Source: Sphingomonas sp. 3P27F8 (GTDB lineage Bacteria > Pseudomonadota > Alphaproteobacteria > Sphingomonadales > Sphingomonadaceae). From it: 64,000 nt of DNA. The translations under genes and the position numbers were made by a program. Where the stretch lies: positions 124,001 through 188,000 of the forward strand of contig NZ_SCNL01000003.1 of assembly GCF_005502745.1 (NCBI RefSeq). The letters run 5' to 3'. This document shows positions 1-64,000 of this stretch, one piece after another; position 1 is the first letter of the stretch, and every line of letters begins with the position of its first letter. The notes beneath the pieces are model-generated. The model saw only the letters and a list, made by a program, of their open reading frames with translations, made no database searches and had not been told where the DNA came from.

Positions 1-440
1 CGGATCGCGCCCACCACCGTGTCGATACCGGCATCCAGAAAGCGTGCGATCCGCTGCCCGCGATCATCCTTGTCGGGATCGAGAAGCTGGAAGTTCCGCT
101 TGCCGAGCGCGCGACTGTCCACGGTCAGCGCGCCGTTCGGAGCGAACAGCCGAATGCGCGTACCCGTATCCTGCGCAAGCTGGACGATCAGCGGATTGCG
201 CAGCGTCGGGGTGACGGTCTGAAGGGCCTCCGCGATCAGGCGCGCTTCGCGCATCGCCTGCTCGGTACGGTTGTCGAGAATACGCGCGCGATACGAATCG
301 AGATAAAAGAATCCGCCTGCGAGCAGCAAAAGTGCGAAGATGTTTACCGCCAGGATGCGTCTGGTTAGCGATACGCGACCCGACCAGCGGAGCGCGAGGT
401 CGCTGCCTTCACTCTTCGGAGAAACGGTATCCGGCGCCAT
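1..440 (-). CDS. chvG: ChvG-type sensor histidine kinase, N-terminal part (cut by window edge)
   Basis: Membrane sensor kinase partner of the ChvI-like regulator encoded just upstream. Only about the first 146 residues lie in the window. The minus-strand frame from the ATG at 440 reads through without a stop: a short cytoplasmic N-terminus, then [19 protein letters not shown] followed by [13 protein letters not shown], the hallmark first membrane helix of ChvG/ExoS kinases, then the start of the periplasmic sensor domain. The start overlaps the end of chvI by 32 bases, which suggests translational coupling. In alphaproteobacteria this kinase responds to acid and cell-envelope conditions; that role is family knowledge. 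The HAMP, HisKA and ATPase domains must lie beyond the window edge. Confidence 0.88.
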
Positions 441-1113
441 AGAGTGTCTCGATAGCGTCAAATTCGCCATCTACCTCGCGAAACTTTCGCCGAACCCGCT
501 TGATGTGTGAGTCGATCGTGCGATCATCGACATAGATGTCGTCCTGATAGGCCGCATCCATCAGCTGGTTGCGGGTGCGCACGATGCCCGGCCGCTGGGC
601 AAGCGTTTCCAGGATCAGAAATTCGGTAACGGTGAGGGTGACCGGCGTGCCGCCCCAGGTAACGCGGTGGCGAGCCGGGTCCATCACCAGCCGCCCCCGT
701 TCGAGCGGACCCTGGGTTTCGGTTTCGGCGCCATCCGGGGCCTGGGTCAGTTCCGTCCGTCGCAGGATAGCGCGGACGCGCGCAATCAGCAGGCGCTGGC
801 TGAACGGCTTGGCGATATAATCGTCGGCCCCCATCGCAAGGCCTAGCGCCTCGTCCAGTTCGTCGTCTTTGCTGGTGAGGAAGATCACCGGGATCTGGCT
901 CTTCTCGCGTAGCCGCCGCAACAGCTCAAGCCCGTCCATGCGCGGCATCTTGATGTCAAAGATGGCAAGATCCGGCGCGTTCTCGATCAGCGCCTTCAGC
1001 GCAGTCTCTCCATCGGAATAGACGCGGGTGAGGAATCCCTCGGTCTGGAGCGCGATCGAAACCGAAGTCAGGATGTTCCGGTCGTCGTCCACGAGCGCGA
1101 TCGTTGCGGTCAT
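409..1113 (-). CDS. chvI: ChvI-type response regulator, OmpR family
   Basis: DNA-binding response regulator of 234 residues. The N-terminal receiver has the acidic pocket LVDDD (residues 8-12), the phosphoacceptor Asp53 in IFDIKMP and Lys102 in IAKPF. The C-terminal half is an OmpR/PhoB winged helix with the recognition region [16 protein letters not shown] and the closing YGAGYRF. The start at 1113 is preferred over an in-frame start 36 bases upstream because homologues begin right at the receiver ([11 protein letters not shown]). It is followed by the overlapping chvG and lies divergent to pckA, the arrangement seen in rhizobia and relatives, where this system controls envelope, acid and carbon-metabolism genes. 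Confidence 0.93.
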
Positions 1114-1244
1114 GGAATCGCGCCTAGTGCAAAGATGGGACGGGCTCAATGCCCGCGTCGTTTGACGGGCGGCGGCGCTGATTATATGCGCTCGGCATTT
1201 ACCGGCCCGGATACGGTGCCGGCTGTAGTCTGTTTTTAGGGGAT

Positions 1245-2858
1245 ATGCCTGTGAGCGATCGTATTCCGGCGGCCGGCCTGGAGGCCCAGGGCATCGAGAC
1301 CCGCGCTAATCTGCACTGGAATCTCGGCACGGCGCGCCTTGTCGAAAGCGCGGTCGCGCGTGGCGAGGGGAAGCTTGCGGCGGATGGCCCGCTGGTGGTC
1401 GAAACCGGGCCGCATACCGGACGGTCGGCGCAGGACAAATTCATCGTGAAGGATGCCGAAACCGCCGATACGGTGTGGTGGGGCAAGACCAACAAGGCGA
1501 TGACGCCAGAGCATTTTGCCGCGCTCAAGGCTGATTTCTTCGCAGCGCTTCGCGATAAGGATGATCTGTTCGTTCAGGATCTTTACGGCGGATCGCAGCC
1601 GTCGCATCGTGTTCGCGTGCGCGTCATCAACGAGCTGGCGTGGCATAACCTGTTCATCCGCACGATGCTGGTTCGCCCGGAAGTATCCGCGCTCAAGGGC
1701 TTCGACGCGGATTACACGATCATCGATCTGCCCAGCTTTCGCGCGGACCCGATGCGCCACGGCACCCGCTCGGAAACAGTGATCGCTGTCAATTTTTCCG
1801 AGAAGCTGATCCTGATCGGCGGGACCCGCTATGGCGGCGAAATGAAGAAATCGGTGTTCGGCCTGCTCAACTATCTGTTGCCGGTCGATGGCGTCATGCC
1901 GATGCACTGTTCGGCGAACATGGGCGCGGACGGTTCGACGGCGGTGTTCTTCGGGCTATCCGGCACGGGCAAGACGACCCTTTCGGCCGATGCGAGCCGC
2001 ACCCTGATCGGCGACGACGAGCATGGCTGGTCCGACACTGCCGTCTTCAATTTCGAGGGCGGCTGCTACGCCAAGATGATCCGGCTGTCGGCTGAGGCCG
2101 AGCCCGAAATCTACGCCACGACCAAGCGGTTCGGCACCGTACTCGAAAATGTCGTGATGGACCCGGAAACCCGCGAGCTCGATCTGGATGATGCGACGCT
2201 CGCAGAGAACAGTCGCGGCGCTTATCCGATCGATTTCATCCCCAATGCCTCCGCCGAGAACATGGGAGGCGTGCCGAAGAATATCGTGATGTTGACGGCG
2301 GATGCCTATGGCGTTCTGCCACCGATCGCCAAGCTTACTCCAGATCAGGCGATGTACCACTTCCTGTCCGGCTACACCGCGCGTGTCGCGGGCACGGAGA
2401 TCGGCGTGACCGAGCCGGACGCCACCTTCTCGACCTGCTTCGGCGCGCCGTTCATGCCGCGCCATCCGTCGGTTTACGGCAATCTGCTCAAGGAGCGGAT
2501 CGCCAGGGGCGGGGTGGATTGCTGGCTGGTCAACACCGGCTGGACCGGCGGCAAATACGGCGTCGGCAGCCGTATGCCTATCAAAGCGACCCGTGCGTTG
2601 CTCAATGCCGCGCTCGATGGGAGCCTGAACGACGCCGAGTTCCGCACCGATCCCAATTTCGGGTTCAAGGTGCCGGTGAGTGTGCCGGGGGTGGATGCCA
2701 GCATCCTCGATCCCCGAGCGACGTGGCCGAATGCCGCCGAATATGACGCGACCGCAGCCAAGCTCGTTGATCTGTTCAACGAGAATTTCGCGCAGTTCGC
2801 CGATCATGTCGACGAGGGTGTTCGCCAGTCCGCACCGAAGGTTGCGCAACCCGCCTGA
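1245..2858 (+). CDS. pckA: Phosphoenolpyruvate carboxykinase (ATP)
   Basis: Gluconeogenic enzyme converting oxaloacetate plus ATP to PEP, CO2 and ADP in the cytosol. The 537-residue length is normal for the ATP-dependent family. Visible motifs are [10 protein letters not shown] near residue 57, the kinase-1a P-loop [11 protein letters not shown] at residues 237-247, and the following acidic stretch LIGDDEHGW that binds metal. An ATG at 1245 lies 2 bases after a GGGGA element; a GTG six bases later has better spacing and may be the true start. The gene diverges from chvI, and a strong hairpin follows the stop. Confidence 0.97.
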
Positions 2859-2872
2859 TCGCGCTCGCACCG

Positions 2873-2915
2873 CCCGGCGACCACTGATACAGTGTGATCG
2901 CCGGGGGCTGCTTTT
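2873..2915 (+). terminator. Intrinsic terminator after pckA
   Basis: An interrupted stem of CCCGGCGA paired with TCGCCGGG (2873-2880 with 2898-2905), containing an inner CACTG/CAGTG stem with an ATA loop, is followed by GGCTGCTTTT. It begins 14 bases after the pckA stop codon and ends before the next gene, so it probably terminates pckA transcription. Confidence 0.7.
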
Positions 2916-2927
2916 GCGAGGTTAGCG

Positions 2928-3260
2928 ATGGGTATTTTCGATAGTTTGCTCGGCCAGATCGGCTCGAACGTGGACGTGGCTAATCTGGCCGCCAAGGTTG
3001 GCTTGTCGCAGGATCAGGTGGAACAGGCCATCTCCGCGCTAACCCAGTCGCATACCGAGCCCGGCGACACGGTCGACGGCGCGGCTCAGACCACCGGCCT
3101 CCCGGCGGACACATTGCAGGAGATCGTCGGCCACATCGGGGGCGAGGGGTCGCTCGGGCAGTTCGCCCAGATCATCGGGGCTACGGGCGGTGGGGACGGC
3201 GAGGGCGGCGCCGGCGGCCTGCTATCCGGGCTGGCCGGGAAGCTTTTCGGCAAGAGTTGA
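2928..3260 (+). CDS. DUF937-like small protein, function unknown
   Basis: A 110-residue soluble protein with no signal peptide. The opening MGIFDSLLGQIG, the helical middle and the glycine-rich tail ending in LLSGLAGKLFGKS resemble the DUF937/YidB-like family. Members are widespread in Proteobacteria and have no agreed function. The ATG at 2928 is preceded by GAGGTTAGCG, a usable ribosome-binding site. The last 39 bases overlap the end of the convergent NfeD-like gene. Family assignment is from overall composition and pattern and is moderate; no function is claimed. Confidence 0.7.
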   Translation: MGIFDSLLGQIGSNVDVANLAAKVGLSQDQVEQAISALTQSHTEPGDTVDGAAQTTGLPADTLQEIVGHIGGEGSLGQFAQIIGATGGGDGEGGAGGLLSGLAGKLFGKS

Positions 3261-3710
3261 TCCAAGCGGCTCGAGGCGGAGAATGCCGTTTTCCACGGCG
3301 AGTACCCGCATGCGCTCGCCGGCGGCGGCGTCTGGGCCCGTCGCCGGCCACGTGCTGTCGCCCAGCCGCGCACGACCGCGACCATCGACGATCGGCTCGG
3401 CGATCACCACCGTCGCCCCGATCGCGCGCGCTGCGCGATCGTTGAGCATGGGGTCGCTGGTTTCGAGCGGATAGTCGCGATACCACCGCCGCCCGATCAT
3501 TACCGACACGACACTCCAGGCCGCGAAGCTGCCCGCCTGTGCCGCAAGCGGCAGATCGGGCAGCGCGAACAGCGCGACGCCGGTGATCGCCGCCGCGATC
3601 GCCAGGAAAACCAGGAATACGCCGGGGATCGCCAGTTCCGCTATGCCAAGCAAGACCGCCGCCGCGATCCAGGCCGCCGCCATATGCTGCACGAAATCGT
3701 CGAGGATCAT
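3222..3710 (-). CDS. NfeD-like membrane protein
   Basis: A short NfeD-type protein of 162 residues: an N-terminal cytoplasmic stub, two to three closely spaced hydrophobic helices (roughly residues 10-75), and a C-terminal OB-fold segment with GRGRARLGDSTWPATGPD. NfeD proteins are usually encoded next to SPFH/stomatin proteins and are thought to anchor or help assemble them. That context is present here: the start overlaps the stop of the upstream SPFH gene by four bases (ATGA). The C-terminal end overlaps the convergent small gene at 2928-3260. Confidence 0.88.
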   Translation of the reverse strand: MILDDFVQHMAAAWIAAAVLLGIAELAIPGVFLVFLAIAAAITGVALFALPDLPLAAQAGSFAAWSVVSVMIGRRWYRDYPLETSDPMLNDRAARAIGATVVIAEPIVDGRGRARLGDSTWPATGPDAAAGERMRVLAVENGILRLEPLGSTLAEKLPGQPG

Positions 3711-4684
3711 TGCGGGGTAGAAGCCCCCTTGACGCGCGGCACGGAAGGCCCGGCTGAGGGCTGCTCGGACCTGGGCATCGCGCTTATGGCGTCGCGTGCC
3801 AGTTCGCCGATCCCGCCCAGCGTGCCCATGAGCTGCGTCGCCTCGACCGGAAACAGGATCGTCTTGGCGTTAGGGCTGGTCGCGAATTTGCCGATCGCCT
3901 CGACGTATTTCTGTGCGATGAAATAGTTGATCGCCTGCGTATTGCCGCCCTCGATCGCCTCTGAGACGGCCCGTGTAGCGCTCGCTTCGGCCTGGGCGGC
4001 GCGCTCGCGCGCCTCGGCGTCGCGGAACGCCGATTCCCTTCGACCCTCGGCTTCCAGGATGCGGGCCTGCTTCTGACCCTCGGCACGGAGGATTTCGGAG
4101 GCGCGAGTTCCCTCCGCGTCGAGGATATTGGCGCGCTTCTCGCGCTCCGCCTTCATCTGCCGGCCCATCGCGTTGACGATATCGGCGGGCGGGCGGATGT
4201 CCTTGATCTCGACGCGGGTGATCTTGACCCCCCATGGCGTCGTCGCGTGATCGACCACGGACAGCAGGCGCGCGTTGATCTCATCGCGCTTGGAGAGCGT
4301 TTCGTCGAGGTCCATCGAGCCCATCACCGTGCGCAGATTGGTCGTGGTGAGCTGGAGCAGCGCGACATACAGGTCCGACACCTCGTACGCGGCCTTGGCC
4401 GCATCGAGCACCTGGAAGAACACGACCCCGTCGGTCGAGATCATCGCATTGTCCTTGGTGATGATTTCCTGCCCCGGAATATCGATCACCTGCTCCATCA
4501 TATTCACGCGCCTGCCGACGCGGTAGAAGAAGGCGGGATAGAAATTGAACCCCGGCGCCGCCGTCGTCGTGTAACGGCCGAAGTGTTCGATCGTATATTG
4601 ATAGCCTTGGCGAACGATCTTGATGCTCGTCATCAGGTAGAAAAGCACCAGCGCCAGCAGCAGGGTTACGACGATCGCGACCAT
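3707..4684 (-). CDS. qmcA: SPFH/band 7 membrane protein, QmcA-like
   Basis: Stomatin/prohibitin-family protein of 325 residues. One N-terminal membrane helix (residues about 3-22) is followed by the band 7 domain (VRQGYQYTIEHFGRYTTT, later WGVKITRVEIKDIRPP) and an Ala/Glu-rich coiled coil (about residues 180-250) that mediates oligomerisation. Such proteins form large ring assemblies in bacterial membrane microdomains and are linked to membrane-protein quality control. The GGGAGAGAG sequence just before the ATG at 4684 is a strong ribosome-binding site. It is translationally coupled to the NfeD-like gene downstream. Confidence 0.92.
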   Translation of the reverse strand: MVAIVVTLLLALVLFYLMTSIKIVRQGYQYTIEHFGRYTTTAAPGFNFYPAFFYRVGRRVNMMEQVIDIPGQEIITKDNAMISTDGVVFFQVLDAAKAAYEVSDLYVALLQLTTTNLRTVMGSMDLDETLSKRDEINARLLSVVDHATTPWGVKITRVEIKDIRPPADIVNAMGRQMKAEREKRANILDAEGTRASEILRAEGQKQARILEAEGRRESAFRDAEARERAAQAEASATRAVSEAIEGGNTQAINYFIAQKYVEAIGKFATSPNAKTILFPVEATQLMGTLGGIGELARDAISAMPRSEQPSAGPSVPRVKGASTPQ

Positions 4685-4737
4685 ATCTCTCTCCCGAAGG
4701 TGCGTGCATCATAACTATCACACCAGCGGGGGCCTAG

Positions 4738-6261
<1,524 letters not shown>

Positions 6262-6276
6262 TTTCAGGTCTGTCCG

Positions 6277-7452
6277 ATGACGCCAGCCGCGCGCATTCAG
6301 GCGGCGATCGAGGTGCTGGATCTCGTGCTTGCGGCCGCCCGCGAGGGCGGTGCGGCGGCCGACACGATCGTCCAGCGCTATTTCTCCACCCGCCGCTACG
6401 CCGGCTCGAAGGATCGCCGGGCGGTGCGTGAGCTTGTGTTCGCGGCGATCCGGGCTTGCGGAGAAATGCCTGTGTCGGGCCGCGCGGCGATGCTGCTGTT
6501 GACGCGCGGGGACGAGAATCTCGTGCGCGGTTTCGACGGGTCTGTGCATGGGCCTGCACCGATCGATCCCGAGGAACCTGTCGCGACCGGTGGTACGGCT
6601 CCGGCCTGGCTTGCGGAGCGGATGCGGCAGTCAGGGCTCGACGAGGAGGAATTGGCCGCGCTGGTTGAGCGCGCGCCCCTCGACGTCCGCGTGAATACTT
6701 TGATTGCGGACGCCGAGGTGATGGCGAGCGAAATTCCGGGCGCCGCGCCTATAGCCGGCGTCCCTGGTGGGCTGCGTTTGCCCGCCGGTACCAATGTGGA
6801 GAGTTATGGCGGCCGGCTGGAGGTGCAAGACGCGGGCAGCCAGATCGTTGCCGGCGCAGCGCGGGTCGAACCGGGCATGACCGTGCTCGACCTTTGCGCT
6901 GGCGCGGGGGGCAAGACTCTCACGCTGGCGGCCGCGATGCATAATGAGGGGCGAATCGTTGCGGCGGACACCGATCGATCCAGGCTCGGCCGCCTTTCTC
7001 CGCGCGCCGTGCGGGCAGGCGTCACGATCGCGGAAACGGTGCTCCTCAATCCCGACCATGAACTGGCGGCACTGCAAGGCTTGCGAACTGCCGCGGATGT
7101 CGTGCTTATCGATGCGCCTTGCTCCGGAACTGGAACATGGCGGCGGAATCCTGAATCGAGATGGCGGATCACACCCGCAAGACTGGGGAGGTTGGTTGAA
7201 ACCCAGCAGCGCCTGCTCGGCATAGGCGCCGCCCTGACGCGGCCGGGCGGCGCGCTGATCTATATTGTCTGCTCGCTGGTCGATGAGGAGGGGGCGGGGC
7301 AGGTGATGCCGTTTCTCGCGACGCACCCCGGCTGGACAGCTGAACCACCTACATTGGCACTTGGTCGTCGTCACCACGCCGGTGTCAGGCTCAGCCCCGC
7401 GCACGATGGGACAGACGGCTTTTTTGTCGCACGGCTGATCGCCCCATGCTAA
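6277..7452 (+). CDS. rsmB: RsmB/NOP-family RNA (cytosine-5) methyltransferase
   Basis: SAM-dependent RNA m5C methyltransferase of 391 residues. An N-terminal NusB-like helical region (about residues 1-130) is followed by a Rossmann domain with SAM motif [12 protein letters not shown] (residues 203-214), motif [12 protein letters not shown] (Cys282) and motif [13 protein letters not shown] (Cys332). Two conserved cysteines are diagnostic of the NOP2/Sun/RsmB family: one is the nucleophile, the other assists product release. Likely target is 16S rRNA C967, by analogy with E. coli RsmB; the exact site cannot be read from sequence. It starts 15 bases after guaB and is probably cotranscribed. Confidence 0.9.
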
Positions 7453-7486
7453 CCCGCCGCTCATAGTGTCGAAGTCGGAGCTGATC

Positions 7487-7993
7487 ATGCGTTTTTCGTC
7501 CGTCGCCATCGCCGCTTCGCTGGCGCTGGTTTCGATTTCGACCTCGCTCCACGGCCAGCGCCCGGATGACCAGATCGATCCGCGCTCCATGGCGTTGCTC
7601 GCGCAGGGCCGCGCAGCAATGGCGGCGGGCAATCTCGACGGGGCTGGCGATGCACTGGAAAGTGCGGTTGCGGTCGATCCGCGCAACCGTCAGGCGTTCA
7701 TCGTCATGGCCGAAGTCGCCGAGGCGCGGGGCTTGTCTGGCAAGGCGATCCGCTTCTATCGAGAGGCGCTTACATTGGAACCGAACGACCCGGTGGCTCT
7801 TAAAGGGCAGGGCGAGGCGTTGGTTTCCAAGGGCGCTATGGCGCGGGCGAAGGAGAATCTCGCCAAGCTGCGTACCGTTTGCAAGGGCGACTGCCCACAG
7901 GCGAACGCCCTTGCCGCGGTGATAGCGAAGGGGCCGCCGCCGATCGCCACCGCGCAAGCGGTGCCGGCCAAAACCGCGCCGGTTAAAGACTGA
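7487..7993 (+). CDS. Secreted TPR-repeat protein
   Basis: A 168-residue exported protein of unknown specific role. A cleavable signal peptide ([20 protein letters not shown]) is followed by at least two tetratricopeptide-like repeats, seen in the blocks [18 protein letters not shown] and [21 protein letters not shown] proteins mediate protein contacts. The ATG at 7487 is chosen over a GTG 21 bases upstream because GGAG sits six bases before it and the signal peptide then starts correctly. It ends by overlapping the convergent rsmA gene by 11 bases. Confidence 0.8.
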
Positions 7994-8834
7994 CCGGCTT
8001 CAAGCTCGCGGAAAGCCGTCTGGCGAGATTAACAAATTCCGCGACCTTTACCGTTTCGGCGCGCCGCGTGGCATCGATCCCCTCGGCTGACAGCGCATCC
8101 AATGCGCTGGGCACGCCGCGCAAGCTCTGGCGCAACATCTTGCGCCGCTGCCCGAACGCGGCGGCGGTCAGGCGTTCCAGCACCGTCAATCGAACATCGG
8201 AGGGGGCCGCTGTGGGAACTACATGGACCACGGCCGACATTACTTTGGGCGGTGGAGTAAAGGCCGAACGATGCACCGGCATCGCGATCCGCGCCGACGC
8301 CCGCCACTGGGCTAGCACGGAAAGCCGGCCATAGGCGTCGCTTCCGGGGGCCGCGACTATCCGATCCGCGACCTCCCGCTGGAACATCAATGTCAGAGAT
8401 TTCCACCATGGCTGCCAATCCGCCGATAGCCAGCCAACGAACAGTGCCGTCCCGACGTTATAGGGCAGATTGGAGACGATATGGGGGGCGGCATCGAAAA
8501 GGGCCTGTCCGTCAACTTCCAGCGCGTCGCCCTCAATAACACGCAATCTTTCGGGATAGGCCTCAGCCAATTCGGCAAGCGCGGGTAGGCAGCGTCGATC
8601 CCGCTCGATTGCGGTTACGCGCGCGCCCGCTGCAAGCAGTGCGCGCGTCAGACCGCCCGGCCCGGGGCCAATCTCCAGAACTTGTTCCTCATGGAGATCG
8701 CCGGGGATCGCCGCGATCCGCGCAAGCAACTGTGCATCGAACAGAAAATTCTGGCCCAAAGCCTTGGACGCCGACAGCCCATGCCGCGCGATCACTTCAC
8801 GCAGCGGCGGAAGTTCGATCACGCGGTCGGCCAC
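7983..8834 (-). CDS. rsmA: 16S rRNA (adenine1518/1519-N6)-dimethyltransferase
   Basis: KsgA/RsmA methylates two adjacent adenines in helix 45 of 16S rRNA late in 30S assembly. The 283-residue protein shows [11 protein letters not shown] (residues 24-34), the SAM-binding [12 protein letters not shown] and the target-base motif [11 protein letters not shown]. It is the last gene of the lptD-surA-pdxA-rsmA series and overlaps pdxA by 16 bases, as is common in Proteobacteria. Confidence 0.96.
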
Positions 8835-9817
8835 GCTGCGCGTCGCGCCGCAGCCTCTCCTGCCATTGCAATCGCCGCGATCATTGCGCCCGGCTCCGCC
8901 TGGTCACTACCCGCGATCGCGAATGCAGTGCCGTGATCGGGCGACGTCCGAACGATCGGCAGCCCCAGGGTCATATTAACCCCCTCGTCAAAATGAAGCG
9001 TTTTCAGGGGGATCAATGCCTGATCGTGATAACAGCACAAAACTGCGTCGTAATGAGCGCGGGCGCGCCCATGAAACAGCGTATCGGCGGCAAACGGCCC
9101 ACGCGCGTCTATTCCCTCGTCGCGCAGGATTGCGATCGCCGGCTCGATCAAGTCTATTTCCTGGCGTCCGATCGCGCCGCCTTCGCCGGCATGCGGATTA
9201 AAGCCCGCGAATGCGAGACGGGGCTTTTCAATGCCAAAATTCCTGGCCAGTCCGCGCGCGGTCGCGCGCGCTTTGGCAACTATCAGATCGATCGTCAGCA
9301 ACGAGGCGACGCGTTCGAGCGGAACGTGCGTGGTTATGGGTACGACGCGTAACGACGGCCCCGCCAACATCATGACCGCGTTTTGACCGGCGATGCCGCA
9401 ACGCTCTGCGACGAACTCGGTTTGGCCGGGATGGGTGAAGCCGATCCCGTAAAGCCGAGCCTTTGAAACCGGGCCTGTGACAAGCGCACCGGCAACCCCC
9501 GATCGGGCAAGCCCGACCGCCAATTCTAGCGAATGAAGCGCGCAACGCGCTCCGTCGGCGTCCGGCGCGCCGGGTTCGATCTCGCCCGCGTCTTCAACCG
9601 TCAGCACGGGAAGGCCAGCTGCAAATGCTGACGTCACCTGGTCAAGTTCGCTGATCCGCGCGATCGGGCCACGCCATACGCGTTCGACGGCGCGCGCATC
9701 GCCAACTGCGACGAACGGCGGCAAGCCATGGGCCGAACGGGCATCCCAGGCTTTGGCGATGATCTCCGGGCCTATCCCTGCCGGATCACCCATCGAAACG
9801 GCTAGCGGCAGCATCAT
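8819..9817 (-). CDS. pdxA: 4-hydroxythreonine-4-phosphate dehydrogenase
   Basis: NAD-dependent enzyme of the DXP-dependent pyridoxal 5'-phosphate pathway, oxidising 4-phosphohydroxy-L-threonine before condensation by PdxJ. The 332-residue length is typical. Visible motifs include the N-terminal [25 protein letters not shown], the metal-site region [20 protein letters not shown] and the C-terminal [12 protein letters not shown] with metal-binding His. It lies between surA (7-base gap) and rsmA (16-base overlap). Confidence 0.96.
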
Positions 9818-9824
9818 CCTTTCC

Positions 9825-11192
9825 TCAGCGATATTCTATCACCGCGTCACGCCGCAGATCGCGCAGGGCCTGCTGCGCACGAAGGTTTACGCGCTGCTGC
9901 TCGAGTTGGTTCTGAATTTGTTCGGCGCCAGGAAGTTTACCGGCCGACGCCTCATCCCGGCCGCAGAGAACGAGTGTGCGAACACCTTCAGTCGGCGAGC
10001 CAAATGGCGGACTGGATTGGCCAACCTGTAGCTGAAGCATGATATCCTGCAGCGCCGCCGGCAGATCGCGGATACGAATCGTATCGTTGTCGACGACTTC
10101 CGCCCCGATCTGAGCCGCCACCTTTTCGACCGAGCCGCAGCCTTGCAACGCGTGGGTGACATTGGCGAACTCGGCGGTGCGGGCTGTGGCCTGTGCCTGT
10201 GTCGTGCCCGGCGGAAACTTGATCGTCATCTGCTTAAGGCTGAGCCGCGCGTCACGTGGGTCGGCGGTAAGCACCTGTCGCTTGTCCACGAGGAACAGGA
10301 TGGAGAAGCCCCCTGGCACCGCGATGGGTCCGGCTACCTGGCCGATCTTCATCTGCCCGGCCGCTTCCGCAAGAACGTCCGGCAATTGGGAACTGCGCAC
10401 CCATCCGAGGTCGCCATTCACGCCGCGCGTGGAGGCTTCCGAGAAATTGCGCGCGAAATAGCCGAACGGGGCCTGGCCCTTGTGAATCTCGTCGATCAGC
10501 TGCCGCGCGTTGGCATAAACTTGCTCAGTGCGATCTGGCGTCGCGTTAAGATATATTTCGTTGAGGTGAAATTCCTCCGTGCCTTTCGCGGCCTCGAGCC
10601 TCGCCAAAATAGCCTTCACCTCGATATCGCCAACATTGACGAAAGGCTCCACGCGACGGCGAAGATACCTGCTCCACGCCAGTTCGGCCTCAATCTGCCG
10701 TCGGATCGAGCGATCGGACGAGCCGCTCTGACGCAGGAATGCCGAAAATTCTTTGGGGGTCTTACCGAAATTCTTGGCGACATTCGCAAAGCTTTGATCG
10801 ATTTCGGCGGCGTCCACCTTCACGTCAGCGGTCTTGGCCTGCTGAATTTCCAGCACCTCATCGATCAACTGGCGGAGCACCTGCAATCGCAGGCGATCAT
10901 ACTCCTCGCCCTGCAACTTGATGTTGTTAGCGGCAATAATAAGCGCCGCACGCTGATCGACGTCGGTGCCGGTGATGACGCTGTCGTTGACGATCGCGGT
11001 CGCCTTGCGAATGTTCGGATCAAGCTTGCCAAATATTTGGAGGTTGGCCGGGATATCCAGCCCGGTATTGTCGGGCAGCGACTGATCCTGCACGGTCTGT
11101 TGTTGACCGAATGCCACCGTAGCTGCTGCCACCGCCAGCATTGCACCGATCAGGCGGCCATATCGCGTCGCCCCGTTCCGTCGCATGATCAC
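9825..11192 (-). CDS. surA: SurA-like periplasmic peptidyl-prolyl isomerase/chaperone
   Basis: Periplasmic chaperone for outer-membrane proteins, 455 residues. It has a signal peptide (GRLIGAMLAVAAATVAFG), an N-terminal SurA chaperone module (about residues 55-180, containing AIVNDSVITGTDVDQR) and one clear parvulin domain (about 195-305, with FSEASTRGVNGDLGWV). The second parvulin region after residue 310 is divergent. Its position between lptD and pdxA is the classic surA context, and LptD is itself a known SurA client. An alternative start lies two codons downstream. Confidence 0.9.
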   Translation of the reverse strand: MIMRRNGATRYGRLIGAMLAVAAATVAFGQQQTVQDQSLPDNTGLDIPANLQIFGKLDPNIRKATAIVNDSVITGTDVDQRAALIIAANNIKLQGEEYDRLRLQVLRQLIDEVLEIQQAKTADVKVDAAEIDQSFANVAKNFGKTPKEFSAFLRQSGSSDRSIRRQIEAELAWSRYLRRRVEPFVNVGDIEVKAILARLEAAKGTEEFHLNEIYLNATPDRTEQVYANARQLIDEIHKGQAPFGYFARNFSEASTRGVNGDLGWVRSSQLPDVLAEAAGQMKIGQVAGPIAVPGGFSILFLVDKRQVLTADPRDARLSLKQMTIKFPPGTTQAQATARTAEFANVTHALQGCGSVEKVAAQIGAEVVDNDTIRIRDLPAALQDIMLQLQVGQSSPPFGSPTEGVRTLVLCGRDEASAGKLPGAEQIQNQLEQQRVNLRAQQALRDLRRDAVIEYR

Positions 11193-11255
11193 TCTGATTG
11201 GATTCCTACTTTGCCGCAGCGTCGCGGGTCTGCTCCAGACTTACTGAACCGAGGC

Positions 11256-13523
11256 TTAGCGTCCGAGGTTCTTGAACGCCAGCGTCAACAGATAGCTGTT
11301 GCCCGCGCGCGCGTCCCCCGTGGTTTGATAATCGCGCCTCCACGTGGCACCCAGCACGAGACAATCGTCCTCATATGTGATGCCGAGCCGATGGCGGACG
11401 GGATTGAAATTGCTGCCCGTAGCGACCGGCAGCGGTATACTGGTGGCATTCGCGCTGTTCGTGAGATCGATCACCGTCGAGCCATAGGCCGACCAGAAAC
11501 GCGAGAATTTGACCCGGCCACCGACGCGCAATTCCTCCTGATCCTGAAGATCTTCTATCGAGGTGATGTTCCGGTTGAGGCGCAGATAGCCGACCATGAT
11601 ATAGTTCGAGCGGGTGCCAACGGTTGCGTCGATCTCGTTCCGGCGAACCGCGAAATCGCTTTTGTCCACGCGATAGCGATGAATGATCGAAACAAAATCG
11701 CGGAAACGAAGCTCGGTGCGGCCCACAATGTCGGAGAAGCGGTCGCTCAGGCCGGTGCCGGGGGGAAGAATCGATGGTCTGTCGCTGAGGCGATAACTTT
11801 GCCCGATGACACTCGACAACGTGAAGCCCGGCAGGGTCAGCGCCCATTCCGCACCGTAAGTGGCGCGGCTCGAATCCTCCCACCGATCGTACCCGGAAAA
11901 GCGATTGAGCGCGAAAAGGTTCGAATCCTCCAGATCCACCGCACGGGCATCTTCGTTCGGTACGTCGAGGTTGTTGATTTTCGGCGACGCGACGATCTGG
12001 AACCTAGGGGTAAAACGCTGCGTGCCGCCGAACAATGGCCCGACGAACGGCCAGCGCACATCGACCGCCAGCGCCGCGATGCCGCGAGTGTGAAAACCGT
12101 CCAGCCCGCGATAGGAAGGCACCGTCGTCGCGGCGATGTCGCTGGTGTTATAAGCATCGACCCGACCGTAGGCGGTAAGCGTCACTTCCTGGCCAAGTGT
12201 GGTGATCCGGCGCAGATCCCAGCGCGCCGCCGCAAAAGCCCGCTGGGTGTCTTGCCCCTGCGCGCGGCTGATCGCGAGTGTGTTCAGCTGCAGCTGCACC
12301 GTCCCACCAAACAGCACATCGGTGATACGACGTCGGTAATCTATTTCGGGGAGGGCGACGGGCTGAAGCCCCTGCACGTCACCCACGCGCATCGTCTGAA
12401 CCGCCCAGCCAGCTAGCGAGAAGTACGTGTCCCGATCTACGCGCTCCAGTGCCAATGTGGTCCGAAGTCGATCGTCGTTCGAGATATCGTACCGGCGCAG
12501 GAAGGTGCGATCGGTAACGAGTCGCAGCGAGCCCGACAGGCTCCAGTTTTGATCAAACTGGAAACGACCGACGCCATCGAGATACCCGCGCAATGCCATG
12601 CTGGTCGATGCACCGGGCCCAGCCGAGATGTCGTCGCTGCGTCGGCTGGACGTAATATAGCCGCTGAGACTGAACGCGCCGTTGCTTTCCAGCGCTTGAT
12701 AATTGGCCTGCAGCATCGGCAGCACAGCAGTATAGACGTGCGGCGTAATGGTGAGTGACCGGTTGGGCGCCAGATCGAAATAGTAAGGGGTGGCGATTTC
12801 CAGGCCGTTGACCTGATCGACGCGCAGGATCGGGCTGAGCAGGCCGCTGGTGTTGCCGCTTCCCACCGGATGAGAGAAACGCGGCAACGGCACGCTGACG
12901 ACATTGAAAACATGAATGCGCGCGCCGGTATAATATACGCGCTCACGATCTGGCCGGTATAGCACCTTGATCGCGGTGATCTTCCAGCTCGGCTCCTTTG
13001 GGCACCCATCCGAATCGGTTACCGAGCAGGCGGTATAGGCAGCATGGCGAAGAGAGATCGATCCGTCGTCATGCCGGGCGCCCTCGGTCGCAGCGAGGCG
13101 GCCGCCTTGGTCGAGCACGACCAGCATGTTGTGAACGACCCCATCACGCAGCGAATCAGTCAGCTCGATCGAATCGCCATACGCCACGTCGCCTTCTGGG
13201 TTGGTAATTGCGACATTGCCGTTGGCGGTAACTTGACCCGATTTGCGATTCCACACCACGCGCTCGGCGCGTAGACGTTGCCCCTGACGGAACATGCGCA
13301 CATCGCCTGTCGCGGTGACAATATCTGCGTTGCTGTCATATTCGAGTGCATTGGCGCTGAATTGCACCTGATCGTCGGCGGCGGGCGGCGCAACGGACGA
13401 TGGCGGCGGCGGCGGGACGGCGCGATCCTGAAGATCCTGCGCTTCGGCCACTCCCGCCATCAGCGCGAGCGGCAGAGCACAGCAGGCAAGACGATCGAAA
13501 CGCAACGCGCGCAATTCCCGCAA
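11256..13523 (-). CDS. lptD: LPS-assembly outer-membrane protein LptD
   Basis: Outer-membrane translocon that, with LptE, inserts lipopolysaccharide into the outer leaflet. The 755-residue protein has a signal peptide (residues about 1-28, ending in GVAEAQ), an OstA/LptA-like N-domain (FSANALEYDSNADIVTATGD onward) and a C-terminal 26-strand-type beta-barrel rich in alternating aromatic residues. Cysteines near residues 160-170 (ACSVTDSDGC) fit the disulphide region of the family. It begins the lptD-surA-pdxA-rsmA series, with 63 bases to surA, and is divergent from pepA. Confidence 0.95.
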   Translation of the reverse strand: MRELRALRFDRLACCALPLALMAGVAEAQDLQDRAVPPPPPSSVAPPAADDQVQFSANALEYDSNADIVTATGDVRMFRQGQRLRAERVVWNRKSGQVTANGNVAITNPEGDVAYGDSIELTDSLRDGVVHNMLVVLDQGGRLAATEGARHDDGSISLRHAAYTACSVTDSDGCPKEPSWKITAIKVLYRPDRERVYYTGARIHVFNVVSVPLPRFSHPVGSGNTSGLLSPILRVDQVNGLEIATPYYFDLAPNRSLTITPHVYTAVLPMLQANYQALESNGAFSLSGYITSSRRSDDISAGPGASTSMALRGYLDGVGRFQFDQNWSLSGSLRLVTDRTFLRRYDISNDDRLRTTLALERVDRDTYFSLAGWAVQTMRVGDVQGLQPVALPEIDYRRRITDVLFGGTVQLQLNTLAISRAQGQDTQRAFAAARWDLRRITTLGQEVTLTAYGRVDAYNTSDIAATTVPSYRGLDGFHTRGIAALAVDVRWPFVGPLFGGTQRFTPRFQIVASPKINNLDVPNEDARAVDLEDSNLFALNRFSGYDRWEDSSRATYGAEWALTLPGFTLSSVIGQSYRLSDRPSILPPGTGLSDRFSDIVGRTELRFRDFVSIIHRYRVDKSDFAVRRNEIDATVGTRSNYIMVGYLRLNRNITSIEDLQDQEELRVGGRVKFSRFWSAYGSTVIDLTNSANATSIPLPVATGSNFNPVRHRLGITYEDDCLVLGATWRRDYQTTGDARAGNSYLLTLAFKNLGR

Positions 13524-13647
13524 CTCGTCGGCGCGGCCGGAATGGCGGCGGACAAGCGCCCTATCGCATCGCTACGCGCTTGCTGCAACGCCTTGCCAGC
13601 CGGACCGGGAAAGCCCAGTGGCGAAGGCAAGTATTGAGGAATGTATG

Positions 13648-15120
13648 ATGAAGATCGTTTTCGCCCCGACAAGATCCGAGAATGACGATGCGCTCGCTTT
13701 CATCGTGCGAAAGCGCGATGCGCCTGGGCTCGCATTGCCGGGTTTCGACGCCGCGGCTCGCGCGGTTCTTGCCGCCGCGGCCAGCGGTCAGCGCTTCGAG
13801 GGTGAGGCGGGCAGTGTCGCTGAAGCATTTGTGAGCATAGGTGAGAGCGTACGACGGGTTCTGCTGCTCGGCGTTGGCGACGGCGACGACACCGGTTATG
13901 AGCGCGCAGGCGGGGCACTCACGGCGAAACTCATCACCTCCGGCGTGACTGGCGTTACGCTCGATCTCGCCGAAAGCGGCGCTACCGCGTTGGCCACTGC
14001 CCGCTTTGCCGCGGGTTTTGCGCAGCGCGGGTGGCGGTTCGACGAATATCGCACACGCCTGCCCGAGAAGTCGAAAGTGACGCTCGCGACTTTGACGATC
14101 GTGAACGCCCCCGCCGGAAGTGAGGAGGCCTGGCAGAACCGCGACGCGGTGACCCAAGGGCTGGCGCTTACCCGGACGCTCGTGACGTTGCCCGCGAATA
14201 TCCTCTACCCGGAAAGCTTCGTCGAGCGCGTGGTGGCGGACATCGACGGGCTCGGACTGGAAATCGAAGTGCTCGACGAAACGGCGATGCGCAAGCTTGG
14301 TATGGGCTCGCTGCTGGGTGTCGCACAGGGCTCGCGCCGCGCGCCTCGCCTACTGGCGATGCGCTGGAATGGCGCAGAGCCAGGCGATCCTGCTCTTGCC
14401 TTGATTGGCAAGGGCGTAACGTTCGACACTGGCGGCATCTCGATCAAGCCTGCGGCCGGGATGGAGGACATGAAGTGGGACATGGGCGGTGCTGGCGCGG
14501 TGGCTGGCGCCATGAAGGCGCTCGCGCTGCGCAAGGCGAAAGCGAATGTGATCGGCATTTGCGGGCTAGTCGAGAACATGCCCGATGGCAACGCCCAGCG
14601 CCCCGGGGACGTTGTTACCTCCATGTCCGGCCAGACAATTGAGGTCATCAACACGGACGCCGAGGGGCGGCTCGTTCTGTGCGATTGCATCACCTGGGCT
14701 CAGAAAACGCACAAGGTAAAGACGATCGTCGATCTCGCCACGTTGACCGGCGCGATGATTATCAGCCTCGGCAACGAGTATGGCGGTGTTTTTGCGAACG
14801 ATGACGGGCTTGCCGACCAGTTGCTGGCTGCCGGCAGGGCGAGCGGCGACAAATTGTGGCGTTTCCCGCTCGGTGACGCCTACAACAAGCTGATCGACAG
14901 CCCCATCGCTGACATGAAAAACGTTGGCCCGCGCGGTGCCGGATCGATCACGGCGGCGCAGTTCATCCAGCGCTTCGTGGATGATGGTGTTAAGTGGGCG
15001 CACCTCGACATTGCCGGCATGGTTTGGGCCGATAAGGACGGCCCGACTTGGGGCAAAGGTGCGACCGGATATGGTGTGCGGTTGCTCGATCGCTTTGTCG
15101 CCGATAATTTCGAGCGCTGA
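13648..15120 (+). CDS. pepA: Leucyl aminopeptidase (M17 family)
   Basis: Dinuclear-metal cytosolic aminopeptidase removing N-terminal residues from peptides. The C-terminal catalytic domain carries LIGKGVTFDTGGISIKPA, with metal-ligand Lys and Asp, and the signature NTDAEGRLVL. The start at 13648 has GAGGA seven bases upstream; ATG codons at 13645 and further upstream are alternatives. The product is about 490 residues, normal for the family. The stop overlaps the holC start (TGATG), the pepA-holC pairing found in many Proteobacteria. Confidence 0.95.
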   Translation: MKIVFAPTRSENDDALAFIVRKRDAPGLALPGFDAAARAVLAAAASGQRFEGEAGSVAEAFVSIGESVRRVLLLGVGDGDDTGYERAGGALTAKLITSGVTGVTLDLAESGATALATARFAAGFAQRGWRFDEYRTRLPEKSKVTLATLTIVNAPAGSEEAWQNRDAVTQGLALTRTLVTLPANILYPESFVERVVADIDGLGLEIEVLDETAMRKLGMGSLLGVAQGSRRAPRLLAMRWNGAEPGDPALALIGKGVTFDTGGISIKPAAGMEDMKWDMGGAGAVAGAMKALALRKAKANVIGICGLVENMPDGNAQRPGDVVTSMSGQTIEVINTDAEGRLVLCDCITWAQKTHKVKTIVDLATLTGAMIISLGNEYGGVFANDDGLADQLLAAGRASGDKLWRFPLGDAYNKLIDSPIADMKNVGPRGAGSITAAQFIQRFVDDGVKWAHLDIAGMVWADKDGPTWGKGATGYGVRLLDRFVADNFER

Positions 15121-15560
15121 TGAAGGTCGATTTCTATCATCTGAACTTCACCCCGTTGGAGCGCGCGCTCCCGCAGGTTGCCGAGAAGGTGCTGGCTTCC
15201 GGCAATCGGCTGTTGATAGTGGCGGGCGGCGATAAGCAGCGCGCCGCGCTCGACCGATTGCTGTGGAGCTACGCACCGGATAGTTTCCTCCCGCACGCGC
15301 CGGCGGGTGCGGAAGACGATAGGGGGCAGGCGGTTTTGATTTCTGGTGAGGTAATAGCGGCCAACGGGGCGCGGCATGTGGCGCTGGTGGACGGCATCTG
15401 GCGGGAGGCGGCGCTGACGTTCGAGCGCGCGTTCCATTTCTTCGACGACGATTCGATCGAGGCCGCCCGTGCCGCGTGGCGAGAACTCCAGGCGCGCGAG
15501 GGCGTGGACCGTCGCTACTGGAAGCAGAACGAGGCGGGTCGCTGGGAACAGGTGGCCTAG
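15120..15560 (+). CDS. holC: DNA polymerase III subunit chi
   Basis: Clamp-loader accessory protein of 146 residues that links the loader to single-stranded-DNA-binding protein. The pattern MKVDFYHLNFTPLERALPQV, then LLIVAGGDKQRAALDRLLW and a late FHFFDD, is typical of HolC. Its ATG overlaps the pepA stop by one base, and pepA-holC is a conserved neighbourhood. Confidence 0.92.
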   Translation: MKVDFYHLNFTPLERALPQVAEKVLASGNRLLIVAGGDKQRAALDRLLWSYAPDSFLPHAPAGAEDDRGQAVLISGEVIAANGARHVALVDGIWREAALTFERAFHFFDDDSIEAARAAWRELQAREGVDRRYWKQNEAGRWEQVA

Positions 15561-15643
15561 CCACGGTTGCTCTTTCGCCGGACCAAGACTAGAGCGCCGC
15601 CAGTTTTCCCACATCAAACCTTGCCAAGGAGCCCGTGACCATC

Positions 15644-16066
<423 letters not shown>

Positions 16067-16585
16067 ATGGACTGGCGGCTGCGTCGCGCTGAAACCGCCG
16101 ACGCGGCCGCCTGTGCCCTCGTCGCGGGGGCCACGTTTCTCGAAGCGTTCGCCGGTATCCTGGACGGGCCGGATATCGTCGCCCATGTCGGCGCGAAATC
16201 CGATCCGTCGAGCTTCCTCCGCCTGATTGAAGATCCTGCCAGCGTAGTGACGCTCGCAGAGGCAACGACCGGCGCGGCGCCGCTCGGCTACACGGCACTG
16301 AGCGAACCCGACCTCCCGCTGCCGACCGCGCCGGGCGATATCGAGCTGAAGCGCATCTACGCGCTTTTCCCCACTCATGGCACCGGCCTGGGCGCTGCTC
16401 TGATGGAGCGCGCTTTCCACGATGCCCGGGCGCTCGGCTGCCGCCGAATGCTCCTCGGCGTCTATGGCCGCAATCATCGTGCACAGCGGTTCTACACCAA
16501 GCACGGCTTCGCGATCGTCGGCGAGCGGCGGTTTCTCGTCGGCGCGACCTGGCACGACGACCTTATTTTCGGCCGCGCGCTCTAA
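16067..16585 (+). CDS. GNAT-family N-acetyltransferase
   Basis: A 172-residue acetyltransferase. The acetyl-CoA-binding motif A is seen as LFPTHGTGLGAALMERAF, followed by ARALGCRRMLLGVYGRNHRAQRFYTKHGF, the classic GNAT motif A/B region where a Tyr in a bulged helix acts as general acid. The substrate is unknown. It begins directly after the ndk stop codon with no spacer, so it is probably cotranslated with ndk. Confidence 0.9.
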   Translation: MDWRLRRAETADAAACALVAGATFLEAFAGILDGPDIVAHVGAKSDPSSFLRLIEDPASVVTLAEATTGAAPLGYTALSEPDLPLPTAPGDIELKRIYALFPTHGTGLGAALMERAFHDARALGCRRMLLGVYGRNHRAQRFYTKHGFAIVGERRFLVGATWHDDLIFGRAL

Positions 16586-16640
16586 GCTCCCGGCGCGTTC
16601 TCGCGCCAACGATCGACATGCAGCGATTTTGCGCGGTTGA

Positions 16641-16662
16641 TTGTCATCAAAGCGTCATCAAA
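16641..16662 (+). promoter_or_regulatory. Pho-box-like direct repeat upstream of pit
   Basis: Two 11-base units in tandem, TTGTCATCAAA and GCGTCATCAAA, share the TCATCAAA block. The spacing (7-base element, 4-base spacer, 7-base element) and the TGTCAT core match the known PhoB-binding Pho box. It ends 23 bases before the chosen ATG of the phosphate transporter gene. PhoB control is an inference; no good -10 element is evident at the canonical distance. Confidence 0.5.
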
Positions 16663-16685
16663 GCGCGAGAGAGCATGGTGCCATC

Positions 16686-18323
16686 ATGGCAAGCAATGTT
16701 GTCGAGGCGGCCGAGCCGTCCACCACCGCCTCGTCACGCAGATTCGATCGCGCGCCGCATCCGATCGCGCGGGTGATCTTCCTGGCGCTGGTGGTGCTGG
16801 GGCTTCTTTATGCGGGCGTCAGCGTGCTGCTGGACACGCGCCAGGTGGGCGAGGAGATGGCGCTCGGGGTATTCCTGTTCCTCGGGCTGGCGCTGGTGAT
16901 CGCGCTGGGCTTCGAATTCGTCAACGGCTTCCACGACACCGCGAACGCGGTCGCGACGGTGATCTACACCAATTCCATGCCGGCCAACCTCGCCGTCGTC
17001 TGGTCCGGCTTCTTCAATTTCCTCGGCGTCATGCTGTCATCCGGCGCGGTCGCCTATTCGATCGTCACGCTGTTGCCGGTCGATCTCATCCTCCACGTGG
17101 GCTCCGGCGCGGGATTCGCGATGATCTTCGCGCTGCTGCTGGCGGCGGTCGTGTGGAATCTCGCCACCTGGTATGTCGGATTGCCGAACAGTTCGAGCCA
17201 CACATTGATCGGGTCAGTGCTGGGGGTTGGGCTCGCCAACCAGCTTCTGAGCGCGGGCCGCGCCGGGACGTCTGGGGTGGACTGGAGCCAGGCGACCAAG
17301 GTGTTGAGCGGCCTGTGGATGGCGCCGCTGATCGGTTTCGGCGCCTCCGTGCTGTTGCTGCTGGTGCTGCGCGCGACGCTGCGTAAGCCCAAGCTCTTCA
17401 AGGAGGCGCCCAAGGGCGATGCGCCGCCGCCGCGCGGCATCCGCGCGTTGCTGATCTTCACCTGCACCGCCGTTTCGTTCAGCCACGGCTCGAACGACGG
17501 GCAGAAGGGCATGGGGCTCATCATGCTTATCCTGATCGGCTGCGCCCCGACCGCCTACGCCTTGAATCGCACGCTGCCGGCCAGTGAAACGCGCGCCTTC
17601 GTCAGCAGCGCGCAGGCAGCGTCCGCCGCGCTCCAGGCGCATGGTGCGGTGCCGGTCGATGCGAAGGATGCACGACCCATTCTGATGAAGGCGCTGGAAC
17701 GCCGCGATCCGAATGACCCGCGGGCGTACGGCGCCGTGGTCGAGGTTTCGCGGGAGCTTGGCGAGCAGGTGACCAGCTACGGCGCGCTATCCCGCATTCC
17801 CGCGCGGGCCGCGTCGAACATCCGCAACGACATGTATCTGGTTCTCGATGCGACGCGGCTGATAACGAAGAAAGAGAACACCATTTTCACGCCGGCACAG
17901 ATCGGCACGCTGAAAGATTATCAGACGCGGCTGGAAGCGGGGACGCGGTATATCCCGCTGTGGGTGAAGATCGCGGTGGCGGTGGCGCTGGGGCTGGGCA
18001 CGATGATCGGCTGGAAGCGCATCGTCGTCACGGTCGGCGAGAAGATCGGCAAGCAGCACATGACCTATGGCATGGGCGCGACGGCCGAACTGGTGGCAGC
18101 GGGCACGATCCTGGCCGCCGATCGCTTCGGGCTGCCGGTATCGACCACGCACATCCTTTCGTCCGGCGTGGCGGGCGCGTCGGTCGCCAGCGGCTTCGGC
18201 CTGCAGAAGAGGACGATCATCCACCTGGCGGCGGCATGGCTGCTGACCCTGCCGGTGGCGATGGCGCTTTCCGGCGGCCTCTATTGGGCGCTGCTGACCA
18301 TCGTGCGGTTGAACGGCGGTTGA
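16686..18323 (+). CDS. pit: Inorganic phosphate transporter, Pit family
   Basis: Inner-membrane low-affinity metal-phosphate symporter, about 545 residues from the ATG at 16686. Both family repeats are present: EFVNGFHDTANAVATVIYT near the start and SFSHGSNDGQKGMGLI in the second half. About ten hydrophobic helices are visible, with a long hydrophilic insertion between the GCAPTAYALN helix and the next helix (about residues 300-415). A TTG start 45 bases upstream is possible but would put the Pho-box-like repeat inside the coding region, so it was not chosen. Confidence 0.93.
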   Translation: MASNVVEAAEPSTTASSRRFDRAPHPIARVIFLALVVLGLLYAGVSVLLDTRQVGEEMALGVFLFLGLALVIALGFEFVNGFHDTANAVATVIYTNSMPANLAVVWSGFFNFLGVMLSSGAVAYSIVTLLPVDLILHVGSGAGFAMIFALLLAAVVWNLATWYVGLPNSSSHTLIGSVLGVGLANQLLSAGRAGTSGVDWSQATKVLSGLWMAPLIGFGASVLLLLVLRATLRKPKLFKEAPKGDAPPPRGIRALLIFTCTAVSFSHGSNDGQKGMGLIMLILIGCAPTAYALNRTLPASETRAFVSSAQAASAALQAHGAVPVDAKDARPILMKALERRDPNDPRAYGAVVEVSRELGEQVTSYGALSRIPARAASNIRNDMYLVLDATRLITKKENTIFTPAQIGTLKDYQTRLEAGTRYIPLWVKIAVAVALGLGTMIGWKRIVVTVGEKIGKQHMTYGMGATAELVAAGTILAADRFGLPVSTTHILSSGVAGASVASGFGLQKRTIIHLAAAWLLTLPVAMALSGGLYWALLTIVRLNGG

Positions 18324-18371
18324 CGGGGTGGTGGCGCGCAATAGCTTGCCAGCGCCCGGCGCTTGACCTAC

Positions 18372-18390
18372 TTGCCTGTTTTTCAGGCAA
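18372..18390 (+). promoter_or_regulatory. Perfect stem-loop immediately before dusB
   Basis: TTGCCTG and CAGGCAA form a perfect seven-base stem with a TTTTT loop, ending six bases before the dusB ATG at 18397. It occupies the place where a ribosome-binding site would be, and no clear Shine-Dalgarno sequence is visible otherwise. It could control translation of dusB and the ntrBC genes behind it, or act as a protein-binding palindrome; neither is shown. Confidence 0.45.
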
Positions 18391-18396
18391 ACTCCG

Positions 18397-19395
18397 ATGC
18401 AGACATTAAAGCCCATCCAGATCGGCCCGGTGCGGATCGACAGCCCCGTGGTGCTCGCGCCGATGACCGGCGTGACCGACCAGCCGTTTCGCACGCTCGT
18501 GCGACGGTACGGATCGGGGCTGAATGTGACCGAGATGATCGCCAGCCAGGCGGCGCTCCGCGAGACGCGACAATCGCTCCAGAAGGCGGCGTGGCACCTT
18601 TCGGAAGAGCCGGTGTCGATGCAGCTCGTCGGCTGCACGCCGTATGAGATGGGCGAGGCCGCGAAGCTCGCGGAGGACAAGGGCGCCGCGATCATCGACA
18701 TCAACATGGGGTGCCCGGTGCGCAAGGTGACGAACGGCGATGCCGGATCGGCGCTGATGCGGGATCTCAAGCTGGCGGGCGCTATCGTCGCGGCGGTGGT
18801 GAAGGCGGTGAAGGCGCCGGTCACGCTCAAGATGCGGATGGGCTGGTGCCACGACAGCCTCAATGCACCGGAACTCGCGCGCATCGCCGAGGATCTGGGC
18901 TGCCGGATGATCACGGTTCATGGCCGCACCCGCAACCAAATGTACAAGGGCTCGGCGGACTGGCGGTTCGTGCGGCAGGTGAAGGACGCGGTATCGGTGC
19001 CGGTGATCGTCAACGGCGACATCTGTGGGATCGACGATGCGGAGCAGGCGCTGGCGCTGTCGGGCGCGGATGGCGTGATGATTGGCCGCGGCGCCTATGG
19101 GCGGCCCTGGCTGCTTGCGCACGTGATGGAGTGGTTCGCGACCGGGCGCCGCGTGGACGATCCGTCGATAGAAGAACAATATCTCGCCATCACAGAGCAT
19201 TACGAGGCGATGCTCACCCATTACGGGACGATGACCGGCGTCAACATGGCGCGCAAGCATATCGGCTGGTATACCCGGGGGCTGCCTGGCTCGGCGGATT
19301 TCCGCAACAAGGTGAATCAGGAGCCGGACGCCAGGCGCGTCCAGGCGATGCTCGCCGAATTCTATGCGCCGTGGCGGAGCCGCGCGGCGGCCTGA
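18397..19395 (+). CDS. dusB: tRNA-dihydrouridine synthase B (NifR3)
   Basis: FMN-dependent enzyme reducing uridines in the tRNA D-loop. The 332-residue protein has [14 protein letters not shown] near the start, the signature [11 protein letters not shown] with catalytic Cys106, and MVHGRTRNQ-like sequence ([18 protein letters not shown]). Known as nifR3 in alphaproteobacteria because it is the first gene of the ntrBC operon. That context holds here: its stop overlaps the ntrB start (TGATG). Confidence 0.95.
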
Positions 19396-20464
19396 TGCCC
19401 ATGCCGGACAGCCCGCATCCCGCGCCCGATCTGGCGGAGGTGCTCGCGGCGCTGCCGATCGCGCTCCTGCTGATCGATCCCGACAACCGGATCGTCCGCG
19501 CGAACGCCGAGTGCGAGCTGTTGCTCAACCGATCCGAGCGATCGATGATCGGGCGCCCGCTGCAGGCGGCGCTCGCGCTGCCCGACGAGGCGGAGGGGCA
19601 GGCCGGCAGGGGCTTCGCCGCGTTCGACGCGGTGGTCGATACGCGCGGCAACGGCCGCATCCGCGTCGATCTCGCGCAGGTCGAGCTGGCGGATCATCCC
19701 GGATGGCGGGTCATCACCCTCCAGAACGCGGCCACGTCGCGCAGGCTGGGCCATTCGGCGGACCGCGCGGCGGCGACGCGCTCCGCCGTAGGCGCCGCCG
19801 CGATGCTGGCGCATGAGATAAAGAACCCGCTTTCGAGCATCCGCGGGGCGGCGCAACTGATCGCGGACGGCGCCGCAGCGGACGAACTGACCCGCCTGAT
19901 GATCGACGAGGTGGATCGCATCGCCATGCTGATCGACCGCATGGAGGATTTCACCGATACGCGCCCGCTCATCCTCGAGCCGCTCAACATCTATCCGCTC
20001 CTGGCCCATGCGCGCAGCGTCGCGCTCGCCGGATTCGCGCGCGGCGTGACGATCGAGGAACGCTTCGACCCCTCGCTGCCGCCGGCGCTCGCCAATCGCG
20101 ACGCGCTGCTTCAGGTGCTGGTAAACCTGCTCAAGAACGCCGCCGAGGTGCTCGGGCCGCGCGGCGAGCGACGCATCGTCCTGGCCACTTCCTATAGACA
20201 CGGCATGGCCGTGAGCCCCGGCGCGGGCCGACCGCGCCTTCCGCTGCCGATCGAGATCTGCGTCATGGATTCCGGCCCGGGCGCCCCGGACGACATCGCG
20301 GAGCATCTGTTCGATCCCTTCGTCTCCAGCCGCCCGGAGGGGAAGGGGCTGGGCCTGGCGCTGGTGGACAAGCTGGTGCGCGACATGGGCGGGATCGTCC
20401 AATATTCGCGAGAGGGAATACCGCACATGACCGTGTTTCGGATCCTGCTGCCAAGGGCGACGGC

Positions 20465-20468
<4 letters not shown>
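19395..20468 (+). CDS. ntrB: Nitrogen-regulation sensor histidine kinase NtrB
   Basis: Cytosolic kinase/phosphatase that sets the phosphorylation of NtrC in response to PII signalling. From the ATG at 19395 the product has 357 residues: a PAS domain (about residues 15-110, LPIALLLIDPDNRIVRANAE), a HisKA segment with phospho-accepting His140 in LAHEIKNPLSSIRG, and an ATPase domain with NLLKNAAEV (N box), DSGPGAPDD (G1) and GKGLGLALV (G2). The frame is open far upstream, but this start is right at the dusB stop and matches family length. The stop overlaps ntrC by four bases. Confidence 0.95.
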
Positions 20469-21898
<1,430 letters not shown>

Positions 21899-21930
21899 TG
21901 CAAGCGGGCTGGTCGATTATGTGTTCTCCC

Positions 21931-21948
21931 TGCAACACCTTTGTTGTA
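21931..21948 (+). promoter_or_regulatory. Short inverted repeat between ntrC and ntrY
   Basis: TGCAACA, a CCTT spacer, then TGTTGTA form a seven-base imperfect palindrome (one G-T pair) in the 61-base gap before ntrY. It could be a weak terminator, an operator, or coincidence. Confidence 0.25.
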
Positions 21949-21959
21949 CCACGGAGACG

Positions 21960-24194
21960 ATGACTGCCAGCTTGGCGCCCAACGAACACGATTTAACGCC
22001 GACATGGCGGCTCGTTGTTACGCCAGTCGTCGAGATGGCGGTGCTGGCGGCGTTCGTTGCCGTGCTGGTCGCCAGCTATTTCGTCATCGAGCATGCGGGG
22101 CGGCCGCAGGGCCTGATCGCGCCGCCGCTGGTGGCTTTCCTGCTGATCGCAAACCTCGTCCCCGGCATCGCATTGCTGATGCTGCTGGGCCGGCGGATCG
22201 CGAACCGCCGGGCGCGGCGATCGCTGATCGGCGGGGAGGGGCGTCTCCATGTTCGGCTGGTCGCGATCTTCTCGATCGTGGCGGCCGTGCCGATGTTGCT
22301 GGTGACGATCGCGGCGTCGTTGCTGTTCCAGTACGGCGTCCAGTTCTGGTATTCGGATCGCGCGCGCGGCGTATTTGAGAATGCGACATCACTGACGCGT
22401 GCCTCGTACAACCAGTTCCTCCAGCGCTGGGAAGAGGCCACCGTCACGATGGCGCAGGATATCTCCGCCGAACTGAGCCAGCGACCGATCGACGATCCGC
22501 GATTCGGCTCGTTCCTTTTCCAGCAGACATTCTATCGCAGCCTGTCCGAAGCGTTGCTGTTTTCCGTTACGCCCAAGGGCGAATTGCAGACGCTCGCCTT
22601 CGTCAACCCGTATGACCTGAACCTGGCGCGACAGGTTTCGGCCGAGGCCGTTACCGAGCTGCGGCGCGGGCAGCGCAGCGTGGTTACCGTGACCGGCGAT
22701 CGCATCCAGACGGTGACGCGCGTTCCGGGATCCAATATCTTCCTTTACGCAGCGCGCGTCACCGATCCGAAACAGATGACGACGCAGACCAGGCGCGCGG
22801 AGGATGCGCTCGCCAATTATCACGCGCTGCTGGTGAAGGCGCGGACGCTGCAGATCCGCTTCAACGTGGCGCTGCTGGTGCTGTCGCTGCTCATCGTCGG
22901 CGTGGCGGTGTGGATCGCGCTGGCGGTAGCGGATCGCCTGGTGCGCCCGGTGGCGGAACTGGTCAACGCGGCGCGCAGGGTCGAGGGCGGCGATCTTGCC
23001 GCGCGGGTGCCGAACACAACGGCGCGCGACGAGGTCGGCACGCTCGCCACCGCGTTCAACCGAATGACGGCCCAGCTCGAAGCGCAGAATACCGCGTTGA
23101 TGACCGCCAACGCTCAGCTCGACAGTCGCCGGATGCTGATCGAGGCGGTGATGTCCGGCGTGTCCGCCGGGGTGATTTCCATTGGCAGCGATCGCAAGGT
23201 ACGCCTGATCAACAGCTCGGCGGAGATGTTGCTCGGCGTATCGGAAGCGCCCGTCGGCAAATCGCTGGCAGCGGTCGCGCCGGAGCTTGACGGGCTGCTG
23301 GAGAGCAATGCGCGCGAGGCGATCGTGCAGATTGCCGTCAACGGCGAGCCGCGGACACTGGCGGTGCGGATCACGCGCGACGGCACGGGGCCGATCCTGA
23401 CCTTCGACGATATCACCCAGCAACTGCTCGATCAGCGCCGCGCCGCCTGGGCCGACGTGGCGCGTCGCATCGCGCACGAGATCAAGAACCCGCTGACCCC
23501 GATCCAGCTCGCGGCGGAGCGCTTGCAGCGCCGCTACGGCAGCAAGGTGGAGGAGGGCGACACGACCTTCGGGCGGCTGACCGATACGATCGTTCGCCAG
23601 GTCGGCGACCTGCGGCGAATGGTTGACGAATTCTCGTCGTTCGCCCGCATGCCGAAGCCCGTGTTTCGCGCGGAATCCCTGGTCGATATCGCGCGCAACA
23701 CCATGTTTCTGCACGAAGTTGCGCATGCCGGAGTCCGGTTCGAGCTGGTGCATGAGGAACCTGGCCCGTCGCTGATTTGCGACCGGCGACAGATCGGGCA
23801 GGCACTGACCAACATCGTCAAGAACGCCGTCGAAGCGATCGAAGCGAAGGGCGCAAGCGGCGGCGAGGTTCGCATGACGTTGAGCGAGACACCGGGACGG
23901 GTCACGGTGTCCGTGGCGGATACCGGCGTCGGCCTTCCGGTGGAAAGGGATCGTATCGTCGAACCCTATATGACGACGCGCGCGGGCGGCACCGGGCTCG
24001 GCCTCGCAATCGTCAAGAAGATCGTCGAAGAACACTTTGGAACCATATCGTTTTCCGACCATGACGGCGGGGGAACATTGGTGACGATGACGTTCGACAC
24101 CACCACGCTCGCCAGTCTCGAAGCAGGAGATGACCTGGCGTCCAACGGCGACCTTGGCGGGATCGTCGAGCTTACTCGTAACCGGACAATCTGA
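21960..24194 (+). CDS. ntrY: NtrY-type membrane sensor histidine kinase
   Basis: Membrane kinase of the NtrY/NtrX pair linked to nitrogen, redox and envelope control in alphaproteobacteria. From the ATG at 21960 (GGAG just upstream) the product is 744 residues: three membrane helices in the first 110 residues, a periplasmic segment, a further helix near residue 300 (VALLVLSLLIVGVAVWIALA), a HAMP domain, a PAS domain, HisKA with His506 in IAHEIKNPLTPIQLAAERL, and an ATPase domain with NIVKNAVEA, DTGVGLP and GGTGLGLAIV. ntrX starts one base after its stop. Confidence 0.94.
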   Translation: MTASLAPNEHDLTPTWRLVVTPVVEMAVLAAFVAVLVASYFVIEHAGRPQGLIAPPLVAFLLIANLVPGIALLMLLGRRIANRRARRSLIGGEGRLHVRLVAIFSIVAAVPMLLVTIAASLLFQYGVQFWYSDRARGVFENATSLTRASYNQFLQRWEEATVTMAQDISAELSQRPIDDPRFGSFLFQQTFYRSLSEALLFSVTPKGELQTLAFVNPYDLNLARQVSAEAVTELRRGQRSVVTVTGDRIQTVTRVPGSNIFLYAARVTDPKQMTTQTRRAEDALANYHALLVKARTLQIRFNVALLVLSLLIVGVAVWIALAVADRLVRPVAELVNAARRVEGGDLAARVPNTTARDEVGTLATAFNRMTAQLEAQNTALMTANAQLDSRRMLIEAVMSGVSAGVISIGSDRKVRLINSSAEMLLGVSEAPVGKSLAAVAPELDGLLESNAREAIVQIAVNGEPRTLAVRITRDGTGPILTFDDITQQLLDQRRAAWADVARRIAHEIKNPLTPIQLAAERLQRRYGSKVEEGDTTFGRLTDTIVRQVGDLRRMVDEFSSFARMPKPVFRAESLVDIARNTMFLHEVAHAGVRFELVHEEPGPSLICDRRQIGQALTNIVKNAVEAIEAKGASGGEVRMTLSETPGRVTVSVADTGVGLPVERDRIVEPYMTTRAGGTGLGLAIVKKIVEEHFGTISFSDHDGGGTLVTMTFDTTTLASLEAGDDLASNGDLGGIVELTRNRTI

Positions 24195-24195
24195 C

Positions 24196-25566
24196 ATGGC
24201 GCTCGACATTCTCGTTGTTGATGACGAACTTGACATCCGTGAACTGGTCGCGGGCGTACTGGAGGACGAGGGCTACGAAACCCGCGTCGCCGCCGATAGC
24301 GATGCCACGCTGGAAGCGATCGCGACGCGACGGCCCAGCCTGGTGCTGCTGGACGTCTGGCTGCAAGGGTCGCGGCTTGACGGGCTCCAGCTGCTCGACG
24401 AAATCAAGAGACGCGATCCATCGATCCCGGTGCTGATGATTTCCGGCCATGGCAATCTCGACACCGCCGTGGCGGCGATCCGCGCGGGCGCGGTTGATTT
24501 CATCGAGAAGCCATTTCAGGCCGAGCGCCTGCTGCTGATGGTCGAGCGCGCGACGGAAACGGAAAGGTTGCGCCGCGAGGTCGCGTCGTTGCGCGCCTCG
24601 GCCGGCCACAATACCGATCTCACCGGAAATTCGAGCGCGATCAACGCCGTACGCGCGACACTTAAACGAGTAGCGGGGACGGGCAGCAGGATATTGATCA
24701 CCGGCCCGGCCGGCGTGGGGAAGGAAATAGCGGCACGCCTGCTGCACGCCTGGAGCCAGCGCGCGAGCGCACCGTTCGTGATCGTCAGTGCGGCGCGCAT
24801 GACCCCCGAACGGGTCGACGACGAGCTTTTCGGGGTGGAGGAGGGGGGCGATCTGGTTCGTCCCGGCCTGCTGGAGCAGGCCCATGGCGGCACCCTGTTT
24901 CTCGACGAGATCGCCGACATGCCCGTGGCGACGCAGGCGCGCATCCTCCGCGTGCTGACCGATCAGAGCTTCACGCGCGTCGGCGGTACCCGGCTGGTTA
25001 AGGTGGATGTGCGGGTCGTCTCCGCGACCGCCCGCGATCTGACCGCAGAGATCGCCGAAGGCCGGTTTCGCGAGGATCTCTATTATCGGCTCAATGTCGT
25101 GCCGGTGACGTTGCCGCCGCTGGCCGAGCGGCGCGAGGATATCCCGCCGCTGATCGAGCATTTCGTGGCCCATTACGCTTCGGAACGCCGCGTGCCGACG
25201 CCCGAGGTCGCGATCGATGCCATGGTGGCGCTGCAAAGTTACGACTGGCCGGGCAACGTCCGCCAATTACGCAATGTCGTGGAGCGGACGATCATCCTTG
25301 CGCCAGGCGACCGGATCGGACGCATCGATCTCGACCTGCTGCCCGCCGAGGTTCTGGGCGAGGGCGAGGGGAGCGCCGGGACCGCCGCGATCATGGGGGC
25401 GCCGTTGCGCGAGGCGCGGGAAACGTTCGAGCGGGAATATCTCCGTGTTCAGATACGGCGTTTTTCGGGAAATATCTCCCGCACCGCCACGTTCATCGGC
25501 ATGGAGCGATCGGCGCTTCACCGGAAACTGAAGCTGCTGGGCATAACCGAAACCAAGGAAGACTGA
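24196..25566 (+). CDS. ntrX: NtrX response regulator lacking the GAFTGA loop
   Basis: Partner of NtrY, 456 residues from the ATG at 24196. The receiver has Asp53 in LLDVWLQGS. The AAA+-like domain has Walker A GPAGVGKE and GTLFLDEIADM, and the C-terminus has a Fis-type helix-turn-helix (NISRTATFIGMERSALHRKL). Where NtrC-type activators carry GAFTGA, this protein has LFGVEEGGDLVRPGLLEQ, so the loop needed to contact sigma-54 is missing. This is a recognised trait of alphaproteobacterial NtrX and implies regulation without sigma-54 remodelling. An earlier in-frame start inside ntrY is less likely. Confidence 0.93.
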   Translation: MALDILVVDDELDIRELVAGVLEDEGYETRVAADSDATLEAIATRRPSLVLLDVWLQGSRLDGLQLLDEIKRRDPSIPVLMISGHGNLDTAVAAIRAGAVDFIEKPFQAERLLLMVERATETERLRREVASLRASAGHNTDLTGNSSAINAVRATLKRVAGTGSRILITGPAGVGKEIAARLLHAWSQRASAPFVIVSAARMTPERVDDELFGVEEGGDLVRPGLLEQAHGGTLFLDEIADMPVATQARILRVLTDQSFTRVGGTRLVKVDVRVVSATARDLTAEIAEGRFREDLYYRLNVVPVTLPPLAERREDIPPLIEHFVAHYASERRVPTPEVAIDAMVALQSYDWPGNVRQLRNVVERTIILAPGDRIGRIDLDLLPAEVLGEGEGSAGTAAIMGAPLREARETFEREYLRVQIRRFSGNISRTATFIGMERSALHRKLKLLGITETKED

Positions 25567-25584
25567 CGCCGGCGCCATTGCGAT

Positions 25585-25642
25585 GGTTGCCGCGACGATC
25601 CGGCGCGCCTAGATTGGCGCCGTCGCCGGCATGGCGGCAACC
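25585..25642 (+). promoter_or_regulatory. Long-range inverted repeat in the hfq leader
   Basis: GGTTGCCGC at 25585-25593 is perfectly complementary to GCGGCAACC at 25634-25642, enclosing a GC-rich 40-base segment that can fold further. It lies between ntrX and hfq and could be part of a structured hfq leader or a termination structure for ntrX. Confidence 0.4.
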
Positions 25643-25664
25643 CGACGCCGGGCACCGGCGCATC

Positions 25665-25680
25665 GCGGGGAAAACCCCGC
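25665..25680 (+). promoter_or_regulatory. Stem-loop directly upstream of the hfq ribosome-binding site
   Basis: GCGGGG and CCCCGC form a perfect six-base stem with an AAAA loop, ending 22 bases before the hfq ATG and 10 bases before its AAGGA element. In other bacteria Hfq represses its own translation through its leader, so this hairpin is a candidate element; that role is inferred. Confidence 0.4.
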
Positions 25681-25702
25681 CAAGAATCGAAGGATCGAGC
25701 CA

Positions 25703-26194
25703 ATGGCCGAAAAGCAAACATCCCTGCAGGATCTCTTCCTCAACGCCCTTCGGAAATCAAAGACCCCGGTGACGATGTTCCTCGTCAAAGGCGTGAAGCT
25801 TCAGGGGATCGTCACCTGGTTCGACAATTTCTCGGTGCTGCTGCGCCGCGACGGGCAATCCCAGCTGATCTACAAACACGCCATTTCCACCATCATGCCC
25901 GGTGGCCATCTGGACGTTGCGGCCATCGTCGAGCAGATGGGCGAGAACGGGAAGAAGCAGCCCTTGTTGCAGGAGGTGTTTCTCAATGCAGTCCGCAAGG
26001 CGCAAGACCCCGTCACGATGTTTCTGGTGAACGGCGTGATGCTTCAGGGAAATATCGCCGCGTTTGACCTGTTCTGCATGTTGTTGCAGCGCGACGGCGC
26101 GTCGCAGCTTGTCTACAAGCACGCCGTATCGACGATCCAGCCTTCGCGCGCGCTGAACCTGGCCGAAGAAACGTCGGACTCGGAAGGCGATTGA
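25703..26194 (+). CDS. hfq: Tandem-domain RNA chaperone Hfq (two Sm folds in one chain)
   Basis: RNA-binding Sm-like protein mediating sRNA-mRNA pairing. At 163 residues it is about twice the usual alphaproteobacterial length because two complete Hfq units are fused. Unit 1 (residues about 6-70) has [24 protein letters not shown] and [10 protein letters not shown]; unit 2 (about 90-155) has [24 protein letters not shown] and [10 protein letters not shown]. Both keep the proximal-face Gln and the YKH motif. Unit 2 has Met where E. coli has Lys31, and Gln-Asp in place of basic rim residues. The ATG at 25703 follows AAGGA; an upstream in-frame start would add an unlike N-terminus. The stop overlaps hflX (TTGA). 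Confidence 0.95.
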
Positions 26195-27486
26195 GTACCG
26201 GATTCGAACGCGATCGCGATGAGTTCACGCGCGGCGCGCGCGCTGTAGTCGTCTATCCCGATCTGGGCGGCTCATCCCGCGATGCTGATGCTCGTCTGGA
26301 GGAAACCGCCGGACTGGCGGCGGCGATCGGCATCGACGTGGTCGCGCGTGAGGCTGTTCGCGTCCGCACCCCTCGTGCCGCGACGCTGATCGGCGCCGGG
26401 CAGGTGGAAGCCGTCGCGACGGTCGCCCGGATGGAAGACGCGGGGCTCGTGGTGTTCGACGCCAGCCTCACGCCGATCCAGCAGCGCAACCTGGAAACCC
26501 AGCTCGAAGCCAAGGTGATTGACCGGACCGGGCTGATTCTGGAGATATTCGGTGAACGTGCGGCCACCGCGGAAGGGCGGTTGCAGGTGGAGCTGGCCCA
26601 TCTCGATTATCAGGCCGGGCGGCTGGTGCGAAGCTGGACCCATCTTGAGCGCCAGCGCGGCGGTTTCGGTTTTCTCGGCGGCCCGGGCGAAACGCAGATC
26701 GAGGCCGATCGCCGGTTGATCCGCGATCGCATGGCGCGGCTGCGACGCGAACTGGAACAGGTGACGCGCACGCGCGGGCTGCACCGCGACCGGCGGCAGC
26801 GGGCGCCGTGGCCGGTGATCGCGCTCGTCGGCTATACAAACGCCGGAAAGTCGACGCTTTTCAATCGCATGACCGGAAGTGACGTCATGGCGAAAGATCT
26901 GCTGTTCGCGACGCTCGATCCGACATTGCGGCAGATTTCACTGCCGGGCATCGACAAGGCGATATTGTCCGACACCGTCGGCTTTGTTTCGGAACTGCCG
27001 ACGCAGTTGGTCGCAGCGTTCAAGGCGACGCTGGAGGAAGTTGTTTCGGCTGACCTGCTGATTCATGTTCGCGATCTTGCCCATCCGGATAGCGAGGCCC
27101 AGCGTGCGGACGTGGAGGCTGTCCTGACCGAGATCGGCGTGGCGGAGTCGACCACGCGGATCGAGGCATGGAACAAGGTCGACCGGCTTGAAGACGACGC
27201 CCGCGACGAATTGCTGGCGGAAGCCGCGCGTCGCGAGGATGTTGTGGCTATCTCGGCGCTGACCGGGCGAGGGGTGGATCATCTGATCGCCGCTGTCGCC
27301 AGTCACCTCACCGCCGGCCATCAACGCTACACGATTACGCTGGAGGCAGCGGACGGTGCGGGCGCTGCGTGGCTGCATCAATATGGCGACGTGCTGGATC
27401 GGGAAATGGACGGCGATCGAGCGATCTACGAGGTTCGAATGGCGCCCCGCGACTATGAACGGTTCATGACGCGCCGCGGAGCCTGA
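26191..27486 (+). CDS. hflX: Ribosome-associated GTPase HflX
   Basis: GTPase that splits or rescues stalled 70S ribosomes. The 431-residue protein has the N-terminal HflX domain ([11 protein letters not shown] to the [20 protein letters not shown] region), a glycine-rich coiled-coil linker ([17 protein letters not shown]), and a G domain with P-loop [17 protein letters not shown] and the specificity motif WNKVD. It starts with TTG overlapping the hfq stop by four bases, so translation is coupled. hfq-hflX adjacency is widely conserved. Confidence 0.95.
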
Positions 27487-27490
27487 ATGG

Positions 27491-28249
27491 TCACTCGGCA
27501 GCTTTGACGCGCTGCCACAGGCCCTCTTTCTCGTCGAGCGACAGGCCTGGGAATGCGCCGTCCGCGCGGCGCTCCATCGCACGAAAGCGCCGGTCGAACT
27601 TGGCATTGGCGGCACGCAGCGCGGTTTCCGGGTCGACCCCCAGATGGCGCGCCCAGTTCACCACCGCGAACAACAGGTCGCCGATTTCCTCCGCGACGGC
27701 CGGGCCGGTAGCGGCTTCAACCTCCGCGATTTCCTCATTGATCTTGGCGTGCGCGCCGCTCGGGTCCGGCCAGTCGAAGCCGACGCGTGCGGCGCGTTTC
27801 TGCAGCTTTTCCGCGCGAAGCAGCGCCGGCAGGCCGAGCGCAACCCCGGCGAGGGCGCTATCGTCGGCTTTGGCGGCGCGCTCCTCCGCCTTGATCTGCT
27901 CCCACAGGTGATGACCGCCAGCCGCGTGATCGCCGAATATGTGCGGGTGGCGTCGTTCCATCTTGTCGGCGATCGCTGTCGCAACCGCGTCGAAGTCGAA
28001 CAGGCCGTTCTGTTCGGCAATCCGCGCGTGGAACACCACCTGAAGCAGCAGATCGCCGAGCTCATCCTTCAGTTCCGCCATGTCGCCACGCGCGATCGCG
28101 TCGGCAACCTCATAGGCTTCCTCGATCGTGTATGGCGCGATGGTTTCGAATGTCTGCGCAACGTCCCATGCGCAACCGCCGTCGGGATCACGCAAACGCA
28201 CCATGATCTCGCGCAACCGATCGATAGGGGCCGTCGTCGGTTCAGGCAT
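27491..28249 (-). CDS. mazG: Nucleoside triphosphate pyrophosphohydrolase MazG
   Basis: Hydrolyses NTPs or dNTPs to monophosphates and PPi, acting as a house-cleaning enzyme. The 252-residue protein contains two MazG folds; the first shows DPDGGCAWDVAQTFETIAPYTIEE-type sequence (first 20 residues of the fold) and the metal-binding ELKDELGDLLLQVVFHA, the second has INEEIAEVEAATGPAVAEEI and GDLLFAVVNWARHLG. It converges with hflX with only four bases between stops, completing the hfq-hflX-mazG neighbourhood. Confidence 0.94.
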   Translation of the reverse strand: MPEPTTAPIDRLREIMVRLRDPDGGCAWDVAQTFETIAPYTIEEAYEVADAIARGDMAELKDELGDLLLQVVFHARIAEQNGLFDFDAVATAIADKMERRHPHIFGDHAAGGHHLWEQIKAEERAAKADDSALAGVALGLPALLRAEKLQKRAARVGFDWPDPSGAHAKINEEIAEVEAATGPAVAEEIGDLLFAVVNWARHLGVDPETALRAANAKFDRRFRAMERRADGAFPGLSLDEKEGLWQRVKAAE

Positions 28250-28260
28250 ATAATTGACCG

Positions 28261-28278
28261 ATAATATACATTATGTAA
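28261..28278 (-). promoter_or_regulatory. AT-rich palindromic patch upstream of mazG
   Basis: An AT-rich island in otherwise GC-rich sequence contains overlapping palindromes: ATAAT/ATTAT with a four-base spacer and TACAT-T-ATGTA. It sits in the 30-base gap between the protease-like gene and mazG, where a mazG promoter or operator would be expected. Function is inferred from composition only. Confidence 0.3.
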
Positions 28279-28279
28279 A

Positions 28280-28882
28280 TCACGTGCGTGTTTTCGGATC
28301 GAGGATCAACGTTCTCCCCTCTACCCGCCACGACCGGAGCTGGGAGAGGAAATTCATGCCAAGCACGTCAGTTTGGCCGAATTCCGGCGCTACCACCACC
28401 GCCAGATCCCGTACGGTGATGGCGCCGACCTCGAGCCTGGCGATCCGGCCACGATCCGCCTGGACAGACCCGTTTGCAGTATCGATCGCCGTCGCAAACG
28501 GGCTCTCGGTGGTATCGACATTCGCTGCCTTGGCGGTCGCGACTGACAAGGCGGTGATCGTCGCGCCGCTGTCGATCAGCATGCGCCGTTCGACGCCGTC
28601 GATCCGAACGCTTGCCCAAAAATGACCATCCGGGGCCATCGCAATCCGCACGGCGGTTCCGGTGACGCGCTGGTCACGCCCAACCAGGGCGTCGCGCGCG
28701 CCATCCCAGATCGGCTCAAGCCGCTCGCGCTGACACGCGATCATGAGCCCGACCGCAAAGATCGCGATCCATGCGAGCGCCATCTTCATCGTGGTGCCGA
28801 GCGCCAGACGCCGGCTGAACAAGGCGGACAACGGAAGGAGCAGCATGAGCGCGTAAAGCGCGACCTCCGCGCCATTGGTCAT
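28280..28882 (-). CDS. Membrane-anchored retropepsin-like aspartic protease
   Basis: A 200-residue protein with two N-terminal membrane helices (about residues 7-24 and 34-50) and a C-terminal clan AA aspartic protease domain. The catalytic motif LIDSGATITALS places Asp104; later GAITVRDLAVVV and DVLGMNFLSQL are typical of this bacterial single-domain retropepsin family. Such proteins act as dimers in which each chain supplies one Asp. The substrate is unknown. The start overlaps the stop of the preceding metallo-hydrolase by four bases. Confidence 0.88.
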   Translation of the reverse strand: MTNGAEVALYALMLLLPLSALFSRRLALGTTMKMALAWIAIFAVGLMIACQRERLEPIWDGARDALVGRDQRVTGTAVRIAMAPDGHFWASVRIDGVERRMLIDSGATITALSVATAKAANVDTTESPFATAIDTANGSVQADRGRIARLEVGAITVRDLAVVVAPEFGQTDVLGMNFLSQLRSWRVEGRTLILDPKTRT

Positions 28883-29643
28883 ACGGCGATTTCCATGCCG
28901 TCGTATCCGGGTTCAATCCCGGGAGGAAGCTCTTCGAGCAACGTGCGATAGTCCATCGACTGATCCATATGGACCAAGGCGGTGCGGCGCGGCTTCAGCT
29001 CCGCTACCCAGTCTATCACCTGCGAGAGATGCGGGTGCGAGGGATGCGGCCGCCGCCGCAGCGCGTCCACGATCCACGCGTCCAGTCCCGTGTACAAAGT
29101 GCGAAGATCGCTGGTTAAATTACTGAGATCGGTGGCGTATCCTATACGTTTGCCGCCGGCGGTTAACCGCAGGCCCGCCGAGGTGATCGACGCATGCGGC
29201 TGATCGACGACATCGATCCGGACTGAACCAATCGTCAGCGAGTCCGGCAGCATGGAAAGCGCAACGGCCGGCGGATATCCGTGATTTCCCGCGAAGATAT
29301 AGTCGAACCGCCTGGCCAGACCGGCGTGCGTCGCTGCCCTGGCGTATCCCGGAACCGGGCGGCCCAACGCGTGAAAAACCTGTCGCAGGTCGTCGATGCC
29401 GAAAACGTGATCGGCATGTTCATGCGTCCAGATCACCGCGTCGACCGTGCCGACATCCGCCGCGAGCAACTGCGCGCGCATGTCGGGGCTGGTATCGACG
29501 AGGATCCGTGTCCCCTCATGTTCGATCAATATCGACGCGCGCGTGCGGCGGTTGCGCGGCTCGTCCGGGTCGCACGTGCCCCAGTCATTACCGATCCTCG
29601 GAACACCGGATGATGTGCCGGATCCGAGAATCCGCGCTCTCAT
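28879..29643 (-). CDS. MBL-fold metallo-hydrolase, PhnP-like
   Basis: Metallo-beta-lactamase-fold hydrolase of 254 residues. Metal ligands are visible in WTHEHADHVFGIDDL, and in the C-terminal ALVHMDQSMDY region. The start RILGSGTSSGVPRIG is typical of the PhnP/RNase Z-like group, which includes phosphodiesterases. Its substrate here is unknown; PhnP is a cyclic ribose phosphodiesterase, but no phn genes are nearby. Four-base overlaps link it to tatD on one side and the aspartic protease gene on the other. Confidence 0.9.
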   Translation of the reverse strand: MRARILGSGTSSGVPRIGNDWGTCDPDEPRNRRTRASILIEHEGTRILVDTSPDMRAQLLAADVGTVDAVIWTHEHADHVFGIDDLRQVFHALGRPVPGYARAATHAGLARRFDYIFAGNHGYPPAVALSMLPDSLTIGSVRIDVVDQPHASITSAGLRLTAGGKRIGYATDLSNLTSDLRTLYTGLDAWIVDALRRRPHPSHPHLSQVIDWVAELKPRRTALVHMDQSMDYRTLLEELPPGIEPGYDGMEIAV

Positions 29644-30416
29644 GCGATGGTTTTGCTGAAAAGCGTGTGAAAGTTACGGGCCGTGGCTTCCTGCAAACTG
29701 TCCACCGATTGGCCTCGCAGCGCGGCCAGAAACGCACCCGTATCGGCAACAAAGGCCGGCTCGCCCGCTTTCCCGCGATGCGGCACGGGTGCCAGGAACG
29801 GAGCATCGGTTTCGATCAGCAGGCGCTCGATCGGCAGGCGCGCGGCGGTTTCCTGAAGATCTCGTGCGTTCTTGAAGGTGACGATACCCGAAATCGAAAT
29901 GTAGAGCCCGAGGTCTAGCGCGATATCCGCGAACGCGCCGCTGCTGGTGAAGCAATGAATAACGCCAGTGAAGGCGCCCTTCGCCATTTCGTCGCGCAAT
30001 ATCGCTGCCGTATCATCCTCCGCGCTGCGCGTATGAACGACGATCGGCACCCCCGCCTCCCGCGCTGCGGCGATGTGCGCGCGGAAACTGTCCTGCTGCC
30101 GCGCGCGATCGGAATGATCGTAATAATAATCGAGACCGCTCTCCCCTATCCCCACAACACGCGGATGGGCTGCGCGGGCCACAAGCTTAGCGGTATCGAC
30201 ATTTGGATGCCTGTCAGCCTCGTGCGGATGGATGCCGACGGTCGCCCACACATCCGGCTCACGCTCGGCGGTGCCGATAATCTCGTCCCATTCGCTCTCG
30301 CGGGTCGCGATGTTGAGCATGGCCGTGACGCCGCGCGCACGCGCGCGCTCCAGCACCGCTTGCTGCTCCTCGACCAAGCCCTTGTAATTCAGATGGCAAT
30401 GGCTGTCGGCCAGCAT
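29640..30416 (-). CDS. tatD: TatD-family metal-dependent hydrolase
   Basis: Metal-dependent hydrolase, in other bacteria a 3'-5' DNA exonuclease. The 258-residue TIM-barrel protein has SHCHLNYKG at the start, VGIHPHEAD, GIGESGLDYYYDHSDR, VVHTRSAEDD, IHCFTSSGAFA and TDAPFLAPVPHRGK, giving the metal-binding His, Glu and Asp set. It overlaps metG by one base and the MBL gene by four. metG-tatD adjacency is common. Confidence 0.94.
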   Translation of the reverse strand: MLADSHCHLNYKGLVEEQQAVLERARARGVTAMLNIATRESEWDEIIGTAEREPDVWATVGIHPHEADRHPNVDTAKLVARAAHPRVVGIGESGLDYYYDHSDRARQQDSFRAHIAAAREAGVPIVVHTRSAEDDTAAILRDEMAKGAFTGVIHCFTSSGAFADIALDLGLYISISGIVTFKNARDLQETAARLPIERLLIETDAPFLAPVPHRGKAGEPAFVADTGAFLAALRGQSVDSLQEATARNFHTLFSKTIA

Positions 30417-31966
30417 CAGGCGGGCTCCGTCGGCAATTCCAGACGCGGAAACACCGGCGTGGGCGTGGCGATGCGAAAGCCGCTAGCCGCATGCCCGTCA
30501 TACCAGCCGTCGTCATCGATCGCCGCGTGATCGCGTGCGTCGGCCCCAAGCTGATCCAGCACCTTGCCCGCCGCGACAGGAACCACCGGCAAGATCGTGA
30601 TCGCCAGAATGTGGATCGCGCGGATCAACGTGCGCAGCACCGCATGCATCCGCTCGGGATCGGTCTTGCGCAGCGCCCATGGTGCCTGCGCGTCGATGTA
30701 GGCGTTGCACGCGAACACCCCGCGCAGCCAAGCCTCGACGCCCTGGCTCAGCATGAGATCACCAAACGCAGTCTTGAACCCGGCGGCGGCGACGATCACT
30801 TCCTCGATAAGCCTGCCATCCGCGTCGTCCGCCCGACCCGGCCCGGGGAACTCACCACCAAGATTCTTGGCGATGAACGAAAGCGTGCGCTGGGCCAGAT
30901 TGCCGAAAGCATTCGCCAGCTCAGCGTTGACGCGCGTAACGATCGCCTCGGCCGAATAGCTGCCATCCTGCCCGAAACTGACTTCACGAAGCAGGAAATA
31001 ACGCAATGCATCCACGCCGAATGCCGCAGTCAGATCGAGCGGATCGATCACGTTGCCGACGCTCTTCGACATCTTCTCGCCGCGATGCAGCACGAACCCG
31101 TGCCCGAACACCGATTTCGGCAGCGCGATACCCGCCGACATGAGAAAGGCGGGCCAGTAAACCGCATGAAAACGCACGATATCCTTGCCGATCAGATGAA
31201 GATCGGCCGGCCAGTGTTTCATCTCGTGATCGGGATAACCGGCGCCGGTCAGGTAATTGGTCAGCGCATCGACCCACACGTACATCACATGGCCGGGACT
31301 GTCTGGAACCGGCACGCCCCAGTCGAAGCTGGTGCGCGATACTGAATGATCGGAGAGCCCACCCTCCACGAAGCGCATGATCTCGTTGCGCCTCGCCTCG
31401 GGCCGGACGAAATCGGGATTGTCGCGATAAAGATCGAGCAGCGGCTGCTGATATTTCGACAGACGAAAGAACCAGGTCTCCTCGGCCGTCCATTGCACCG
31501 GCGTGCCCTGCGGCGAGAGTTTCTCCCCCCCCTCCCCGTCGATCAGTTCCTTCTCGTCATAGAAGGCTTCGTCACGCACGGAATACCAGCCTTCGTAGCG
31601 ATCGAGATACAGATCGCCAGCATCGCGCATCGCCCGCCAGATCGCCTGGCTGGCACGGTAATGATCGCTGTCGGTGGTGCGGATGAAGCGATCATACGAA
31701 ATGTTCAGATCGTCACACATCGCCTTGAACAAAAGCGACATTTCTCCCGCGAGATCGCGTACGTCGACGCCGCGCTCGCGAGCGGTCTGCACCATCTTGA
31801 GGCCGTGTTCGTCCGTTCCGGTCTGAAAGCGGACATCGCGCCCGGCCTGCCGGTTGAAACGCGCTATCGCATCGGCGGCGATCGCTTCGTAAGCATGGCC
31901 GATATGCGGCTTGCCATTGGGATAACTGATCGCGGTGGTGATGTAGAACGGGTCGCCCATGGCCAT
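30416..31966 (-). CDS. metG: Methionyl-tRNA synthetase
   Basis: Charges tRNA-Met and initiator tRNA. The 516-residue class I synthetase has the HIGH-type motif in PNGKPHIGHAYEAIAAD, the WYSVRDEAFYD connective region and the KMSKS motif in RGEKMSKSVGNVID. No C-terminal EMAP/tRNA-binding extension is present, so this is the short form. An alternative start lies two codons downstream (MGDPFY). Three bases separate it from holB upstream, and tatD follows with a one-base overlap. Confidence 0.96.
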   Translation of the reverse strand: MAMGDPFYITTAISYPNGKPHIGHAYEAIAADAIARFNRQAGRDVRFQTGTDEHGLKMVQTARERGVDVRDLAGEMSLLFKAMCDDLNISYDRFIRTTDSDHYRASQAIWRAMRDAGDLYLDRYEGWYSVRDEAFYDEKELIDGEGGEKLSPQGTPVQWTAEETWFFRLSKYQQPLLDLYRDNPDFVRPEARRNEIMRFVEGGLSDHSVSRTSFDWGVPVPDSPGHVMYVWVDALTNYLTGAGYPDHEMKHWPADLHLIGKDIVRFHAVYWPAFLMSAGIALPKSVFGHGFVLHRGEKMSKSVGNVIDPLDLTAAFGVDALRYFLLREVSFGQDGSYSAEAIVTRVNAELANAFGNLAQRTLSFIAKNLGGEFPGPGRADDADGRLIEEVIVAAAGFKTAFGDLMLSQGVEAWLRGVFACNAYIDAQAPWALRKTDPERMHAVLRTLIRAIHILAITILPVVPVAAGKVLDQLGADARDHAAIDDDGWYDGHAASGFRIATPTPVFPRLELPTEPA

Positions 31967-31969
31967 CCC

Positions 31970-32920
31970 CTACAGCCGTGACAGGCGCGCGACCACCCCC
32001 GCCAATTCGAATACTGTCGCCCCCGCATCCAGCGACAATCGCCGCGCGGCGCCGGCGATTCCCAATGCGTCTTCATAAGCATCGAGCGCGGTGCGCAGCT
32101 CTTCTCCACCACGCTGCGGCGCCTGCCCGGCGATGAATTCCGGCGCGCGATCGAGGAATGCTTCGTAACGCGGCTGGGCCGCCTTGGTGGAAAGCGCCTT
32201 GGCCAGCCTCGTCCGTTCAGCGTTGCTCCTGTCGCCACTGCGCGCGATCGTCGTGAGCGCCGTATCGATCGCGCCGAGATCAAGCCCGGCATATCGCAGC
32301 GCCCGCCCGGGTGATCCCGCTGCGGCACGCACCAGTGTGTCCAGTTCATCACCGCGCAGATCGGGAGCTTGCTCTCGCAGCACCTCGCGCACATCGCCGT
32401 CATCGAGCACGCCGAAACGCAGCGTACGGCAACGCGAGCGTATCGTTGGCAACAGGCGACCCGGAGCGTGGCTCACCAGCAGGAAGACCGTGCTCGGCGG
32501 CGGCTCCTCCAGGCTCTTGAGCAGCGCATTTGCGCCTTCCCGCTCAAGATCGTCGATCGCGTCGATCACGATCACGCGGCGCGGCCCGAGCGACGGCGTG
32601 GTCGCGAACAACGACTGCAGCGATCGCACCTGTGCGATCGTGATACTCCGCGCGAGCCGCTTGTCGCCTCGATCTTCCTTCGCCAGCCTCGTCAACTCGC
32701 GGTAATCAGGGTGAGAGCCGGCTTCGAGCAGCGCACGCGTTCGCTCACCGCTGTCGTCGCCCGCCGAATGCGCCAGCAGGCGGAAGGCGGCTTCCCGCAC
32801 GAACGCCCCCTTCCCCACGCCCTGCGGCCCGGTGACGAGCCATGCGTGGTGCAGAGCACCGCTCTCCATCGCCGCGTCGAATGCGGCGCGGGCCTGGGCA
32901 TTGCCGCGGATTGACGTCAT
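31970..32920 (-). CDS. holB: DNA polymerase III subunit delta'
   Basis: Clamp-loader subunit of 316 residues. The N-terminus has HAWLVTGPQGVGKGAFVREA, a degenerate P-loop, followed by the VIDAIDDLEREGANALLKSLEEPPP block (only part is quoted by family: NALLKSLEEPP), and SHAPGRLLPTIRSRCRTL with the SRC motif. The zinc module of some homologues is not obvious. The start overlaps the tmk stop by four bases, the standard tmk-holB pairing. Confidence 0.94.
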   Translation of the reverse strand: MTSIRGNAQARAAFDAAMESGALHHAWLVTGPQGVGKGAFVREAAFRLLAHSAGDDSGERTRALLEAGSHPDYRELTRLAKEDRGDKRLARSITIAQVRSLQSLFATTPSLGPRRVIVIDAIDDLEREGANALLKSLEEPPPSTVFLLVSHAPGRLLPTIRSRCRTLRFGVLDDGDVREVLREQAPDLRGDELDTLVRAAAGSPGRALRYAGLDLGAIDTALTTIARSGDRSNAERTRLAKALSTKAAQPRYEAFLDRAPEFIAGQAPQRGGEELRTALDAYEDALGIAGAARRLSLDAGATVFELAGVVARLSRL

Positions 32921-33543
32921 GGCAGCAAGTCAGCCAACCCGTCGAACAAAGCCGCTGTCACCCGCTCTGGCAACTGGGTCGCATCGACGCGGCAAAAACG
33001 CTCCGGCTCGCTTTCGGCAAACCGATCGAAGGCGGCCGCCACCGCGAGGTGGAAATCCTCGCCCCGCATCGCGAACCGATCCGCGCCCGCGCCGTCGCGC
33101 CCGACAGCACGGCGCGCGCCCTCGACCGGGGGCAGTTCAAGCAGGAATGTTCTGTCCGGCAGCAACCCGCCCGCCCCGAAATGGTGCAGCGCGAGAACAG
33201 CCGCATCGTCTATGTCGCCGGCGACACCCTGATAGGCGCGGCTCGAATCGATATAGCGATCGGAAATCACCCAGATCCCCGCTTCGATCGCCGGCCGGAT
33301 CGTTTTTTCGACATGATCGGCCCGCGCCGCCGCGAATAGCAGCGCCTCGGTTCGCGGGCTCCAGCGGTTCACGTCACCCTGCATCAGCAGCGCGCGGATC
33401 GCCTCGGCGCCGTCGCTGCCGCCCGGCTCACGCGTCACGAGCGTACGGATACCGCGCGCCGCCAGCGCAGCCGCGAGCGCCCGCGCCTGAGTCGACTTGC
33501 CGGCTCCCTCCCCGCCTTCGAGCGAGAGGAAGCGCCCCTTCAT
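32917..33543 (-). CDS. tmk: Thymidylate kinase
   Basis: Phosphorylates dTMP to dTDP. The 208-residue enzyme starts with FLSLEGGEGAGKSTQ, a P-loop, followed by TREPGGSDGAEAIR (the DR/P-loop partner) and the LID-containing SDRYIDSSRAYQG region. It lies between the D,D-carboxypeptidase gene and holB, with four-base overlaps on both sides, so expression is coupled. Confidence 0.96.
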   Translation of the reverse strand: MKGRFLSLEGGEGAGKSTQARALAAALAARGIRTLVTREPGGSDGAEAIRALLMQGDVNRWSPRTEALLFAAARADHVEKTIRPAIEAGIWVISDRYIDSSRAYQGVAGDIDDAAVLALHHFGAGGLLPDRTFLLELPPVEGARRAVGRDGAGADRFAMRGEDFHLAVAAAFDRFAESEPERFCRVDATQLPERVTAALFDGLADLLP

Positions 33544-34715
33544 CCGAACAAGCCCGTCAGCCCGGCCCAGGCGCGACCGAAGAAGCCTGCCTCGCCGACA
33601 TCCTTGTCCGCAACCAGCGGCAACGTCTGATCGGGAAGGCCGGGCGACGTGACGACCAGATCCGCGATATGGTCGCCAGCCTTGATCGGCGCCTTGATCG
33701 GCCCCTGATAGACAATTTTGCCGCTGAGCACCGGCACCGCCCCGGCAGGCAGGGCGACCTTCAGATCACGCGGAGCGATCAGGCCGATCCGGGAAGAACT
33801 TCCCATCTGAACGTCGGCGTCGGCAACCTTTCGGCCTTCCTTCACGATCGCCTTCGCCTGCCACGCGCGGAAGCCCCAATCCATGAAGCGCACCGATTCG
33901 CTCACGCGCTGATTGAAACTCGTCAGCCCGGCAAGAACCATCACCAGCCGGCGACCGTTCTGCTCCGCCGATCCAGTGAAACCATAGCCCGCCTCGTCGG
34001 TATGCCCCGTCTTCAGCCCGTCGGCGCCCTGCACCCGCCCCAGCAGCGGATCACGGTTCGCCTGCGTGATCGCCGCGCCGGAACCCAGCGTCTTGCCCCA
34101 GGTGAAATCAGGCCGCGAATAGAATTGCTTGTAGAGCTTGGGATGGTCGGTAATCGTCGCCGCCGCAAGCTTCGCCAGATCGCGCGCGGTAACATAGGTG
34201 ACGCCACCGTCCGGCCACCCGTTCGACGTGCCGAAATGGCTGTTGTCGAGGCCAAGCCGCTTGGCTGCCTCGTTCATGCGCTGCACGAATGCACCCTCAG
34301 TGCCGGAAATGCCCTCCGCCAGCACGACGCAGGCATCGTTGCCTGAAAGCGTGACAATCCCGTAGAGCAGATTTGCGACCGAAACCTTCTCACCAGTGGA
34401 CAGAAACATCGTGGAACCCGCTGCGGGGCCGTGCCATTTTTTCCAGGTTTCGGGCCGAACCTCGAATTCCTGATCGAGCTTAAGCTCGCCACGCTTCACA
34501 AGATCGAACGCGACGTAAACCGTCATCATCTTCGCCATCGAGGCGGGCGGCATGCGACGATCGGCATCCTTTTGATAGAGCACCGCGCCGGACGACAGAT
34601 CCTCCATGAACGCCACTGGTGCGGGCGTATCGAACTGCGGCGCCGACGCGGCCGACGGATAGGCGATCGACAGGGCGATAGCGGGAGCGGCAAGAACGTA
34701 TGGAAGCTTGGGCAT
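33540..34715 (-). CDS. D-alanyl-D-alanine carboxypeptidase (PBP5/6 family)
   Basis: Periplasmic enzyme trimming the terminal D-Ala of peptidoglycan pentapeptides. The 391-residue precursor has a signal peptide (about residues 1-24), the SxxK motif SMAK with nucleophile Ser59, the SGN motif in TLSGNDACVVLAEG and the KTG motif in GLKTGHTDEAGYGF. A C-terminal PBP5-type beta domain follows and a final amphipathic stretch (GFFGRAWAGLTGLFG) could anchor it to the membrane. It lies nine bases after rlpA and overlaps tmk by four. Confidence 0.94.
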   Translation of the reverse strand: MPKLPYVLAAPAIALSIAYPSAASAPQFDTPAPVAFMEDLSSGAVLYQKDADRRMPPASMAKMMTVYVAFDLVKRGELKLDQEFEVRPETWKKWHGPAAGSTMFLSTGEKVSVANLLYGIVTLSGNDACVVLAEGISGTEGAFVQRMNEAAKRLGLDNSHFGTSNGWPDGGVTYVTARDLAKLAAATITDHPKLYKQFYSRPDFTWGKTLGSGAAITQANRDPLLGRVQGADGLKTGHTDEAGYGFTGSAEQNGRRLVMVLAGLTSFNQRVSESVRFMDWGFRAWQAKAIVKEGRKVADADVQMGSSSRIGLIAPRDLKVALPAGAVPVLSGKIVYQGPIKAPIKAGDHIADLVVTSPGLPDQTLPLVADKDVGEAGFFGRAWAGLTGLFG

Positions 34716-34724
34716 GAACGATAC

Positions 34725-35501
34725 TCAGGGCTGAACAATGATTGATGCATCGCCATAGCCGCGTCGCGCGGCGTCGTCACGCGCGCGCTGCGCTGCCTCC
34801 GCCGTGTCGAACGGACCAAGGCGGACCCGATGCCGCCCGTCATGCAGATCGGCACTGCCACGAAGCCGCTCCGCGAGCGACCTTGCCCGCGATCCGCTAA
34901 CAAACGAAGCGACTTGCACGACATAATTGCCATGCGGTTGAAGCTTGATTGACGGTTGAGGCGTGGCTTGAAGCGCGATCGCCATCGCGCCATCTCGCGC
35001 GGGCAGGCGGCGTCGCAGGCTGGCGAGCATCTCAGGCGAGGCCACTTCCCTCGCCCCCGCCGCGTCACCGCGCGCCAGCGCCAGGCGATCCGGCTCGACA
35101 GCCGCGACGCTGCGGACCCGAACCGCCGCCTTCGCCCGCCGGCCGCTCCCGAGCAACGCCGCCGCACCGCGCGACAGATCGATCAGGCGATCGCGCTGGC
35201 CAGGGCCGCGATCGTTGATAAGCACCAATATCGTGCGCCCGGTATCGAGCGCGGTCACCTCTACATAGGATCCCAGTGGCAGCGTCCTGTGCGCGGCGGT
35301 GATGGCGGACGGGCGAAATGGCGCGCCCGATGCGGTTTTGGCGCCGGCCAGTTCCTCGCCATACCAGGTCGCGTAGCCAACTTCGTCGTAGCGCGCCGGC
35401 ACCGCGCTCGACGCCGGTGACGGTGGCGCGTCGCGCGCCTGGCATACTGCCGCGATCGGCAGCGCCAGAAGCCAGAGATTAGCGCTCAACCGCATCGGCA
35501 A
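34725..35501 (-). CDS. rlpA: RlpA-type septal lytic transglycosylase with SPOR domain
   Basis: Envelope protein of 258 residues. A signal peptide (about 1-22) precedes a double-psi beta-barrel domain (about 42-130) with GYATWYGEELAGAKTASG and VLINDRGPGQRDRLIDLS, the RlpA signature, and a C-terminal SPOR domain (about 185-258) that binds denuded glycan at the division site. A Cys near residue 21 (AAVC) is not a good lipobox, so lipidation is uncertain. It overlaps the upstream lytic transglycosylase gene by 23 bases. Confidence 0.9.
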   Translation of the reverse strand: MPMRLSANLWLLALPIAAVCQARDAPPSPASSAVPARYDEVGYATWYGEELAGAKTASGAPFRPSAITAAHRTLPLGSYVEVTALDTGRTILVLINDRGPGQRDRLIDLSRGAAALLGSGRRAKAAVRVRSVAAVEPDRLALARGDAAGAREVASPEMLASLRRRLPARDGAMAIALQATPQPSIKLQPHGNYVVQVASFVSGSRARSLAERLRGSADLHDGRHRVRLGPFDTAEAAQRARDDAARRGYGDASIIVQP

Positions 35502-36522
35502 GCAGCCCGACCGAAAGCGCGTAGAAGTTCGAGCAATTGTAATCGAGGATCACGCGGTAATTTCCGGTAAGCAGATAGGCGGTCTTGCCCGGCCCATCCG
35601 GCTCGAGGAGCGTGGCGAGCACGCCATCACCCGGCCAGGGGCGATCCTGCGGCACGAGGCCGAGCGCGCGCCATTCCGCCATGGTGCGCCAGCCGCTGTG
35701 CCGCTCGAACACGCGGGGGCATCTCGGGGAGATCAGACGATTAACCTGTCCGGCGCGATCATAGGTTGCGGGCACGCTGACGGCGATGCCCCACGGTTGC
35801 CCCGGGCGCCAGCCGGCGTTGACGAAATAATTGCCGATCGAGGCAAGTGTGTCGGCAGAACTGTTCCAGATGTCGATCCTGCCGTCGCCATCGCCGTCTC
35901 GCGCAAGCCGGAGGTAAATCGACGGCAGAAACTGCGGATTGCCCGTCGCGCCGGCCCAGCTCCCCTTGAGTTGCTCACGTGGCACGCCGCGATCGAGCAT
36001 CTTCAACGCAGCGATGAACTCGCCCGCGAAGAGGTTACGACGGCGCCCCTCATAGGCAAGGGTCGCAAGGCTGCGCAGCAGATCGAAATTTCCCGTGTAG
36101 CTGCCGTAATTCGTTTCATGACCCCATATCGCGACCATGATCGATTCGGGCACACCGGTCTGCGCCTCAACCGACGCGAGCCTGCTTCGGTTGGCGAGAT
36201 ACGTGGCGCGCCCACGCGTTATACGTGCAGTATCGACGTGCTGCGCACGATAGGGCGCGAACATCGAGACCGGCGCGTTGGGAGACCCGCCAGGTTGCTG
36301 GCGATCAAGATCGACCACACGCTGATTGAACGTGAGCGTAGGCATCACGGCATCCAGCGTTGACACTTTCACGCCGGCGGCGAGCGCCTGAGTGCGCAAT
36401 GTCGGCAGATAGGCTTGGAATCCCGCTTCATCCTGCGCGATCGCTGGCGTTGCGGCCGCAGCGAGAACGACCGCGGCGAGCACGGAAACGGCGCGAATGA
36501 TTATCCCCCTCATACGCGCCAT
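35479..36522 (-). CDS. MltB-type lytic murein transglycosylase
   Basis: Periplasmic enzyme cleaving the glycan strand with formation of 1,6-anhydro ends. Starting at 36522 the 347-residue product has a signal peptide (residues 1-30, ending in ATPAIAQ), the SLT2/MltB catalytic domain with IWGHETNYGSYTGNFD (Glu136 is the expected catalytic acid), and PQFLPSIYLRLARDGDGDGR. An upstream start would add 24 residues with no signal features. It heads a packed operon that continues through rlpA, the carboxypeptidase gene, tmk, holB and metG. Confidence 0.9.
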   Translation of the reverse strand: MARMRGIIIRAVSVLAAVVLAAAATPAIAQDEAGFQAYLPTLRTQALAAGVKVSTLDAVMPTLTFNQRVVDLDRQQPGGSPNAPVSMFAPYRAQHVDTARITRGRATYLANRSRLASVEAQTGVPESIMVAIWGHETNYGSYTGNFDLLRSLATLAYEGRRRNLFAGEFIAALKMLDRGVPREQLKGSWAGATGNPQFLPSIYLRLARDGDGDGRIDIWNSSADTLASIGNYFVNAGWRPGQPWGIAVSVPATYDRAGQVNRLISPRCPRVFERHSGWRTMAEWRALGLVPQDRPWPGDGVLATLLEPDGPGKTAYLLTGNYRVILDYNCSNFYALSVGLLADAVER

Positions 36523-36612
36523 CTTGCACGTCGGAAGACGATTATGAAACAGCCAGTCATCGTCGGGCTTGCACATACCGTCGCAGCACGCCACAGCGCG
36601 CGAACTGCTCGC

Positions 36613-36652
36613 GGAGAGGTGGCCGAGTGGTTTGAGGCAGCGGTCTTGAAAA
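36613..36652 (+). pseudogene. 5' half of a disrupted tRNA-Ser(UGA)
   Basis: GGAGAGG acceptor strand, TG, D-arm GCCGAGTGGTTTGAGGC, then GCGGT and the anticodon loop CTTGAAA. After AAAC the sequence no longer matches a tRNA: the expected ACCGC is replaced by ACTAC and there is no variable or T arm. The missing 3' half is found about 800 bases downstream at 37448-37501, whose CCTCTCC pairs perfectly with this GGAGAGG. Confidence 0.8.
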
Positions 36653-36776
36653 CTACTGGAGATTGCGACCAGTGCGCGGAAATAGGAGTTTTGTTACAAG
36701 GGGTTAGCGTCAGTCCGATTCGCCAGGTGTAATTACCCATAAGCCTGTCGTAAGCTGCGAGCCCCCGAAATGGCAT

Positions 36777-36866
36777 GGAAGAGTGTCCGAGTGGTTTAAG
36801 GAACTGGTCTTGAAAACCAGCGACGGGGCAACCCGTCCGTGGGTTCGAATCCCACCTCTTCCGCCA
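36777..36866 (+). tRNA. tRNA-Ser(UGA), complete
   Basis: A 90-base tRNA with GGAAGAG/CTCTTCC acceptor stem, discriminator G and encoded CCA. The anticodon stem CTGGT/ACCAG encloses CTTGAAA, giving anticodon UGA. A long class II variable arm (CGACGGGGCAACCCGTCC) and T-arm GTGGGTTCGAATCCCAC are intact. The acceptor and anticodon stems differ from the disrupted copy around it, so it is not a simple duplicate. Confidence 0.97.
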
Positions 36867-36869
36867 ATT

Positions 36870-37214
36870 TCAAAACTGAGCCTTCTGCTTCCGAAGATCC
36901 CAAGCGGATATTCCAACGACGGCAAGAACGGCGATCCCGATCACCACGTCAACCGCGCCGGCACCGATAGCAACGGCCACGACCAATCTAACTGCCATGA
37001 TTCCAGCAATTACCATCGCGATCGTGGGCGCTCGCGCATTGCCAGAGGCAATCGCTCCAATCAGCAAGAGACCCAAGAAGATGTTCCAGCCCGCAACTGC
37101 GCCGTTCCCGTGATCAAATATGAACGGGATTGCGAGCAATATTAGGAGGCCAGCTGAGGCAAACGAGAGCCACTTGCCTATTCCAGTCCATTCGATGCTG
37201 CTTTCTGTCGTCAT
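36870..37214 (-). CDS. Small four-helix membrane protein, unknown function
   Basis: From the ATG at 37214 the product has 114 residues and about four hydrophobic helices: WLSFASAGLLILLAIPFIF, GWNIFLGLLLIGAIAS, APTIAMVIAGIMAVRLVVAV and VVIGIAVLAVVGISAW. A short charged tail (DLRKQKAQF) ends three bases from the tRNA-Ser 3' end on the opposite strand. No family is recognised. Ribosome-binding sites are weak for this start and for one 15 bases upstream. It lies within the segment that splits the older tRNA-Ser gene. Confidence 0.6.
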   Translation of the reverse strand: MTTESSIEWTGIGKWLSFASAGLLILLAIPFIFDHGNGAVAGWNIFLGLLLIGAIASGNARAPTIAMVIAGIMAVRLVVAVAIGAGAVDVVIGIAVLAVVGISAWDLRKQKAQF

Positions 37215-37346
37215 AGACCGAACGTGCATGAAATGAATCGTCAAAGCAACGCCTCGCACCATACGCAGGCTCGAGGCGTTGCACAACGTAAGGACAGAAG
37301 GAGTGTCGCCTATCCCCACTGCTGCGGATGTTCGATAACTTACGAC

Positions 37347-37435
37347 AACCTACATAAAACGTCCAAGCGGCAAAATGCGCTTTCTGCCTGTGTATCGCTT
37401 GCTTATGAAAACCTGCGTAAACATACACAAACGTC
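37347..37435. repeat. Imperfect direct repeats near the right junction of the island
   Basis: AACCTACATAAA (37347-37358) recurs as AACCTGCGTAAA (37410-37421), and AAACGTC follows each copy at 37357-37363 and 37429-37435. They lie in an unusually AT-rich stretch just before the CTTGAAA junction. Their position resembles integrase arm-binding sites of integrative elements; that interpretation is tentative. Confidence 0.35.
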
Positions 37436-37447
37436 GTTTACACTAAA

Positions 37448-37501
37448 CTTGAAACCGCCGTAGGTTCACGCTTACCGTGGGTTCGAATCCCATCCTCTCC
37501 G
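37448..37501 (+). pseudogene. 3' half of the disrupted tRNA-Ser(UGA)
   Basis: Begins with anticodon loop CTTGAAA and CCGCC (one A fewer than expected), followed by a variable arm, T-arm GTGGGTTCGAATCCCAT and the acceptor strand CCTCTCC plus G. The acceptor strand is the exact complement of GGAGAGG at 36613. The T-stem closes with a G-T pair and the terminal CCA is now CTA, signs of decay. The VWA gene stop codon lies four bases further on. Confidence 0.8.
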
Positions 37502-37504
37502 CTA

Positions 37505-38683
37505 TCATCTTTTACGCGACAGTTCGCGCATCGCATCGTCCAGCCCGCCGAGCGTCAGCGGAAACATGCGGTCGTTCATCAATTCCCGAATGATCTTCGT
37601 GGACTGCGAATAGCCCCACTGACCTTGGGCGACCGGGTTCAGCCATACAGCGGCCGGATAGGTCGTGGCCAGGCGATGCATCCACACCGCGCCAGATTCC
37701 TCGTTGAAATGCTCCACAGACCCGCCCGGATGCGTGATCTCATACGGGCTCATTGCCGCGTCGCCCACGAAGATGAGCTTATAATCGTGCGGAAATTTAT
37801 GAAGCACGTCCCAGGTCGGCGTGCGTTCCGAAAAGCGGCGACGGTTGTCTTTCCACACGCCCTCATAAGGGCAGTTGTGAAAGTAGAAGAACTCAAGGTT
37901 CTTGAACTCGGTCGTGGCGGCGGAGAACAGTTCCTCGCACAGCTTGATGAACGGATCCATCGAGCCGCCGACATCCAGAAACAGCAACAATTTCACGGCA
38001 TTGCGCCGTTCGGCACGCATATGGACGTCAAGCCAGCCTTGTCGCGCAGTGCCGTCGATCGTCGCATCGATGTCCAGTTCGTCCGCGGCACCTTCGCGTG
38101 CGAACTTGCGCAGGCGGCGCAGCGCGATCTTGATGTTGCGCGTACCGAGCTCACGGGTGCTGTCGAGGTTCTTGAACTCGCGCTGATCCCATACTTGCAG
38201 CGCACGCTTCTGCTTGCTCTCTCCACCGATCCGCACGCCTTCGGGATTATAGCCCGAGTTGCCGTAAGGCGATGTGCCGCCGGTGCCCACCCACTTGCTA
38301 CCACCCTCGTGCCGCTTCTGCTGCTCTTCCAGACGCTTCTTGAGTGTCTCCATGATCTCGTCCCAGGAGCCGAGCGACTTTATCGCCTCCATCTCCTCCG
38401 CGGTGAGATATTTCTCGGCGACGGCCTTCAGCCAGTCCTCGGGAATTTCAGCGCCGGGCTGGGCGAAGCTGGTTTCAATGCCCTTGAATACCTTGGCGAA
38501 GACCTGGTCGAAGCGATCGAGCAGCCCCTCGTCCTTCACATAGACCGCCCTGCTCAAATAGTAGAAATCCTCCGGCGTCCGTTCGATCACATCCTTTTCG
38601 AGCGCTTCGAGCAGCAGCAAATGCTCTTTCATGCTTGCCGGAATCCCGGCGCTGCGCAGTTCATCAAGAAAGTTCAGGAACAT
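37505..38683 (-). CDS. VWA-domain protein, CoxE-like
   Basis: A 392-residue cytosolic protein with a C-terminal von Willebrand A domain of the CoxE-like group. The metal-site motif is LLFLDVGGSMDPFI, that is DxGxS where the canonical MIDAS is DxSxS; this variant is usual in this bacterial subgroup as far as I recall. The N-terminal helical region includes MKEHLLLLEAL, and a Lys/Gln-rich basic linker lies mid-protein. Such proteins normally act with a MoxR-type AAA+ ATPase to insert cofactors or assemble complexes; no such ATPase gene is adjacent. Confidence 0.85.
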   Translation of the reverse strand: MFLNFLDELRSAGIPASMKEHLLLLEALEKDVIERTPEDFYYLSRAVYVKDEGLLDRFDQVFAKVFKGIETSFAQPGAEIPEDWLKAVAEKYLTAEEMEAIKSLGSWDEIMETLKKRLEEQQKRHEGGSKWVGTGGTSPYGNSGYNPEGVRIGGESKQKRALQVWDQREFKNLDSTRELGTRNIKIALRRLRKFAREGAADELDIDATIDGTARQGWLDVHMRAERRNAVKLLLFLDVGGSMDPFIKLCEELFSAATTEFKNLEFFYFHNCPYEGVWKDNRRRFSERTPTWDVLHKFPHDYKLIFVGDAAMSPYEITHPGGSVEHFNEESGAVWMHRLATTYPAAVWLNPVAQGQWGYSQSTKIIRELMNDRMFPLTLGGLDDAMRELSRKR

Positions 38684-38722
38684 GCGAGGCCTCCGATAAT
38701 GTCCGGCACGCGGAAAGTTGCA

Positions 38723-40021
38723 TTAGCGCCTGTCATAGGCCTTGGGCAAAGGCCCTTCGTTCGGCGTAAGATATCGATCGCGCAAGTCCGTCTGGCGCGA
38801 ACGCATCGGTTGCGGCCGCCCATCGATCCACACCGCGACCGGCTGTGATTCGATCTCCAGCGGATCACCGTCCCAAAGCACGACGTCGGCACGGCGGCCG
38901 GATTTCAGCGAACCAAGCTCGCCCTCCATGGCAAGCGCGGCGGCGGGGCCGGAGGTTATTGCGGCGAGCGCCTGCCCCCATTCCAGGCCGGTCGCGCCGG
39001 GGACGCGGGTGATGGCAACCAGATTGCCCGCATATTGCCGAATATTGTGCTCCCCGCCCGAGGCGCCCGCAGCCGACAGCGCGACCTGCACTCCGGCAGC
39101 GCGCATCCGCCCGACATTGGATTCGGTCGCCGCCAACGCTTCGAAGCTCTCGGGCAGATCGGCCAGCGCAGCCGCTACAACCGGCACCTTCGCAGAGGCG
39201 ATCTCGCGGGCGACCATCCAGCCCTCGCTGACGCCAGTCAGCACCAGCCGCAGCCTTGGATAATCACGCACCAGCCCGAGCACGGTCCGGATGTCGCTGG
39301 CGCGTTCGACGTGGACAACAAGCGGCACCTGACCGTCGATCACCTTGAGCAACGCGTCCGCATCGCCGCGCTTGATGAGAGACGCGCGCTCGCGGCCACC
39401 AAAGGCGGCTGGATTCCGACGGTAATCCTGCGCTTGCGACAAGGCGTCGCGGAACAGCGCATAAGCGGCCGGCCGGCTGCCGCCGGCATCGCGGGCGCCG
39501 CCCTCTCCGAGCTCGACATACTGGAACGCGCGCGGCCGGGTGACTGCATCGGGATCATCGCCCAGATCGATCACCGCCCCCTGCCCCGCGAATATCGATC
39601 CCGCCGTGCCGGGGGCGATCAGCGCGCGCGTTACGCCAGCAAGACGTTCATTGGCGATCTTCGCCCCGGCGGGATTGATCGCGGGCGAAACGTCGATGGC
39701 GGCGGCGAAGGGGCTGCTGCTTGCTGACGTGTCGTTACTTTCCTCTATTCCGCCAGCATCCTGCAGCCCGAGATCGGTGAAGCCCGCAATCAGCCCCGGC
39801 GACACCCATTTGCCGTTCGCGGCGATCACTTCCGCGCCCGCCGGAACCGCGACATTTTCGCCGGCAGCGACGATCCGGCCGTCGCGAAACACGACGGTGC
39901 CGTTCCTGATCGGCGCGCTGCCATCGCCGAGCGCGACCGTGGCGCCCGTGATGGCGACCGTCTGGGCGACTGCAGGAGCCGCGGTCAGCGCGGCTGCGGA
40001 CAGGAGCAGGGCGCGGATCAC
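38723..40021 (-). CDS. Secreted amidohydrolase-fold protein lacking the HxH metal motif
   Basis: A 432-residue exported protein of the imidazolonepropionase-like amidohydrolase superfamily. The signal peptide ends in TAAPAVAQ. The composite domain is clear (VSPGLIAGFTDLGLQDAGG and the C-terminal GSLKSGRRADVVLWDGDPLE), but where active members have HxH after the GLID-type motif this one reads GFTDLG. It follows an intact homologue that has HSH, with a four-base overlap, so it is probably a non-catalytic or altered partner in a heteromeric pair. Confidence 0.85.
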   Translation of the reverse strand: MIRALLLSAAALTAAPAVAQTVAITGATVALGDGSAPIRNGTVVFRDGRIVAAGENVAVPAGAEVIAANGKWVSPGLIAGFTDLGLQDAGGIEESNDTSASSSPFAAAIDVSPAINPAGAKIANERLAGVTRALIAPGTAGSIFAGQGAVIDLGDDPDAVTRPRAFQYVELGEGGARDAGGSRPAAYALFRDALSQAQDYRRNPAAFGGRERASLIKRGDADALLKVIDGQVPLVVHVERASDIRTVLGLVRDYPRLRLVLTGVSEGWMVAREIASAKVPVVAAALADLPESFEALAATESNVGRMRAAGVQVALSAAGASGGEHNIRQYAGNLVAITRVPGATGLEWGQALAAITSGPAAALAMEGELGSLKSGRRADVVLWDGDPLEIESQPVAVWIDGRPQPMRSRQTDLRDRYLTPNEGPLPKAYDRR

Positions 40022-41454
40022 TTCACATCTCCAGTACCGGGCTGGCCTAGCTCGAAATCGCTCACCGGGCGTCGTTTCGGGTCGTTGGCATCATACAGCA
40101 TCGCGCCGTCGACCCACACTTTCTCGGGTCGGGTGTAAATGCTGAACGGATTGCCGTTCCACAACACCACGTCCGCCATCTTGCCGGGCTTGAGGCTGCC
40201 CGTCTTGTCATCGATCCCCAGCGCCTTGGCCGGATTGAGCGACAGCCACTTCCACGCCACCGCGTCAGGGATATCGATCCCCGCACGACGGCCGGAAGAC
40301 AGCGCCTTCGCAACCTCCTGATTGAGCCGCTGGATCCCGTTCTGATCGTCGGAGTGGATCATCGCGCAGGCGCCGGCTTTCTCGAGCAGCGCAAGGTTGG
40401 CGCCGATCCCGTCATAGCTCTCCATCTTGAAGCCGTACCAGTCCGCCCACACAGCGGCGCAGGTGCCGCTCGCCTTCAGCAGATCGGCAATCTTGTAAGC
40501 TTCGACGGCGTGGTGAAAGGCCGTCACCTTGTAGCCGAACTCCTTGGCCATATCGAGGACGATGGCCATCTCGTCGGCCCGATAGCAGTGGTTCTGCACG
40601 CGGATTTCCCCCGCGAGCACCCCGCGCAACGTGTCCATCGCTATGTCGCGCTCCGGCGGATCGCCGCCATCCTTTTCGTATTTGTCCCATTTGCGCTTAT
40701 ATGCCTGCGCCTTCGCCCAGGTGGCGCGGTCAACCGCGATATTGCCCATCCGGGTGGAAGGCTCGCGGCCCTTGGAGCCATAGACGCGCTTCGGATTTTC
40801 CCCGCATGCCATCTTCAGCCCGTAAGGCGCACCCGGGAACTTCATCCCCTGAACAGTGCGCGAATAGACGTTCTTCAGCACGACGGAGCGGCCGCCGAAC
40901 AGATTGGCGGACCCGGGCAGGATTTGCAGCGCGGTGACGCCGCCATTGGCAAGTGCACGGCTGAAGCCGGGATCCTGCGGCCATACGCTATGCTCCGCCC
41001 ACACATCGGCAGTGACGGGCGAAGTCGCCTCATTGCCGTCCGACAGCGCTCGAATACCGGGGCTGGGATAATCGCCGAGATGGCTGTGAATATCGATGAC
41101 GCCGGGCGTGATCCATTTGCCCTGCCCATCGATCACCCGTGCATTGGCGGGCGCATCGAGCGTCTGGCCGATGGCCACGATCTTCCCATCGGCGAACAGA
41201 ACCGCGCCATTCTCGATCCGCCCGCCCTCGCCGTCGAACACCGTGACATTGCGCACCAGAGTCGGGACGCCGGGATAGGCATGATAAGTGGATGGAAAGG
41301 GATCACGCGAATATGGCTTGGCCGCCGCGCTCGATTTTGCCGGGCTGCTGGAGGGCGTTTTCGGGTGCTCCGCATCTGCGCCACATGCCGCCAGCGAAAG
41401 CGCGGCGGCGCCCATCAACAGGCGCAGGCCCTTCTTTTGAGCCGTGATTCCCAT
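40018..41454 (-). CDS. Lipoprotein amidohydrolase with intact metal site
   Basis: From the ATG at 41454 (preceded by AGAGGGG) the product has 478 residues. The N-terminus carries a lipoprotein signal with lipobox LAAC (Cys24), so it is probably lipid-anchored. The amidohydrolase domain has metal-binding His123 and His125 in VIDIHSHLGDY, a later FHHAVEAYK, HSDDQNGIQRL with the expected metal Asp, and GSLKPGKMADVVLWNGNPF. The substrate is unknown; relatives include peptidases and carboxypeptidase-like enzymes of the same superfamily. It is coupled to the degenerate homologue by ATGA. A long upstream extension of the frame is antisense to the CoA-transferase gene and rejected. Confidence 0.88.
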   Translation of the reverse strand: MGITAQKKGLRLLMGAAALSLAACGADAEHPKTPSSSPAKSSAAAKPYSRDPFPSTYHAYPGVPTLVRNVTVFDGEGGRIENGAVLFADGKIVAIGQTLDAPANARVIDGQGKWITPGVIDIHSHLGDYPSPGIRALSDGNEATSPVTADVWAEHSVWPQDPGFSRALANGGVTALQILPGSANLFGGRSVVLKNVYSRTVQGMKFPGAPYGLKMACGENPKRVYGSKGREPSTRMGNIAVDRATWAKAQAYKRKWDKYEKDGGDPPERDIAMDTLRGVLAGEIRVQNHCYRADEMAIVLDMAKEFGYKVTAFHHAVEAYKIADLLKASGTCAAVWADWYGFKMESYDGIGANLALLEKAGACAMIHSDDQNGIQRLNQEVAKALSSGRRAGIDIPDAVAWKWLSLNPAKALGIDDKTGSLKPGKMADVVLWNGNPFSIYTRPEKVWVDGAMLYDANDPKRRPVSDFELGQPGTGDVK

Positions 41455-41614
41455 GAACCCCTCTTCTTGCACTTGAGCGCGAACTGATGGGCCGCGCGCA
41501 CCGCAAAGACAATAGCGCGATCCACCGATCGCTCCATAACAAATGTCATGTTCCACTTGTCCGGTGCGGCCCGGCGCGATAGTCGGAGGCCAGATAACAT
41601 AGGAGAGAGATGTC

Positions 41615-42736
41615 GTGAGCACCCCGCCCCTTGCCGGCATCCGCGTAGTCGAGTTCGCCGGGATCGGCCCCGGCCCGTTCGCCGGCATGATGCTGGCGGA
41701 CCATGGCGCGGAGGTTATCCGCATCGATCGGCCGGTGCGCGGCGGCGGCCTGACCATCGACAACAAGGACGCGTTGTTGCGGAGCCGCAAGTCGATCGGC
41801 CTCGACCTGAAAGATCCCAAATCGATCGAGGCGGTGCGACGGATCGTCAAGTCCGCCGACGCGATCATAGAGGGGTTTCGCCCCGGGGTGATGGAGCGGC
41901 TGGGCCTGGGGCCGGACGTGCTGCTCGCCGACAATCCGAAGCTTGTCTACGGACGCATGACCGGCTGGGGCCAGACCGGGCCGATGGCACCCGAACCCGG
42001 CCACGACATTAATTATATCGCGATCTCCGGTGTCCTTCATGCGCTTGGGCGTAAGGGCGAGAAGCCCACCCCGCCGATCAACCTGGCGGGCGATTTCGGC
42101 GGTGGCGGCATGTTCCTGGTCTTCGGGATGCTCGCGGCCCTGCTGCATGCGCAGCGCACCGGCGAGGGCCAGGTGGTGGATGCGGCAATGACGGATGGCT
42201 CGGCCGTGCTGATGTCGATGATGTGGTCGTTCCGCGCGATGGGGCGCTGGAGCGACGAGCGCGGGACCAACCTGCTCGATACGGCCGCGCACTTCTACGA
42301 TACCTACGAGACGCAGGACGGCAAGTTCATCTCGCTCGGCGCGATCGAGCCGCAATTCTATGCCGAATTCCGCGCGGTGATGGGCCTTTCCGACGACAAG
42401 TGGACAGCACAGATGGATGGGCGGCAGTGGCCGGCGCTCAAGGCCGAGCTGGCCGAGCGCTTCAAGGCGCGCACCCGCGACGATTGGGTCGAGGCCTTCA
42501 GGGGGCATGAAGTATGTTTTGCGCCGGTGCTGGGCTTCGACGAAGCCTGGAATGATCCGCACAATCGCGCCCGCGGCACGTTCGTCGAAGCGGCCGGCGT
42601 GCGCCAGCCGGCGCCAGCGCCGCGTTACTCGAAAAGCACCACGGTCACGCCGGTAATGGCGGGTGAACGTCACGATGCCGACGTTCTACGAGAACTTGGT
42701 TTCGACGAAGCGGAGGTCGCCGCGCTGGGTCTGTGA
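41615..42736 (+). CDS. CaiB/BaiF CoA-transferase, alpha-methylacyl-CoA racemase-like
   Basis: A 373-residue family III CoA-transferase fold protein. It starts with GTG after AGGAGAG. The N-terminal LAGIRVVEFAGIGPGPFAGM, then ADHGAEVIRIDRP and RSRKSIGLDLK are diagnostic, and the active-site Asp region reads VVDAAMTDGSAVLM. Sequence style (GIGPGPFAGMMLADHGA) points to the alpha-methylacyl-CoA racemase subgroup, which epimerises 2-methyl-branched acyl-CoAs for beta-oxidation. No linked catabolic genes are present, so the substrate is open. Confidence 0.9.
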   Translation: MSTPPLAGIRVVEFAGIGPGPFAGMMLADHGAEVIRIDRPVRGGGLTIDNKDALLRSRKSIGLDLKDPKSIEAVRRIVKSADAIIEGFRPGVMERLGLGPDVLLADNPKLVYGRMTGWGQTGPMAPEPGHDINYIAISGVLHALGRKGEKPTPPINLAGDFGGGGMFLVFGMLAALLHAQRTGEGQVVDAAMTDGSAVLMSMMWSFRAMGRWSDERGTNLLDTAAHFYDTYETQDGKFISLGAIEPQFYAEFRAVMGLSDDKWTAQMDGRQWPALKAELAERFKARTRDDWVEAFRGHEVCFAPVLGFDEAWNDPHNRARGTFVEAAGVRQPAPAPRYSKSTTVTPVMAGERHDADVLRELGFDEAEVAALGL

Positions 42737-42750
42737 CCTGACAGTCGTGC

Positions 42751-44043
42751 CTAGGCCGCCTCCAATTCCGGCGCGGGGTGGCGCGCGTAGATGCCATAGG
42801 CGAGGATCGCGGCGTAGCACAGCGCGGGCAGCAGCAGGGCAAAATGCAGGCTGCCGCTGATATCCGCCAGATGCCCCGTCAGCGGAGGTATCACCGCACC
42901 GCCGACGATCGCGGTTGCGATCACGCCCGACCCGTCTGCCGCGCGCTTGCCAAGCCCCTCGCTGGCGAGGCTGAAGATCGTCGGAAACATGATCGCGTTC
43001 ATCAAACCGATCGTCAGCAGCGCCCAGCCCGAAACCATGCCGCTGGTGTTTGCGGATACCGCGATCAGCAATATCGCCCCTGCCGCAACTGCGGCCAGCA
43101 CCTTGCCCGGCGACAGGCGTGTCAGCGCATAGGCACCGATGAAGCGCCCGATCAGCGCCCCGCCCCAGTAAAATGGCACGTGCTTGCCCGCAGCCTGATC
43201 GCTCAGCCCAAGCACGTCGGGTTGCATCAGGTAGCTCACGATTAGGGAGCCGATCGCCACCTCCGCACCGACATACAGGAAAATGCACAGGCAGCCGATT
43301 CCAAAGCGTGGGCGCGACAGCAGATGGAAAGCCTGGAAAATATTTCCGTGGACCTGTTCTTCCTTCAATCGATTGCGTCGCGACCAGACGACTGACGCCA
43401 CCAGGGCCAGGACGGCCGCGAGGCACAGATAAGTCACCACGACGATGTGCGTTTCCTGGGCGCGATAGGTGTTCAACGCCGCGCCCGTCAGCGTCGTTAC
43501 GTCCAGCCTGGCGAGGCTGCCCAGGATCACGATCGATCCGACATAGGGAAAAATCGTGGTGCCCAGGGAATTGAAAGCCTGCGCGAAGGTGAGCCGACTG
43601 TGCGCGCTCTTTGGCGGGCCCAGCAAGGAAATAAGCGGATTGGCCACCACCTGCACGATCGTGATGCCGCTGGCGAGCACGAAGAGCGCGAACAGAAACA
43701 GGCTGAATTTCGCGGATGCAGATGCCGGCACGAACAACAGGCATCCGGCCATCATGGCAACAAGGCCAATCGCGGCAGTGCGCATGTAGCCGACCCGCCG
43801 GACGATTGCTGCGGCCGGGATCGACATGATCGCATACGCCCCGAAAAACGATGACTGCACCAGCAGCGCCTGCGCGTAATTGAGCGTGAAGAGCTCTTTC
43901 AGCTTGGGAATGATGACATCGTTCAGGCTGGTGATGCCACCGAAGATGAAGAATAGCGCCAAGACGAAAACACGCAGGTCAGGTGCATCATAACCATGCT
44001 CGGCATCACCACTTGCCGGGCCGGAGGCGCCGTGGGCTTGCAT
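42751..44043 (-). CDS. Sugar MFS transporter, FucP/GluP family
   Basis: Twelve-helix major facilitator of 430 residues in the fucose/glucose/galactose:H+ symporter group. The first helix motif FFIFGGITSLNDVIIPKLK and PAAAIVRRVGYM, followed by ITIVQVVANPLISLLGPP, are characteristic. The specific sugar cannot be read from sequence, and no sugar kinase or isomerase gene is adjacent. It is convergent with the CoA-transferase gene, 14 bases apart. Confidence 0.9.
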   Translation of the reverse strand: MQAHGASGPASGDAEHGYDAPDLRVFVLALFFIFGGITSLNDVIIPKLKELFTLNYAQALLVQSSFFGAYAIMSIPAAAIVRRVGYMRTAAIGLVAMMAGCLLFVPASASAKFSLFLFALFVLASGITIVQVVANPLISLLGPPKSAHSRLTFAQAFNSLGTTIFPYVGSIVILGSLARLDVTTLTGAALNTYRAQETHIVVVTYLCLAAVLALVASVVWSRRNRLKEEQVHGNIFQAFHLLSRPRFGIGCLCIFLYVGAEVAIGSLIVSYLMQPDVLGLSDQAAGKHVPFYWGGALIGRFIGAYALTRLSPGKVLAAVAAGAILLIAVSANTSGMVSGWALLTIGLMNAIMFPTIFSLASEGLGKRAADGSGVIATAIVGGAVIPPLTGHLADISGSLHFALLLPALCYAAILAYGIYARHPAPELEAA

Positions 44044-44190
44044 GTCATTCTCCTAGTTTCGCTCACCGGCAAACATTCAAGCGGCGGACGGAAGGGTAAA
44101 GCAAGCCGATTGGTTGGCCCCTTCCGGTAAATTCCACAATCTTCGCCAAGTCGCTTGGCGAAGGCTGCGCCGTTAGCCTAGCATTCGGCC

Positions 44191-44742
44191 GTGCCCAAGA
44201 TGACGGTAAACAACGAAGCGATCGAATATCGCATGGATCCGCAGACACCGCTCCTGTGGGCGTTGCGTGATGCGTCGAACCTGACCGGCACAAAATATGG
44301 GTGTGGCACCGGAAGCTGCGGCGCCTGCATCGTCGATGTCGACGGCAAGGCCATCAAATCCTGCCAAATTACGCTGGAGCAGGCGGAGGGAACCTTTGTC
44401 ACCACGATCGAGGGGTTGTCGCGAGAGCGCTCCCACCCCGTGCAACTCGCGCTGATCGACGCGAACGTGCCGCAATGCGGCTATTGCATCCCCGGTATAA
44501 CCATGGCGGCCGCCGTGCTCATCAAACGCAGCCGCAGCCCCAGCGATGCGGAGATCGCAGCCGGGATAGCCAATCTGTGCCGTTGCGGGATTTACCCTCG
44601 CCTGATCGACGCAATCCAGCGCGCCGCGCGGGCGATGCGCGGCGACGAGACGCTGCCGGCCGGCGCGCGGACCGGGATCGATCCGCGCGATGCAGCGCGC
44701 ACCGTCCCGGCGTTCAATCCCGATCAGGCGCCGCGGCGTTGA
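44191..44742 (+). CDS. Orphan [2Fe-2S] subunit of a xanthine oxidase/IorA-type enzyme
   Basis: A 183-residue small subunit with two [2Fe-2S] clusters. Plant-ferredoxin-type Cys38, 43, 46 and 58 lie in GCGTGSCGACIVDVDGK and SCQI; the second cluster uses Cys96, 99, 130 and 132 in QCGYCIPG and CRCGIYPR. These proteins normally pass electrons from a molybdopterin large subunit encoded next door, as in isoquinoline 1-oxidoreductase or aldehyde oxidases. No large subunit gene is in the neighbourhood; a GST gene follows. A GTG start is used by homology; an ATG nine bases later is possible. The extended C-terminus (after residue 150) is unlike typical members. Confidence 0.88.
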   Translation: MPKMTVNNEAIEYRMDPQTPLLWALRDASNLTGTKYGCGTGSCGACIVDVDGKAIKSCQITLEQAEGTFVTTIEGLSRERSHPVQLALIDANVPQCGYCIPGITMAAAVLIKRSRSPSDAEIAAGIANLCRCGIYPRLIDAIQRAARAMRGDETLPAGARTGIDPRDAARTVPAFNPDQAPRR

Positions 44743-44776
44743 GCATGCAATTGGCCCCTGCTGGTGAGAAATCGAG

Positions 44777-45433
44777 ATGATCGAATTATGGCATTGCGCG
44801 GACGCGCGATCATTCCGAGCACTGTGGACGCTGGAAGAGATGGACCTGCCCTATCGCATGCATCTCATGCCGTTCCCCCCGCGTATCCGGCAGCCCGAGT
44901 ATCTCGAACAGAACCCGTTGGGCACCATACCGCTGCTTGTGGACGGACAGACACGGATGAGCGAATCTGCAGCGATCATCGAGTATCTCGCGGTCCGGCA
45001 TGGCCCAACCGCCATCGCGGTCACGGCTGATGACGCGCATTATGGCGCGTGGCTAAACTGGCTTCATTTCGGCGAGGCGACCCTCACCTTTCCGCAGACC
45101 CTGGTGCTGCGCTATCGCAGGCTGGAGGCACCCGAGCGACGATTGCCACAGGCTGCGGACGACTATGCGCAATGGTATCGCTCAAGGTTGCGCGCGGTCG
45201 ATCGCGCGCTTGCCGACGGTCGGGAATGGCTGGTCGCAGACAGGTTCACCGGCGCGGATATTTCGGTTGGCTATGCCTTGCTGCTGGCCCGCACTCTCAA
45301 GCTGGATGACGACCTGCAACCCGCCATCGCTGCGTATTGGGAACGGCTGTCGGAACGGCCGGCGTACCTGCGGGCGCGTCAGGTCCAGAGTGAGGCAGTA
45401 AGCGTATTGCCCGAACCATACACTTCGCGCTAA
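44777..45433 (+). CDS. Glutathione S-transferase-like protein
   Basis: A 218-residue GST. The N-terminal thioredoxin-like domain begins IELWHCADARSFRALWTLEE (Ser of the family active-site region near residue 12) and has the cis-Pro and glutathione-binding motif GTIPLLVDGQTRMSESAAII. The C-terminal helical domain has WLVADRFTGADISVGYALLL, the conserved N-capping box. Substrate unknown. It follows the [2Fe-2S] protein gene after 34 bases. Confidence 0.92.
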   Translation: MIELWHCADARSFRALWTLEEMDLPYRMHLMPFPPRIRQPEYLEQNPLGTIPLLVDGQTRMSESAAIIEYLAVRHGPTAIAVTADDAHYGAWLNWLHFGEATLTFPQTLVLRYRRLEAPERRLPQAADDYAQWYRSRLRAVDRALADGREWLVADRFTGADISVGYALLLARTLKLDDDLQPAIAAYWERLSERPAYLRARQVQSEAVSVLPEPYTSR

Positions 45434-45465
45434 GACGGAACTGAATAACGTGGGTAAAGTTGACG

Positions 45466-47343
45466 ATGAGCCTGGTACGCGGTGCATGGAAACTGCTGGT
45501 CGGTATCAAGGACGCGCTGGTGCTCGTCGCGATGCTGTTGTTCTTCGGGCTGCTGTTCGCCGCGCTTAACAGTCGGCCGACGGCCCGCGCGGTGCGCGAT
45601 GGCGCGCTCGTCCTGAACATCAACGGATCGATCGTCGAACAACCATCGGAAACGCCGCCATTCGCGATGGTCACGGGCGAAAGCAACGCCCCGCGCCAGT
45701 ATCGCCTGCGCGATGTCGTGCGGGCGATCGATGCAGCCAGGGACGACACACGCGTGAGGGCGATCGTGCTCGATCTCGATCATTTCGGCGGCGCCTATCC
45801 CGCTGTGCTCGGCGAAGTGGCAGATGCGCTGACCCGCGCCCGCACCGCCGGCAAACCGGTGCTCGCCTTCGCCACCGGCTACACGGACGGCGGCTATCGC
45901 CTCGCCTCGGCCGCGAGCGAAGTGTGGATGGATCCCATGGGAGGGACGATCTTCGCGGGGCCGGGCGGCAGCCAACTCTATTACAAGGGGCTGATCGACA
46001 AGCTGGGCGTCAATGCGCACGTCTATCGTGTCGGGAAGTACAAGTCTTTCGTCGAACCCTATACCCGCAGCGACCAGAGCCCCGAAGCCAAGGAGGCGGC
46101 AACCGTCCTGCAAAACGGATTGTTCGACCAGTGGAAAGAGGCGATCGCACGCGCACGCCCGAAGGCCAAAATCGCTGCGTGGCTCGTCACGCCAGAAAAG
46201 GTGGTGCAGGGCGCGCAGGGGGATATCGCCCAGGCAAACCTGGCCGACGGCATTGTTGACAAACTGGGCGATCGGGTGGCCTTCGGTCGTCGTGTCGCCG
46301 AACTGGCGGGCGGGGATTCCAAGAAGCCTGCGGGGTGGTTCAAGACGATCGATTATGATTCGTGGGTCGATGCGCATCCGCTGCCCAAGAACGGCGAGAT
46401 CGGGGTGGTTACTGTCGCCGGCGACATAGTGGATGGCAAGGCCGGCCCAGGCACCGCGGGCGGCGATACTATTGCCAGGTTCATCTATGACGGGCTGGCC
46501 ACGAAGAAGCTGAAGGCGCTGGTGTTGAGGGTCGATTCGCCGGGCGGATCGGTCACCGCATCCGAGCGCATCCGGTTGGCGCTGATGGAAGCCAAGAAGC
46601 AGGGTCTGCCGGTCGTTGTTTCTATGGGTGGTGTCGCGGCCTCGGGCGGGTATTGGGTTTCTACGCCCGGCGACGTGATTTTCGCAGAGCCCGCGACCAT
46701 TACCGGTTCCATCGGCATTTTCGGGATCATTCCAACGTTCGAGAATACGCTGGCGAAGATCGGCGTCACCACCGATGGCGTCCGCACCACCCCGCTTTCC
46801 GGTCAACCGGATATCATGGGCGGCACAAATCCGGTGACCGACGCGGTGTTCCAGTCCGCGATCGAGCATGGCTATTCGCTGTTCCTGGCGCGCGTTTCCC
46901 AATCGCGCAGGATGCCCGCGGACAAGGTGAATGAGATCGCGCAGGGACGCGTGTGGATCGGGGGCACCGCTCGGCAGATTGGGCTCGTCGATCGCTTTGG
47001 CACGCTCAAAGATGCGGTGGCCGAGGCGGCGAAGCGGGCAAGGCTGGACCCTGCGACGGCCGAGGTGATCTATCTCGAAAAGAAGCCGGGATGGGCAACG
47101 GAAATTGCCCGTCAGTTCAATCGCGATGACGACGATGAGAGCGCCACGCCAGGCGATGTATTTGCTCGCGTAGCATTTGAAAGGCGCGCCCTGTTGGCGC
47201 GCGCGCTGGGCGATGTGAAGCGGCTGGTGACCGGAGGAGGCGTTCAGGCCGCCTGCCTGGAGTGCGGTGGCTTCGGGCCGAACGCCGGCGCGCCCTCTGA
47301 CGCCCGTCTGCTCGACGTTCTGCTCGCGCGTTTCGGGCTTTAA
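45466..47343 (+). CDS. sppA: Signal peptide peptidase SppA, 67-kDa type
   Basis: Membrane-anchored serine protease degrading cleaved signal peptides. About 625 residues with one N-terminal membrane helix (ALVLVAMLLFFGLLFAAL) and two tandem SppA/ClpP-like domains. The catalytic Lys is probably Lys193 in VGKYKSFVEPYTRSDQSP, and the nucleophile Ser393 is in GGVAASGGYWVS, the split dyad of the long SppA class. A TTG two codons upstream is an alternative start. The Fur-family regulator gene follows. Confidence 0.94.
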   Translation: MSLVRGAWKLLVGIKDALVLVAMLLFFGLLFAALNSRPTARAVRDGALVLNINGSIVEQPSETPPFAMVTGESNAPRQYRLRDVVRAIDAARDDTRVRAIVLDLDHFGGAYPAVLGEVADALTRARTAGKPVLAFATGYTDGGYRLASAASEVWMDPMGGTIFAGPGGSQLYYKGLIDKLGVNAHVYRVGKYKSFVEPYTRSDQSPEAKEAATVLQNGLFDQWKEAIARARPKAKIAAWLVTPEKVVQGAQGDIAQANLADGIVDKLGDRVAFGRRVAELAGGDSKKPAGWFKTIDYDSWVDAHPLPKNGEIGVVTVAGDIVDGKAGPGTAGGDTIARFIYDGLATKKLKALVLRVDSPGGSVTASERIRLALMEAKKQGLPVVVSMGGVAASGGYWVSTPGDVIFAEPATITGSIGIFGIIPTFENTLAKIGVTTDGVRTTPLSGQPDIMGGTNPVTDAVFQSAIEHGYSLFLARVSQSRRMPADKVNEIAQGRVWIGGTARQIGLVDRFGTLKDAVAEAAKRARLDPATAEVIYLEKKPGWATEIARQFNRDDDDESATPGDVFARVAFERRALLARALGDVKRLVTGGGVQAACLECGGFGPNAGAPSDARLLDVLLARFGL

Positions 47344-47360
47344 TCGTCGTCCCTGTCGGC

Positions 47361-47399
47361 TGTTGCGAGTCGGTAGCGCTTTTCGCAACAAGCTTTGCG
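47361..47399 (+). promoter_or_regulatory. Overlapping inverted repeats before the Fur-family gene
   Basis: TGTTGCGA (47361-47368) pairs perfectly with TCGCAACA (47383-47390), and CGCAA/TTGCG (47384-47388 with 47395-47399) forms a second, closer repeat. They lie between sppA and the regulator, within 55 bases of its start. The second repeat could be a degenerate Fur-type operator and the first a hairpin; autoregulation is plausible but unproven. Confidence 0.35.
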
Positions 47400-47414
47400 C
47401 ATTACATGGGGTAT

Positions 47415-47837
47415 ATGCCTCGCAAGATCGATCTCGAAGCCCTCTGCCACGAAAAGGGCCTGCGCATCACCGAACAGCGCCGCGTTATCGCGCGCGTCCT
47501 TTCGGAAGCGGAGGATCATCCCGATGTCGAACGGGTTTACGCCCGCGCCTCGTCGATCGATCCCGGAATCTCGATAGCGACGGTATATCGCACCGTGCGC
47601 CTGTTTGAAGAGGCCGGCATCCTCGATCGCCATGATTTCGGCGACGGACGCGCGCGCTACGAGCCGTCGCCTGAGGCGCATCACGACCATCTCATCGATG
47701 TCGAGACGGGCCGTGTGATCGAGTTTGTCGATCCCGAACTCGAACAATTGCAGAAGCAGATTGCGGAGAAGCTGGGGTTCCGGCTCGTTGATCATCGCAT
47801 GGAGCTTTATGGCGTCAGTCTCAGCCGGAAGGATTGA
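47415..47837 (+). CDS. fur: Fur-family metal-responsive regulator (Fur/Mur type)
   Basis: A 140-residue ferric-uptake-regulator homologue. The winged helix includes RITEQRRVIARVL and DPGISIATVYRTVRLFEEAGI, and the dimerisation half has the metal-site HHDHLIDVETGRVIEF. That sequence fits the alphaproteobacterial Fur/Mur branch rather than Irr. No CxxC structural-zinc motif is present. ATG at 47415 or three codons upstream (47406) may start the protein; GGGG lies three bases before 47415. It overlaps the downstream acyltransferase gene by 29 bases. Confidence 0.9.
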   Translation: MPRKIDLEALCHEKGLRITEQRRVIARVLSEAEDHPDVERVYARASSIDPGISIATVYRTVRLFEEAGILDRHDFGDGRARYEPSPEAHHDHLIDVETGRVIEFVDPELEQLQKQIAEKLGFRLVDHRMELYGVSLSRKD

Positions 47838-48573
47838 CGCGGTTCGCTTCTACTCGAGACTCGCGGCGATTATCGCCGTGCTGCTGCTGGCGGTGCCACT
47901 CCATCTATTCTGGCGTCTGCTGCGGCTCCCCTCACCTTGGCCAAGGTGGTTTCTCGGGTCGCTCGGTCGGATAATCGGCGCGCGCAGGCGGGTGACTGGC
48001 ACCCCGCTCCGCCGCGATGTCATATTCCTGGCGAATCATCTCAGCTGGATGGACATCCCGATCATCGCCGGCGTGACCGGGAGCGCTTTCGTGGCAAAGG
48101 CGGATCTACGCGACGTTCCGCTGGTAGGCTGGCTCTGCACGTTGAACCGCACGTTGTTCGTCCGTCGCGACGACCGGCTCGGTATCGCCGGCCAGATCGA
48201 CCAGCTCCGGGCGGCGCTCGCGGAAACATGGGCGATCACCATCTTCCCGGAAGGTACGACCGGCGACGGTTCGGGTCTTCTGCCGTTCAAGGCCGCGCTG
48301 CTTGCGGTGCTGGATCCGCCGCTGCCCGGCGTTCTCGTCCAGCCGGTGCGGATAGATTATGGTGTCGCGACGCGGGAACTGGCATGGATCGGCGACGAGC
48401 CGGGCCAGCATCACGCCCGTCGTGTGCTTGGCCGGGCAGGTACTTTCACCGCTACGCTGCACTTCTGCCATCCTTTCGATCCCCGGGACTTCCCTGGTCG
48501 CAAGGCGATCGCCGCCGAAGCACGCGCGCGTATCGCAGCAGCGGGTAGCGATCGTCCGCCGCCCCTAGTATAG
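47809..48573 (+). CDS. plsC: 1-acyl-sn-glycerol-3-phosphate acyltransferase
   Basis: Membrane acyltransferase making phosphatidic acid from lysophosphatidic acid. The ATG at 47809 (GGAG four bases upstream) gives 254 residues. An N-terminal hydrophobic helix ([18 protein letters not shown]) is followed by the catalytic motif HX4D in ANHLSWMD (His77, Asp82), the acceptor-binding FVRRDD and the [10 protein letters not shown] motif. The frame is open further upstream inside fur, but that extension is not homologous. Acyl-chain specificity is unknown; related enzymes also acylate ornithine lipids. Confidence 0.9.
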
Positions 48574-48581
48574 GCGCGGCA

Positions 48582-49910
48582 ATGACCAAAACCGCGCCCA
48601 CAACCTTCCACGTCAAGTCGTTCGGTTGCCAGATGAACGTTTATGACGGCGAGAGGATGGCCGAACTCATGGCCGCCGATGGCCTCACGCCAACAGACGA
48701 CGCCGCTGCCGCCGATCTGGTGGTGCTGAACACCTGCCACATTCGCGAAAAAGCGACGGAAAAGGTCTATTCGGATATCGGGCGTCTGCGGAAGCACGAT
48801 CCTGACAAGATGATCGCAGTCGCGGGGTGTGTCGCCCAGGCCGAAGGCGAAGAGATAGTGCGCCGCGCGAAGGTGGATGTGGTTGTCGGGCCGCAGGCGT
48901 ATCACAATCTGCCAAGGCTCGTCGCCGATGCGGTTGCCGGCGCCGCGGCTCTAAACACCGACATGCCGGTGCTGTCGAAATTCGGCGCATTGCCGGCCCG
49001 GCGCAAGGTCGGCCCGGCCGCGTTCCTGACGGTACAGGAGGGGTGCGACAAATTCTGCACGTATTGCGTCGTGCCCTATACGCGCGGCGCAGAGGTGAGC
49101 CGCCCGTTCCGAGATATCATCGATGAAGCGAAGGCCCTGGTGGACGCCGGCGCGCGAGAAATCACGCTGCTTGGGCAGAACGTCAACGCCTGGGCCGACG
49201 AAGGCGGCGAAGGGCTCCACGATCTGATCCGCTCGCTCGATCGGATCGAGGGCCTGGCGCGCATCCGCTATACCACCAGCCACCCCAATGACATGACCCA
49301 AGGCCTGATCGACGCGCACCGCGATGTGGAGAAACTGATGCCGTTCCTCCACCTTCCAGTCCAGTCTGGGAGTGATCGGGTGCTCAAGGCGATGAATCGT
49401 AGCCACAGTCGTGACAGCTACCTGCGCGTGCTTGACCGGGTGCGTGCAGCGCGGCCCGATATCGCGCTGTCGGGCGACTTCATCGTTGGTTTCCCCGGTG
49501 AGACCGAAGCCGACTTTGCCGATACGCTGAGCCTGGTGGCGGAAGTGCGCCACGCCATGGCGTTCAGCTTCAAATACAGCCCTCGCCCCGGCACGCCGGC
49601 GGCGACGATGGACGAGCAGATCGCTCCCGAAGTGATGGACGACCGCCTGCAACGATTGCAGGCTGCGCTCAACCGCGACCAACTCGCCTTCAATCAGCAA
49701 TCGGTCGGCCGCCGATGCTCGGTGCTGATCGAGCGGAAGGGCAAACGGCCGGGCCAGATGCTGGGAAAATCTCCGTGGCTGCAATCGGTGTTGCTCGACA
49801 CGGCCGCCCCTGTCGGCACGATGGTTCAGGTGGAGCTGCTTCAGGCGGGGCCAAATTCGATCACAGCTCGCGAGATTTCTTCCTCGCCCGCCGCTGCCGC
49901 AGCGGCTTGA
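48582..49910 (+). CDS. miaB: tRNA-2-methylthio-N6-isopentenyladenosine synthase
   Basis: Radical-SAM methylthiotransferase modifying A37 of tRNAs that read UNN codons. The 442-residue protein has the N-terminal MTTase domain with three cluster cysteines (SFGCQMN, NTCHIRE, AGCVAQ), the radical SAM triad in [15 protein letters not shown], and a C-terminal TRAM domain. The split gap of eight bases after the acyltransferase and the phoH gene downstream match the common miaB-phoH-ybeY order. Confidence 0.97.
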
Positions 49911-50017
49911 TGCCGCAGAGACACAGTAACGAAATCCTTTGCCTTTAGTGCTTGCGACAAGGCGGCCCCCGCCGCACCTTGAGCGCACGCCGTATTGGCG
50001 AGAATCGAAGGAGGCGC

Positions 50018-51022
50018 ATGAGCCGTAAGCCCGTCCCCGCCCATTCTGGCGAACGCAGCCGAGTGGACGTGCTGTTCGACAAGCCACAGTTGCTTGCCCG
50101 GTTGTTCGGTCAATATGACCAGAATCTCGTGGCGCTTGAAAACAGGCTTGGGGTTTACATCACCGCGCGTGGCAACCGCATCGGGCTGGAGGGCACGGCC
50201 GAACAGGTCGCGATAGCGCGTGACGTGCTCAATGACCTGTATGCCCGCATCCAGCGTGGAGAGGACATAGACTCAGGGCTGGTCGATGCGTCGATCGCGA
50301 TGGCGGCTGAGCCGACGCTGGACGGGATCATCTCGGCCGAGCGCGCGCAGGTGCCGTCGGTCATGATCCGCACGCGCAAGAAAACCATCGTGCCGCGCAC
50401 GGCCGCGCAAGCGCACTATATGCGCGAACTGACGACCCACGACATGATCTTCGCCCTTGGGCCGGCGGGCACGGGAAAGACCTATATCGCGGTCGCGCAA
50501 GCAGTGGCGCAACTTATCACGGGGTCGGTCCAGCGACTGATCCTGTCGCGGCCCGCAGTAGAAGCGGGCGAACGGCTCGGCTTCCTGCCGGGTGACATGA
50601 AGGAGAAGGTCGATCCCTATCTCCGCCCGCTTTATGACGCGCTATACGATTGCCTGCCCGCCGAGCAGGTCGAGCGGCGCATCGCATCCGGTGAAATCGA
50701 GATCGCCCCGATCGCCTTCATGCGCGGACGAACTTTGGCCGACGCGTTCGTGATCCTGGACGAGGCGCAGAATACCACGCCGGCACAGATGAAGATGTTC
50801 CTCACCCGCTTCGGCCAGAATAGCCGAATGGTGGTCTGCGGCGACCCGAACCAGACCGATTTGCCAGGCGGCGTGGGCGCGTCCGGGCTCGCGGACGCCA
50901 CGTTCAGGCTGGAAGGGATAGAGGGTATCTCGCTCTGCCGCTTCACCGCGGCTGACGTGGTTCGCCATCCGATCGTCGGGCGGATTGTCGCCGCCTATGA
51001 AGGCGACGACGGCGCAAAATGA
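50018..51022 (+). CDS. phoH: PhoH-like ATPase
   Basis: Cytosolic ATPase, 334 residues from the ATG at 50018, which directly follows AAGGAGG. An N-terminal KH-like region is followed by the PhoH helicase-like domain with P-loop FALGPAGTGKTYIAVA, RPAVEAGERLGFLPGDM and Walker B VILDEAQNTTPAQMKMFLTR. Its exact role is unsettled; it is nearly always linked to ybeY and probably acts in RNA handling. The stop overlaps the ybeY start by four bases. A longer upstream start is unlikely. Confidence 0.93.
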   Translation: MSRKPVPAHSGERSRVDVLFDKPQLLARLFGQYDQNLVALENRLGVYITARGNRIGLEGTAEQVAIARDVLNDLYARIQRGEDIDSGLVDASIAMAAEPTLDGIISAERAQVPSVMIRTRKKTIVPRTAAQAHYMRELTTHDMIFALGPAGTGKTYIAVAQAVAQLITGSVQRLILSRPAVEAGERLGFLPGDMKEKVDPYLRPLYDALYDCLPAEQVERRIASGEIEIAPIAFMRGRTLADAFVILDEAQNTTPAQMKMFLTRFGQNSRMVVCGDPNQTDLPGGVGASGLADATFRLEGIEGISLCRFTAADVVRHPIVGRIVAAYEGDDGAK

Positions 51023-51528
51023 TCGAGATCGAGCTAAGCCGGGATGATCCATGGCCGGAGCGGGACTGGTCCGCGCTGGCGACGACCGCCGTACGGGCGG
51101 CGGTCCTCCGAACACCGCATGGCGCATTGCTTACCGCTCCGATGCTCGTCGAGGTAAGCGTTCGGCTTGCTTCCGACGACGATGTGCACGCGCTCAACCG
51201 CCAGTATCGCGGGAAGGATAAGGCAACCAATGTCCTGTCCTTTCCCATGGTGCAGGCTGATCTGATCGACACGGTCAGCCAGAATACGGACGATGGCGAA
51301 TTGCTGCTTGGCGACATCGTGCTGGCCCACGGCGTGTGCGAACGCGAGGCGGCGGAGCGCGGCATAACGCCCGATGCGCACCTCACGCATTTGATCGTGC
51401 ATGGTACGCTGCATCTGCTAGGCTACGATCATCTGACCGATGTCGAGGGCGATGCGATGGAGGCCATAGAGCGCGACGCACTTGCCGATCTCGGCATCGC
51501 GGACCCATATCATATTCAAGAGGACTGA
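51019..51528 (+). CDS. ybeY: Endoribonuclease YbeY (rRNA maturation factor)
   Basis: Zinc-dependent RNase needed for 16S rRNA 3'-end maturation and ribosome quality control. The 169-residue protein shows NRQYRGKDKATNVLSFP and the zinc motif HLIVHGTLHLLGYDH (HxxxHxxxxxH). Coupled to phoH by ATGA, and followed by corC after a single base. Confidence 0.96.
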   Translation: MIEIELSRDDPWPERDWSALATTAVRAAVLRTPHGALLTAPMLVEVSVRLASDDDVHALNRQYRGKDKATNVLSFPMVQADLIDTVSQNTDDGELLLGDIVLAHGVCEREAAERGITPDAHLTHLIVHGTLHLLGYDHLTDVEGDAMEAIERDALADLGIADPYHIQED

Positions 51529-51529
51529 C

Positions 51530-52441
<912 letters not shown>

Positions 52442-52492
52442 GTCGACGATCAGCCCCTTCCGTCTCGCCGCGCGCCCGCCTATCGTCAGAAG

Positions 52493-53833
52493 ATGCGCAA
52501 ACATATTCTTATCGTCTCCGGCCTGATCGTGCTCGCCGTGATCGGCATAATCGCCTGGATCGCGTGGCCCGACACCGCACGCGTCGATATCGCCAACGTC
52601 GAGGGTCAGCGCCCGGAAATCACCGATCCGCGCGCTCAGTGGATTCCCACGATGAAGGTCGCGAAGGCGGTGGGGTGGCCGGATGGCGGCAAGCCGACGG
52701 CGGCGACTGGCTTGTCGGTCGCACCATATGTGACCGGGCTTGATCATCCGCGCTGGCTTTATCGCCTGCCCAACGGGGACATCCTTGTCGCCGAAACCAA
52801 TTCACCGCCACGCGCGACGAGCGGGATCACTAACAAGGTGATGGGTTGGCTGATGGGTCGCGCCGGCGCGGGCGTGCCCTCCGCCAACCGGATTACCCTG
52901 CTCCGCGATGCCGATGGAAACGGCGTGCCGGAAGTGAAGTCGATATTCATGACCGGGCTGAATTCGCCGTTCGGCATGGTGCTGTTCGACGGCCAGCTTT
53001 ATATCGCGAACACGGACACGCTGGTCCGGGTGCCTTACACCGACGGCATGACCAAGATCGACGCGAAGCCGGAACTGGTCATCAAGCTCAATGGTGGCGG
53101 CAATCACTGGGCGCGCAACGTCATCGCAGCGGAGGATGGCAAGACGCTGTACCTTTCCGTCGGGTCATCGTCGAACATCGCCGAGAACGGCATGAGCGCG
53201 GAGCGCTTTCGAGCGAATATCCTGCAGGTGTGGCCGAAGGAGAAGACCTATCGTGTCTATGCCGCCGGACTGCGCAATCCGAATGGCATGGCGCTCGAGC
53301 CTCACAGCCGTCAGCTTTGGACGGTGGTGAATGAGCGGGACATGATCGGCTCCGATCTCGCGCCGGATTATCTTACGGCAGTGGAACTCGGCGATCACTT
53401 CGGCTGGCCGTGGTACTATTGGGGTGGTTATCCCGATCGTCGGGTGGAGCCGGGGAATCCACAGCTGCAGCAATATTCAAAGCGGCCGGACTTTGCGCTT
53501 GGACCGCACGTAGCGGCGCTTGGATTGACCTTCGCGGCAGATGCGAAGCTGGGCGCGAACTTCACCAACGGCGCGTTCATCGGCGAGCACGGATCGTGGA
53601 ACCGCAAGCCCCTGTCGGGCTATAAGGTGGTCTTCGTGCCGTTTGCCGATTCCGGCTGGCCGATGAAGGGGGCGAAACCTGTCGATGTGCTGACCGGCTT
53701 TCTCAACAAGGACGGCGAGGCGCAGGGCCGTCCAGTGGCGGTCATCACCGACAAGACTGGTGCGCTGCTGGTGGCGGACGACGTAGGCAATCGTATCTGG
53801 CGGGTAAGCGCAAGCTCCACGTCGACGAAGTAA
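52493..53833 (+). CDS. Membrane-anchored PQQ-type sugar dehydrogenase-like beta-propeller
   Basis: A 446-residue periplasmic protein with an N-terminal anchor helix (ILIVSGLIVLAVIGIIAWIA) and a six-bladed propeller of the soluble glucose/sorbosone dehydrogenase family. Visible landmarks are GLDHPRWLYRLPNGDILVAE, NGGGNHWARNV, AAGLRNPNGMALEP, and GEHGSWNRKPLSGYKVVFVP near the end. Family members oxidise sugars or sorbosone with PQQ; no PQQ biosynthesis genes are in the window and the substrate is unknown. It separates corC from lnt, where the two are usually adjacent, so it is an insertion in a conserved block. Confidence 0.88.
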   Translation: MRKHILIVSGLIVLAVIGIIAWIAWPDTARVDIANVEGQRPEITDPRAQWIPTMKVAKAVGWPDGGKPTAATGLSVAPYVTGLDHPRWLYRLPNGDILVAETNSPPRATSGITNKVMGWLMGRAGAGVPSANRITLLRDADGNGVPEVKSIFMTGLNSPFGMVLFDGQLYIANTDTLVRVPYTDGMTKIDAKPELVIKLNGGGNHWARNVIAAEDGKTLYLSVGSSSNIAENGMSAERFRANILQVWPKEKTYRVYAAGLRNPNGMALEPHSRQLWTVVNERDMIGSDLAPDYLTAVELGDHFGWPWYYWGGYPDRRVEPGNPQLQQYSKRPDFALGPHVAALGLTFAADAKLGANFTNGAFIGEHGSWNRKPLSGYKVVFVPFADSGWPMKGAKPVDVLTGFLNKDGEAQGRPVAVITDKTGALLVADDVGNRIWRVSASSTSTK

Positions 53834-53843
53834 ACACTCTTTT

Positions 53844-53868
53844 GGGCGGCGGATGGGCTCCGCCGCCC
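53844..53868. terminator. Bidirectional terminator-like hairpin
   Basis: GGGCGGCGGA and TCCGCCGCCC form a perfect ten-base stem with a TGGGC loop between the convergent sugar dehydrogenase and PHA-system genes. There is no good U-tract, so efficiency is uncertain, but it sits exactly between the two stop codons. Confidence 0.55.
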
Positions 53869-53869
53869 G

Positions 53870-54172
53870 CTATTCGAGCAGCTTGGGCGCCTCACGCTCC
53901 AGCTTGGCGCGGATGCGATCGGCGAACATTGCAAGGAACGCGGGAAGCGTAAAAGTGCAATGGACGGTGGTATCGGTGACATCGAGTTGCGCGGTCACGC
54001 GCTGGCCAAGCCCCTCCACCGTAAAGTGCAGTGTATCCCCTGTCCAACGATGCTCGGTGATCGCACCGCCGGGCACGAAATCGGCGAACTTGCCGAAGCC
54101 GTTGCCGATACGCTCGCGGGCAGCGGCGGCGCCCAGCTTGTGGGGAACATCGACTTCGATCGGAGCGGTCAT
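53870..54172 (-). CDS. Polyhydroxyalkanoic acid system family protein
   Basis: A 100-residue soluble protein. The start [20 protein letters not shown], then a central [18 protein letters not shown] and a final [18 protein letters not shown] match the small family found near PHA granule genes; its role is unclear. The ATG at 54172 overlaps the stop of the upstream VOC gene by four bases. An in-frame extension across that gene is rejected. No PHA synthase gene is near. Confidence 0.8.
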
Positions 54173-54609
54173 ACGGCATTCTCCTTCTCGCCGGTCGCGA
54201 ACAGCATCGCGTCGTCGGCAAACGCCTTGAACTCCAGCGCGTTGCCGGATGGATCGCGAAAAAACATCGTCGCCTGCTCCCCCGGCTGCCCGGCGAACCG
54301 GATATGCGGCGCGATGCCAAAGCGAACGCCTGCCGCCTCCACCCGCGCCGCCAGCGTACGCCAATCGTTCATCGTCAGCACGATTCCGAAATGCGGCACC
54401 GGCACCTCATGACCATCGACGGCGTTGCATGTTTCGGCCGGTCGCATCGATTCATCCAGATGCGCTACGATCTGATGCCCTCCCAGATCAAAATCGATCC
54501 AGCGATCGCTGGATCGTCCCTCACCACATCCAAGCACCCCGCCGTAGAAGGCACGGGCGGCGGTGAGATCGTGAACCGGAAAAGCGAGGTGAAATGGTCG
54601 AAGTGTCAT
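54169..54609 (-). CDS. VOC/glyoxalase-fold metalloenzyme
   Basis: A 146-residue vicinal-oxygen-chelate protein. It begins [20 protein letters not shown] with a probable metal His, has [11 protein letters not shown] mid-protein and ends with [15 protein letters not shown] carrying the conserved Glu. This is the two-module glyoxalase/dioxygenase fold in a single-domain form that works as a dimer. Substrate unknown. Coupled to the PHA-system gene by an ATGA overlap. Confidence 0.88.
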
Positions 54610-54743
54610 GTTTCGATCATACACCTGCAGAGAATATTCTCCAGCCCCGGGCTTGAAGCGGCGCTGCGCCTCCCGCATGAACCGCGCGCGCGGGATATTG
54701 CGGCGCGTTTCGCCGGGGCGGGCCCTGGCACGACGAAGGATCG

Positions 54744-56300
54744 ATGATGATGTCCCTCGCCCGTCGCCCTGCTCTGGGTGCCCTGCTGCTGGGCGCGCTG
54801 GCCGCGTGCGGCTTTGCGCCGCTGAACCTATGGCCGCTCACGCTTGCCTGCCTCGCCGCCTGGATCGGGCTGATCCATCGCGCGCCTACGCTGAAGTGCG
54901 CGCTGTGGCTGGGATGGGTCTTTGGCGTCGGCCATTTCACGATCAACAACAACTGGTTCCAGCACGCCTTTGACTTTCAGGACAAGATGCCACCCCTGCT
55001 GGGCTATGCAGCGCCAATCGCGCTGGCACTTTATCTTGCGGTCTATCCGGCGATCGCGGCAGGCGCCGGCTGGCTGATCCGCGGGCGAGGCAAGCCCGAT
55101 CCTGCCTATGTCTTCGCCATCGCGGCGGCCTGGATCGCGACCGAGTGGCTGCGCAGCGTTGTGTTCACCGGCTACGCCTGGGATCCGCTCGGTGTGATCT
55201 GGGTGCCGGTGCAGCCGGTCGCGACCTTGGCGGCCACGGTTGGAACATATGCCCTTTCCGGCCTGACGGTGTTGCTGGCTGGCGCGTTACTGCTGATCCC
55301 GCGTCGCCCGCTTCCGGTCATCGCCGGCGTGGCGGCGCTTTCAGCGATGATCGCCGCACAAGCGCTCAGCTACGGCAGGCTCGTGACTCCTGCAGCGCCG
55401 CCAGAAAACGCGCCGCGGCTCGTCGTCGTGCAGCCCAACGTCTCGCAGGATCAGCGCGGTGAGAGTGACGGCGAACTGCTCTTACGCAAGCTGTCCGCCC
55501 TGTCGGGGACGGCGGGTGTGACGCCGCGCCTGATCGTCTGGCCAGAGGGAGTCGTCCGCGATTTCATTGAGGATGGCTATCCCGCGTACATATATGGCTT
55601 TCAACCCAGCCCCTATTATCTGCGACGGCGGTTGGCCGCGCTGCTCGGGCCGGCGGATATGCTGCTCGCCGGTGGAACTGCGCTTCAGTTCGACCGCAAC
55701 GGAAATGTCATCAGCGCGCGCAATTCGGTGTTCGCGATCGATCCATCGGCACGAATCGTGTCGCGGTACGACAAGGCGCATCTTGTCCCTTATGGTGAGT
55801 ATCTGCCGATGCCGTGGCTGCTCAAGCCGCTTGGCCTGGCGCGGCTGGTGCCCGGCGACGTGGATTTCGCCGACGGACCCGGGCCGCGCAGTCTGACGCT
55901 CCCCGGCTTTGGCGCGGTGGGGGTGCAGATCTGCTACGAGATCATTTTTTCGGGGCAGGTGATCGACCAGGCCCATCGCCCGCGCCTTCTGTTCAATCCG
56001 TCCAATGACGCATGGTTCGGTAAATGGGGGCCGCCGCAGCACCTGGCGCAGGCACGGATGCGCGCGATAGAAGAAGGCCTGCCGATCGTTCGCGCGACCC
56101 CCACGGGCATTTCTGCCGTGATCGCCGCCGATGGCCGCCTGATCGCGACCGTGCCGCATGAGAAGGCCGGCGCGATCGATGTCGCAATGCCGCAGCCTGC
56201 TCCGCCGACCCTATTCTCACGGATCGGAAACTGGGCCGCGCTGCTTGTCACGCTGTTTCTGACGGGTGTCGCGGTTGCCTTCCGGTGGCGGCGGCGCTAG
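54744..56300 (+). CDS. lnt: Apolipoprotein N-acyltransferase
   Basis: Inner-membrane enzyme adding the third acyl chain to lipoproteins. The 518-residue protein has six to seven N-terminal helices and a periplasmic nitrilase domain (about residues 225-475) with the catalytic triad Glu268 (VWPEG), Lys344 ([14 protein letters not shown]) and Cys397 (QICYEIIF), followed by a C-terminal helix. It begins with three consecutive ATG codons, so the exact start is uncertain by two residues. metK follows after a palindrome. Confidence 0.95.
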
Positions 56301-56302
56301 GG

Positions 56303-56326
56303 CGATATAAAGCTATCTTTATATCG
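56303..56326. promoter_or_regulatory. Perfect palindrome between lnt and metK, candidate operator
   Basis: CGATATAAAG and CTTTATATCG form perfect ten-base arms around a CTAT spacer. The site starts three bases after the lnt stop and ends 19 bases before the metK ATG, overlapping the only space where a metK promoter could be. The AT-rich palindrome recalls operators of ArsR-type methionine-cycle regulators such as SahR as I remember them; this has not been checked. Confidence 0.55.
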
Positions 56327-56345
56327 TTAAGTAATCGGAGCGATC

Positions 56346-57551
56346 ATGCGTCAGTCGTTCATTTTCACCAGTGAGTCGGTCAGCGAAGGCCATCCGGACA
56401 AGGTTGCCGATCAGATTTCGGATTCGATCGTCGATCTGTTTCTGTCGAAGGATCCCGAGGCGCGTGTTGCGTGCGAGACGCTCACCACCACCAATATGGT
56501 CGTGCTGGCGGGCGAGATCCGCGGCAAGGGGATCATGGATACGGACGGCAACTGGGCGGTTGGGGTCGAGGACGAGATCGAGCGCACGGTGCGCGAAACG
56601 GTGAAGCGCATCGGCTATGAGCAGTCGGGCTTTCACTGGAAGACTTTTACCTTCTCTAACAACCTTCACCCGCAATCCGCGCATATCGCGATGGGCGTCG
56701 ATGAGAGCGGCAACAAGGACGAAGGCGCCGGCGACCAGGGCATCATGTTCGGCTATGCGACTGACGAGACGCCGGGGCTGATGCCCGCTACCCTGTATTA
56801 CAGTCACAAGATCCTGGAGCGGATGGCCGAGGATCGGCATTCGGGCAAGGCGCCGTTTCTGGAGCCGGACGCCAAGAGCCAGGTGACCCTGCAATATGAA
56901 AACGAGCGCCCGGTTCGCGCGACCGCGCTGGTCGTCTCGACGCAGCATTCCGCCGACCTTTCGAACGAGCCGGGCCAGGCAAAGCTGCGCGATTATGTCA
57001 AGGGCGTTTTCGCCGAGATTCTGCCGGAAGGCTGGCTGCCGGCCGAAGACAAGATTTATGTCAATCCGACCGGTCTTTTCGAGATCGGCGGGCCCGACGG
57101 CGATGCCGGCGTAACGGGTCGCAAGATCATCGTCGACACCTATGGCGGCGCGGCTCCGCACGGCGGCGGGGCGTTCAGCGGGAAGGATCCCACCAAGGTG
57201 GATCGCTCAGCCGCTTATGTCGCGCGCTATCTCGCCAAGAATGTGGTTGCCGCAGGTCTAGCGCGCCGCGTGACGATCCAACTCTCCTATGCGATCGGGA
57301 TCGCTGAGCCGCTCTCGCTCTATGTCGATACCCACGGCACCGGCACAGTGCCGGAAGCAAAGCTTGAGGAAGTGCTGCCGAAGCTGGTGCGCCTGACCCC
57401 CAAGGGCATTCGTGAGCATCTGAAGCTTAACGCGCCGATCTATTCGCGTACCGCAGCCTACGGCCACTTCGGCCGCGATACAGACGGCAGGCACTTCACC
57501 TGGGAGGCGACCGATCTGGTCGATCAGCTCAAGGCCGCCGTCTCTGCCTGA
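56346..57551 (+). CDS. metK: S-adenosylmethionine synthetase
   Basis: Makes SAM from methionine and ATP. The 401-residue protein begins [20 protein letters not shown], has [16 protein letters not shown], the methionine/ATP region with [19 protein letters not shown] and ends normally. GGAG lies six bases before the ATG at 56346. It lies between a perfect palindrome upstream and a strong hairpin downstream. The lnt-metK-trmB order is typical for alphaproteobacteria, although here a minus-strand gene separates metK from trmB. Confidence 0.97.
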
Positions 57552-57559
57552 GCGCCTGT

Positions 57560-57588
57560 CGCCGGGCGCCGTTTGTGCGCGCCCGGCG
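57560..57588. terminator. Terminator-like hairpin after metK
   Basis: CGCCGGGCGC and GCGCCCGGCG form a perfect ten-base stem with a nine-base loop, eight bases after the metK stop and seven before the convergent gene end. There is no U-tract on either strand, so it may act as a shared, weak terminator. Confidence 0.55.
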
Positions 57589-57595
57589 TGATCGT

Positions 57596-58363
57596 CTAGC
57601 GCAGCGCGGCCGTATAGGCACCGAACGCCTCGCGGACGATCGTGCGCGAGCCCTGTGTCACTTCCACTCCGCCCCCGGGGTGGGTCGGCTCCACCGAAAC
57701 CATCACGCGATAGACGAAGCCCCGATTGGCAAATTCATAAGTGCGCCGGCCGCCGACCTGATCGACCAGTCTGCCGCCATCGATCGTGAGCGATGCCTGA
57801 GTATCCTGCCCTCCCCCGGGTTGCACGATCTCGGGCAGTTCGCTGTCAAAATTATAGCTGGTGTAGCGATAGCCATTGCGCTCGGTCCGCACGACCTGGA
57901 TCGAGCGCCGGCCGGTTATCGCGAGTACCCGCGTTTGCGCGACGAAGCGGCAATTGGTCGTCTGCTTGCCCAGCGTGATCGAGACGACGGCAGGCGTGGT
58001 CGCGCCAGCCTCCACCATCCCCGGATTGATCGCGTGGACATTGCCGATCTGTCCGCCGGCAAGGTTAAGCAATGGATAGTAAATCTGCCCCGCACCGGGA
58101 TCGCCCAACCCCAGGCGCACCACCATGCGCTGCGCCGTCAACGCGGGTTTGGCGAAGGCGATGAGGTCCATTTGCCCCCCCTGCCCCGGCGCACCCAGCA
58201 CGATCGCGCGATCGCGGTTCGTCGAGTCACACAGCAAGGGTATACTCGTCCAGCGGCCGTCACGCTTTACGAAGGAAAGTGACTTCGCCGAATCAAGCTG
58301 CGCATCGCCCGCTGCCGGCAAAGCCGCAAGCGGCACTGCGAACGCCCACGCCCAACGCATCAT
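57596..58363 (-). CDS. Conserved-looking secreted protein, unknown function
   Basis: A 255-residue protein with a clear signal peptide (WAWAFAVPLAALPAAGDAQ). The mature part is beta-rich, with pairs such as RFVAQTRVLAIT and YRVMVSVEPTH, and has two cysteines that could pair (LLCDSTNRD and TNCRFVAQ). I do not recognise a family. It lies on the minus strand between metK and trmB, which are usually adjacent, so it is an interloper or lineage-specific gene. The start could be either of two adjacent ATGs. Confidence 0.75.
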   Translation of the reverse strand: MMRWAWAFAVPLAALPAAGDAQLDSAKSLSFVKRDGRWTSIPLLCDSTNRDRAIVLGAPGQGGQMDLIAFAKPALTAQRMVVRLGLGDPGAGQIYYPLLNLAGGQIGNVHAINPGMVEAGATTPAVVSITLGKQTTNCRFVAQTRVLAITGRRSIQVVRTERNGYRYTSYNFDSELPEIVQPGGGQDTQASLTIDGGRLVDQVGGRRTYEFANRGFVYRVMVSVEPTHPGGGVEVTQGSRTIVREAFGAYTAALR

Positions 58364-58457
58364 CTTCTCCTGTTTCCCTCGGTCGAGCGCGGTTTACGAT
58401 CGCGTGGATGAACGCGGCATTGCCCTTGATCGCGCAGCGCTTTAGGCGCGCGCCATC

Positions 58458-59138
58458 ATGAACGACCCCACGAAGATCCGCCGCCTTTATGGCCGGCGCC
58501 AGGGCCATGCACTGCGCGCGGGCCAGGCTGCCCTGGTCGAGGACTTGCTGCCGCGCGTTTCAGTCCCCGAGAGCGGTCCGCTTGGCCCCCGTTCGCTATT
58601 CGGGGACGATCGCCCCCTTCAGATCGAGATCGGTTTCGGCGCGGGCGAGCACCTTGCCGGGCAGGCCGAGGCGGCGCCGGGCACAGGCTTCATCGGTTGC
58701 GAGCCGTTTCTCAATGGTGTGGTCGGCGCGCTCGGCCATATTCGCGACCGTGCGCTGGATAACATCCGCCTTCATATGGGCGATGCGCTGGATGTGATCG
58801 AGCGACTGCCGGATGCCAGCCTGAGCCGCGTCTACCTGCTGCATCCCGATCCCTGGCCAAAGGCGCGACACGCCAAACGCCGGATGGTAAACCACGGGCC
58901 GCTGGACCTGATCGCGGCAAAGCTGAAGCCGGGCTGCGAATTCCGGCTTGGCACTGACGATCCAACCTATTGCCGCTGGGCGATGATGATTCTCGATCAA
59001 CGTCGTGATTTCGAATGGACGGCGCGCGAGCCGCGCGATTTCCTCACGCGCCCCGCCGACTGGCCCGAAACGCGCTACGAGCGCAAGGCGCGACGACAGG
59101 GGCACGAGGTGTGGTATATGACCTTTCGCCGCCGTTAA
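58458..59138 (+). CDS. trmB: tRNA (guanine46-N7)-methyltransferase
   Basis: SAM-dependent enzyme forming m7G46 in tRNA. The 226-residue protein has the N-terminal RRLYGRRQGHALR, SAM site LQIEIGFGAGEHLAGQA, and the signature HPDPWPKARHAKRRMVN. The C-terminal RYERKARRQGHEVWYM is typical. It is the last recognisable core gene before an accessory-looking region; in relatives the ribosome-maturation rimP-nusA block often follows. Confidence 0.96.
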   Translation: MNDPTKIRRLYGRRQGHALRAGQAALVEDLLPRVSVPESGPLGPRSLFGDDRPLQIEIGFGAGEHLAGQAEAAPGTGFIGCEPFLNGVVGALGHIRDRALDNIRLHMGDALDVIERLPDASLSRVYLLHPDPWPKARHAKRRMVNHGPLDLIAAKLKPGCEFRLGTDDPTYCRWAMMILDQRRDFEWTAREPRDFLTRPADWPETRYERKARRQGHEVWYMTFRRR

Positions 59139-59520
59139 CCCGCCAGAGCTCGCAGTTGCCGCCGTTCTTACTCTAAGCCACTACGATACTTAAAGATTTC
59201 AGCGAAACGCGTGATTGCCCGGTGATTACTTTTCTTCGGCTGGGTCATGAGGTCTTTTGCTTCCGTTCACGCGAGTGAATATTTTTGGCCGCCCGCGTTA
59301 CTGGACAGCGAAATTGGACACATTGCCCGATCAAACGGCATCGAGCGAATGGCCGCACTTGCGAGCAGCCGACCAAACGTCGCACATGGTGCATCTCGCA
59401 GCCTCATGGCTTCCAATGACGCCTCCAGATACTATTCCCTCAGCCAGTAGCCATAGACAAATCGTCTCAAGGCTCATTGCGGAATGACAAGCTCGGTAGT
59501 TGATATTATGAGCGCAGGCT
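59139..59520. other. 382-base intergenic stretch with no supported gene
   Basis: Between trmB and the DUF2946 gene. Base composition is less GC-rich than the flanks. Two overlapping short open frames (59247-59450 and 59257-59487) show no recognisable motif and no good ribosome-binding site. It may hold a promoter for the accessory genes; no tRNA, repeat or palindrome was found. Confidence 0.6.
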
Positions 59521-59922
59521 GTGCACCGGCTGCGTCGCCTCGTCTTTGCCAATCGGCCCTTCGCCTGCGCGATCATCGCGCTGGCGTTGCTGCTGAAGAT
59601 CGCCATTCCAGCCGGCTTCATGCCGACTGTGTCCAATGGCCAGATCGTAGTGAGCATCTGCTCCGGCATGGGGCCCGCGACCATGGTGATGACCGTTCCG
59701 GGACTCGAGCACAAATCCGATAACGACGGTCATCCCGGCAAGGCCGAGCAGCCCTGCGCGTTCGCTGGTCTTTCTGCACTGTCGCTGCCGGCGGCTGATC
59801 CAATCCTGCTTGCTGCCGCGATCCTGTTTGTTCTGGCGTTGGGCACGCGTCCTCTGACGCTGTCTGCAAGCAGCATAGTCTCCTATCTTCGTCCTCCTCT
59901 GCGAGGACCTCCGGCACTCTGA
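59521..59922 (+). CDS. DUF2946-family small membrane protein
   Basis: A 133-residue protein with GTG start. A first hydrophobic helix (ACAIIALALLLKIAIPAGFMP) carries the IPAGFMP motif typical of DUF2946; then VVSICSGMGPATM, a His/Asp-rich loop (HKSDNDGHPGKAEQPCAFAG) and a second helix (ILLAAAILFVLALGT). The family is often found near metal-uptake or metal-resistance genes, but its function is unknown. A TonB-dependent receptor is downstream, which fits such a context. Confidence 0.8.
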   Translation: MHRLRRLVFANRPFACAIIALALLLKIAIPAGFMPTVSNGQIVVSICSGMGPATMVMTVPGLEHKSDNDGHPGKAEQPCAFAGLSALSLPAADPILLAAAILFVLALGTRPLTLSASSIVSYLRPPLRGPPAL

Positions 59923-60059
59923 TCGCAATCGCCGCTTGAGCGAGGGGGTCCGTGGGCGCGCTATGGCGTGCCTACGGATTGCGCGCTTACGCACCCGCGT
60001 CAGATTTGGCCCGCCCTGCGCTTCTAGGCGCTGGTCCCGGCCAGCCGAGGTTCTTTGCA

Positions 60060-60281
60060 ATGTCATCACTTGTCCTGCCGGCGACGCGTGGCCGGTACAC
60101 CATCCATGTCCACGCCGCGCCGTCCCGAATGCCGCCCTTCATCGCTTGGCTTCGCCAGGTTCGACGGTCCGCGTGGATTCTGATCGGACTGTGCTTGCTC
60201 TTCCGGATGGGCGACGCGCTGATCAGCCCGGATCTGAGTGCTGGTGGTGGTTTCGCCGCCGTTGCCGGGGTTGTCCAGTGA
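60060..60281 (+). CDS. Small hypothetical single-helix membrane protein
   Basis: A 73-residue frame from the ATG at 60060 (GAGG nine bases upstream) with one hydrophobic segment (SAWILIGLCLLFRMGDALI). No family is recognised. Starts at 59952 and 60129 are also possible. Support comes mostly from its stop, which overlaps a GTG start for the DUF2244 gene by four bases (GTGA), a typical coupling arrangement. Confidence 0.45.
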   Translation: MSSLVLPATRGRYTIHVHAAPSRMPPFIAWLRQVRRSAWILIGLCLLFRMGDALISPDLSAGGGFAAVAGVVQ

Positions 60282-60787
60282 CGGCGGCCCGCGGAGATCG
60301 CGGCAGACCGGGGCCCTGGGAGCAGCCCGTCAGCGAGGGTCTGGAAATCCGCATGAGCGCGCCGCGATCGGCGCTGCCCATTCAAGGCAAATATTTGCTC
60401 ATCACCGCCGGGTTGGCGGCAACAATCGTCTCGCTGCGCTTCGTCCTGCTCGGCGCCTGGCCGGTGCTCATCTTCTCCGCGCTCGACATCGGCGCGTTGG
60501 CGGTCGCCCTCCACATCTTCAACCGCGGGCCGGTTCCGGAAGAGCGTCTTAGGGTAGTCGATGGTCAAGTCGAGCTGGAGCGCCTCGACAATCGCGGTCG
60601 CCGGTCAAGCGTCAGGCTACCGGTCTTCTGGACGCGGCTGGAAGCTTCGGGACGCACGGAACTCGACTGCGACCTCTGGCTCGTCTTCCGGCGCGAGCGC
60701 CATCCCATCGGGCTTTGCGTCTCGGCGGCCGAACGACGGGCGCTTCAGCCCCGCATCGCTGCCGCGCTCGGCGCCGCCCGAAATTGA
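60278..60787 (+). CDS. DUF2244-family membrane protein
   Basis: A protein of up to 169 residues from a GTG at 60278, or 144 from an ATG at 60353. Two close membrane helices (YLLITAGLAATIVSLRFVLL and AWPVLIFSALDIGALAVALH) are followed by a cytoplasmic half with WLVFRRERHPIGLCVSAAER and RALQPRIAAAL, characteristic of DUF2244. Function unknown. The longer start overlaps the upstream stop and recovers the usual N-terminal segment. A partial copy of its C-terminus occurs at 63860-63997. Confidence 0.8.
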   Translation: MTAARGDRGRPGPWEQPVSEGLEIRMSAPRSALPIQGKYLLITAGLAATIVSLRFVLLGAWPVLIFSALDIGALAVALHIFNRGPVPEERLRVVDGQVELERLDNRGRRSSVRLPVFWTRLEASGRTELDCDLWLVFRRERHPIGLCVSAAERRALQPRIAAALGAARN

Positions 60788-60821
60788 AACAGCAAGAAAT
60801 CAGCTTCCAAGGGGGAATATC

Positions 60822-62921
60822 ATGAAGACTTCCATCATCGCGCTCGGTACGGCACTCGCCTGTGCTACCAGCTCATCCGCTCTCGCGCAGGATCATGAGC
60901 GGCCAAGCGACGCTGATATCGTCGTCACCGGCCAATATGCGCCGGACGAGCCCACCAGCGCGAGCAAGACCGGACAGCCGATCCTGCTGACTCCGCAATA
61001 GGTGCAGGTCGTCACCCGCCAGGTGCTGCGCGACCAGAATGCGATCACGCTGACCGATGCGGTGCGCAATGTCGCCGGCGTGTCTTCGGACTTCGGCTTT
61101 GGCGGCGCGACCGCGCCGCTGCTCGTCCTGCGCGGCTTCTCCACCGTCTCGATGACGACGCAGAGCTCGTTGTTCGGCAGCGGGACTTATTATCTCGATG
61201 GCGCCAAGGTGCGAGGCCTGCCCATCGATCTGACGAATGTTGAGGCGGTCGAGGTCGTCAAGGGTCCGGATTCGGTGCTGTTCGGCCGCGCCGAGCCCGG
61301 TGGTCTCGTCAACATCCGCTCCCGCCCGCTGGTGGCGGCGCGATCGGTAGAGTTCGACCAGACGGTCGGCGAATATGGCCTGTCGCGCAGTTCGGCGCGG
61401 ATCGGCGGAGCGCTGGATAGCGAACAGCATTGGCTGGCGTCCGTATCGGGCAGCTATCTCACCACCGATTCCAACCGTGACTATGTGGTCGAGCGGCTCG
61501 GCACGGTGAACGCATCGCTTGCCTGGGTGCCGAGCAGCGACACGCGCGTCGCGCTGACGGTCGGCTATTTCAACCACCGTTATCGCAATGACTATGGCAT
61601 CCCGTCGGACGGCGATCGGCCCGCGAACATCCCGTTGCACACCGCGTACAACGACGCGCCAATCCTGTCGAAGGACGAGACCCAGCTCTATCGGCTGGAC
61701 GTCGCCCAGGCAATTGGCAGCGGCTGGCAACTGAAGCTGCGCGGCATCCACATGCGCTCCGACACGCGCGAGGTTGACGTGGCCCCATATCGGCTCGACC
61801 TGACCACCGGCGAGGACGTGTTCGCCTCCTCGCGCCAGCTTGCCCGCTACTATTTCAACGTTCGTCCCGACGGGCATTTCCGGATGGACCAAGTCAGCGC
61901 CGATCTGTTGGGCGACGTCCGCACCGGCTCGCTCGTCCACAAGCTGGCGGTGAGCGTGGAATGGTTTCGCGAAGGCAAGACCGGCCTGTCCTATTTCCAG
62001 CAGGTGTCATCGGTGAGCGTCGACAAGCCGGCGCTCGGCAACACGCCCCCGCTCGACGTCAGCACCGCCGCGCCGGTCGACATCGTCGACCGCGACCGCT
62101 GGTACTCGGTCTCGGCTGAGGACAATATCGACTTCGGCGGCGGCGTCCACGCCGTGCTGGCGGTGCGGCAGGATTGGACCAGCACGATCTATTCGTCGCC
62201 GGGCCTCGCGCCAAACAAGGTCAGCTTCACCTCGCCGCGTGTCGGCGCGGTCTGGGAGTTCGCGCGCGGGCACGTGCTCTACGGCCAGTTCCAGCGCGGG
62301 CTTTCCGCCAATAACGGCGTCAATCCCGATGGCACCAAGCTCGATCCTGAAGTGGGGCGGCAGTATGAGATCGGCTACAAGTTCCAGTCGGCGGACAGGC
62401 GCTTCACGGCAACCGTCGCGGCCTTCGATCTGGTCAAGACCAATCGCGGCGACTTCACCTTCTTCCCGGTGATCCAGACGATCGGGCGTGCACGGTCGCG
62501 CGGTATCGAACTCGATTTCAGCGGCGCGATCACGCCGGAACTCTCGGTGATCAGCTCCTACGCCTACACCGATACCAAGGTGGACGGTGGCCCTCTGAAG
62601 TTGGCGAATACGCCCGAGCATGCGGCTAGCCTGTGGGCGCGCTACCGCATCATTCCCGGCGGCGTGATCGGCGGCGGTGCCTTCTACCAGGCCGACCGCT
62701 TCGGGGACGTCGGCAACACGGTGACTCTGCCATCCTATGTCCGCTTCGACGCCCAGGCGGCCTACAGCTTCCGCCTGAGCGGCGCCAACATGACCGCGCA
62801 GATCAACCTCAAGAACGTCTTCGACAAGCGCTACTATGTCTCCCAGCACCAGTTCTCGCCCGACTGGATTCAGCCCGGCGCGCCGCGCACGCTGACGGCT
62901 TCTTTGAGGGTCGAGCTGTGA
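60822..62921 (+). pseudogene. TonB-dependent siderophore receptor interrupted by an amber codon
   Basis: Outer-membrane receptor for ferric siderophores, about 699 codons. The ATG at 60822 follows GGGGGAA and encodes a signal peptide ending in SSSALAQ, then a TonB-box-like ADIVVTGQ. Codon 60 is TAG (60999-61001), inside the plug motif that reads LLTPQ-stop-VQVVTRQVL; relatives have Ser there (TPQSVQV), so a single TCG-to-TAG change explains it. The rest is intact: plug (LRGFSTVS, DGAKVRGLP, VVKGPDSVLFGRAEPGG) and a barrel ending in the family-typical aromatic region. A GTG directly after the TAG could restart translation but without a signal peptide. Could also be a sequencing error. Confidence 0.85.
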
Positions 62922-63838
62922 CGGGACTGGCTTCTCTCCTGAGGTTCGAGGCTGGCCTGCTTGCCGTCGCGCTATTCACGACAATGGCAGCTGCACAAAC
63001 GCCGGCAGGCGATGGGCAGGTCATTCCACTCTATGCGCCACACACCGTCACTCCGCTCGGCGTCCCGGAAACCCGGATAAAGCAGACGTCGGGCGACACG
63101 CTGATCTTCAATGTCAGCGAGCCGACGCTCGAACTGTTCCGGCCCGCACCCGGCCGAGCGAACGGCACGGCCATGATCGTTGCGCCGGGCGGAGGCTTCG
63201 TCGGGCTCGGCTATGAGGCCGGAGGAACCGACGTCGCCCGCAAGCTTGCAGAGCAGGGCATCACGGCATTCGTGCTCAAATATCGCACGATACGAAGCGC
63301 GCCCGATCCGATGCAGCTTCCACAAGTCCATCTCAGAGAGATGGAAATCCTCATGGCGCGCGCGAAGACAGGGGTTCCCACCGAGGCGCCACGCTTTGCC
63401 GGGGAGCCGCACGCGGTGGAGGACGGCGCGCGCGCCATGGCGGCCGTGCGCCAGCGCGCCGCCGAATGGGGCATCGACCCCAAGCGGGTGGGGTTCATCG
63501 GCTTTTCGGCAGGAGCCTTTCTCGCCGCCGATCTGGCGATCGGAGATAGAGCGTTGCGCCCGGACTTCGTCGCGCTGATCTATGGCGGCGTTCGAACCCC
63601 GGTCCCGGCGGACGCATCGCCAGCTTTCATCGCAGCGGCCGCGGATGATGAGTATCAGCCAAGGGACGCGGTGCTGCTTTACGACGCATGGCGGCACGCC
63701 GGCGCGGCGGCGGAACTCCATATCTATGAACGCGGCGGGCACGGCTTCGACCTGAAGCCGAAGGGCGCGACCAGCGACCATTGGTTCGAGCAACTGCTCT
63801 GGTGGCTGCGATCTCGCGGCCTGCTTCATCCGTCATGA
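62918..63838 (+). CDS. Secreted alpha/beta hydrolase (esterase-like)
   Basis: A 306-residue exported hydrolase from a GTG at 62918 that overlaps the receptor stop by four bases (GTGA). The signal peptide ends in TTMAAAQ. The fold shows an oxyanion loop VAPGGGFVGLGYE, nucleophile Ser197 in GFSAGAF, acid Asp243 or Asp244 in AADDEYQ and His275 in GGHGFDL, the pattern of the BD-FAE/xylan-esterase-like group. Coupling to a siderophore receptor suggests hydrolysis of an ester siderophore in the periplasm; that is inference. An alternative earlier start would lie inside the receptor gene. Confidence 0.88.
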   Translation: MTGLASLLRFEAGLLAVALFTTMAAAQTPAGDGQVIPLYAPHTVTPLGVPETRIKQTSGDTLIFNVSEPTLELFRPAPGRANGTAMIVAPGGGFVGLGYEAGGTDVARKLAEQGITAFVLKYRTIRSAPDPMQLPQVHLREMEILMARAKTGVPTEAPRFAGEPHAVEDGARAMAAVRQRAAEWGIDPKRVGFIGFSAGAFLAADLAIGDRALRPDFVALIYGGVRTPVPADASPAFIAAAADDEYQPRDAVLLYDAWRHAGAAAELHIYERGGHGFDLKPKGATSDHWFEQLLWWLRSRGLLHPS

Positions 63839-63859
63839 CCTCTGACCGAGCCATATCGA

Positions 63860-63997
63860 CTGAACCGACGCCTATCGAGGCGTCGCGAGAAGCACGAGCG
63901 TCACGCGGTCGTGACACGGATCGCGGTCGCCGAGCGGCGGGCGTTGATCCCACGCATCAACGCCGCACTCGCCAGCGCACCCAGCCGCACCGCATGA
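63860..63997 (+). pseudogene. C-terminal remnant of a second DUF2244 protein
   Basis: Downstream of the hydrolase one frame reads RRREKHERHAVVTRIAVAER and then RALIPRINAALASAPSRTA before a TGA at 63995. This matches the end of the DUF2244 protein encoded at 60278-60787 (RRERHPIGLCVSAAERRALQ and PRIAAAL) over about 35 residues. There is no start or upstream domain, since the frame reaches a stop at the end of the hydrolase gene. It appears to be a fragment of a homologous gene. Confidence 0.65.
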
Positions 63998-64000
63998 GAT

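Follow-up and report, generated by a model that had tools for sequence, protein, structure and literature searches.

The gap between mltB and a VWA/CoxE-like gene in this genome holds the relic of a small Sphingomonadaceae integrative element that uses tRNA replacement, a reading to which we give a probability of about nine in ten. The window, i.e. the whole 64,000-nucleotide stretch analysed, is G000:C33:124001-188000, where G000 is the source genome, a 43-contig draft. In the window, a complete tRNA-Ser(UGA) stands in this gap between the 5' and the 3' half of a tRNA-Ser gene, which lie 796 bp apart; the three have the same orientation, on the plus strand (Table 1). The split gene, the short core, the lack of rebuilding, the sole same-anticodon tRNA found, the integrase-bearing relatives and the two joined element segments are all read directly from the DNA.

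Table 1. Features of the mltB-VWA locus in the window (positions are those of the window)
Feature	Position	Strand	Remarks
mltB (lytic transglycosylase)	35479..36594	-	Host flank; PF13406, E=7e-91; also the neighbour at many relatives' sites
Host tRNA-Ser(UGA) 5' half, GGAGAGG...CTTGAAA, attL side	36613..36651	+	Intact gene in G049, G195, G048
Left recombination core CTTGAAA (anticodon loop)	36645..36651	+	Junction sequence
Left arm of element (presumed attP arm)	36652..36776	+	Common to other elements
Complete element tRNA-Ser(UGA)	36777..36866	+	ARAGORN; Rfam 59.3 bits; only Ser-UGA found in the draft genome
149-aa ORF, possible cargo	36870..37319	-	Hydrophobic by eye; largest ORF in the relic
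Piece of internal module, left flank of deletion	37241..37336		71-77% to G284, G269, G119, G271, G115
Right element end (arm beside lost integrase)	37333..37447		78% to the G269 element over its last 115 bp
Host tRNA-Ser(UGA) 3' half with right core copy, degenerate, attR side	37448..37504	+	CTTGAAA...CCTCTCCGCTA
VWA/CoxE-like gene	37505..38683	-	Host flank; PF05762

A sequence-only reading of this DNA had reported two halves of one tRNA-Ser(UGA) gene sharing the loop CTTGAAA, and both are present where it had placed them. Its suggestion to compare the syntenic gap in relatives proved informative: in G049, G195 and G048, an intact GGAGAGG...CCTCTCC tRNA-Ser(UGA) lies between mltB and the VWA gene without any insert. 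Since these genomes hold an uninterrupted gene between the same flanks, both window halves belong to one gene. When joined, the window halves differ from the intact G049 gene by six substitutions and one lost base over 90 positions. The degeneration described earlier for the 3' half (a lost A, C>T in the T-stem, and CCA>CTA) is real in this comparison, and an A>G change in the D-loop of the 5' half, absent from the earlier list, is to be added. That the event is not recent is likewise supported. The insert has a G+C content of ∼0.51-0.56; that of the mltB side (35400-36599) is 0.61-0.68, and that of the VWA side is 0.55-0.64. It might be argued that an intact gene is flanked by chance, either by two tRNA-Ser pseudogenes unrelated to each other or by the remains of a decayed tandem array, as the three stretches are similar and lie in the same orientation. 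However, the two halves are broken at one and the same loop, integrase-bearing elements occupy this break at other loci, and the empty sites refute this explanation, which we find scarcely conceivable.

The mltB-VWA gap is variable in other respects. In G157 and in a MAG locus (L011), an intact tRNA-Ser(UGA) is followed by an unrelated insert, in which no orphan tRNA half was seen in either case. L011 and L095 have an unrelated insert, ∼0.9 and ∼0.7 kb, after the intact host tRNA.

How the host gene was broken is indicated by G115, the closest by VWA protein (98%) among the genomes searched. In G115 (L092/L130), a tyrosine integrase (PF00589 and PF13356) adjoins the 3' half at exactly the same core, in agreement with the earlier proposal of integration in the anticodon loop of the tyrosine-recombinase kind. 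On another contig of G115, the host 5' half is followed by the genome's own complete tRNA-Ser(UGA); the G115 element is incomplete. Larger integrase-bearing islands at this core, which the sequence-only reading had thought worth searching for, exist in G115 and at four further Ser sites of the genus. Its claim that the host gene was not restored also stands, as the window 5' half runs into element sequence directly after the core, while the complete tRNA-Ser(UGA) inside the insert had escaped it.

The integrase subfamily was found at 15 loci in the 295 genus genomes at ≥45% identity, and 14 of these loci were read. The target 3' half belongs to tRNA-Ser(UGA) at six of them, tRNA-Lys(CTT) at five, tRNA-Pro(GGG) at two and tRNA-Arg(ACG) at one. 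One of the Ser elements, in G245, has an intact tRNA together with an identical orphan 3' half, and appears to rebuild its target canonically. Six of the eight non-Ser sites have an intact tRNA of the target isotype within the stretch fetched; at L202 (G175) and L206 (G001), the integrase adjoins a tRNA-Lys(CTT) 3' half, and no tRNA was called in the 20 kb fetched, which cover one end only. It seems that one integrase subfamily spans restoring and replacing elements, as is also described for actinophages (PMC10865867).

That such integrase relatives seem to restore, with several tRNA-Lys, -Pro and -Arg sites looking like G245, would favour a canonical tRNA island in the window too, in which a 3' half borne by the attP rebuilds the target and the intact tRNA is the rebuilt gene. 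However, the intact tRNA starts 125 bp beyond the core, and it has a different acceptor stem and 22 of 90 positions that differ from the host gene of G049. Moreover, a spacing of 123-146 bp between loop and tRNA, in two size classes, holds at all 15 genus sites. The canonical island is refuted by the attL sequence, and we give it next to no credence.

The insert itself is built of element segments. Insert positions 5-221 are the left end including the tRNA (81-88% to G284, G269, G263, G273 and G119), positions 590-685 are a module that is internal to other elements, and positions 682-796 correspond to the right end of the G269 element; the right ends of the other elements compared gave no match to that of the relic. 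The joint lies at ∼37333-37336, between the two element segments. The earlier estimate of a ∼0.8-kb island is correct in size, and both this size and the absent integrase are best explained by one internal deletion, of which the island would be the remnant. The 149-aa ORF gave no Pfam family above cut-off.

We propose that a tyrosine integrase recombined the anticodon loop of the tRNA-Ser(UGA) gene with an element-borne core of 7-9 bp (CTTGAAA, with AC in addition here). Because the attP has no tRNA 3' half, the host gene was left in two pieces, and the cell would owe its survival to the complete tRNA-Ser(UGA) supplied by the element, which lies 125 bp inside its left end in the direction of the host gene. 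A later internal deletion took out the integrase and the remainder, and the element is therefore unable to leave unaided. The host halves are mutating, and the element tRNA has become the sole Ser-UGA tRNA of the host. The parent element was presumably mobile. The exact attP pattern had no match in viral contigs, and no free or circular form was seen. Among phage and plasmid records, none spans 80% of the left end (219 bp), and the best 15 of 157 and the best 15 of 76 matches correspond to its tRNA part.

The dependence of the host on the element tRNA is suggested by the tRNA content of the genome. In G000, there are 44 tRNA matches, ten of which span at least 81 positions; the other serine tRNAs among those ten have anticodons GGA, GCT and CGA, although another Ser-UGA gene might lie in a gap of this 43-contig assembly. 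In each of the 14 split genomes, a loose Ser-UGA pattern matched the split 5' half, the element tRNA and nothing else, except that G269 has a second element site and G232 a decayed copy; the backward control of this pattern gave one match in G000 and none in 14 other genomes. UCA codons are in use, with 51 among the 16401 codons of 38 long ORFs of the window. The window element tRNA is identical over 90/90 nt to the element tRNAs of G232, G244, G271, G361 and G416, the last two of which belong to other genera. A scan of 36480-36900 for promoter-like sites found none, with 0.3 expected by chance. All 15 genus sites have the element tRNA downstream of the host 5' half and in its orientation, and read-through from the promoter of the host tRNA may express it; the tRNA of phage Fionnbharth is described as having its own promoter (PMC10865867, in the portion available). 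The element tRNA would be transcribed, charged and essential.

The decayed copy in G232 (L212, G232:C1:5036000-5050000, 6661-6928) is an element-type tRNA-Ser(UGA) located ∼100 bp after an intact tRNA-Pro(GGG); it looks as though a related element once used the tRNA-Pro(GGG) gene too.

To delimit the distribution, a 5'-half pattern with up to two mismatches was matched in 255 of 295 genus genomes, mostly in whole genes, and genomes with at least two matches each, together with those from an additional search, made up 16 candidates. The split-plus-replacement layout was read at at least 15 sites in at least 14 of the 295 genomes (G000, G105, G115, G116, G119, G169, G232, G238, G244, G263, G269 with two sites, G271, G273 and G284), 14 being a lower bound as more decayed sites would escape. 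The two G269 sites may be two strains. G168 also has two pattern matches, and reading its junctions gave no split-plus-replacement site. Across 397 family genomes, an exact two-part pattern matched seven, namely G000 and six of 386 genomes from other genera, and all seven read as 5' half, arm and tRNA. In G416, G543 and G566, the 3' half and an integrase are also present; a search for the 3' half that allowed three mismatches found none in G343, G361 or G493.

On a tree of 60 MltB fragments (359 columns), made from the loci fetched rather than from a full sample, the 19 split loci imply 15 state changes, of which well-supported branches require at least 11; when three states are distinguished, there are 20 changes, six of these between the two native types; as MltB adjoins the site and may itself have recombined, and the row of G493 is very long, these changes are a guide and not a count of insertion events. 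Clustering of the split loci did not exceed that of shuffled labels, as 133 of 500 shuffles were as low.

The genus sites form a series of decay in which the tRNA is spared over the rest of the element. ARAGORN calls a tRNA-Ser(UGA) at 15/15 sites. An integrase was found at five of them (G169, G232, G269 C1, G119 and G115), and both halves at seven: these five, with G115 on two contigs, and two relics, namely the window (0.80 kb) and G284 (1.68 kb). At the other eight sites, the 17-34 kb fetched yielded no integrase, and a search allowing up to three mismatches yielded no 3' half; their right end may be unassembled or degenerate, above all at G269 C6, where the contig ends ∼18 kb on. The first T-stem pair of the G269 C6 element tRNA is mismatched, as read by eye, and this tRNA may be decaying.

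Three sites suggest what may follow a takeover. In G119 (L200, 3187-14046), the gene that was split is an element-type tRNA, and the 9.3-kb element has a complete tRNA 124 bp inside it; at 1.5 kb beyond the 3' half of that element, there is another orphan 3' half, which is of the original GGAGAGG type. Upstream, a stub of GGAGAG joined to AAAGCTGTTTGGAG was read by eye as an eroded outer 5' half, its alignment score being 9 against a shuffle maximum of 12. The locus reads as two successive replacements, one apparently nested in the other, in which the younger element would supply a third tRNA-Ser(UGA).

In G047 (L219), the tRNA looks native, and between it and a host flank shared with G244 lies GGTGAGATAGCCGAGTGG, which we interpret as an eroded host 5' half (score 12, the best of 100 shuffles being 10). 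In addition, CCGCTGCATCGGTGT matches the end of the G244 element arm at 13/15 positions, and G033, the sister of G047 on the MltB tree, has an intact host gene. It seems that G047 nearly erased its element yet kept the element tRNA. Against the generality of this case, no trace of a 5' half exceeded the shuffles at seven other GTGTCC-type loci beside mltB. The idea that the GGAAGAG/GTGTCC tRNA type is a sign of the element everywhere was ruled out, as 13 of 14 scanned GTGTCC-type loci, chosen as lacking an obvious element, had no such trace above shuffles; the type is native to certain lineages, or too old for its origin to be told.

The opposite course is indicated by G068, whose genome is 82% complete: its locus (L280, G068:C27, 2300-3260) combines a split 5' half and a dead-looking element tRNA with an intact host-type tRNA in a duplicated host flank. 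This apparent reversal suggests that the takeover is not always final.

The complete elements of the genus measure 8.15 (G269), 9.27 (G119), 9.92 (G169) and 12.58 kb (G232), and all four have the integrase at the right end (phrog_1). Replication proteins are represented by AAA_25 in G232 (with a Prim-Pol match below cut-off), by DUF3987 in G269 and G119, and by primase-like PHROGs in G169, and an excisionase/AlpA-like HTH protein (HTH_17/phrog_66) is encoded in G169, G119 and G269. Among the 40 ORFs of the four elements, which partly cover small and antisense ORFs, PHROGs families of integration, replication, regulation, moron-type and unknown function were found, and no virion family. Some copies have defence-like cargo: a fused AriAB (PARIS) directly after the element tRNA in G169 (L195, 3844-5478; PADLOC E=6e-132), caspase-like (7e-8) and TIR-effector-like (4e-8) proteins in G232, and a weaker PD-T7-3-like match (2e-7) in G119. 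Such cargo would fit a tRNA that is kept to help translation or to resist tRNA-cutting defences and that replaces the host gene by chance, and phage tRNAs are thought to serve several roles, as far as the consulted portion of PMC10865867 goes. However, the tRNA shares its anticodon with the split gene at the 15 genus sites, where it also adjoins the junction and outlasts the rest of the element. Replacement accounts for a tRNA kept in relics without element genes, and we consider retention for another reason improbable.

In their gene content, with phrog_1 integrases, HTH_17/phrog_66 regulators and AAA_25/DUF3987 primase-like proteins, the elements resemble P4-like and PICI-like phage satellites, although we do not claim membership. 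Those satellites have an integrase, an AlpA-like regulator and a primase/helicase, and lack a full set of virion genes.

In their mode of integration, the elements work like the tRNA-dependent lysogeny of actinobacteriophages such as Fionnbharth, LeBron and Gaia, in which, according to the available part of the report by Guerrero-Bustamante & Hatfull 2024 (PMC10865867), a tyrosine integrase uses a short core in a tRNA gene, the target is not rebuilt, the phage brings a tRNA of the same isotype, and integration without the incoming tRNA is lethal. The core is given there as 8-17 bp, compared with 7-9 bp read from both junctions here. The actinobacteriophages are temperate phages with Lys, Ile and Leu targets, and their case is shown by experiment, whereas the present elements, known from sequence, are of 8-13 kb, have no recognised virion families, target Ser-UGA, and leave tRNA-keeping relics and an apparent nested replacement. 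As no virion family was found in the four complete elements, we do not file them as phage lysogeny.

Closer in phylogeny are the prophages of Sinorhizobium meliloti that resemble Mesorhizobium phage vB_MloP_Lo5R7ANS, where two of 88 tRNA-integrated phage-related sequences break tRNA-Leu(UAG) in its centre and bring a replacement, also in the Alphaproteobacteria (PMC11476347); these are prophages with another target, and relics are not described in the part of that report available to us. The phiLM21-like prophages of S. meliloti, in contrast, are described as rebuilding their targets (PMC12429752, in part). Likewise, the canonical tRNA-gene islands treated by Islander involve a tyrosine recombinase at a tRNA gene, with the target restored there and broken here (PMC4383910, in the portion consulted). 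In Lactobacillus johnsonii prophage Lj965, the tRNA is not rebuilt and the cognate tRNA is on the prophage (as cited in PMC10865867, in the available part, where relics are not mentioned). The mechanism of tRNA replacement is already known, also in Alphaproteobacteria. Among the open-licence PMC papers listed, we found no report of satellite-sized carriers, tRNA-only relics or nested replacement, and recognised none of such elements in Sphingomonas.

Genes for tRNA are usually treated as conserved and vertically inherited. We lean, by a little, towards the view that small elements offer a standing route for the repeated replacement of an essential tRNA gene in Sphingomonadaceae, leading to host dependence, decay around the tRNA, later re-splitting as in G119, and domesticated, native-looking genes as in G047 and perhaps in other GTGTCC-type species. 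An element that breaks a tRNA gene and pays with its own copy cannot be fully lost, which amounts to an addiction that needs no toxin, and the series of relics is a sequence record of its end state. These findings bear on the call, made in the part of PMC10865867 available to us, to seek the phenomenon beyond actinobacteriophages, and the elements are a potential test system in environmental bacteria.
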